Virus record (IMG/VR): IMGVR_UViG_3300031800_000008 | Location: 1-34,655 of that record | Length of the DNA stretch: 34,655 nt | Reading direction: 5' to 3' (one strand) | Origin: a virus | Part shown: positions 1 through 34,655 of the stretch, piece by piece | Layout: each line of letters starts with the position of its first letter | Numbering within the stretch: position 1 is the first letter of the stretch | Made by a program: the position numbers and the translations under genes | The notes under the pieces: generated by a model | Databases searched by the model: none | Told to the model about the DNA's origin: nothing | What the model saw: the letters and a program-made list of their open reading frames with translations, nothing else

Positions 1-204
1 AGTATACTCAGGTGGCATCTGCATAGGGCCAGCAAATCCAGTACTCCTCCTTACAGCAATGGGAGATGCACCCGGACTTCCTGTAGGACCACCCTTATAT
101 CCGTAGCCACGCCTACCTGGAAGAGACTGCAAGATCTCATCACCCTGTTGTGGGGTTGCTGTCCAAGTTACATTTGCATAGGGATCAAACTTCTTCTTAG
201 CCAC
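1..204 (-). CDS. partial hypothetical protein, Gly/Pro-rich, cut by the left edge
   Basis: A minus-strand reading frame opens with a GTG at 204-202 and stays open to the window edge, so only about 68 N-terminal residues are visible. They begin MAKKKFDPYANVTW and continue with a basic, Gly/Pro/Ser-rich stretch. The GTG overlaps the end of the scaffold gene (shared GTGGCTAA), which implies translational coupling inside the head operon. In T7-like genomes the gene after the scaffold is usually the major capsid protein, but this N-terminus does not look like a capsid N-arm. It more resembles the MAPKKK-starting Gly-rich protein encoded at 2996-3901. It could be another minor virion protein, with the capsid gene further left. 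Function not assigned. Confidence 0.6.
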   Translation of the reverse strand, partial: MAKKKFDPYANVTWTATPQQGDEILQSLPGRRGYGYKGGPTGSPGASPIAVRRSTGFAGPMQMPPEYT

Positions 205-1015
205 TTCGTCCTCTTATCCAGGATGTGCTGGGCATTAAACGCTTGTCGTTCATACCCTCGAACCCATCTTCCATAAGTTGCTTTTGAATGGTCATAAACT
301 CAGTGTAGTGTTCTTCGTAATCAGGATGGCGAGGATTCTGGATTGCTCCCAACTTGGCTAGTTTCCTTGCCCTTGCAGCAAGACTAGCAGGGTTGTCCCC
401 ACCTAGATTGTTACTGCCAACACTTGTAGGAATTGCATCGTCAGACATATTCATTCCCATTCTTATCATGAAGTCCATGACTTCAGGATGATGACCCATA
501 CCCGTAACCTTGAATACTTTATCAAGTTCCGGGTTGTTCTGGATTATATTCTTATAAGCCCTTTCCGCAAGGGCGGCTTTTGCTTCGTAATTCGTGCCGT
601 ACTTTTCCTGTGCCTGTTGCTTCCAGTTCTCTACAGATTTCTTCTGGAGTTCTTCGCTGGCTACCAAACGGTCATTCTCTAAATTAACGACAGGCTTGAG
701 CATTTCATTCCACTGTTCTCTTGTCACGCCTTTATCTAATGCTGCTTTCCTCGCAGATTTCAAAGTACCAGATAGATCCTCATTGATACCTTCAGGGATC
801 TCATACCCTTCAGAAGAAGACGGGGCACCCAGGCTCTGATAGAAACCAGACCATTCCTCTTCTCCTGCATCTGGATTGGGAACCCTTGTGGACTCTCCCA
901 TTTTCTTACTGAGGCTATGATAGGATTTAGCCAACTCCTCAACTGAGTTGAACTTGCCTACAAGAGACTCCCTACCTTCCATGTCTACTGGGAGACCTTC
1001 ATCAAGATCGCTCAT
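197..1015 (-). CDS. capsid assembly scaffold protein
   Basis: The 272-residue product probably templates procapsid assembly and leaves before or during DNA packaging. The N-terminal third carries the usual phage scaffold pattern: an acidic start, GKFNSVEELAKSYHSLSKKMGE at about residues 20-41, then a region ending EEEW..FYQSLGAP...EGYEIPEG (about 52-76). A charged, helix-rich middle (about 85-165) follows, and the C-terminus is basic, as expected for capsid binding. It sits after the portal and the Bbp19-like gene, the normal head-gene order. The start ATG shares ATGA with the upstream stop and has an AGGA ribosome site six bases away. Assignment rests on sequence pattern plus position. Confidence 0.85.
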   Translation of the reverse strand: MSDLDEGLPVDMEGRESLVGKFNSVEELAKSYHSLSKKMGESTRVPNPDAGEEEWSGFYQSLGAPSSSEGYEIPEGINEDLSGTLKSARKAALDKGVTREQWNEMLKPVVNLENDRLVASEELQKKSVENWKQQAQEKYGTNYEAKAALAERAYKNIIQNNPELDKVFKVTGMGHHPEVMDFMIRMGMNMSDDAIPTSVGSNNLGGDNPASLAARARKLAKLGAIQNPRHPDYEEHYTEFMTIQKQLMEDGFEGMNDKRLMPSTSWIRGRSG

Positions 1016-1296
1016 TTAGAATCCTCTTCTCTCATTCTCTTGCCCTGTCTAATTAAGGCTTGGATTTTAAAATAGGCTGCTCTCGCTCCTTGTCTCTTGG
1101 CAAAAGCAATCGGGTCAATCGGTATTCTCTCTGTCCTCTCTGCTGCTTCTAGGTCTCTATTGAGTTGTTCTTCTGGCTCTAGAGTATCTTCTACATGAAG
1201 AACTCTCTTAAGGTAATCCATTACCCTCTGACCTTTCTCACTGGTAAAGATTTCCTCTGTCTCAATAATGAATATTCTTTCTTCCTTATTGAACAT
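1012..1296 (-). CDS. Bbp19-like small phage protein
   Basis: A 94-residue protein between portal and scaffold. Size, position and pattern (an early F.T..G..V..YL motif, a D...A.R.....I section, then a helical C-terminus with RQGARAAYFKIQALI) fit the small Bbp19-like family first seen next to the portal of Bordetella podoviruses. Its exact role in that family is not established; the location suggests head assembly. It overlaps the portal gene by 11 bases and the scaffold gene by four, so the three are probably translated together. Confidence 0.65.
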   Translation of the reverse strand: MFNKEERIFIIETEEIFTSEKGQRVMDYLKRVLHVEDTLEPEEQLNRDLEAAERTERIPIDPIAFAKRQGARAAYFKIQALIRQGKRMREEDSK

Positions 1297-2986
1297 TCTG
1301 TGGTTCTTCCATTTCTGGTTGTGGTGCTTCTTGTCCCTCTGGTGCCATTTGTGCCATTTGCTGCATCTGTGCCATCTGATCTTCCATCATTTGCCTTTGC
1401 GCTCTGGCTTCTCTTATAGCAGATACCTCTTCTTGACTCCTCAAGATCTGAGGTGGTATGTCACTATGTCTAGCATCGTAGTTGGCTACAGCACTGGAGT
1501 CGATATCATCAAGCCATACTGGATCTTGTGTGATTTGATACATGGCCAACCTGCGTTCCATAAATGACTGTACTCTATTAACCCCACTCTGCCTTTGAGC
1601 AGTGAAGAATGGAGACTGATATACAATCTCAAAATCAGCATCTGGGGCCATCTGTTTGAGAAGATCCAGTTCGGGAAGCGCACCACCACGATGCATTAAA
1701 TCAATAACAGATTGAATAAGTGGGTCGAGGAATTCGTAGTTAACTGTATCTGCCGATGCACTGAGTCTTGCCAAGGCTCTGTTCTGCCTTTGGCGACTCT
1801 CCTCTGCTGATCTTGGTTGCGTTTCAGGTTCGTCAAGAATATCGCCAAGGAATGCTTTCTTTATCTGATCCCTATCCTGTCTGGCAATAAGATCTGCTAC
1901 TGCATAGTTGGTATCACTCTTGAGATATTGCGGTCCCATTTTTACAGCGGGACGAGTAACCATTAGACCATTGGGAGTAATATCCAACTCTACAACAGTG
2001 TCGTGTTCTACCATGAGAGGGGGATTGAGATCCTTACCAGCGGCAATGAGGATCTGCCTACGCAGTTCATTGATACCCATCGCGTCTGCTCTTGCTAAGT
2101 GACCTCGACCTCTTCCATACTCTTCTCCGTCAACGATCATCCAGCGAGCAACGATATAGGGACAGGTATCGAAACCACCCTTACGGATTATCGTAGGACC
2201 ACCAATGCTCCCTGTGGTTCCAAAGTTCCCACTGATCTGACCAGCACCAGAGATATATACGCTGACGAACTTTCTATTCTCTGGAGAAATAATCCCATTG
2301 GGAAGGAAGTCCTCATTCTCAAAGACGCAATGAAGGAAAGACACTTCCCCCATTGGATCATTACTAGTCAGTTTATGTTCTACGTCTGCTCCAGCCTGAC
2401 CCTCAAAGAACCTAAAGGCATCGAGGGAAGTCATGACTATCTGACGCATAAGCATATCGGGTCTGCCAGTGTTCCCTACCTGCCACCACATATCTCCAAT
2501 AGGAATAGATTCAAAGACTAGACCACCAAAGGTTTCATTCTTCTTACCCAGTTGTGGCGTTGCTTCCCTTACATGGAGAGTAGAGTTACCAAGGACAGCA
2601 AAGTCTCTAAGGAAAGAAGAACTCTCTTTATAGAAGTTACTATCAGCCAAGGCTCCCAGTATTCGTTCAGCAACAAAGTCAAGAACCTGCCTTACCTCAA
2701 GGACATCACTGAATGGAGGCTTTGCTCTAAGTCTTACCCAGTCATTACCAGAAGGAATGATTGCACCCTTGATAAAATTCACAAATGAATCAGCAGCGTT
2801 CATGGCGGTAGTATCAAAGATACCCCTTACCCTTCTTGATCCAGGTGAAGTTTTGGTAGTGATATCACCACGGTAGGGCATCATGAGATCTGAGATATCC
2901 TGCCATGCTTTCTCGAATGGCTGTCTTCTCTTCTTCAGATACTCAAACCTTTTGATCAGTTCTTCAGTTTCTGGTAGGTGTGGCAT
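1286..2986 (-). CDS. portal (head-to-tail connector) protein
   Basis: The portal forms the dodecameric ring through which DNA enters and leaves the head. The sequence shows the family landmarks in order: FEYLKKRRQPFEKAWQDI near residue 14, IFDTTAMNAADSFVNFIKG near 58, WVRLRAKPPF near 85, GRGRGHLARADAMGINELRR near 290 and NPPLMV soon after. The 566-residue length is normal for the podovirus connector family. The last ~45 residues are rich in Gln and Met and likely disordered. I prefer the ATG at 2986 (AGGA seven bases upstream) over a TTG six bases earlier. It follows the Gly-rich gene after a short gap and overlaps the Bbp19-like gene. Confidence 0.93.
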   Translation of the reverse strand: MPHLPETEELIKRFEYLKKRRQPFEKAWQDISDLMMPYRGDITTKTSPGSRRVRGIFDTTAMNAADSFVNFIKGAIIPSGNDWVRLRAKPPFSDVLEVRQVLDFVAERILGALADSNFYKESSSFLRDFAVLGNSTLHVREATPQLGKKNETFGGLVFESIPIGDMWWQVGNTGRPDMLMRQIVMTSLDAFRFFEGQAGADVEHKLTSNDPMGEVSFLHCVFENEDFLPNGIISPENRKFVSVYISGAGQISGNFGTTGSIGGPTIIRKGGFDTCPYIVARWMIVDGEEYGRGRGHLARADAMGINELRRQILIAAGKDLNPPLMVEHDTVVELDITPNGLMVTRPAVKMGPQYLKSDTNYAVADLIARQDRDQIKKAFLGDILDEPETQPRSAEESRQRQNRALARLSASADTVNYEFLDPLIQSVIDLMHRGGALPELDLLKQMAPDADFEIVYQSPFFTAQRQSGVNRVQSFMERRLAMYQITQDPVWLDDIDSSAVANYDARHSDIPPQILRSQEEVSAIREARAQRQMMEDQMAQMQQMAQMAPEGQEAPQPEMEEPQNVQ

Positions 2987-2995
2987 TACCAATTC

Positions 2996-3901
2996 CTATT
3001 TCTTTGCCTGTCCTCGTTGTAGAAGACTAGACCACAACTCGCTTTTGGGCCATTGCGACATAGTTCCGCTGGGAGAAGTTCCCTTTGGGATTTGTCCTTT
3101 ATATTTAAAGTGGAGTTCCCTTGCTTCCCATTTAAGCGCATCAAGTCTTAGTCTGTGTTCTTGGCCGATGCTACGGGAGGTATGGGCTTGAGCAATATCG
3201 GCCTGATAAACTCGTGGTATCCCCTTATTGACGAAACCTCTCTGAACATTCATTGCTTGGGAATGCTCACTATACCATTCTTCCTGAGTCGTCCAAGTTC
3301 GTGCTGCTTTAACTCTTACTCTTTCGGCGGCTGCTGCATCACGGGCTGGCCTTTCCCTTTCTGATTTCTCTTTCCATGCTTTTTGTGATGCTTCCCTCTT
3401 TAACTTGTGGAGGGTTGCTGCAGAAGCCTTTCTGGGAAATGTAGCCCCCCTCGCTGTCATACGTTCTTGTGCTTCCTTCTTTAGACGTTCTTCCTTCCGT
3501 ATTGTAGCGGGACGCTTTGGTTTTATGGCATCGGCAATACTCCGAACGGGAGGGACGGCCTTACTTGGTGGACCCAGTGAACGAGAAGGGGGTGTAGTCG
3601 ATCCCATAAGCGGTGATGGTTGTGGTTTGACTCCTTGTGCTTGTAATCCAGAAGGGGATAGTCCTCTTCTCGGCGATGCCTGAGGACCGGATCTCCGAGG
3701 TCCACCACCACTACGCATAACAGGTTGGTTTACGCCCCAGAATTTCTGGTAAGACGCTGTTGCTCTACCGAGCATCGTAGTACCGGGGGCGATACCACCG
3801 AAACCACCACCACCACCGAAACCACCACCGCCTTCTAATGGGTTCCAATCACGTTGCGGTGCGTACGAGCCACGGTCCGGATTCTTTTTCTTCGGTGCCA
3901 T
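2996..3901 (-). CDS. hypothetical Gly/Pro-rich basic protein of the head operon
   Basis: I do not recognise this 301-residue protein. Residues ~25-40 are a glycine run with Phe interruptions; ~65-125 are Pro/Ser/Arg-rich and likely disordered; ~128-215 are a strongly charged, helix-prone Lys/Arg/Glu/Ala region; the C-terminus holds several Trp residues. Such a basic, flexible protein between terminase and portal could be a minor head or DNA-binding protein, but this is inference. Its start is preceded by GGAGTTAGTTATGGCA, the same leader used by the gene just upstream, which suggests a copied translation start. Confidence 0.75.
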   Translation of the reverse strand: MAPKKKNPDRGSYAPQRDWNPLEGGGGFGGGGGFGGIAPGTTMLGRATASYQKFWGVNQPVMRSGGGPRRSGPQASPRRGLSPSGLQAQGVKPQPSPLMGSTTPPSRSLGPPSKAVPPVRSIADAIKPKRPATIRKEERLKKEAQERMTARGATFPRKASAATLHKLKREASQKAWKEKSERERPARDAAAAERVRVKAARTWTTQEEWYSEHSQAMNVQRGFVNKGIPRVYQADIAQAHTSRSIGQEHRLRLDALKWEARELHFKYKGQIPKGTSPSGTMSQWPKSELWSSLLQRGQAKK

Positions 3902-3903
3902 AA

Positions 3904-4227
3904 CTAACTCCTACCATTCCCAAAGTCTTGCCTGAAAAGCCATCCCTGTGTTCTATTGTTTGCTATCTCTGCGGCAGCAAAAGATTGACCAGCAAACCCG
4001 GACATCATTGAACCGGTACCGGCTCCGTACCTGCTTGCTGCTGTAGGCATATTAGCGGGAGTTGGACTTGTAGATGCAGGGGAACCATCAGCGGCTTTCT
4101 TTCTTTTTTCAAACAACTTAGCGATTACACCCATCACCGCTCCCGTATTCGGACCCATCGCCATCGCCATCGGTACGCTCGGGCTTGCTCCCTCAGATGC
4201 ACCAACCGCAAACGGACTAATTGCCAT
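3904..4227 (-). CDS. hypothetical Ala/Gly/Met-rich small protein
   Basis: The frame can be extended to 4311, but that would overlap the large terminase by 74 bases. The ATG at 4227 has GGGAG six bases upstream and follows the terminase stop by 10 bases, so I choose it (107 residues, MAISPFAVGASEG...). The N-terminal half is small and hydrophobic (MAMAMGPNTGAVMGVIAKLF), a basic FEKRKKA follows, then a Ser/Pro/Thr linker and a Gly/Ala C-terminus. It could be a small membrane-active or internal virion protein; no family is recognised. Its leader is nearly identical to that of the next gene. Confidence 0.7.
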   Translation of the reverse strand: MAISPFAVGASEGASPSVPMAMAMGPNTGAVMGVIAKLFEKRKKAADGSPASTSPTPANMPTAASRYGAGTGSMMSGFAGQSFAAAEIANNRTQGWLFRQDFGNGRS

Positions 4228-4237
4228 AACTAACTCC

Positions 4238-5689
4238 CTAGAAGTCCTTGAAGAAATCCAATATTGGAAGTTTCTTCGGGATCTTTGTCTTCGTTGACTC
4301 TGACCTTGCAAAACGTAACATCATAACTCCCTTGTGCATAGCGTCAATAATGTGATCGTCCTGACGCTTCGCTACCTTTCCATGATCATGTTTGTAACGT
4401 CTCTTCTCTTTCATAAACTCCTGACAAGTCATGAAGACTCTGAAGCGACCTGTCATCATTCTGTCGCAGATCTCTTCGATAGTCTGCATTATAGCAAAGG
4501 TTTTCTTTCCTTCAGGATTGATGAAGTGGGAAAACTCCCTGAGCATATTCAATCCAAAGTCCCTGTACCTTTCGGCTACTGTCGATCCGTCCGTGAAACC
4601 CCTGCCAGCATCATGGGGCCATGCACAGGGAATAGCCCCGCCCCCCATGCACAGCACCCTATGAGCATAATGACAAGACTCTCGGTTCTCCTCCTTGTAC
4701 TCTCCAGTCAAATACAGAACATCGTTGTCTTCATCGTAAGCCATCTTCGCTGCTGCAAAGTTCCCTACACTGTGAGGGAAATCTAATCCGATGATCTTCT
4801 TCCAATGTTCAGGAACAGCAAAGTCTTCTATGTAAAGCAGTTCGTCTGGAATCGTATAGATAAGACCAGCACCACGCACAGGTCTCCCATGCAACCTTGC
4901 CTCTGCTAATGGATGGTTCTCATACTTCTTCATAAGCCTTAGACGGTCATCGTCAGACATATGATCTGCATCTTCGATATCATAGTTTAAAAGAAAACGA
5001 GCCTCCGAATCCTCGCTTTCCTCAAACATTAAGTAGAGTTGAGTTTCTCCCTGGAGTGGAGTCATGGAAATATCCATGTAGCCGTTGGTGGCATTTAATC
5101 GAGCAGAGAATTCGTCGTATACGGGAAACGGAGGCTCTTCATCAATGCCAATCCAGTCGAGCGTGTACCCCTGTAAACGCTGCCAACCAGTAGAATAACT
5201 GAAGACGTAACACTTCGAGTAGCCATTGAAACGGCCATCCTTATCGAAATGCTTCGCTCTGAAGAAATCTATCTGGTTGGTGATTCCACCAGAAAGGCGT
5301 TTGATGTCTTGTTCAGGATTGAATGTAGACGCAGGGAGATAGCCCGAACCCCTGTCGTTGAGTTCTCCAAGCAACCTCTCACACAGCAAGTCACGGGTGG
5401 ACTGGGCAGTCTCTCCACCTATCGCTGCGGTGATTGGCTCTTCAAACCTGACACCTACATAATCCGGTGGGTATAAACCAGTCAGGTGGTACGCAGCCTT
5501 GATACACAAAGCCGTAGACTTACCCGCTTGGTTTAAACCAGCAAAGAGAGTTTCATGAGAATGTACGTTGATGAAGTCCCATTGACGCTTGTTGGGGGCA
5601 AGCCTACCTAGAACATCGTATTCCTTGCGACGAGCAAGTTCTTCCTCTAGTTCAAGTTCTTCAAGTAACTGTTCCCGTGTCAGTTCCAT
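4238..5689 (-). CDS. terminase large subunit
   Basis: The packaging motor ATPase and nuclease. In its 483 residues: Walker A AGLNQAGKST (50-59), Walker B LDWIGIDEE with D183/E184/E185, a coupling motif SMTPLQGET (~208-216), and a C-terminal RNase H-like nuclease with IGLDFPHS (D303), WPHDAGRGF (D360) and RQDDHIIDAM (D444/D445/D449). Length and motifs match the T7-gp19/Terminase_6 type. It overlaps the upstream small subunit by 29 bases, indicating coupled translation. All expected catalytic acids are visible, so it is probably active. Confidence 0.95.
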   Translation of the reverse strand: MELTREQLLEELELEEELARRKEYDVLGRLAPNKRQWDFINVHSHETLFAGLNQAGKSTALCIKAAYHLTGLYPPDYVGVRFEEPITAAIGGETAQSTRDLLCERLLGELNDRGSGYLPASTFNPEQDIKRLSGGITNQIDFFRAKHFDKDGRFNGYSKCYVFSYSTGWQRLQGYTLDWIGIDEEPPFPVYDEFSARLNATNGYMDISMTPLQGETQLYLMFEESEDSEARFLLNYDIEDADHMSDDDRLRLMKKYENHPLAEARLHGRPVRGAGLIYTIPDELLYIEDFAVPEHWKKIIGLDFPHSVGNFAAAKMAYDEDNDVLYLTGEYKEENRESCHYAHRVLCMGGGAIPCAWPHDAGRGFTDGSTVAERYRDFGLNMLREFSHFINPEGKKTFAIMQTIEEICDRMMTGRFRVFMTCQEFMKEKRRYKHDHGKVAKRQDDHIIDAMHKGVMMLRFARSESTKTKIPKKLPILDFFKDF

Positions 5690-6308
5690 TTTGTGCTTCG
5701 TATCCCTTGATCTCTTCTATGTATTCCTCTGTATGTGATAGTCTCTTCTGGTCAGCATTATGAATCTCTTTCGTGTATTCAATGCGCTGCTCCCTGCGTC
5801 GATGTAAAGTTTCTAGCAACTCTGCGTCTGTCAGTTGATCGTAAGAGGTCTTCTCGCTGTGTTCTATCTTCGCAGCAGTCTCCTTGGGTAATATATCCTT
5901 TACTATATAACGCATGAAGAATCCAAGGATTTGTTTCCCGTCTTCCGTGTGCGGGTCTGCCATCTCTGCCATTACCGCTATCTTATCGAATAACCCCACC
6001 TCGCTCAGTTTGTTTACAAAGTCTGATTTAATCTGTAATGATGTCTTCGGGTTGTACTTCTCCTGATGCTTGCTTTCCAATCTGGGTCTGCCTTTACTAA
6101 TCTCATACCAACTACGAAACTCTTCGTCATTGTTGATTGCCGAGATAGCAACCTCGTAGGGAATGCCAGCAGTCTTGGCTGCGTCATAGAAATGCAAGCC
6201 TCGACCTATTGCCGATTCCATGTCCGACCTGCGTTTCTCCCTGATTAAGAACGCCCCTACCTTCTCTTGTCGTTCCGTCTTTACTGGTATTTCCTTGCTT
6301 AAACTCAT
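5661..6308 (-). CDS. probable terminase small subunit
   Basis: The small subunit would recognise phage DNA and hand it to the large subunit. The open frame extends to 6470, but the ATG at 6308 (MSLSKEIPVKTERQEKV...) is favoured: further extension runs through the divergent promoter and the opposite gene. The 215-residue protein has a DNA-binding-type segment at ~35-70 (AIGRGLHFYDAAKTAGIPYEV..., helix-turn-helix-like), a helical centre that could oligomerise (~100-150), and a highly charged C-terminus. Evidence is position and the helix-turn-helix pattern, so the call is good but not certain. A GGGGAAAGAAG stretch just upstream may be the ribosome site. Confidence 0.75.
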   Translation of the reverse strand: MSLSKEIPVKTERQEKVGAFLIREKRRSDMESAIGRGLHFYDAAKTAGIPYEVAISAINNDEEFRSWYEISKGRPRLESKHQEKYNPKTSLQIKSDFVNKLSEVGLFDKIAVMAEMADPHTEDGKQILGFFMRYIVKDILPKETAAKIEHSEKTSYDQLTDAELLETLHRRREQRIEYTKEIHNADQKRLSHTEEYIEEIKGYEAQNGTDTGTVT

Positions 6309-6337
6309 TGACAACTTCTTTCCCCTGTGAGTATAAT
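6308..6337 (+). promoter_or_regulatory. strong sigma70-type early promoter in the divergent control region
   Basis: TTGACA (6308-6313) and TATAAT (6332-6337), both perfect consensus, are separated by 18 bases. Transcription would start near 6344, leaving a ~17-base leader with AAAGGGGGG before the ATG at 6361. The -35 box shares a base with the ATG of the opposite small terminase gene. The -10 region reads TATACT on the minus strand, so a weaker divergent start may overlap it. Confidence 0.85.
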
Positions 6338-6360
6338 GCGCCATGAAAGGGGGGTTCATC

Positions 6361-6717
6361 ATGGCAGATGAAACTAATACCCAAATCGTGGAGTTGCTTG
6401 TAGAGATCCGTGATCTACTCAAACAACAACGTTCTTCCTCCAACTCAGGTAATGGCGAGGCTGCGGCCAATCGCTACCAGAACGAGAAGGGCGTATGGGT
6501 CTGGGAATTGCCCCCTGGACAAAAGCCCAGTTCCTGCCGCTATTGTCAACAAGACATTTTCTGGGTCAAGTCTAAAAAAGGTAAGAACGTACCATGTAAC
6601 TCAGATGGGGTTTGCCACTACGAAACCTGCCCAGATAAAAAAGATAACCAGAAACCCTTCGTCCCCGTGTCTCAAGAAACAGAACAGGTACGAGATAGCA
6701 ACGAAGTACCATTTTAA
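6361..6717 (+). CDS. zinc-binding early protein with an SSB-like acidic C-terminal tail
   Basis: First gene behind the strong promoter. The ATG at 6361 is preferred over an in-frame ATG at 6343, which would sit at the predicted transcription start; the G-rich ribosome site fits 6361. The 118-residue product has an N-terminal helix (IVELLVEIRDLLKQQ), a Ser/Asn linker, a Tyr/Trp-containing stretch, then CRYCQQDIFW...GKNVPCNSDG..HYETCP, a probable zinc site. It ends RDSNEVPF, which resembles the acidic tip ending in PF by which bacterial single-strand-binding proteins recruit partners. A role in single-stranded DNA handling or binding host SSB partners is inferred, not shown. Confidence 0.85.
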   Translation: MADETNTQIVELLVEIRDLLKQQRSSSNSGNGEAAANRYQNEKGVWVWELPPGQKPSSCRYCQQDIFWVKSKKGKNVPCNSDGVCHYETCPDKKDNQKPFVPVSQETEQVRDSNEVPF

Positions 6718-6850
6718 TCTTGACTCATGCTGAACACCGTCATATAACCTAATCGAGCCTCATTAAGAGGGCTTCCAAGTTTGGGGTCTTCGGTAGCAGG
6801 GTGACGGGAACTCAGCCAACTCAGGGCGATAATACGGTCTCCTTCTTTCT

Positions 6851-6906
6851 CCCCCCTCCTAGTAAACCTGTTTTCCTCTAAGGAAAATGGGGGGAGGGGG
6901 GGTTTT
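6851..6906 (+). terminator. G/C-run hairpin, possible terminator after the first early gene
   Basis: CCCCCCTCC (6851-6859) can pair with GGAGGGGGG (6893-6901). Inside it TTTTCC (6871-6876) pairs with GGAAAA (6882-6887) around TCTAA. A short TTTT follows at 6903. The T-tract is weak, so this may attenuate rather than end transcription. It lies in the 232-base gap after the gene ending at 6717; no other convincing gene is seen there, although a 26-codon frame with AAGG before it opens at 6940-7020. Confidence 0.45.
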
Positions 6907-6988
6907 GAGGGACTTAAAGAATCTATCCAATCTAAGGCGATGATGTATATTGAAGTCAAAAAGGAAAGACCCACTACCTCAGAAGATA

Positions 6989-7267
6989 GTGGTCATAGTC
7001 TGGAAAGATATAATATCTAGAGCAGACTGGGTCGGAACTATCTCAGAAATTAAAAAAGAGATGGAACCTGTCCTATGCGTAACTGTCGGTTGGATAGTAG
7101 ATAAAACAAAAGAAAAAATAACCCTAGCCGACTCCTTTACAGAAGATCATGACTTTGGAGGGGTTACCTCCATACCCACTGAAGTAGTTGTAAAGATATT
7201 CGACCTTGACTCTAAATCCCCCATAAAGTATATCAACAATACGTCGCAAGAAAGAAGTGCGCCATAG
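6989..7267 (+). CDS. hypothetical small phage protein
   Basis: The frame is open from a TTG at 6950, but the GTG at 6989 gives a start MVIVWKDIISRADWVG... that looks like the natural beginning of a compact beta-rich fold. Later segments are CVTVGWIVDKTKEKITLADSF and DFGGVTSIPTEVVVKIFDL, with alternating strands and turns, resembling short W-D-I proteins common in phages. No function is known to me. There is no strong ribosome site at either start, only AGAAG just before the GTG. It is followed by the GTG-started gene at 7276. Confidence 0.65.
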   Translation: MVIVWKDIISRADWVGTISEIKKEMEPVLCVTVGWIVDKTKEKITLADSFTEDHDFGGVTSIPTEVVVKIFDLDSKSPIKYINNTSQERSAP

Positions 7268-7275
7268 GGGGAAAC

Positions 7276-7533
7276 GTGAACTCGGTAATTGAAGTATTAA
7301 TAGAAAAAAATCCAGAAGCAGTCATTCTGGTAGGCTTCGACGATTGCCTCATAGGAACTACCTGTATATGCGGTAAAGCACCCGTAGCCGTCTATTCCAC
7401 TAATATGATAATAGAGAAATTACAGGAAAGAGATCTTGACGAAGAGGACGCATGGACTCATTATTACCATGAGATCGAAATGGTTGACCTGGGTAAGCAC
7501 TCTCCTCAAATGCTTAATCTTGACATTACTTGA
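7276..7533 (+). CDS. hypothetical small phage protein, FDDCLIG family type
   Basis: An 85-residue product with a GTG start and AGGGGG six bases upstream. It has the pattern AVILVGFDDCLIGTTCICGKAPVAVYS followed by a helix (TNMIIEKLQERDLDEEDAWTHYYHEIEM). Similar short proteins with a D-[AC]-L-I-G core, a VYD/VYS strand and an E-E/D-A-x-x-[YH] helix are widespread in phage early regions but have no assigned activity that I know of. It ends 15 bases before a strong terminator and so closes the first early operon. Confidence 0.8.
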   Translation: MNSVIEVLIEKNPEAVILVGFDDCLIGTTCICGKAPVAVYSTNMIIEKLQERDLDEEDAWTHYYHEIEMVDLGKHSPQMLNLDIT

Positions 7534-7548
7534 CCCCTACTTGTTTTT

Positions 7549-7590
7549 CCGGTCCCTAGTTTCATGGGTTGCTAGGGGCCGGTTTTATAT
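7549..7590 (+). terminator. rho-independent terminator of the first early operon
   Basis: CCGGTCCCTAG (7549-7559) pairs with CTAGGGGCCGG (7572-7582), an 11-pair stem with one G-T wobble and a 12-base loop, followed directly by TTTTATAT. It lies just after the stop at 7533. Confidence 0.85.
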
Positions 7591-7618
7591 TCGTCATTGT
7601 GGATGCGGGATATATATA
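7591..7618 (+). promoter_or_regulatory. possible promoter for the hairpin segment
   Basis: TCGTCA (7591-7596, 4 of 6 to the -35 consensus) stands 16 bases before TATATA (7613-7618). Transcription would begin near 7625, at the base of the first GC-rich hairpin and just past the preceding terminator. The match is weak and needs start-site mapping. Confidence 0.3.
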
Positions 7619-7619
7619 G

Positions 7620-8414
7620 CAAGCCGCTCCAACGGCCTCGGGGGGCCTACCCCCCTCGGCCTCAAGGCGGAGTGATCTGAAGATCACCAGTATTGTTATT
7701 ATTGTAGATAATCACGCCTGTGACTTTGTAATGACTCTCAAAGGATATCCACAGTGGGGGGTATTACTAAGTTTCGAGTGAACTGTGATTATACAATAAT
7801 AAAGAACGAAACAAAACGAAACGAAACAAAACAATACTGGGTCGCTTTGCGACCTGATCTTCCTTGGGGGCAATAGGGAAGCCCCTTCGGTTCCCTCGCC
7901 CCCAAACCCCTGGCACCCTTCCGCTCGCTCGCTCGCGGGTGAGCACAGGCCGCACGGGAAATAAATCCTCACTAAAAATCACGGAGGATTTTTACGTCGA
8001 TCAAAGATCGCCGCCGTTCCGGTTTATTTCCCTACGTTGGCTTTGCCAACTATCTTGTTGGTGTTCTCCGTCTTAAAGGGACGAAGAACCTGACTGCATG
8101 GCCTTGATACTACACACGGAACGGGCACCGGGAGCCTGAAGGCTCCCTGAGTACCAACAGAGGAACCTCCATGCCTGGAGAACCCTCTGTCTCGATTCCC
8201 GCATGAACAGGAATCGCCTCTGCCCTTCCCATGTAAATTGCTTTTTCCGAAAACTTTTTCTAGTCTACAACTGCGGGAAAAACTTTTCAAAAAACTCCCT
8301 TCGGTCGGCTCGTCGAGCAGCACTTGACATGGGACTTCGGTCGGGCCGTTCGCTTCGCTCACTTTACGGCCGCCAGCGACCTACCCTCCTCCTTAGTGCA
8401 GTATCGGAGAGAGT
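7620..8414 (+). ncRNA. hairpin-dense region without a convincing gene; candidate large structured RNA or origin
   Basis: About 800 bases, richer in G/C than the neighbours, with no reading frame that has both a start signal and sensible composition. Perfect or near-perfect stems seen: 7640-7655 (6 G:C pairs), 7672-7687 (7), 7840-7854 (6, TTT loop), 7866-7903 (6+6), 7956-8032 (10, outer), 7998-8010 (5), 8036-8050 (6, TTT loop), 8063-8089 (9 with one mismatch), 8130-8147 (7, TGAA loop), 8157-8190 (7+5 with mirrored AAC internal loops), 8193-8216 (7), 8344-8371 (6). A long-range pairing joins 7688-7715 to 7785-7839. Bracketing terminators at 7549 and 8961 suggest a separate transcript. A role as a large structured RNA of the GOLLD/ROOL kind is inference; I cannot match it to any family by eye. 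Confidence 0.45.
7807..7831 (+). repeat. A-rich short direct repeats
   Basis: CGAAACAAAA occurs at 7807-7816 and 7822-7831 with an extra CGAAA between. The tract lies on the 3' side of the long-range stem and should stay single-stranded. It could be an iteron-like or unwinding element; this is a guess from composition. Confidence 0.4.
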
Positions 8415-8954
8415 GTGACAGTTGTCAGTGTTTTTTTTGATACCCTAGAGGGGTATCTAGATAGGTTGGTCAACATGACACAACCCAGAACAAAGTCTTC
8501 GAAGAAGACTTCCAAGAAGAAGTCTTCGAAGACTGGTCGCAAGGTTGCGACCAAGAAAGCCAAGGAAATCATACTGATTCCTTTGGCTTTCGTCATCGTC
8601 GGAATCCGTCAGACGCTTCATACGGATTCCATTCCCGAAGGTCCATTTGCCGTTGCCTCTTATGGAGGCAACATGGACTTCTGGAACTTTGACTTCTTCA
8701 AGAAGCACCACGACCAGGTGGTCGGTGTCGGTGGTCCGGACGGTTTCATGTCCAGACGTACCACCAAGGTCGGAAACAAGTGGGTTTCCGAACTTGATTC
8801 CGAACCGGGTTCACTTCTTGAAGAAGCCAATGCCGAACTTGAACCTTTGGGGTTCAAGGTCGGATCAGTCCACAACGGGATCGACCCCAACAACTCGACT
8901 TCGAGTTGTTTAGATCACATGGTTGACACCATGAATGATCTGATCGACAGTTGA
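8415..8954 (+). CDS. hypothetical basic protein encoded by hairpin-filled DNA
   Basis: Two starts are possible: GTG at 8415 with GGAG five bases upstream (179 residues), or ATG at 8475 (159 residues). From the ATG the protein opens with a Lys/Ser/Thr-rich basic tail (KSSKKTSKKKSSKTGRK), then a hydrophobic strand (IILIPLAFVIVGI), a Gly/Phe/His-rich middle (YGGNMDFWNFDFFKKHHDQVV), and an acidic C-terminal half. No family is recognised; the tail suggests nucleic-acid binding. Codon choice (mostly AAG, GAC, AAC, GTC) differs from the A-rich genes downstream. At least 12 stem-loops, several with perfect 8-10 base-pair arms, occupy the coding DNA. A strong terminator follows directly, so it is the only gene of its transcription unit. 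Confidence 0.7.
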   Translation: MTVVSVFFDTLEGYLDRLVNMTQPRTKSSKKTSKKKSSKTGRKVATKKAKEIILIPLAFVIVGIRQTLHTDSIPEGPFAVASYGGNMDFWNFDFFKKHHDQVVGVGGPDGFMSRRTTKVGNKWVSELDSEPGSLLEEANAELEPLGFKVGSVHNGIDPNNSTSSCLDHMVDTMNDLIDS

Positions 8955-8960
8955 GGACTG

Positions 8961-9008
8961 ACTAGGGACTGTCTAGCCTTGGGGCTAGGCAGTCCTTAGT
9001 TTTTTTTT
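8961..9008 (+). terminator. very strong rho-independent terminator
   Basis: ACTAGGGACTGTCTAGCC (8961-8978) pairs with GGCTAGGCAGTCCTTAGT (8983-9000), 18 pairs with two G-T wobbles and a TTGG loop, running into a long T-tract. It ends the transcript carrying the hairpin-filled gene. Confidence 0.92.
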
Positions 9009-9029
9009 CAAAAAACTATTAAGGGATTC

Positions 9030-9110
9030 GGGCGTAGCCCTCATATAGATTTCTTAATAAGGAATCCTATTCGGATAGGATTCATTTCAAGATTTTGCTA
9101 AGGCAAAATC
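9030..9110 (+). other. three further hairpins before the main early operon
   Basis: GGGC/GCCC (9030-9040, GTA loop), GAATCCTAT/ATAGGATTC (9062-9083, nine perfect pairs, TCGG loop) and GATTTTGC/GCAAAATC (9091-9110, eight perfect pairs, TAAG loop) continue the hairpin series past the terminator. No gene is seen between 8955 and 9200. Confidence 0.7.
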
Positions 9111-9151
9111 GTCAGCGCATCAGATATAGTGACAGTTAATCTGCTAAGACA

Positions 9152-9179
9152 TTGAATAAATAAACTCATGTAATAAAAT
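9152..9179 (+). promoter_or_regulatory. probable promoter of the A-rich early operon
   Basis: TTGAAT (9152-9157) and TAAAAT (9174-9179), 16 bases apart, with a predicted start near 9186. AAGAAGGAAC leads into the ATG at 9201. The position just after the strong terminator and hairpin series, and before ~6 kb of packed co-directional genes, supports it. Confidence 0.5.
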
Positions 9180-9200
9180 GTAACACAAGAAAGAAGGAAC

Positions 9201-9857
9201 ATGGATAGCATAACAATACTACATGAATGGAAACATGAACAAGACTTTGATCATGTTGAAAGATTTGCAAAGAGATTCGAATCAAATAATACAGGTGCGG
9301 AGGATTACCCAGTACCAAAGTCAGTAAGAGAAGCCATGTTTGGATGCAATGATAAGGACGCAGCCCACCGTGAAGAGTTTGGAATAGAGGGTACTAAATG
9401 GCACGCCTATGAACGTGCAGTTGGTTCAGATCCAAGTGAGAGTAAATACATTACAATATGTGTACGACTAAACTGTAATTGGACTATTGATATTCAAATC
9501 CTAGGTGGAACACCAACTGAACCAACAAGGACTCTTGTAATAAGTGATGTTCTTTATGGAAGAATAGGTAAACCAACAGGTGAATACGAGACAATCACAA
9601 GAGGTATCTTTGTCAATTCAGAAGGCGAAAGAGAAAAGTGTATGAGTTATCATGCTCGATCTTGGATAGTAGACTTAGGTATGTACCCACTATGGTTAAG
9701 ATATGACAAACTTTTAAATAATAAACTTGTCATTACATTTCCAGCAACAGAGATCACTCCATTCGAGACTATGGGTATTGGATTCACTCCAGAACAACAA
9801 GAGATACATGAAAGTTACAGACAGTGGCGAAGAGTTGAAAGAAGGAATAAGAAATGA
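9201..9857 (+). CDS. hypothetical early protein
   Basis: A 218-residue first gene of the A-rich operon with a good AAGAAGGA ribosome site. I do not recognise it. It has a charged helical N-terminus (ILHEWKHEQDFDHVERFAKRF), a central region of alternating strands (YITICVRLNCNWTIDIQILGG, then RTLVISDVLYGRIG), a second beta-rich section, and a basic Arg/Lys-rich C-terminus (YRQWRRVERRNKK). No signal peptide or membrane helix is seen. It overlaps the next gene by ATGA. First position in the operon suggests an early takeover role, which is inference only. Confidence 0.8.
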   Translation: MDSITILHEWKHEQDFDHVERFAKRFESNNTGAEDYPVPKSVREAMFGCNDKDAAHREEFGIEGTKWHAYERAVGSDPSESKYITICVRLNCNWTIDIQILGGTPTEPTRTLVISDVLYGRIGKPTGEYETITRGIFVNSEGEREKCMSYHARSWIVDLGMYPLWLRYDKLLNNKLVITFPATEITPFETMGIGFTPEQQEIHESYRQWRRVERRNKK

Positions 9858-9943
9858 GAGACGACGAAGAGTGGACGATCATTGAAACATTCGTTTGCAT
9901 TGTGTTACCAATTCTTTTTCTAGTCAGTATACTATCAAGATAG
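9854..9943 (+). CDS. tiny single-pass membrane peptide
   Basis: A 29-residue frame starts in the ATGA overlap with the preceding gene. An acidic N-terminus (MRDDEEW) is followed by one strongly hydrophobic helix (TFVCIVLPILFLVSIL) and a final Ser-Arg. The start overlap and membrane pattern argue for a real gene. It may modify a host membrane process or exclude other phages; function unknown. Confidence 0.6.
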   Translation: MRDDEEWTIIETFVCIVLPILFLVSILSR

Positions 9944-9987
9944 AAAGGATCGACAAGTAGAACACACAACTTAGGGGGGAAAGAAAG

Positions 9988-10068
9988 GTGAAAGAAGAAG
10001 ACAGTATCGTTGAATGGATATCAGTAATCTTTTTGATTGTAATGTTGATAATGATTTTAACAGTTTGA
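9988..10068 (+). CDS. second tiny single-pass membrane peptide
   Basis: A 26-residue frame from a GTG behind a G-rich ribosome site (AGGGGGGAAAGAAAG). It has the same plan as its neighbour: acidic N-terminus (MKEEDSIVEW), one hydrophobic helix (ISVIFLIVMLIMILTV), then stop. An overlapping frame from 10014 would miss this match between start signal and pattern. Two such peptides in a row suggest duplication or a two-part membrane function. Confidence 0.6.
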   Translation: MKEEDSIVEWISVIFLIVMLIMILTV

Positions 10069-10082
10069 AAGAGGGACAACCC

Positions 10083-10418
10083 ATGTTTGATGAAGAGACA
10101 ATGGAAAGAATGGAAGAAGAGAAACTAAGAATCAAGGGTATCGAGAGAAGACTCAATGGTACTGATAACAGTATCACTGGATTGTTAGAAAGAATGAATC
10201 ACCTAGAACAAATGCACGTTCAGCAATGTAAGGTAGCAAAACTATCCCGTGAATGTCTTGAAGGTTTAGTAGTGAACATTGATCTTACAAAAGATAGAAT
10301 GAAATGGCTTGATGATAAAATAGAACTCACACTAAACACACAGCATAGAATAGATAAGAAACTCATTGAGTTTGAAACTATTAAAAGCAGAAAAGAGGAG
10401 GAGAAGAGTGGCAAGTAA
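10083..10418 (+). CDS. hypothetical coiled-coil protein
   Basis: The frame is open from 10014, but the ATG at 10083 has AGAGGG upstream and avoids the membrane-peptide gene. The 111-residue product (MFDEETMERMEEEKLRIK...) is almost wholly helical, with Leu/Ile/Met spacing of a coiled coil at ~15-50 and ~60-105, two Cys in a CKVAKLSREC segment, and a Lys/Glu-rich end. No enzyme motif is seen; a scaffold or partner-binding role is likely. Confidence 0.75.
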   Translation: MFDEETMERMEEEKLRIKGIERRLNGTDNSITGLLERMNHLEQMHVQQCKVAKLSRECLEGLVVNIDLTKDRMKWLDDKIELTLNTQHRIDKKLIEFETIKSRKEEEKSGK

Positions 10419-10581
10419 TCCAATATGGGTCAACGGAATGGACCCATTAGATCCACATAAAGATCCAGATGATAACCTTGAAGAAGCAAGAATAGGTCAA
10501 CAGTTCTGGTCATGGGAATCACAAGCAGCATGGATAACAATAGAAGATTTAAAGAATGCGACGAAGCAGAACAAGAAATAA
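10408..10581 (+). CDS. hypothetical small acidic protein
   Basis: The GTG at 10408 follows an excellent AGGAGGAGAAGA site and overlaps the preceding stop by 11 bases. The 57-residue product begins MASNPIWVNGMDPLDPHKDP, is acidic in the first half, then has a Trp-containing helix (QQFWSWESQAAWITIEDLKNA) and a Lys/Asn tail. Not recognised. Confidence 0.65.
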   Translation: MASNPIWVNGMDPLDPHKDPDDNLEEARIGQQFWSWESQAAWITIEDLKNATKQNKK

Positions 10582-10583
10582 AA

Positions 10584-10829
10584 ATGATTGACCAAAGCAT
10601 GAGTGGAAACCATTCAGGTCCATTGAGGGACGTAAGAAAGGAGTTTACTAGGTCAACTAAATACAAACATGAAGGGAGATATAAGATAAAAAGAAAGTGG
10701 AGTACACAACAAGCAGAATTCCTCAACAAATGTAGAGAGACAATGGACAAGGAGGACACGCCATTTCTAAGCATGATTAAATACTTTGAAATAATGATAG
10801 AACTTGGATACAAGAAGGAGACTGAATGA
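10584..10829 (+). CDS. hypothetical basic protein
   Basis: The frame is open from 10512, where in-frame ATGs at 10512 and 10530 lack ribosome sites and overlap the previous gene heavily. The ATG at 10584, three bases after the preceding stop, is the simplest start and gives 81 residues (MIDQSMSGNHSG...). The centre is basic (EFTRSTKYKHEGRYKIKRKW), followed by a helix-rich C-terminus. It overlaps the ArdC gene by ATGA. No family is recognised; start uncertain. Confidence 0.6.
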   Translation: MIDQSMSGNHSGPLRDVRKEFTRSTKYKHEGRYKIKRKWSTQQAEFLNKCRETMDKEDTPFLSMIKYFEIMIELGYKKETE

Positions 10830-11818
10830 GTAATGAAGAGAACTATTCTGCTGTAACAAATGTTATAGTAGAAGCCATTGAATCTGGAGACATATTCAAT
10901 TGGGAAAGACCTTGGATTCCAACACTGAACTTCCCATTGAATGGAAACAACAAAACATACAATGTGATGAACAATCTGCTACTTGGATACAGTACAAGAA
11001 AGAATAACTTTGAAGGGAGAAACTGGTTAACTAAACACAGAATCAATAAAGAGTTTGGTGGTCATGTAGATGAAGATCAAATACCAACCAAGATTTACGC
11101 AACAGTAGTAAAGTATCTATCATCCAATGGTAAATGGTTGAAGCGTAGATATAGTGACGAAGACAAGAAGGTATTTGTATTTCAACAATGGGATCTATAC
11201 AACATTGATCAGGTACTGTGGCCATCAGGTTGCCCATCAATGTATGATCACTTACCACCACCAAAGAATACAGATATCAAAGACTCTTCTGAATTTAAAG
11301 TAGTTCATAAGTTCATTGATCCTTACCTCAAACATTACAAAATCTATATTGATTACACTGATACTATTGCAGCCTATATGCCAGGAAAAGATAAGATAAT
11401 CATGCCACCTATTGAGGATTTCAAAGATCAAAGAGGGTATGGTCAGGTAATATTACATGAAACAATACATAGCACGGGACACAAGAGCAGACTCAAAAGA
11501 AAAATGATTTGCAATCATAACACTGAAGAGTATTCACTCGAAGAATTTGTAGCAGAGTTAGGTGCAGCCATGCTCATGGCAAAGTTAGGAATCCTACCAG
11601 CAGAACAGAACGAACAATCGAAAGCATACATTAAAGGTTGGGTACCAGCACTGAAAGGAAACACAAAGTTAATTTCAATAGCAGATTCACAAGCAAGGAA
11701 TGCAATTAGAATGATTGAACAGGAGGTAGACAAAGAATACACAGTAGAGAACCAGAAAGAAAAACTGAAAAAGTTAATTGATAAAACAATTACTCATATA
11801 AGGACAAACAAATGGTAA
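10826..11818 (+). CDS. ArdC-like antirestriction protein with zincin metallopeptidase domain
   Basis: 330 residues. The N-terminal ~130 residues fit the ArdC single-stranded-DNA-binding domain: helical start, FNWERPWIP at ~24-32, KTYNVMNNLLLGY at ~43-55, then NWLTKHRIN. The C-terminal half is a zincin-like peptidase with HETIHSTGHKSRL (HExxH at 211-215) and the downstream acid region EEYSLEEFVAELGAAML (E240/E244). The family protects incoming plasmid and phage DNA from host restriction; whether the peptidase cleaves a host target is not generally known. Zinc ligands look intact. It lies in mid-operon with ATGA overlaps, consistent with early synthesis. Confidence 0.88.
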   Translation: MSNEENYSAVTNVIVEAIESGDIFNWERPWIPTLNFPLNGNNKTYNVMNNLLLGYSTRKNNFEGRNWLTKHRINKEFGGHVDEDQIPTKIYATVVKYLSSNGKWLKRRYSDEDKKVFVFQQWDLYNIDQVLWPSGCPSMYDHLPPPKNTDIKDSSEFKVVHKFIDPYLKHYKIYIDYTDTIAAYMPGKDKIIMPPIEDFKDQRGYGQVILHETIHSTGHKSRLKRKMICNHNTEEYSLEEFVAELGAAMLMAKLGILPAEQNEQSKAYIKGWVPALKGNTKLISIADSQARNAIRMIEQEVDKEYTVENQKEKLKKLIDKTITHIRTNKW

Positions 11819-12408
11819 TAGATAATGACTTTGAATATAGCGGTGGAATAGAATGGGATAACGAAGATTGGGATGCACTTAATGTCAGTGCTTGTCACGG
11901 AACCCAATCAAAATACTTTTCATTAATGACATTTGAAATGGTTGGCATTGAGAAACTAATAACAGTTATAGAAGATGACAATCAAGTTCTTACTTTAGGT
12001 GTGGCTAATACTAATGACGAAGAAAACAATGAAAAGGAAATGACAGTTGTTCAACTAACTAAAGAGCAACTAAGAAAAAGACTCGATTACTTTTATAAGA
12101 ATATAAAATCAGCAGCAGTTATTGATCTTGAAGTATTAAGAGCAGTCTCATTTGGTGTATTGAATCAAGATATTCCTCATGTACCAACAATAGTATCAAT
12201 AGAACTTGAAAGAATATTACAAATGAGCAACGAAGAATTGAAAAAGGATATAGAAGAAGATAAAGACAGGGATATTTTAATTGAAAGAGTAAAAGTATAT
12301 AGAACTCACATGGATTTATTCGCAAAGATTTTGTTTAACGCAGTTCAAAATTCTTTTGAAATGAAAGATAAGAAAGAGGAAGACAATGGAAGTACAACAG
12401 AGATGTAG
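11812..12408 (+). CDS. hypothetical acidic protein
   Basis: A 198-residue product overlapping the ArdC gene by seven bases. The N-terminus is acidic with WDNEDWDALNV, and a strand pair is likely around SLMTFEMVGIEKLITVIEDDNQVLTLGVA (in pieces at ~37-65). The rest is mainly helical and charged (KEQLRKRLDYFYKNIK, LERILQMSNEELKKDIEED), ending in a Lys/Glu-rich tail. No motif is recognised. The strong negative charge could suit a DNA-mimic role, but nothing in the sequence proves this. Confidence 0.8.
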   Translation: MVIDNDFEYSGGIEWDNEDWDALNVSACHGTQSKYFSLMTFEMVGIEKLITVIEDDNQVLTLGVANTNDEENNEKEMTVVQLTKEQLRKRLDYFYKNIKSAAVIDLEVLRAVSFGVLNQDIPHVPTIVSIELERILQMSNEELKKDIEEDKDRDILIERVKVYRTHMDLFAKILFNAVQNSFEMKDKKEEDNGSTTEM

Positions 12409-12643
12409 CATATGTAATGAACCAGCAGGTAGTGAAGGTGAACTCTGGAGAAAAGTAAGAACTGTTTCAGGTGAACCAGCAAAACCTAAGTGTCGTAAGT
12501 GTTACGAAAAAGATATCCAAGTAAGAAGATTACTTACTGAGATAGAAAAAGAAGTCCGCAGCGATCAAGCATTCATTGAACAGGAGAAATATGACAGCGA
12601 ACAAGAGTATCTTGAATCACAAAGAGAGTCAGAAGAGTTATAG
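12386..12643 (+). CDS. small zinc-ribbon protein
   Basis: 85 residues with CSICNEPAG near the N-terminus and CRKCYEKD about 25 residues later, a CxxC...CxxC zinc ribbon, followed by a highly charged helical tail rich in Glu and Gln. Such proteins often bind nucleic acid or a polymerase subunit. It overlaps the gene before by 23 bases and the gene after by 53. Confidence 0.75.
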   Translation: MEVQQRCSICNEPAGSEGELWRKVRTVSGEPAKPKCRKCYEKDIQVRRLLTEIEKEVRSDQAFIEQEKYDSEQEYLESQRESEEL

Positions 12644-13091
12644 AGAACGGAAGTCTGAAGAACTCAGAGGTTTCGCATTGAGTTTAGAGAACGATACATT
12701 AGATACCGTTGACGAAGGACGTTTGATATCCATGCTTAATAAATCTGCCGAGAACTTGGTAGATGTCAATGACGATTGGATGATTGAAAACGAAACTCTA
12801 AGTGAGATAACAAGAACAATAACAGAATCTTTTTACTTCATGCAAGACGCATTGGAAGTAATGGATAGAGATAATTTTGAGAATGAATGGAGGTGTGACT
12901 TCAGTAACAGGTTAATGCACAAGAGTATGAAGTTACAATCATTCAAAAAGAAATTGATTCAGGTACAGAAGTCGGTGTACAATCTGCTATCAGATGTAGT
13001 AGATAATTCATTCCAACATTTGATACAAGAAGCAGACGGGGCAATGGACATTACTGACTTTTACTTTTACATTCCTCAATCAAAAAGATAA
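12591..13091 (+). CDS. hypothetical helical protein
   Basis: The ATG at 12591 has AGGAGA five bases upstream and is preferred over 12576. The 166-residue product starts MTANKSILNHKESQ, has a basic N-terminal section, and is then almost entirely helical with acidic and hydrophobic residues alternating; a Trp-containing FENEWRCDF lies near the middle. The end (MDITDFYFYIPQSKR) is aromatic-rich. Not recognised. The stop at 13091 precedes the only notable spacer in this operon. Confidence 0.75.
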   Translation: MTANKSILNHKESQKSYRERKSEELRGFALSLENDTLDTVDEGRLISMLNKSAENLVDVNDDWMIENETLSEITRTITESFYFMQDALEVMDRDNFENEWRCDFSNRLMHKSMKLQSFKKKLIQVQKSVYNLLSDVVDNSFQHLIQEADGAMDITDFYFYIPQSKR

Positions 13092-13101
13092 CATTCCTTC
13101 C

Positions 13102-13144
13102 GGGCTGGCAAGCGATATACGGCACCTCATATCCTTGTCAGCCC
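13102..13144 (+). promoter_or_regulatory. long intergenic stem-loop inside the early operon
   Basis: GGGCTGGCAAG (13102-13112) pairs with CTTGTCAGCCC (13134-13144), and within it GATAT (13114-13118) pairs with ATATC (13129-13133). The result is a 16-pair stem with a single bulged C and loop ACGGCACCTC. No T-tract follows, so it is unlikely to be a terminator. An RNA-processing or stability element, or a protein-binding site, is more likely. Confidence 0.7.
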
Positions 13145-13168
13145 ATTTCAATAGACAAAGGGAAAGCA

Positions 13169-13510
13169 ATGCCTAAATGGAAACGTCAATGGTTAGAAAC
13201 ATACCGAATGGTGAATAAGTATTTGAAAGAAGAGGGGATGGATACGAAAGAACTTGGTATCCCATTCAATTGGATCATGGATCTGCTCAACACAGCAGCA
13301 AAACATTTAAAGAAAGAAGAGATATATGATTTAAAGATAAAGGTTCAAAGAACAAAGGAAGAAATCGAAAAGAAAAGAAAGGAGAAACTACCAACACTTG
13401 ATCTCACAGGAGAGTTTGCAGGATACCCATACGACGAGAGTGCAGAGTGGGGAGGAGGACCAGAGCCAGAGGAACCGAACCCGTATCATGGAACATACTC
13501 AGAGGAATAA
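13169..13510 (+). CDS. hypothetical protein
   Basis: 113 residues after the intergenic stem-loop, with AAAGGGAAAG as ribosome site. A basic, Trp-containing helical N-terminus (MPKWKRQWLETYRMVNKYLK) leads to a Lys/Glu-rich helix (~55-75), and the last 35 residues are acidic, rich in Gly, Pro and Tyr, and likely disordered. No family is recognised. Confidence 0.75.
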   Translation: MPKWKRQWLETYRMVNKYLKEEGMDTKELGIPFNWIMDLLNTAAKHLKKEEIYDLKIKVQRTKEEIEKKRKEKLPTLDLTGEFAGYPYDESAEWGGGPEPEEPNPYHGTYSEE

Positions 13511-13525
13511 AAAAGAAGAAGGACA

Positions 13526-13735
13526 ATGACAAAGAAGAAACAAAATAAAAGAGGAAGACCAAAAGGTTTTAAACTACCTGAGAAATTACAACTAATGATT
13601 ACAGTTAGTCCAAAAGCAAAAGATATGTTGAACGAACTGTGTGAAGAAACAGGTCTCTTGAAATCTCAAGTCATAGAACTTTTAATCAGAAAGAATTACA
13701 AAAGCAAAGCAGACATCATAATGGATCTGCTTTAG
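13526..13735 (+). CDS. ribbon-helix-helix DNA-binding protein with AT-hook-like start
   Basis: 69 residues. KRGRPKGF (8-15) matches an AT-hook-type minor-groove contact. LQLMITVSPKAKDMLNELCEETGLLKSQVIELLIRK fits one strand plus two helices of a MetJ/Arc-type ribbon-helix-helix domain. It would act as a dimer and probably regulates phage or host transcription. It has a good AAGAAGGAC ribosome site and lies mid-operon. Confidence 0.8.
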   Translation: MTKKKQNKRGRPKGFKLPEKLQLMITVSPKAKDMLNELCEETGLLKSQVIELLIRKNYKSKADIIMDLL

Positions 13736-13775
13736 AAGGAAGAGTAATGGAAGAAGATAAGACAGGAGAACAGTA

Positions 13776-14003
13776 ATGAGAATGAGATACATTTGTCCTG
13801 GAATGAGTCATTGTGGACAGACAACAGAAGATTCACTGTTCCGAATAGCAACTGCATTAGAAATCATTGCAGTTCAAGGTTTTGATAAAGAACTTTCCAC
13901 TTGTAAAACCGAAGATGATATTTATGAATACTTTAAAGAACTAAGAATATCACACTTAAATAATTTAAGGAAAGAAGAAGAGAATGAACAAGAAGACATT
14001 TGA
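13776..14003 (+). CDS. hypothetical small protein
   Basis: A 75-residue product whose ATG follows ACAGGAGAACAGTA and overlaps the stop of a nine-codon frame (13747-13776). It begins MRMRYICPGMSHCGQTT with a C...C pair near the start, then a helix (LFRIATALEIIAVQGF) and a very acidic C-terminus. Not recognised. Confidence 0.7.
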   Translation: MRMRYICPGMSHCGQTTEDSLFRIATALEIIAVQGFDKELSTCKTEDDIYEYFKELRISHLNNLRKEEENEQEDI

Positions 14004-14196
14004 ATACAAGGACGAGGCACAACAAAAGCACTTCGAATACCTGGATAACCTCAGAGCCAGTGGTAGAACAAATATGTTTGGATCACCTGCATATTTGCAG
14101 CGAACATTCGCCATGAATAAGGATGAATCATACAAAGTTTTTGAAGCATGGGCAGTGACCTTTGAGGATAGAGGTTGCCCTGGATCGGACAAGTAA
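13984..14196 (+). CDS. hypothetical small phage protein with NMFGSPAYL motif
   Basis: 70 residues with the segment HFEYLDNLRASGRTNMFGSPAYLQRTF followed by a second helix pair ending in a W. The 'YLD.LR.SG.TNMFG..PYL' pattern recurs in small proteins of many phages and looks like a compact helical fold of unknown role. GGAAAGAAGAAGAGA before the ATG is a good ribosome site, and the gene overlaps its neighbour by 20 bases. Confidence 0.8.
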   Translation: MNKKTFEYKDEAQQKHFEYLDNLRASGRTNMFGSPAYLQRTFAMNKDESYKVFEAWAVTFEDRGCPGSDK

Positions 14197-14505
14197 ATGA
14201 AAAATGTTTTAGTTAGTGAAAGACCACTGGAATATCTCTTGTCAGAATACTCAAGAGATAACAGCAACTCAGAGAAGTTCAATAGTATATGGGAAGCAGT
14301 AAGACAGGTATCAAGCGAAGATCAGAAAGAAGCATACAGACTCATGAAGATTGAAGAAATCAACAAGAAGGGAGACGAAGAGATCGACAAGATCAATGAG
14401 GCAATGGGTTACAAGATACCTTGGGAAGAAGAAGGAGGTCATGGCATACCAGTAGACAGAGGTGGTGAAGGACCACTCTCATGTGCAATGACAGGAGAAC
14501 AATAA
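14197..14505 (+). CDS. hypothetical acidic protein
   Basis: The ATG directly follows the previous stop (TAAATG). The 102-residue product is helical and charged in the first 70 residues (EYLLSEYSRDNSNSEKF, KIEEINKKGDEEIDKI) and ends in a Gly-rich tail finishing TGEQ. That tail is encoded by the sequence that also holds the next gene's ribosome site. No family is recognised. Confidence 0.7.
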   Translation: MKNVLVSERPLEYLLSEYSRDNSNSEKFNSIWEAVRQVSSEDQKEAYRLMKIEEINKKGDEEIDKINEAMGYKIPWEEEGGHGIPVDRGGEGPLSCAMTGEQ

Positions 14506-14506
14506 A

Positions 14507-14683
14507 TTGAGTTGGATGAGAGAGATATATCCTGATGGTCCATGTGATGAGTGTGGTTCATTAGTTAGTGTTGAGTCATTTGAATATGATGATCACACCA
14601 AGAAGATCAAAATGCTTTGTGATCCATGTTGGAAAGAAGCCTGTCGAGAAGAAGCAACCAAGAAGGAGAACAGTAATGGGTAG
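14507..14683 (+). CDS. small zinc-ribbon protein
   Basis: A short frame with a TTG at 14507 (GGAG nine bases before) or an ATG at 14516. The product, about 55-58 residues, reads MREIYPDGPCDECGSLVSVE... and later MLCDPCWKEAC: CxxC and CxxC separated by ~28 residues, a zinc ribbon. It overlaps the next zinc-type gene by eight bases. The two may have arisen by duplication or act together. Confidence 0.65.
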   Translation: MSWMREIYPDGPCDECGSLVSVESFEYDDHTKKIKMLCDPCWKEACREEATKKENSNG

Positions 14684-14870
14684 TATGAAAGACCTCTTGA
14701 TAGACCAGCCATGTCATTCATGTGGCAAGATTGCCATGCTTCAGTGCGTTAACACTACCGAAGAGGGCAAGTGGATACTCTGGTGTGACCTATGTATGTG
14801 TGAAGAAGCAGAGCATCAAACTAAAGAAACAATTAAATCAGAGAAAGAAAGAGGTAAGCATAATCTATGA
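14676..14870 (+). CDS. small zinc-ribbon protein
   Basis: 64 residues from the ATG at 14676, which follows AAGGAGAACAGTA; a longer frame from 14568 lies over the upstream zinc gene and is not preferred. CHSCGK near residue 14 and CDLC near 39 form a CxxC...CxxC site with a beta-rich middle (WILWCD), then a charged tail. A nucleic-acid or protein adaptor role is likely. Confidence 0.7.
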   Translation: MGSMKDLLIDQPCHSCGKIAMLQCVNTTEEGKWILWCDLCMCEEAEHQTKETIKSEKERGKHNL

Positions 14871-15121
14871 TAGATCCAAAAGCAAAAATTCTATTTGAAA
14901 AATGGTGGAAAGAACTTGGTCTCCAATTAGAAATGTTAGAATCAATAGTACAAACAAGTTCAGAACAAAAATACAGAGTAACAAAACAACATAATGAAAT
15001 GCTTTCTGAAAGTAATATGAGTCATGGTATAATAATTAAAAAAGTTGATCAACTAAAGAAGAGACTTCACGAAAAATCTAAACAACTTGAAGAACTTATG
15101 GGAGAGGAACCGGAATATTAA
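14867..15121 (+). CDS. hypothetical coiled-coil protein
   Basis: 84 residues overlapping the upstream gene by ATGA. It is helical throughout, with a Trp-containing amphipathic start (KILFEKWWKELGLQLEMLESI) and a Lys/Leu/Glu coiled coil at ~55-80 (VDQLKKRLHEKSKQLEELM). No recognised motif. Confidence 0.7.
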   Translation: MIDPKAKILFEKWWKELGLQLEMLESIVQTSSEQKYRVTKQHNEMLSESNMSHGIIIKKVDQLKKRLHEKSKQLEELMGEEPEY

Positions 15122-15342
15122 TGATCATTTGGAAGTTAACATACGAAGATAACAATACTTCAGAATACTATGAGACCAAGAAGAAACTTCTGAAAGATCT
15201 AGCGTATGACATTAATGAGGACGAAGATTTAAATTTCAAGATTCAAAAGATCATAGTTCAAACCAAATGGGATCTAGTATTTCAATTAAAGATAGCACAA
15301 AATAGATTAGCAATCGGAAAATCTAGGTTTGAAATCCATTAG
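15121..15342 (+). CDS. hypothetical small protein
   Basis: 73 residues, start and previous stop sharing TAATG. A strand-like beginning (MIIWKLTYEDNNTSEYYE) is followed by charged helices and a basic end. It is the last gene of the tightly packed A-rich operon; a 57-base gap follows before the helix-turn-helix gene. Confidence 0.7.
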   Translation: MIIWKLTYEDNNTSEYYETKKKLLKDLAYDINEDEDLNFKIQKIIVQTKWDLVFQLKIAQNRLAIGKSRFEIH

Positions 15343-15399
15343 TGGCAATGGTAATCTTCCTGACGGTCAGGGAGTACCAATCTACTGCGGCGATCACTA

Positions 15400-16017
15400 G
15401 TGGATACTGTAATGATAGACCGGATTACATTTAGCGATCTCGCTTGTGTAGTCCGGTCTGCTTTTCATCCTATCAGAATATTAAGATTACTGAAAGGCTA
15501 TACTTTACGATCATTATCTGCTAGAACAAGTCTTACCTGGATGGGGATACACTTCATCGAGATTCAGAAACGCAACCCACTTCCTGAAACTGTATATAAA
15601 TTAGCAAAGGCTTTAGGGGTAAACCCTGCTGAATTATATGTCAAATGTTTGGAGTACAATATGGAAAAGGTAAGCCATGCAAGTAAGAAAACATTAAGAA
15701 TAGTAGCAAAGAAAGGAGAGACACCCAATCAAATGCTTGCTCGATTGGTACACAGGCAACTACATCCTATTAATATACACCTAGATAAGATTGAAAAATC
15801 TGCTGCTAACTTCCTGAAGGAGATCAATGTCAGCCGAGCCACGCTTAAGAACTGGCTTGACATGAAGAATACTCCTAGCGTTAAAGCATTGCGTAAAATT
15901 TCAGAAGGATTTGGAATCACCTTAGACGATCTGCTCTACAGCATAGAAGAATGGAATGAGGAAGATCTTTCTGATTCAATTGGTTACATCGAATACAACA
16001 TTCATAGATTGGAATAG
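15400..16017 (+). CDS. regulator with two helix-turn-helix domains
   Basis: Start GTG at 15400 or ATG at 15412; neither has a strong ribosome site. After a ~20-residue leader comes an XRE-type domain (IRILRLLKGYTLRSLSARTSL..., ...ETVYKLAKALGVNPAELY, ~25-85). A linker follows, then a second domain (FLKEINVSRATLKNWLDMKN, ...VKALRKISEGFGITLDDLL, ~137-185). Two such domains in one 205-residue chain could bind paired operators or act as an early/late switch. A terminator-like stem-loop lies within its first codons. It sits between the small-gene operon and the recombination genes, a natural place for a regulator. Confidence 0.78.
   Translation: MDTVMIDRITFSDLACVVRSAFHPIRILRLLKGYTLRSLSARTSLTWMGIHFIEIQKRNPLPETVYKLAKALGVNPAELYVKCLEYNMEKVSHASKKTLRIVAKKGETPNQMLARLVHRQLHPINIHLDKIEKSAANFLKEINVSRATLKNWLDMKNTPSVKALRKISEGFGITLDDLLYSIEEWNEEDLSDSIGYIEYNIHRLE
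15418..15466 (+). promoter_or_regulatory. terminator-like stem-loop in the start region of the regulator gene
   Basis: GACCGGATTACA (15418-15429) pairs with TGTAGTCCGGTC (15447-15458), 12 pairs with one wobble; within it AGCG (15433-15436) pairs with CGCT (15441-15444). TGCTTTT follows. It could be an attenuator, or the end of the upstream operon with the regulator read from another transcript. Confidence 0.6.
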
Positions 16018-16019
16018 CA

Positions 16020-16928
16020 ATGGCTCTCACTGACAAGCAATTAATTTCAAGACAACAATCAGTAGGTGGCTCTGATGTTCCTGCAATCTTAGGGATATCT
16101 CCATTCAAATCTGCTGCTGATGTATTCCTTGAGAAGACACACCCAATGAAAGACATAACAACTATGGCTATGGAAGCAGGGCATATGCTTGAACCTGCTG
16201 TTATTGATTGGGCAATAAAGAAAATCAAATCTGCTGACTTTGTTTGGTCTAGTGCAAACGTAAGACGTACCAAAATGTTAAAATCTGCTAATGGATTAGA
16301 TCTTCCTGCCCATGCCAACTTAGACTTTATGTTTACTTTAGATAAAAATCCTGTAGGAGAAACTCGCTGTGCTGTTGAGGCTAAGACTACTGGTTTGCCT
16401 AGATATTGGGGCACACCTGGAACTGATGAGGTTCCTGATCATGTTCTTGTGCAATGCTTATGGCAAGGATTGATTGCTGACATTGATATAATCCATGTTG
16501 CTGTACTGATTGGTGACAGAGGTTTCTCTTTACAAATGTACGAGATAGAACCAATCCAATACGAAGAAGAAACAAATGAGATTGTTAATAGGGTTGCAGA
16601 ATTCTGGAATAAGAATGTTATGGAAGGGGTTGCGCCAAAGGAAACAGCCCCTAAAATAGACACTATCAAGAAGATAATTCGTGTTCCAAATAAAAGCATA
16701 GAAGTACCCGACATGATGATTCAATCCTGGATAATTGCTAAAGAAGAACTCTCCATTGCTAAACAAAAAGAATCTGAACTTAAAGCAAAAGTACTTTCAG
16801 AACTCTCCGATGCAGAAGAAGGTAGGTCTGCCAGTGGTAAGGTAACCTACTATGAATATGACCGTAGGGAATACACGGTACCTACTACGAGTTATAGACA
16901 AATCAAATGGTACCCCAGAAAGGATTAG
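16020..16928 (+). CDS. YqaJ-type phage exonuclease
   Basis: The 302-residue protein has the lambda-exonuclease/YqaJ fold signature: GGSDVPAILGISPF (16-29), MEAGHMLEPAV (51-61), the metal-binding D102 in ANLDFMF, E120-x-K122 in AVEAKTTG, and VPDHVLVQCLWQ with Q145. It probably degrades one strand of double-stranded DNA ends to give substrates for the adjacent RecT. The C-terminal ~80 residues are a charged helical region (EELSIAKQKESELKAK). The gene starts two bases after the regulator stop and ends two bases before RecT, so the three may be co-expressed. Confidence 0.93.
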   Translation: MALTDKQLISRQQSVGGSDVPAILGISPFKSAADVFLEKTHPMKDITTMAMEAGHMLEPAVIDWAIKKIKSADFVWSSANVRRTKMLKSANGLDLPAHANLDFMFTLDKNPVGETRCAVEAKTTGLPRYWGTPGTDEVPDHVLVQCLWQGLIADIDIIHVAVLIGDRGFSLQMYEIEPIQYEEETNEIVNRVAEFWNKNVMEGVAPKETAPKIDTIKKIIRVPNKSIEVPDMMIQSWIIAKEELSIAKQKESELKAKVLSELSDAEEGRSASGKVTYYEYDRREYTVPTTSYRQIKWYPRKD

Positions 16929-16930
16929 TG

Positions 16931-18046
16931 ATGACAGAATCTGTTGTCCCGATCACGATTGAGACTTGGTTGGAATCTAAAAGAGATGAGTTGTTTGGGT
17001 TACTGCCCAGCAATATCCATAAGGAAAGATTCCTTCGTAACATTATCATGCAAATCAAAATGAATGGGAACTTGAAGAACTGTTCTATCTCATCCATTGC
17101 CAAGGCTTGTGTTCAGGCCAGTACCTTGGGCCTGGATATTGGAGTGTTGGGATCTGCTTACCTTGTACCATATGGCAACGAAGCCCAGTTATCTATTGGG
17201 TATCAGGGATACATTGATCTTGCCTATAGGTCAGGCATGAAGGCAATCCATACTGGTATCGTTCGAGAACTTGATTCCTATAAGGCTACTCATGAGGACT
17301 TCGAGCATTCGTATGACCCCTTTGGGACCACTGAGGAGCGTGGCCCTGTGGTGGGCGTGTATGCCCTTGTAGTCCTCCCAACAGGTACGACCTACTCCGA
17401 ACTCATGTCCACCTCTGAGGTCGATCAGATTCGACAAGGGAGCCGTTCAGCGAACTCTCCTGCATGGCGTGACCATTGGGGCGAGATGGCCAAGAAGGTG
17501 GTGATTCGTAGGGCACTGAAGAGGGCACCAATGTCCACTGAAACCAAAGAGATTATCCAGAGTAGCGACAACGCAGAGTTTGGCTACAACACAACTCCTA
17601 AACCACTGGGTAAAGAAGGACTGAAGAAGTCATTGGCAACCACTCGACCAGCCATTGAATCCAAAACAGTTGATTCAATCGCATTGAGTCCAATCTGGAA
17701 CCAACACCGAGAGAAAGCGAACGAACTTGCCGCGATCATCGGTGTATCTAAATGGAATAAAATCAATAGAACCAGACAGGCTATGTTAATAAAAAGAATG
17801 AAAGAAGAAGGGTTCACAATTAATCAGGTTGAAGAGTTCTGGACTCCAACACTACAAGCCTTCACTCCATTCAAGAAGAGTACCATTGAATCCTGGGACA
17901 GTGCAGACCTGGATGTCTTCCTTCGAGTACCCAAGAAGGGGAACCCAGACCACTACCAAGCAGCAATGGAAGGTAAATACAGAGATGAAAAACAAATCGT
18001 AGAAGAAAGTTTTAGCGTAACAGATATAATCACAGAAGGAGAATAG
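16931..18046 (+). CDS. recT: RecT-family single-strand annealing protein
   Basis: The ATG at 16931 is favoured (AAAGGA upstream). The 371-residue protein carries the RecT core: RFLRNIIMQIKMNGNLKNCS..SIAKACVQASTLGLDIG, YLVPYGNEAQLSIGYQGYIDLAYRSG, and AWRDHWGEMAKKVVIRRALKR, over residues ~30-215. RecT coats single strands and anneals them, working with the YqaJ-type exonuclease upstream. Typical RecT proteins are about 270-300 residues. Here the C-terminus carries ~120 extra residues with a helical, Trp-rich region that may bind a partner such as host SSB; that role is inference. Confidence 0.93.
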   Translation: MTESVVPITIETWLESKRDELFGLLPSNIHKERFLRNIIMQIKMNGNLKNCSISSIAKACVQASTLGLDIGVLGSAYLVPYGNEAQLSIGYQGYIDLAYRSGMKAIHTGIVRELDSYKATHEDFEHSYDPFGTTEERGPVVGVYALVVLPTGTTYSELMSTSEVDQIRQGSRSANSPAWRDHWGEMAKKVVIRRALKRAPMSTETKEIIQSSDNAEFGYNTTPKPLGKEGLKKSLATTRPAIESKTVDSIALSPIWNQHREKANELAAIIGVSKWNKINRTRQAMLIKRMKEEGFTINQVEEFWTPTLQAFTPFKKSTIESWDSADLDVFLRVPKKGNPDHYQAAMEGKYRDEKQIVEESFSVTDIITEGE

Positions 18047-18048
18047 GA

Positions 18049-18600
18049 TTGTCCTCAATACAAACAATAGGTAAATATAATTTTGGAAGCAAGACTTCTG
18101 AAATAGGAATAAAATTAGGAAGAGTTTATATCTATTGTGAAAATGATTACACTGATAGAACATGGTATCTACCTAGTAATACAGAAGAAAGTATCAATTG
18201 GATAGAAAGATATAGTGATAAATCTGACACAGAAAAAATGTCTAAACAAATGGGAGATTATTATCTTGATTCATTATTGGTAATGAGGATAGACTGGCTA
18301 CTTAAACGACTCTTGGGATTGTCTCTGGAGACCGATTCTAAAACATATAAACACGCTGTAGAAAACAATGAAGCAGCCAGAAAATGGGCAAAAGATCTCA
18401 AAATAGCACAAGAAAAACTAAAGGACTGGTTTGGAAGAGGATGTCCAATGCCCCAAGAAGAACTTAATACTATATTACGTTGGTCAAAGGAAAATAACTC
18501 TTCAACAGATAAAGGATTCGCAGAACTATGTCTATCCAGCCACATTCTTTCTACTATAAGAACAGCCCAGGAAAAGCAAATCCAGAATGCAAGGAATTAG
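18049..18600 (+). CDS. hypothetical protein of the recombination module
   Basis: 183 residues from a TTG two bases after RecT, with GGAGAATAGGA upstream. The N-terminal ~55 residues look beta-rich (GIKLGRVYIYCENDYTDRTWYLP). The rest is helical, with a WLLKRLLGLSLE segment and a C-terminal region containing WFGRGCPMPQEELNTILRW. I do not recognise it. Position after RecT suggests a DNA-metabolism accessory role. Confidence 0.75.
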   Translation: MSSIQTIGKYNFGSKTSEIGIKLGRVYIYCENDYTDRTWYLPSNTEESINWIERYSDKSDTEKMSKQMGDYYLDSLLVMRIDWLLKRLLGLSLETDSKTYKHAVENNEAARKWAKDLKIAQEKLKDWFGRGCPMPQEELNTILRWSKENNSSTDKGFAELCLSSHILSTIRTAQEKQIQNARN

Positions 18601-18787
18601 AAATCAATTTACCCTAAAGCCCGGACAAGACTTCCAAGTATTTCGAGGAGAAATAGAACTGGATGTCTTCCATGAAAAAGGTCAATGGAGAATCGTCACA
18701 ACAAAAGAAGTCATACTCTTGGAAGAGGAGCAAGTTAGAACTAAAGGCTGCAACTGTTCTAAACAAAGCAGGAATAAAAAACTTTGA
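18587..18787 (+). CDS. hypothetical small protein overlapping the endonuclease gene
   Basis: A 66-residue frame starting inside the end of the previous gene and overlapping the endonuclease start by 125 bases in another frame. The first 48 residues (MQGIRNQFTLKPGQDFQVF..., ...WRIVTTKEVILLEEE) look like a small beta-barrel; the last 18 are low-quality and basic. It is likely real over its first part, but the long overlap keeps confidence modest. Confidence 0.45.
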   Translation: MQGIRNQFTLKPGQDFQVFRGEIELDVFHEKGQWRIVTTKEVILLEEEQVRTKGCNCSKQSRNKKL

Positions 18788-19088
18788 AGAAGAGTATAGA
18801 TTCTGCGAACGAAAGTGGAGATTCGACTTTGCCTTTGTCGAAGAGAAAATAGCCTTGGAAATAGAGGGTGGTATCTGGAAGGGCAGTGTCGGTGGACATA
18901 CCTCTGGTACTGGCTACACCAAGGACTGTGAGAAATACAACACAGCCACAGTCATGGGTTGGAAGATACTAAGAATAGTAGACAGCCAGATCTCAAGTGG
19001 ACAGATGATCAATTGGGTAAGGGATCTCCTCGGATACAGTGACGAGGAGGACCCCTTCCCAGTTGATAATCCTATTGAGTTTATTTAG
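18663..19088 (+). CDS. small phage endonuclease, DUF559/restriction-endonuclease-like fold
   Basis: 141 residues. SWKRSKLELKAATVL, then YRFCERKWRFDFAFVEEKIALEIEGGIW with D55, E66 and E68 as the likely metal-binding acids, then GGHTSGTGYTKDCEKYN and GWKILRI. This matches the very-short-patch-repair/DUF559-like nuclease core seen in many phages, often with recombination genes. Possible roles are branched-DNA cleavage or nicking. The exact start is unsure (ATG 18663 or 18672). Its stop interlocks with the stop of the convergent minus-strand gene (shared TTAG). Confidence 0.85.
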   Translation: MSSMKKVNGESSQQKKSYSWKRSKLELKAATVLNKAGIKNFEEEYRFCERKWRFDFAFVEEKIALEIEGGIWKGSVGGHTSGTGYTKDCEKYNTATVMGWKILRIVDSQISSGQMINWVRDLLGYSDEEDPFPVDNPIEFI

Positions 19089-19873
19089 CGTCGTCGTAAC
19101 ATTCCAGAGAAGAACATATTAGACAAAGAACTAACTGCTTTGTCTCGCTTCTGTAAAGCACTATGCAGTTTATCGTAATGAGCCATCTCCCTTTTCACGG
19201 CTGGTGTATCAAGACTTTTATCTCTAGTGTGATCTAGATAAACAGTGTCCGGGAAGTTGATTGCTAACCCTGGCCTCATACCAATGATTACTCGTCTCGG
19301 GACACTCGAAGCCCTGTATGATTCTCCGTGATCGAGGAGCGGGGACTTGTCGAATCTGTCGTTGAATCCTGCCTCTTTGTATCTATCGGTACCTTTTACA
19401 GCGGCAATGTAGTCCTCTTGTGTTTTTCCAGAAAGTCCAATCGGTTCTAATCGTATTGCTTTAGATGTATCACCTAACCCTGTTGCATGATATGCCTTGT
19501 CCCATCTGGCTTCCCTTGGATAGTTAGATTCCCCTGGGTGATAGGCTCTCGTCGATGTCTCGGATTTATAGTTAGGCCACTTGTGATCAAGTCGATCATA
19601 CACTTTCTCTCTGAATTCAGTTTTACTAAATGATTCCTTCTCTACATTCCTATTGAAGATCCTCATTAATTCTTCACGATCTTTTGCCCGGGTCGGATCT
19701 CGTCCTTCTCGGCCCCATGTTGTTTTGGGACTTCCACGTCCTGCCCATTTCGTCCGCTGATTGGGTTTAGGTATCGGATTAGGACGGTCCAGTTTCTTCT
19801 GTATTCTTGCAGCCGTTTGCTTCTCGTCTGGTCGCTGGTAAGTTTTTCTTTTATTTGGAACTTGTCTTTTCAT
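19085..19873 (-). CDS. hypothetical basic protein at the end of the late operon
   Basis: 262 residues with GGAGAAAG ribosome site. Residues 1-70 are very basic and Pro/Arg-rich, probably disordered. The centre has KAYHATGLGDTSKAIRLEPIGLS and later INFPDTVYLDHTRDKS, which faintly resembles the Y-H-x-T ... I..GL ... VYL pattern of ADP-ribosyltransferase-type folds, but I cannot support an enzyme call. It is the last gene of the minus-strand operon. Convergent transcripts meet here with no terminator that I can see. Confidence 0.72.
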   Translation of the reverse strand: MKRQVPNKRKTYQRPDEKQTAARIQKKLDRPNPIPKPNQRTKWAGRGSPKTTWGREGRDPTRAKDREELMRIFNRNVEKESFSKTEFREKVYDRLDHKWPNYKSETSTRAYHPGESNYPREARWDKAYHATGLGDTSKAIRLEPIGLSGKTQEDYIAAVKGTDRYKEAGFNDRFDKSPLLDHGESYRASSVPRRVIIGMRPGLAINFPDTVYLDHTRDKSLDTPAVKREMAHYDKLHSALQKRDKAVSSLSNMFFSGMLRRR

Positions 19874-19889
19874 TTCTTTCTCCTATTCA

Positions 19890-20072
19890 TTACTTTTTAC
19901 TAAGGCCGTTATCATGGATAGCACGACCCAGAATGTAGGCCATGAGACCCTCGGCAGTAAGAGTAACCTGATCACCTGTTAGCCCGACCCGATCACCAAG
20001 AAGGACCACAAGCACAAGGAGCAATAGCCCCTGTGCCTTTCGACTGGCAAAGATATCTTGAATAAAGTTCAT
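19890..20072 (-). CDS. small membrane protein, possible holin
   Basis: 60 residues: a short N-terminus (MNFIQDIFASRKAQ), a Leu/Val transmembrane helix (15-25, GLLLLVLVVLL), then LTAEGLMAYILGRAIHDNG, which could be a second amphipathic or membrane segment. Size and plan fit holin-like proteins near phage lysis genes, and the neighbours are membrane proteins too. The start shares ATGA with the gene before. No endolysin is next to it, which weakens the call. Confidence 0.6.
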   Translation of the reverse strand: MNFIQDIFASRKAQGLLLLVLVVLLGDRVGLTGDQVTLTAEGLMAYILGRAIHDNGLSKK

Positions 20073-20320
20073 TCTTCTTTTCCTTTTCTAGTAGCGGCTG
20101 ACCAACCTGTAACACCAGAAAGCAAAGCAATCAATATCTCCCTCCAAGGTGAAGGAAAGAAACCTACACTATCTACAACTGCGTAACCAGCAGCCTCACC
20201 AGCAACCTCTATCGAAGCAGCAGCCACTGGGTCTTCTCCAGTAATACCCCTTTGGAACCCGTCCCAAAATGCACAACCAGTAAGAGTAAAAACCAACACC
20301 GCAATGAGAATGATCCTCAT
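20069..20320 (-). CDS. small lipoprotein, possible spanin-type lysis protein
   Basis: 83 residues with a signal sequence MRIILIAVLVFTLTGC whose lipobox LTGC puts lipid on Cys16. A Gly/Ala-rich middle and a C-terminal hydrophobic segment (~60-77, REILIALLSGVTGWSAAT) then basic residues follow. Lipid anchor plus C-terminal membrane segment is the layout of single-chain (u-) spanins, but the ~45-residue span between them is short. Known spanins disrupt the outer membrane of Gram-negative hosts. It shares four-base overlaps with both neighbours. Confidence 0.65.
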   Translation of the reverse strand: MRIILIAVLVFTLTGCAFWDGFQRGITGEDPVAAASIEVAGEAAGYAVVDSVGFFPSPWREILIALLSGVTGWSAATRKGKEE

Positions 20321-20622
20321 TTTTTCCTACTATCTTGGACAGCATCCTTTATCTGCTGTCTCGTTTCTGTGACATCGTACTGGATTTTATGCAGCACGTT
20401 TGTCATGGTTTGAGTGTTCTGATTTATTGTATGTGCAAGTTGTTTAATAGTCTCAGACAAACTAATTAAACTTTTCTCTACCTCTGACCAGCGTTCTATA
20501 TCTGTATATCTCACTCCGTTACTGTCCACTTTTCTGTCTCTCAAGAAGGAGAACACCTCCCGAAGAATCAATAATACTAACGCTGTCGATGCTAGTCCAG
20601 TTTCAAAAATAGGAAAATCCAT
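20317..20622 (-). CDS. membrane-anchored coiled-coil protein
   Basis: The ATG at 20622 overlaps the stop of the 1736-residue gene (TAATG) and is preferred over an extension to 20721. The 101-residue product has one transmembrane helix near the N-terminus (8-25, TGLASTALVLLILREVF), a basic flank (RDRK), and a helical coiled coil to the end (SLISLSETIKQLAHTINQ...). This shape fits an inner-membrane spanin or holin-associated protein; family not identified. Confidence 0.65.
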   Translation of the reverse strand: MDFPIFETGLASTALVLLILREVFSFLRDRKVDSNGVRYTDIERWSEVEKSLISLSETIKQLAHTINQNTQTMTNVLHKIQYDVTETRQQIKDAVQDSRKK

Positions 20623-23600
20623 TACTCTCCAGCCAATCTTTGTTGAATAGTTTTGAAACCAGACGGGGCATCTTTTCTGGCAAAGTAATTTCCTTCTCCC
20701 ATTAAGGTTGTATCTACCCAACTAGGTGCAACATCGAAAAGAAGTTTTGTCCAGATAAGATTTTGTGCAGGAATCATTCTTCTTAAAGCACTGAGTTCTC
20801 CAACTGTAGGTGACAAAGGATGTTTCAATGTTCTTAATGATTCAATCGCACTGAAGATACCACCAACTGTAGGACCACCAACCAAATCAACGGCAGACCT
20901 AGCCTTATACTTAGTATCTAAATTTCCAGCAAGCAAACTATGGAAACCGAAACCAAATATTCTTTCAAAAGTATTCTGTGCTTCGAACAACAAGGCAAAC
21001 ATTCCTGCTCTGTCCATGCCTTGTGTTACCATTACCCTCGACCAATGAACTTCATTGACATTACCTTCGTCGTCAGTAATACTTTTATTGGCGAAAGGAT
21101 TGATACCCTTCATAACTTCATAGATTGTATAAGACATAGATCCTAATAATGTAGTTGCAAGAAGTTGCATGGCTTGGGCAGGATCTTTATATAGAAGACC
21201 ACGCTGAATAAACGGAAGGAATGTCATATCAAAAGAAGCAGAAAGGAAAGACTTAAACTGCCAGAAGTGATTCAAGTAAGGATTAGATGTCCACTTAGGA
21301 TTACTCGCAGCGCCCGGTGTAACAATGATTGAATCTACTGCACCCTTTATTCGAGCCTGATAATTAAAAGCAAATACATCATCAGTCCATCTTTCTGATT
21401 GTGCTAAGTAGAAATCTCTACCAAATATACTGTCCTTCTTACCACCAAAACGCTCATGCATTTGACCAATATGAATCAAATCACTCTCACTAAAGCCCAT
21501 TGATTCAGCAATGCCACGGTCTCTCTCACTGATTGCCCTTGCCTTACCACCATCATTCCACCTAGCAATACCCAATTCACCAATCATATCTTCAAGACCT
21601 AGCGTTACGATTCTCTTCTGGAATCCATTCCACTTGTTCAACATATGTCCAATATTAAAGATACGCATCAATTTGCTATCTACATTTGTTGCTCTATCTA
21701 TAGCCCTAAGTTTACCTTGTGGACTTGTATTAACTCTTTGTTGAGTAATCGGATCATAAACGTCCTGTTCAAAATCCAAACCACCCCATTTGTTTGCACG
21801 GTTCTCCAAGGAAGCAACTTCAAAAGCAGCATTAAGTCTAGAAAATTCACTAAGGTTCTTCCTATTGGGTGTACCCAGGTACGTCCACATAGTCCTGACA
21901 TACCTAGCCATGCCCAATGTACCAATAGCATTACCAAGGTCAGACATTGAAGCGATTGTTACCATACCCATGTAACGCATAAAGTTTAAGTTCTTGAGAA
22001 TACTAATAGCAGTTTGAACTCCATGCTGATCACCAGCCCATACGTTCCTGTTAAGCAATTGGCTATAAATGTATATGATATCTTTCTTAACTTCCTCAAA
22101 TTCCTTTTTACCACCCGGCTGAGTTGGATCCTCAAGAAATCTCTTGGCTTTTGAGATCACTTGGTTGGGATCAGTAGAAAAGAAAGCAGCATTCCTTCTT
22201 GCCCTTTCAATTCTAAGCATAGTATATTCATACTCACTCATATAATTCTTACGTTCAGTTATTCTATCTACCTTATCTGCACCAACAATAAGCCGACGAT
22301 AAGGATTATAATCAAGTGCCCTTCTTTGGAATAAACTATTTGCAGAATTAAAACCAATGAAATCAGAAGGCGCATCACCTTCTTTCATATTACTTATATG
22401 ATCTTTAGCGAGATGTTCCCACCCACCATACTTGTAAGTCTTCGCAGTTATATCTTTGGCAACTCTATTTAAATCATCTGTCAACTTGAAGAATGTATTC
22501 TCTTTTGATTTGAAAGTTCTATAAGATTTAAGTGTTTGATCATTTAAGTGCCTAGCAAATTGTTGAGATTCAATAGTGGGATCTGTAACTCTACCCTTTA
22601 TCAATCCAGCAATGTCGTCTATTTCTTTTACAATCAATTCATTTAATTTTTCAAGTCTTTTCTTTGCCAGAACAGATCGCCTAACTTCTTGTTCTTTAAT
22701 TCTTTCTTTGAACATGACTTCACCATATGGAACAACATCAGTTTTTTCAACACGGATATGTAATGCATTTAATTCTTTAATTACTTCCGAGGTAAACTTA
22801 ACTCTATCCCAGTCGTATGATTTTATCTCTATTCTTCCATCAGTAGCATTGGCACCTGAAGAGTGGAGTCTTTCTGTTTTAGTTCCTACTACTTTTTCCT
22901 TATTTATTGCTAGTAATAATTTCTCTCTGATTTCTACAGGATTAACCCAAAGGAATTTATCTTTGATTTGTAAGTAAGTTCCGGATCTTCCAGTTTCTTC
23001 TTCAAACTTGATTACTTCCCCTTTGGAATTCTTGGCTGTCTTAACTTTCTTTATTGATCCTTTACCAGTAGCCCCACTTAACATAATGACATATGGTTTA
23101 CCCTGTTTGTTTATTCGGTATTCCCAATCAATCTTACCTGCTTCCTTCTTTGAAAATTCTGAGATGGCGTAGGGTTGCTCACCCTTTCCCTTTCTTGGTT
23201 TATATATAATAGGTTCACCCTTGGCACTTACAGGGGTGAAGTCCTGACCCTTTAATATTGTATCGTAATTAAGTGTTTCAGCAGGATTTCCGTATATAGT
23301 ATTATATAAAAGATCATTACGTTCATAAGATAATGTTAAAAATCGTGTACCACCTACCCAAGTTCCTGATTCATTTAACTGATGAAGATCCCATGTAGAC
23401 ATTGAAAATTCATTCAATGCTCTATCTTGTTCAGTTCGTATGCTCTCACGAATTTCTACTTGCTGATGAATCCAAATTTCTATATCTTCAATCGTTTCAA
23501 ATATTTCAGGAAGACCTGCATCTTTCTCTGCCTGTGTTCTTGGGATTTTTATTTGGTGTCCTGTATCACCTTCTGTCCTGTCTGTATCAATCAACCTTAA

Positions 23601-25832
23601 CTGTGTTGTTACATCTGATTCATCAGCAAGGTCCAAGGCTCTGTCTTTTGCCTTAGCCCACAATACTAAATCATCAAAGTCTCTACTCTCTCCAGTGGAG
23701 TTTTCAAGTTTCTCCTTTAGTTTACTTAGGTAAGTCGCAGCAGTTTTCAATCTCCATGTAAGATTAAACTTCTCAAAATTTTCAATCTGCTTTATTGCCA
23801 TTACAAGTTGGGGAACTAAATGTGTTTGCATCTGCCGACGTATGACAATTATATTTCTTTCCATTAGAGGAGCAAGAAACCTATCATCTATAAATATCTT
23901 ACGAGTCATTAATTCTTTTGCACTACCAGTATGTACTGCCCCGCCATGTGTTTGACTATCTAATCTTCTATACTGGTGATCATATCGTTGTGCTAAAGTA
24001 AGTTTTGTTTTTGTCCAATCGTCACCACCTGTTGAGAATTCCTCATGCATTTCATATGCAGCATCACGCCTTTCTTTTGCAACTGCCATTTCATATTCAT
24101 ATGATTTATTTACTCTTGGATCATGCTTAACTTTTAACTGATTTTCTATACGAGTAATCAGATCATTTTGTTCACGAATTATTGCACCAAACAAATCCAG
24201 GTTGGCTTGCTTACCATGTTCAAGTCCATCTTCTAAACCCCTTATGACTAAATTCGTACCGTCTGTAGCAACAGCAAGTTCAGCCCTCTCATGATTTACG
24301 AAACGAGGCAAGTATGTTGTTTGATCTATTGTTTTCTTAACAGAGATAAGTAGGTCGGCTTCCTTTGTAGAGAAGCCAGTATCATTCATAATCTCCTTAA
24401 TCATTGGTCCTACTTTTCTGGCCTCTACTGTCATGGCTTCAATTGTTTTTACAGTTTCAGGGTCATTCCTTATAGCAGCAAAGGGATCTTGATAATCAAA
24501 TCCATGCGATTCCTGTGAAGGGGAAACCCTAAATGTATCATCAACGTCAGCAATATTTTTCTTACCAGTAATATATAACTCACCAACTAATCTATACAAA
24601 TCATCATCAGGTAGTTTTTTATCTAGAGTTGTTTCAACTTCTTTACTGTTGTATTCCTTCTTCATGTCTACTAGTTTTTTGTTTCCCATAGTTAATCTTT
24701 GTTGAACAAGTGATAGTACTTCCTCAACAGCAGAGTCTTCTAATCCAACTTTCTTGACAAGGTTATTTCTTAATAACATTAACCCTATTGATTTCACACC
24801 GTCATTAGAATGTGTAAGCATTCTTTGACTTGGATTAAACACAAGCCATGAAGCCAGATACTTACCAAATTTATTGTCTTTACCTATACCAAGGATTATA
24901 GAAGAACCTTCCTTCACTTCTTCCATTGCCCTTCCCAAGTAAGTACTTTCTTTTATGTAATCAGAAGATAGTGGAATCAACCTGGGATTTTCTATACGGT
25001 CAAAGACTGCTGCTACCTCTGGATCTTCTGCTGCCTGTCTCTTCATGCTTATACTTAATGCGTCAGCATGAGTTTCAACAAATTCATCTGGCGACTTACC
25101 ACCAAGTATCTTCCTTGTTGTACCAATCTTTGCTTTGTTCACACCCTTCTTTATCACAGCACCCACACCCGGCAGTATCCCACCAAGCAGCATTGAACCA
25201 ATCATGTCTGCCGTGGTGTGTGCGGCTGTCCTAGTTAAATCATGGTTCCTCATAAGGGGCTCTACTACCGTAGTGAGAACCAAATTCTCCAAGGAATTAA
25301 TTGCCATTCTAGTTTTAATTAATTTAGCAGTTGCCCTTGTCATTCCAGCGGCCTTCATAGTAGGGCCAATAAAAGGAATAAAGTTTACAGGGTCAAACAA
25401 AGCAGCAGGAATAGCAGCCAAGACGTTGCCAAACAAACCCCCCTCTTGGAGAGTCATGTTCACGGAATGGTTCTCTATGATTCGATTAATCTTACGAGCA
25501 GAGGAGAGAGTACTAGTAGATTCTTGAAGATCATCCCAGGCTTTAGGATAGAAATCTTTTATCCATTCGTTCTCAAGTACATAGTTATCCGTTGAAGGAA
25601 GATAACCTGCTTCTATGTATCCATAAACATCTGGGTCTTCACCAAACAAAGAACCACTAGTCAACTTCAATGTGTTAAAGTTCCACGCCATTGTTCCAAT
25701 ACGAGTAAACCAATTAGATCCCTTCGGATCTTCAGGAGCAAACCCAGCGACTTGAGAGTCCATGAAGGCAACTCTCTCACCCGGAGTCATATATCGTAAG
25801 GCTTTAACAAGACCAGAAGAAAGGTCAATCAT
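20622..25832 (-). CDS. very large internal virion protein
   Basis: 1736 residues, the largest gene in the window. Hydrophobic segments at ~133-160 (FGNVLAAIPAALFDPVNFIPFIGP) and ~208-228 fit a protein that enters the host envelope during DNA ejection. The centre is long, charged and helical. The C-terminal ~450 residues contain MRYMGMVTIASMSDLGNAIG, then HFWQFKSFLSASFDMTFLPF, patterns typical of large podovirus internal proteins (the T7 gp16 role). I see no clear transglycosylase motif. It follows the 1143-residue gene by ATGA and leads directly into the lysis-type genes. Confidence 0.8.
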   Translation of the reverse strand: MIDLSSGLVKALRYMTPGERVAFMDSQVAGFAPEDPKGSNWFTRIGTMAWNFNTLKLTSGSLFGEDPDVYGYIEAGYLPSTDNYVLENEWIKDFYPKAWDDLQESTSTLSSARKINRIIENHSVNMTLQEGGLFGNVLAAIPAALFDPVNFIPFIGPTMKAAGMTRATAKLIKTRMAINSLENLVLTTVVEPLMRNHDLTRTAAHTTADMIGSMLLGGILPGVGAVIKKGVNKAKIGTTRKILGGKSPDEFVETHADALSISMKRQAAEDPEVAAVFDRIENPRLIPLSSDYIKESTYLGRAMEEVKEGSSIILGIGKDNKFGKYLASWLVFNPSQRMLTHSNDGVKSIGLMLLRNNLVKKVGLEDSAVEEVLSLVQQRLTMGNKKLVDMKKEYNSKEVETTLDKKLPDDDLYRLVGELYITGKKNIADVDDTFRVSPSQESHGFDYQDPFAAIRNDPETVKTIEAMTVEARKVGPMIKEIMNDTGFSTKEADLLISVKKTIDQTTYLPRFVNHERAELAVATDGTNLVIRGLEDGLEHGKQANLDLFGAIIREQNDLITRIENQLKVKHDPRVNKSYEYEMAVAKERRDAAYEMHEEFSTGGDDWTKTKLTLAQRYDHQYRRLDSQTHGGAVHTGSAKELMTRKIFIDDRFLAPLMERNIIVIRRQMQTHLVPQLVMAIKQIENFEKFNLTWRLKTAATYLSKLKEKLENSTGESRDFDDLVLWAKAKDRALDLADESDVTTQLRLIDTDRTEGDTGHQIKIPRTQAEKDAGLPEIFETIEDIEIWIHQQVEIRESIRTEQDRALNEFSMSTWDLHQLNESGTWVGGTRFLTLSYERNDLLYNTIYGNPAETLNYDTILKGQDFTPVSAKGEPIIYKPRKGKGEQPYAISEFSKKEAGKIDWEYRINKQGKPYVIMLSGATGKGSIKKVKTAKNSKGEVIKFEEETGRSGTYLQIKDKFLWVNPVEIREKLLLAINKEKVVGTKTERLHSSGANATDGRIEIKSYDWDRVKFTSEVIKELNALHIRVEKTDVVPYGEVMFKERIKEQEVRRSVLAKKRLEKLNELIVKEIDDIAGLIKGRVTDPTIESQQFARHLNDQTLKSYRTFKSKENTFFKLTDDLNRVAKDITAKTYKYGGWEHLAKDHISNMKEGDAPSDFIGFNSANSLFQRRALDYNPYRRLIVGADKVDRITERKNYMSEYEYTMLRIERARRNAAFFSTDPNQVISKAKRFLEDPTQPGGKKEFEEVKKDIIYIYSQLLNRNVWAGDQHGVQTAISILKNLNFMRYMGMVTIASMSDLGNAIGTLGMARYVRTMWTYLGTPNRKNLSEFSRLNAAFEVASLENRANKWGGLDFEQDVYDPITQQRVNTSPQGKLRAIDRATNVDSKLMRIFNIGHMLNKWNGFQKRIVTLGLEDMIGELGIARWNDGGKARAISERDRGIAESMGFSESDLIHIGQMHERFGGKKDSIFGRDFYLAQSERWTDDVFAFNYQARIKGAVDSIIVTPGAASNPKWTSNPYLNHFWQFKSFLSASFDMTFLPFIQRGLLYKDPAQAMQLLATTLLGSMSYTIYEVMKGINPFANKSITDDEGNVNEVHWSRVMVTQGMDRAGMFALLFEAQNTFERIFGFGFHSLLAGNLDTKYKARSAVDLVGGPTVGGIFSAIESLRTLKHPLSPTVGELSALRRMIPAQNLIWTKLLFDVAPSWVDTTLMGEGNYFARKDAPSGFKTIQQRLAGE

Positions 25833-28800
25833 TCTCTAACCCCTTCAGTAATAGGAACAACAAGTTCCTCCTTGCCAACCAAAGACCAAAGGAACTTAGC
25901 AAACCTACTGTCTGACATTGCAAAGATAAGATTCTGATCATCCTCTTGGAACAAGTCCATAGTTGTCGCTCTTATCAAATCAAACATCTCAACCTCAGTA
26001 GAGGTATAGCCATCAGCATAAGTATATATCTTCTTAATTAGTTTTGGTTTCGGTATAGATTTGAAGTTGCTCTCCTTGTAGATCTCCCTGAGATTAAACC
26101 ACGGCCCCTCAAACTCATCGAATTGAAGTGGCTCTGTTATTCGGGCAACAATTGCTTCGTTGCTATAGAAACCAGGAAGTTGTTTGGTACCACCAACTAG
26201 TTCAAAGTAATATCTATTAGGATTCTTCTTATCTCCTACTGGAGACATGGTTCCGGTAAGTTCGGGTCGATCTTTTCTTTCCTTAATAATACTCAGGACT
26301 TCTCTTATTACATAATGATCACTACCGGCTGTGGAGATAGGAATCTTTACACCACTTGCAACAGAAGCAACGATTCTTTTAACAATACTATCTATAGTTG
26401 AAGACCCATAATAAAGTTCAGAAGTACTAAACTTCTTAGTTGATTCCTTTATCTCTTTGAGTAATTCTCCTTTTTCAAAAGAATTTGCGGGTCTACGCTC
26501 CTTACCTTCGCCAACCATATTGACTCTCTTATTGAGGAATTCTTCTTTTGCGATATTGAGAGCGATTGGAACATCTTGTATGGAGAACAGGTGAGGCTTT
26601 TCTATTGCCATCCCTCGATTCCGTCTGCTGTCGCTTTGCAAGAAGTATTCACCAGAAAGTGGATGCTCTTTATCCTTCCAACCTCCAATGCCTTCAGCGA
26701 ATCGTTCTCTTTTGGCTTTTCTTTCCGCTGCTATATTCCTAATTGCATCTTCAAAGTAGGGTCTAGTAACAGGATTGCCAATAAACGAAGGCTGACTTAC
26801 TCGATCCACATAGTTATTAACAAGTTGTTTAAGAACCACAAGTCTGTCGTCATCAGGTAGATCATTGAATCCTTTTAATTCAGTTATGTTAGATAACGAT
26901 TCCTCACTAAGAGGATTAGGATCTCCTGTTCCAGAGATAAGAAAGTCTTCAATGGCTTTAATCTTATGAGATACAGAAAGACCTGCATAGTATCCTGTAT
27001 TGTCTCCTCTAAGGATGTCTTCGATTGCATACTTGCCAGCCTCTAATATCTCCCCATTAGAAACAGGTTGAGTTTTTCCAGTCACCTCTTTTATTATCTG
27101 ATCGGTATCTGCTACATCATCTGCATGGATTTTATATACAATAGATTGATTGAAATTAAAATACATTGGTTGCCCATTCTTATTTCTAGCAACCCTAAGT
27201 AAATCATTCTCCATTATTCCTATTTGATAAGTGCCACCACTTCTTGGAATAAGTTTACCTTCTTTATATAATTTCTCAATCCATCTTAATGGTGTACCAA
27301 GTTGAGTATCGGGAATTTCAACCTCACTAAGAACATCTTTTATTAGATTGGGTACATTGGGATTTAAATTAACATCTTCTCCCTTAGAATTTTTAATGAT
27401 TAAATCATGTGGTCGAATTAACCATATTTTTACTTGGTCTCCACTATCATCTGTAACAATAGATGCTTTCAAATTGTCAAAAGCATACTGGTAAACCCTA
27501 CCGAATGCATCTTGATCTGTTACAGTATTGTCTTGTAATGTCAAACTCTTAGCCAAGTATCCAAATTGCATAGAGAGTGCATTGATTACTGATTGCTTAT
27601 CATCCTCGCTAATATCTTTGAACCGCTTCGGTTCCCAGCCAACCCAACTATCGAATCCTCGACTTTCATCAATACTTGGTGTAGTATGCCAAGCACGACC
27701 CGGCAAGAACTTCTCCCACTCTGCCTCACCCCAGCCATTTATAATTGCTGCAACCTGATCTGCATAAATATCTGTATCACTAAAATAACCAGAGCCATCA
27801 ATCTCTACTTGAGCAGTTGTAGCAAATTCAGCAGGGTTCACTACCTCATCACTAGAAGCATTTATTAAAGCATCAGATCCAGATATGGCTCCCAAATTAA
27901 ATGCGATAAGGAAGTTCTTTAATCTGGTTTTGTACGGTTTGCTTATACCCGGTACCTCTTGATTGTTTTGGATATAGAGTTCTGCTACTTTTGCAAACTG
28001 GGTCCACTCTTCAGCAGAACCATGAACATTTGTCTTTAGATAATTAGAAAGTATATTTGCGAAATGAGGAGGTACTTCGATACTATTGTTTAGTGTATTG
28101 TAAGTCTTAAGCCATCTCCAAACCTTCTCGCCCCTAACATCACTGTAATCACCACGATTGAAAAGATATTTATCTATTTGATCGACACCCGCTTTTCCCA
28201 AACCGGCATCCGATAACCCAATTAGTTTCTTTTCGAAGTCTGTTTCGGTTATAGATGTCTGTGCTTTTATTGCTTCTTCAGCAACGTCACTCATATCATT
28301 GTCGGCTTCTCTTTTGTCTATAGTGAATTGGATATAGGGTTTTAAATTGTCTGGTGCTAGTACTTGTAACTCTCCCAATAAATCAAGTTGATCCTGAGTA
28401 GTGTAATCCATAGAATTGATAATGGCTGTACTTGATGATCCAGAAGTCGAACCACCCTGATAAGAAGTACCAGAAAGATTCCTTATAACCCTTTCAAGAA
28501 TAACTTCATTTTGGTTTGTTAGTGGACCCATTGCTCCATTTGCGAGATCTAATGCAAGTTCTAATTGACCGTTAGTGTTTCTTTGATAAGAAGAAATCCA
28601 TAAGTTCCTTGCTTCAGTAGTTATTTTTCTTGCTCGTGCTGTTAGTTCTGGATTATTTAAAACACTGGATGCTGCATTACCAGTACTGATTGCTGCTTGT
28701 ATTATATCTGAACCTTCACCAGCAGATACTTGCGTAATACCATCCTCAATCATTCGATTTAATTCTTTAAAGAAATAGCCATCTCGTTCTATTCTTTCTG

Positions 28801-29260
28801 TAGCAATTTTATCAGATCTACCTGTGATGAATTTATCCATCTCCCCCATTGTGACAGATAGCAAAGAAGATTTAAGTTTGTCGTTTACATCCAAACCATT
28901 AATCAATTGTTGAATTTCATCTGCGGCAACAGGAACAATAGAATCCCATTCAGAACGAATGTTATCTGATCTCTCTATTGAAGCCCTATAATCTACAGAT
29001 CCATCTTCAAGAGTTACCTCTGAATTGAAAAACTTATCAAGTATACCTTGTACTTTTCCTGGTACATTTAAACTGGATATTAATTCAATATCTTTACGTT
29101 CAGTTTCTTTCTCTTGGAATTTAGCATAGCCTTCAAGGGCTTTTGCCAAACCACTAAGGGCAAGACCAATATACTCTCCGCTTTGTGTTTGATCGGCAAC
29201 TGGTAATTCCTGGTTGTATCCAATTGCTGCACTAGATCTTGGTAGTTTTATGTTTCCCAT
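25829..29260 (-). CDS. large internal virion protein
   Basis: 1143 residues, mostly helical and charged, with no signal peptide or enzyme motif seen. Size, content and place between the 168-residue and 1736-residue genes match the T7 gp15 position in the ejection-protein set. The N-terminus (MGNIKLPRSSAAIGYNQELP) resembles those of internal proteins that pack in the head. The start has AGGAGGATG upstream, the best ribosome site in the late operon. Function by position and order rather than by motif. Confidence 0.75.
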   Translation of the reverse strand: MGNIKLPRSSAAIGYNQELPVADQTQSGEYIGLALSGLAKALEGYAKFQEKETERKDIELISSLNVPGKVQGILDKFFNSEVTLEDGSVDYRASIERSDNIRSEWDSIVPVAADEIQQLINGLDVNDKLKSSLLSVTMGEMDKFITGRSDKIATERIERDGYFFKELNRMIEDGITQVSAGEGSDIIQAAISTGNAASSVLNNPELTARARKITTEARNLWISSYQRNTNGQLELALDLANGAMGPLTNQNEVILERVIRNLSGTSYQGGSTSGSSSTAIINSMDYTTQDQLDLLGELQVLAPDNLKPYIQFTIDKREADNDMSDVAEEAIKAQTSITETDFEKKLIGLSDAGLGKAGVDQIDKYLFNRGDYSDVRGEKVWRWLKTYNTLNNSIEVPPHFANILSNYLKTNVHGSAEEWTQFAKVAELYIQNNQEVPGISKPYKTRLKNFLIAFNLGAISGSDALINASSDEVVNPAEFATTAQVEIDGSGYFSDTDIYADQVAAIINGWGEAEWEKFLPGRAWHTTPSIDESRGFDSWVGWEPKRFKDISEDDKQSVINALSMQFGYLAKSLTLQDNTVTDQDAFGRVYQYAFDNLKASIVTDDSGDQVKIWLIRPHDLIIKNSKGEDVNLNPNVPNLIKDVLSEVEIPDTQLGTPLRWIEKLYKEGKLIPRSGGTYQIGIMENDLLRVARNKNGQPMYFNFNQSIVYKIHADDVADTDQIIKEVTGKTQPVSNGEILEAGKYAIEDILRGDNTGYYAGLSVSHKIKAIEDFLISGTGDPNPLSEESLSNITELKGFNDLPDDDRLVVLKQLVNNYVDRVSQPSFIGNPVTRPYFEDAIRNIAAERKAKRERFAEGIGGWKDKEHPLSGEYFLQSDSRRNRGMAIEKPHLFSIQDVPIALNIAKEEFLNKRVNMVGEGKERRPANSFEKGELLKEIKESTKKFSTSELYYGSSTIDSIVKRIVASVASGVKIPISTAGSDHYVIREVLSIIKERKDRPELTGTMSPVGDKKNPNRYYFELVGGTKQLPGFYSNEAIVARITEPLQFDEFEGPWFNLREIYKESNFKSIPKPKLIKKIYTYADGYTSTEVEMFDLIRATTMDLFQEDDQNLIFAMSDSRFAKFLWSLVGKEELVVPITEGVRE

Positions 29261-29273
29261 TTAATACATCCTC

Positions 29274-29780
29274 CTAATTCCCATACCTAAGTGAATAAGG
29301 AGACGATTGATCTATCCCGCTGAGTTGAGTGAAACTTTTAGCAGGATTAAAAGCACCACTACCTGTCGGCGCACCCCTACTACCCATATAACTAAAGGCA
29401 GCCTTACTAGCACCCATAACTGCTCCAAGGTCTGCTGATTTAATGGCCGCTTTCCTGTTAGCCTTTGCTTCAGAAATCGCTAGGGATTCCCATGCAAGTA
29501 TTCGCTCTCTCCTCATATCGTGTTTATCCTGTTCGCTTTCTAAAACAGCGGTCACAGAACCACTACCCATTCTCATTCCAGTAGCACCAACATTGGCAGT
29601 AATATCACCCACTAATGTTTGTGTTTCCAAAAGAAGATCCTTCTGGAACCAACCAGATCGCTGGCGAATATTTTGTTTGGCTAGTGTATACCCTTTCTTG
29701 GCAGCCTTCTTCTTGTTATGACTTCCGACTACTGCTCCAACTACTTGGACAACTGCTAGTAGTGCTGTAAAAAATCCCAT
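29274..29780 (-). CDS. internal virion protein, T7 gp14-like
   Basis: 168 residues with a hydrophobic N-terminal helix (FFTALLAVVQVVGAVVG, 3-19), a basic patch (HNKKKAAKKGYTLAKQNIRQ), a long Ala-rich amphipathic helix region, and a Gly/Ser-rich end. It follows tubular protein B and precedes the big internal proteins, the place of gp14-like proteins that form the outer-membrane part of the ejection channel. The start is three bases after the previous stop (TGATTATG). Confidence 0.75.
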   Translation of the reverse strand: MGFFTALLAVVQVVGAVVGSHNKKKAAKKGYTLAKQNIRQRSGWFQKDLLLETQTLVGDITANVGATGMRMGSGSVTAVLESEQDKHDMRRERILAWESLAISEAKANRKAAIKSADLGAVMGASKAAFSYMGSRGAPTGSGAFNPAKSFTQLSGIDQSSPYSLRYGN

Positions 29781-29782
29781 AA

Positions 29783-32700
29783 TCAGTCTCCGAAATCATA
29801 TTCGGCGTTATAGCCGCTAACCTCAAAACCATACGGTGCGCTTTGAGTTATGTTTATTGTAGGTTGAGGTCCATATTGACCAACAACAGGGACGGAATAG
29901 AAACCTGGAACATCTGCAACGGGTGTATAAGTAGGATCAAGTGGAACAGCGAAGATATCATACCCAGCAGCCCTAGCACCACGAGCCTGATTAAAGAGAA
30001 CCCTTAACCTACTAACGTTCTTCTCTCTACCAAGCGTGGAACCCTTACCAGGAACCATTAGTTCAGGAATATTAGGGGCCAGCGTCATGGTATAAGGAAA
30101 ACCAGCAACTACCTGAGTGGGGGGGTCGTCTCCAAAGTCGTGCCCGTATGGTAAAACTCCAACACTCCCCGCCGAAAGGACCGTAAAGTCGCCCAGATAG
30201 ACAACATCGCCACTACCATCAATAGTCACTATAACTGAAAGTGTTTTACCAACCAAATCGTGAGAAACCGCAACTGCTTGTTCTTCGACGGCTGCACCAG
30301 TGTAAGTAACAGCCCCGTCTACATGGTAATTATCTCTAGCATCATCAGAAGTAATGAATATAGCGTTTGTCGTTGAAGTTCTTACCCATAATGCCGGATT
30401 TCCAGAATCATCCGAAGTTCCAACGATATCATAAATAAATGGATATTCCGGATTACTCCATTCAGACCAACCAAATACCGAATTACCTTCATTTATAGTT
30501 AAACAGTAAAGTTTTCCTCCATCAGTAACGGCAAAAAGTCTTTGTGTGGCAGTGCCAACAACTTCGACTCTCTTTATAGTATCATCTTTAGTTATATGTT
30601 TAGCAAACTGAAGAAGATCTCTACTTTCAAATCTATTTCTAGTATCTAAGAAATCTAAACCTCTTATTGTTTTACCATTTTCTTGCACATATACAAGCAT
30701 ACTACCAAACAAAACAGAATGAGTATTGCTTCTGCTGCCATATTCAGACTGAATAGATATGTTTATAGAAGTTGGTATTATTGGAGTATCAGTTATAACA
30801 AATTCTTCTTCGTCAGTCCCAATGAAAAGTTTATTAAACTGACTTTTCATCCAACGAATAACACCACCTTTTCTTGAAGAAAGTTGAAATGACAAACCAT
30901 CTTCACTTGTAAGAGGCTCACTAATAGTGAAATCCGTCAGCACACCAGACTTACTTGCAACTATAGTTAATCCAAGATTCTGGGCTTCTCGTAATTGCGA
31001 TAGACCACCTTCGCCAGCATTAATGTCAGTATTTATTTCAAAACCAGCAAAGAAAAACCGTTCCTGATGGAATTCTGATTCAAATGGTCTTGTCTGCCAT
31101 ACACTAGGATAAAGTGGGTTTGCTGATGGAGTAGGAATTAGTGCAGCCCCAGTCAATTTCCAATAGGCTGATGCTCCAAGACCCGGTGTGGTTATAACAT
31201 TCTCACCATCTTCTTCTGCATAATAATTTATCAGTCCATCTACTTCAAACTGCCCTACTCTAAATGTTTGAGAAGTTAATGACGCACCAATTTCTCCAAC
31301 TGTTTCAGTAAGCCTCATCGTAAGTGGGAATTCAACTGATCCTGTTACTTGTCCTGCAGCATTAATAATAGGAATACCAGTATGAGTACTTGTAGGACCA
31401 AATATCGCAGAAGCAGACCCAACCAATCCCACATTATAAATGTAAGCACCACCACCACCAGGATCAGGAGACCTATCTCTAGATCTAACAAGAAGAGAAG
31501 GATCCCATCCACGCTTGGGAGCGGGAAGGCCATCGGCAGACTTAGCAGCAGATCCTGAAGATGGTTCAGCAGTAGAAGACACATACCAAATCATTTGTTC
31601 GTAAGGAGGGGCGCTGGCAGAATTCGGACTCGGCCAGTTCGCTGTTGCTTGAATTGCAGGACCGGCAATGTGAGTAAAATAAGCATCTCTATCGTTTTCC
31701 GGACCATCATTACCAGCGAAATATTTAAAGGAAACCATAAAATAAGATTTATAAAGAAGATAACCATTGTACCAGTGTTCTGCTTTTAGAATTGATCCTT
31801 CTGTTATGCACGTTTCTGCTATTGCACCAAAAGGAAAAGTTGTGTCTTCTAATTCCTCAGTCTTCCAGGCTGCTTTAGCAGCCCACGAACTCTTATAGAT
31901 AACACCTTGCCACGGGCCGGCAGTCGTGGAACTTGTAGTAAAACAAGAATCTGGAAGGTTTACCCAATTCCTATATGGACCTGCCCAATCATAAGTTGCA
32001 GTAGTTATCGCACCGGGATGACCTGAAGGAACAGCCTGTCTCATTAAATGTGAAGAAAGACTTTGACCAGCATTTCCAGAACCAGAAACTCCCCCATCAG
32101 TAGTTGTTGTAATAGGAAACAGAGTTATTAATCCTACTTCTTCATACAGTTCTACAGTATCTGCATCTATGACTTTAATATAAACTACCTCACCTTCGTC
32201 CGGTTCATTAAAATAATAATTAATACCAACAAAGCCTCGATACCATCGAAGTTCTTGTGCATCTACAAAAGGATGATTGGTTATCCTGATTTTCCCTACA
32301 TTAGTGCTGTCGGTAGAGGGGTACATATCTTGTGTTTGGTCTATATTTACAGCATCTCCCAATGTAACTTTTGCTGAAGTAGAACTTTCGACATATGTTA
32401 TAAGTCCAAATCGAGGTATTTGAGAAGTATTACCAGAACTTGCCCTCGGAGTAATTTTATATAAATCGCCTTCATCTCCTCGTTCAAACCAATTTGAAGA
32501 TGCTGTTATAGTTGTAGGCTGGGCTGTATTTGCTGTAAAAGTTACAGGTGGTTTGCTGAAAATTAAATCAGGATTTATATCTACTTTAACTCTAGATAAC
32601 TTATAATCCCCATCTGCCGCAAGCGGGGCCGAATGAAGGAATATACCATTCTCTGTTAATACATAGAAATTATTACCAGTAGAAGCGACATCTGTAACCA

Positions 32701-32995
32701 TTCCTCCATCTGTATAAGATGAAAGTTGAGAACCTTTTCCAATGCTATATGAAGTATCACTCCCCATGATTAGGAATCTGTCACCATAACCATTAATGAA
32801 CTCGAATGCCTGATCGTCCCCAGGAGTGCTTGTGTGGAAGACTGAACCCCAACGCTTCCTGGCAGACCCAGTATCAGACAAGAGTGCGTTAGAGAGCGTC
32901 CTACAGCCCCTCTGGTACTGCATAGATTCATACTGTGCCCTGAGATTGGGGTCTACTTCTCCGAAACCGAAGGATTGTTGTGCTATATAAACCAT
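29783..32995 (-). CDS. tail tubular protein B (nozzle)
   Basis: 1070 residues. The N-terminus FGFGEVDPNLRAQYESMQYQRGCRTLSNAL, then GSARKRWGSVF, is the standard start of T7 gp12-like nozzle proteins. Later sections with short strands (SQFNKLFIGTDEEEFVITD at about 730; FAVTDGGKLYCLTINEG) fit a beta-propeller-like body. It is longer than T7 gp12 (about 794 residues), with extra Ser/Thr/Gly-rich insertions in the middle. It shares TAATG with tubular protein A upstream. Confidence 0.9.
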   Translation of the reverse strand: MVYIAQQSFGFGEVDPNLRAQYESMQYQRGCRTLSNALLSDTGSARKRWGSVFHTSTPGDDQAFEFINGYGDRFLIMGSDTSYSIGKGSQLSSYTDGGMVTDVASTGNNFYVLTENGIFLHSAPLAADGDYKLSRVKVDINPDLIFSKPPVTFTANTAQPTTITASSNWFERGDEGDLYKITPRASSGNTSQIPRFGLITYVESSTSAKVTLGDAVNIDQTQDMYPSTDSTNVGKIRITNHPFVDAQELRWYRGFVGINYYFNEPDEGEVVYIKVIDADTVELYEEVGLITLFPITTTTDGGVSGSGNAGQSLSSHLMRQAVPSGHPGAITTATYDWAGPYRNWVNLPDSCFTTSSTTAGPWQGVIYKSSWAAKAAWKTEELEDTTFPFGAIAETCITEGSILKAEHWYNGYLLYKSYFMVSFKYFAGNDGPENDRDAYFTHIAGPAIQATANWPSPNSASAPPYEQMIWYVSSTAEPSSGSAAKSADGLPAPKRGWDPSLLVRSRDRSPDPGGGGAYIYNVGLVGSASAIFGPTSTHTGIPIINAAGQVTGSVEFPLTMRLTETVGEIGASLTSQTFRVGQFEVDGLINYYAEEDGENVITTPGLGASAYWKLTGAALIPTPSANPLYPSVWQTRPFESEFHQERFFFAGFEINTDINAGEGGLSQLREAQNLGLTIVASKSGVLTDFTISEPLTSEDGLSFQLSSRKGGVIRWMKSQFNKLFIGTDEEEFVITDTPIIPTSINISIQSEYGSRSNTHSVLFGSMLVYVQENGKTIRGLDFLDTRNRFESRDLLQFAKHITKDDTIKRVEVVGTATQRLFAVTDGGKLYCLTINEGNSVFGWSEWSNPEYPFIYDIVGTSDDSGNPALWVRTSTTNAIFITSDDARDNYHVDGAVTYTGAAVEEQAVAVSHDLVGKTLSVIVTIDGSGDVVYLGDFTVLSAGSVGVLPYGHDFGDDPPTQVVAGFPYTMTLAPNIPELMVPGKGSTLGREKNVSRLRVLFNQARGARAAGYDIFAVPLDPTYTPVADVPGFYSVPVVGQYGPQPTINITQSAPYGFEVSGYNAEYDFGD

Positions 32996-34655
32996 TAAGA
33001 ACCCATAGATCTAACGCCCAGGAGACTGGTATTACCAAACATCTGTGGTGTACCCTCCTGACCGTCTACACCCTTTGCTGCTAATATAGCCTCTTTAGCC
33101 ATAGCATCAAGTTGTGCTATCTCGCTTGACGACTTTCCAAAATTCGTTGCTACATACACTGCTAGAGCCATTCCTATAGCGTGTTGAGTTAATGGTCCCA
33201 GCAAATCAAGTGAATCTTCTATGTCGAATGCGTATTCTATAGTCGCAGTAGATTGGTTTGTAAGCAATGCTTTATAGTTAACCGAAGAAATATTGACAAC
33301 TTCAATCTCCCATAGAGTTGTATAGATATTAGGATTGCCACCAATATGGTCAGGCCTGTTCTCTAAGCCATTTAATCGCCAAACCCTCAATACATCACTG
33401 GGTAATTCGAATACATAACCCCAACGATCCAGAACACAATTCTCAGTTGCAGTAGTAGTTAGAGCAGTAAGGCAAGCGGTCTTCTTTGCTCCATTCCATA
33501 CATGATCTGCCAAGAACTGTTGCCTAAAGAGCGGGAATACTCTACTGAGTAATTCCTGTTGGGGACTGCTTTCTGTTGCGGAACCAAGCGTACTGATACC
33601 TAACGTATTTAATGCTGTGTTCCATATATCTATAACTGCCACGGCTTGTGCCTCCGTTAAAAGTTGTACGACCATTGATCCTGTACCACCGATTATAACT
33701 TCAAGTTTTATAACCTCTGGTACCACTAATGTTAATGTATCACTAGAACTACTTGAATCTGTAAATAATATAATGTGGCTAGTAACTGTAGTTATCTGAC
33801 CACTACTCGATACTCCGTCTATTACTGAAATAGTAGCGAGTTTGATACTCTCAAGCGTATCGCTAGTTGTTGATCCGTCTGTCGCTGAAATGGCTGCTCT
33901 TTTTATTGTGATTAACGAATCGCTAGTTGTTGTTGAATCAGTTTCATCAAATATCTTTATTGCAGAGGTATGATCAATAACGAGTGAGTCTGAGCCTGTT
34001 CCGCTATCTGTTATTGAAACAAAATGAGAAGTCTGAACAGAGAGAGTATCCGATCCCGAACCTTCATCTGTATGAGATTGAGTATTGGACTTTGCTGTAC
34101 TAAGAGTATCTGAACCAGTTCCCTCATCTGTATGAGACTCAGAGGCTTTCTTGTTTAGCGTTAAGGTATCAGAAGTATCACTAGAATCAGTTACCGACTG
34201 GGTTGCTTCTTTTCCTGTAGTAAGTGTATCTAATGAAGTAATAGAATCTGTATTGGATTCTACTGTGGTCTTCGAGTCTATGAGTGTATCGCTGGTTGTG
34301 CTGGCATCAGTCTCTTCAAATGTATGTGCAATACTGGCTGGGGTATGATCAATAACAAGAGTATCACTTACTGTACTGAAATCTGTATTGGATTCTACTG
34401 TGGTCTTCGAGTCTATGAGTGTATCGCTGGTTGTGCTGGCATCAGTCTCTTCAAATGTATGTGCAACACTGGCTGGGGTATGATCAATAACAAGAGTATC
34501 GCTTACTGTACTGGAATCCGTATTGGATTCCGTAGCCACCTTAAGGGTTGTCAATGTATCTAGTGAAGTACCTGAATCTGTTTTAGTTTCTGTGGCTGCT
34601 TTGATAGTCGCTAGTGTGTCTGTGGCTGTACTAGAATCTGTATTGGTATCAGTAG
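32995..34655 (-). CDS. tail tubular protein A domain fused to a Thr/Ser/Asp repeat array (5' end cut)
   Basis: The frame is open from the right edge to 32995. A TTG at 34554 is only an internal codon, because the same repeats continue upstream. The last ~220 residues are T7 gp11-like: LLSRVFPLFRQQFLADHVWNGAKK, FELPSDVLRVWRLNG, LWEIEVVN, FDIEDSLDLLGPLTQHAIGMALAVYVA, forming the gatekeeper ring under the portal. Before it lie about 15 repeat units of ~19-26 residues with core TDSSTxSDTL. Two units are part of a 135-base duplication. The repeats may form a stacked beta structure or a fibre-like extension; no such array is present in T7 gp11. Confidence 0.85.
   Translation of the reverse strand, partial: TDTNTDSSTATDTLATIKAATETKTDSGTSLDTLTTLKVATESNTDSSTVSDTLVIDHTPASVAHTFEETDASTTSDTLIDSKTTVESNTDFSTVSDTLVIDHTPASIAHTFEETDASTTSDTLIDSKTTVESNTDSITSLDTLTTGKEATQSVTDSSDTSDTLTLNKKASESHTDEGTGSDTLSTAKSNTQSHTDEGSGSDTLSVQTSHFVSITDSGTGSDSLVIDHTSAIKIFDETDSTTTSDSLITIKRAAISATDGSTTSDTLESIKLATISVIDGVSSSGQITTVTSHIILFTDSSSSSDTLTLVVPEVIKLEVIIGGTGSMVVQLLTEAQAVAVIDIWNTALNTLGISTLGSATESSPQQELLSRVFPLFRQQFLADHVWNGAKKTACLTALTTTATENCVLDRWGYVFELPSDVLRVWRLNGLENRPDHIGGNPNIYTTLWEIEVVNISSVNYKALLTNQSTATIEYAFDIEDSLDLLGPLTQHAIGMALAVYVATNFGKSSSEIAQLDAMAKEAILAAKGVDGQEGTPQMFGNTSLLGVRSMGS
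33721..34655 (-). repeat. array of ~15 Thr/Ser/Asp-rich protein repeats
   Basis: The units read on the minus strand share T-D-S/E/G, then S/T/G, then S-D-T-L, then a basic or polar spacer (for example TDEGTGSDTL, TDASTTSDTL, TDSSDTSDTL). Spacing alternates between ~20 and ~26 residues where VIDHTPAS.AHTFE is inserted. The array continues past the window edge. Confidence 0.85.
34251..34520 (-). repeat. near-identical 135-base tandem duplication
   Basis: Bases 34251-34385 and 34386-34520 are the same apart from a few substitutions (for example ATACTGG versus ACACTGG, ATCACTTA versus ATCGCTTA). The unit is 45 codons, exactly in frame, and covers two protein repeats. Confidence 0.95.

Follow-up and report, generated by a model that had tools for sequence, protein, structure and literature searches.

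Why is a stretch of about 1.5 kb in a double-stranded DNA phage, a gene included, filled with short hairpins, and are these selected in RNA, selected in DNA, or produced by the copying of the DNA itself? The locus is located in a 34,655-bp IMG/VR virus record, which was analyzed over its whole length and is called the window here. The phage is a member of a T7-like marine podovirus group. T7-like late genes (portal-type connector, terminase, internal virion protein, tail) lie on its minus strand, and the early operon on the plus strand encodes ArdC, a RecE-like exonuclease, RecT, and a helix-turn-helix repressor.

The original prediction, made by eye, had described positions 7590-9110 as saturated with short perfect hairpins, and this was borne out by counting. 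The segment contained 23 perfect hairpins (arm ≥6, loop 2-8) as compared to a mean of 2.5 (sd 1.5) in dinucleotide shuffles; the maximum among 200 shuffles was seven. As for the spacing of one stem-loop every 40-60 bases stated there, perfect hairpins occurred once per ~66 nt, and stems once per 49 nt when mismatched ones were counted as well (31 stems vs 12.3 shuffled). A scan of the whole window with a sliding frame of 1520 bases revealed 12 perfect hairpins with arms ≥8 at 7601-9120 and none in any stretch that does not overlap the segment, in agreement with the statement that the surrounding DNA looks different. Folding energies were compared with shuffled controls in 150-nt windows, as had been proposed, and the mean z-score was -3.48 inside 7590-9110 and -0.24 (sd 1.13) elsewhere. 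Measured with one yardstick, mean z was -3.71 for the segment, -3.02 for the genome of MS2, and -0.73 for the rrnB operon of E. coli. Both strands of the segment folded similarly (mean z -3.7 and -4.0), and G-U pairs made up 6.6% of its minimum free energy (MFE) pairs vs 11.8% elsewhere.

Hairpins disregarded gene limits: as described, they were found in gene-free DNA, within the coding sequence 8475-8954, and beyond its terminator (9015-9110). The segment (G+C 0.49-0.51) is indeed richer in G/C than the next 4 kb to the right (0.32-0.38), but not than the DNA to the left (0.41-0.53). The hairpin excess of 7590-9110 is real, strong, and unlike anything else in the window. This 1.5-kb stretch of a DNA phage, gene included, holds near-perfect short hairpins at a density equal to or above that of an RNA-phage genome. 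Such folding in a dsDNA phage, within a gene, is unusual; a search of the open-access literature found no account of a hairpin-saturated DNA-phage segment.

The limits of the segment were also correctly placed. On its left lie two conserved early plus-strand genes, gene A (6950-7267, 105 aa, 26 loci, phrog_25889), which is the left anchor in relatives, and gene B (7276-7533, 85 aa, 16 loci, phrog_13182), followed by their intrinsic terminator at 7549-7588 (plus strand, CCGGTCCCTAG...CTAGGGGCCGG, then T-rich), which has a counterpart in relatives. On its right lies a promoter-like site at 9152-9179. Directly after the first terminator, the conserved plus-strand motif GTGGATGCGGGATATATA (7599-7616), promoter-like or origin-like, occurs as a single copy in the window (0.03 expected), and a conserved G6/C6 hairpin (7640-7655) comes right behind it. 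The gene-free, hairpin-rich, hypervariable part extends from 7640 to 8474. It includes element 1 (8233-8328), a long imperfect hairpin GTAAA...TTGAC with similar counterparts in the related genomes L030, L025, and L028, which surrounds an AT-rich hairpin (8243-8294) with a C-C mismatch, AAAACTTTT in both arms, and the loop GTCTACAACTGCGGG. The conserved TTGAC was not retained as a sigma-70 site, as no -10 box was seen by eye at the right spacing. An ORF of 159 aa (8475-8954, plus strand) follows, then an intrinsic terminator (8960-9009, plus strand, 19-pair stem and T run) with equivalents in the relatives read, and finally the post-terminator hairpins at 9015-9110, with perfect arms of 9 and 8 bp and one imperfect hairpin.

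Genes A and B and the variable genes could not be assigned to a functional family in Pfam, nor in PHROGs where tried, and ARAGORN identified no tRNA in the window or in 12 related loci. For the 218-aa gene to the right of the segment (9201-9857), the search used likewise found no relative in IMG/VR; variability therefore reaches beyond 9110. This gene, used as a query, also found no closer relatives of the phage.

The 159-aa ORF is saturated with hairpins, has a GC3 of 0.59, and is without a homologue in the collections searched: IMG/VR gave no match, BLASTN and tblastn against phage records matched neither segment nor protein, and hhalign of the relatives' variable genes against it indicated no relationship (probability 0.1). 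An AlphaFold model (pLDDT 37) was too low in confidence for use. The MFE of the ORF was -215 kcal/mol as compared to -150 (sd 6.4) for synonymous-codon permutations, an excess of ~65 kcal/mol with z about -10 to -11. Without the lysine/serine-rich first 23 codons z was still -7.6, and 14 other genes of the window gave values from +0.7 to -3.4 in the same test. The ORF thus shows a folding excess over synonymous permutations as found in RNA-phage coding structure; none of the 480-nt coding chunks from MS2, Qbeta, PP7, and AP205 reached its 65.8 kcal/mol. The two strands were equal (z -11.3 and -11.4), and the longest perfect arms measured 10-12 bp. Stems in the codon registers 1-3/2-2 were mildly in excess (88 pairs vs 65.5, sd 12), a figure that does not separate the models.

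The synonymous test was then carried out with G-U pairs forbidden, and 20 structured coding chunks of the same four RNA phages served as controls. In the ORF, the energy difference increased from -65.8 to -78.5 (ratio 1.19), and the remaining parts of the segment gave ratios of 1.02-1.70. The RNA-phage chunks averaged 0.87; two of the 20 lay above 1 (1.23 and 1.30), both of modest excess. Neither the G-U contribution nor the strand preference expected of RNA-selected coding structure was found in the window ORF. Because the excess is equal on both strands and grows when G-U is forbidden, with RNA phages as controls, palindromes generated or kept in DNA are favored. The formation of palindromes in DNA, absent from the explanations listed in the original prediction, fits such Watson-Crick-only, strand-symmetric pairing best. 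A count of stem G-T against A-C mismatches was dropped as evidence, since it was strand-neutral in the window but gave the same result for the MS2 control. The forbidden-G-U test with RNA-phage controls may serve elsewhere.

Relatives were recruited with terminase and genes A and B as queries, which yielded some 30 IMG/VR contigs; annotated phage records gave no match, a comparison of terminase and gene A with GTDB genomes found no host prophage, and the collections searched held no close relative of the window. A scaffold is kept in the IMG/VR relatives: terminator, single-copy motif GTGGATGYSGGATATATA, G/C-run hairpin, gene-free DNA, a small gene of high GC3, and terminator. When eight genomes were aligned together, motif and G/C-run hairpin stood at one and the same place. 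The motif was detected in 16 IMG/VR stretches, all of this phage group, among them L067, which was newly found in this way; the more distant gene A relatives L042 and L049 are without it. Behind the motif, several hundred to ~900 bases without a conserved gene precede the small gene, whose GC3 was 0.53-0.71 vs 0.23-0.45 in the upstream gene (nine genomes), and a strong plus-strand terminator follows it in the relatives read. For the pair L033/L067, dN/dS of the small gene was 0.37, which supports a real coding gene at this spot in these two genomes. Between the scaffold points the sequence is hypervariable and cannot be aligned, so that the relatives have the locus but neither its sequence nor the 159-aa protein. 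Saturation is extreme in the window only, and clear but weaker in L030 and L028. The ORFs of L024 and L025 showed a weaker coding excess, larger on the plus than on the minus strand (z -3.2/-0.6 and -4.1/-2.6), and those at the same place in L030, L028, and L035 showed none. From the sequences compared, the locus is a resident, hypervariable, early one with a conserved scaffold of motif, hairpins, small gene, and terminators. In L030, a second hairpin-dense stretch (5700-6000) follows the small gene; it is largely gene-free, and its sequence is unlike that of the window.

Covariation across the window and three relatives was found for the AT-rich hairpin, the remainder not being alignable. This hairpin (AAAACTTTT in both arms, C-C mismatch, loop GKCTACAACTNCGGG) was found in L025, L030, and L028 as well as in the window; 4 of its 18 pairs changed on both sides and are still paired. 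The longer hairpin enclosing it is marked by GT[A/C]AA...TTGAC in most of the four genomes. A second rod-like element, whose core is confined to this phage group, follows the small gene in relatives (L033:10222-10390, L067 4485-4655 on the minus strand, L028:9945-10115); by the search made it is seemingly absent from the window, where simple hairpins stand instead. L033 and L067 retain both rods through whole-helix replacements: within near-identical flanks, helices were swapped on both arms (CGC/GCG to AAGT/ACTT; GC to CG on both arms), as read from a comparison confined to these two genomes. Selection probably acts on the conserved hairpins of the scaffold too.

Some further elements were observed in the relatives. 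In L033/L067, a strong Shine-Dalgarno sequence (AAGGAG) that directly precedes a downstream start codon is paired within the base of the second rod, which could act as a translational switch. A block AACAAAACCTCTCCGGGTTCTGTTCGAATCCAGGTGG resembling a tRNA T-arm is common to L028 (~7990-8031) and L035 (~9578-9620); ARAGORN identified no tRNA there. Tandem hairpins CCAGCN..NGCTGGACC in the gene-free segment of L028, L030, and L035 showed paired changes between genomes by eye. Upstream of element 1 in L024, L025, and L030, a minus-strand TATAAT-like box (GAGCATTATACC and variants) could be a promoter from which transcription would run leftward across the gene-free segment.

We tentatively favor, at a little short of an even chance, a hypervariable early locus in which palindromes are made and repaired by template switching around the conserved scaffold. 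In the window lineage, the sequence between the scaffold points, ORF included, would have become crowded with short inverted repeats. While the DNA is replicated, the growing strand would fold back on near-palindromes and be copied from its own complement (template switching, quasipalindrome conversion); such copying would yield perfect arms and repair mismatches in both arms together, and within the ORF purifying selection would leave only protein-compatible events. We infer this mechanism, and also that the spot may be a hotspot owing to the manner of replication or recombination, RecE/RecT-like proteins being encoded. If template switching is at work, arms should pair by Watson-Crick rules only, the two strands should be alike, gene limits should not matter, turnover should be fast, and compensations should span several bases; the mechanism would explain the symmetry, the few G-U pairs, and the indifference to gene boundaries. 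Multi-base compensations were observed for the pair L033/L067; for the lineage of the window, the collections searched held no close relative in which such an event could show. Against this explanation, very stable selected RNAs may be G-U-poor too, selection is also needed to keep the scaffold hairpins at their conserved positions, and the restriction to this 1.5 kb is left unexplained.

Template switching creates and maintains hairpins, and multi-base compensatory changes were attributed to it (PMC8794818). The perfect stems described here, and the multi-base paired changes between L033 and L067, resemble these; those cases, however, are RNA genes studied by ancestral reconstruction, whereas we infer template switching for a saturated 1.5-kb locus. 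In Nematomorpha, mitochondrial coding genes contain inverted repeats with the protein kept; a repeat-conversion mechanism was suggested and template switching mentioned (PMC6649704). The window ORF likewise holds inverted repeats, with constraint shown for the L033/L067 gene only. The nematomorph arms are perfect and ≥15 bp long (mean 43, up to 142) (PMC6649704), whereas the perfect arms here measure 6-12 bp, in a phage, and occupy noncoding DNA too. We consider it rather unlikely that template switching at a fixed hypervariable site serves as a palindrome generator, writing hairpins into noncoding DNA and a constrained early gene and diversifying the gene with its frame kept; if true, a dsDNA phage would possess a source of variation based on hairpins. 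Should the hairpins arise from copying at the DNA level, the locus would be a natural test bed for hairpins and compensatory changes without RNA selection, and would bear on the reading of covariation as proof of RNA function.

The main rival to template switching is selection at the RNA level, which is possible, but which we would not expect to be the cause. An early plus-strand transcript of ~1.4 kb, possibly from ~7625 to 9009, would be kept tightly folded. It could serve as a long structured leader, as a noncoding RNA, or as an mRNA that is shielded from host or defence ribonucleases while a host-takeover protein is expressed early. Folding density on a par with RNA-phage genomes, the large coding excess, plus-strand terminators on both flanks, the covarying AT-rich hairpin, and the raised GC3 in nine of nine genomes are consistent with it. 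In L024 and L025, the closest relatives, the plus strand is favored, so that RNA may contribute as well. In folding density and energy, the coding sequence is comparable to that of the ssRNA phages MS2, Qbeta, PP7, and AP205; their structure, however, mostly weakens with G-U forbidden, whereas that of this dsDNA phage strengthens. The missing strand preference in the window, the hairpins continuing beyond the terminator, and the ORFs of L030, L028, and L035 without excess also speak against selection in RNA. If it does cause the hairpins, the segment would give rise to a new kind of phage early transcript.

A GOLLD/ROOL-like RNA, as suggested in the original prediction, was not supported. Large phage RNAs of this kind often lie near tRNA islands and conserve their structure through covariation. 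The long gene-free phage DNA could encode a structured RNA of a length similar to the GOLLD/ROOL/OLE ornate RNAs (PMC12286853), but the Infernal/Rfam search that had been proposed gave no match at gathering score and only chance-level matches to other families at a relaxed E-value, a tRNA island is lacking, and the sequence is mostly not conserved among relatives, in contrast to those families. Another large structured RNA is possible, because the relatives read have a plus-strand terminator behind the gene and a hairpin covaries in four genomes.

Selection of DNA structure, with the hairpins acting in single-stranded or cruciform DNA at a replication origin or a packaging/recombination site, appears unlikely. 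It would agree with the strand symmetry, the conserved single-copy motif, the direct-repeat AAAACTTTT element, and a local minimum of cumulative GC skew at ~8000-8500; furthermore, no replicase, helicase, or primase was recognized among the early genes scanned, and TTGTGGATG beside ATATATATA is a putative DnaA-box-like or unwinding site. However, GC skew is confounded, as it tracks gene strand, the DnaA-box likeness was judged by eye only, saturation is not kept in relatives that would need the same origin, and an origin does not require a coding gene filled with hairpins. A transferred element, also proposed originally, is improbable, as the locus is resident: throughout the phage group it keeps its left flank and its conserved scaffold. 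An ordinary cluster of regulatory hairpins, terminators, and a low-complexity N-terminus without common cause is very improbable: some hairpins are terminators and the AAG/CTT codons of the lysine/serine tail (8493-8534) pair readily, but the excess survives removal of the first 23 codons as well as codon permutation, and the density far exceeds that of all other parts of the window. Elsewhere in the window, an isolated structured stretch (15390-15539, z -4.06) was observed at the start of a repressor-like gene.
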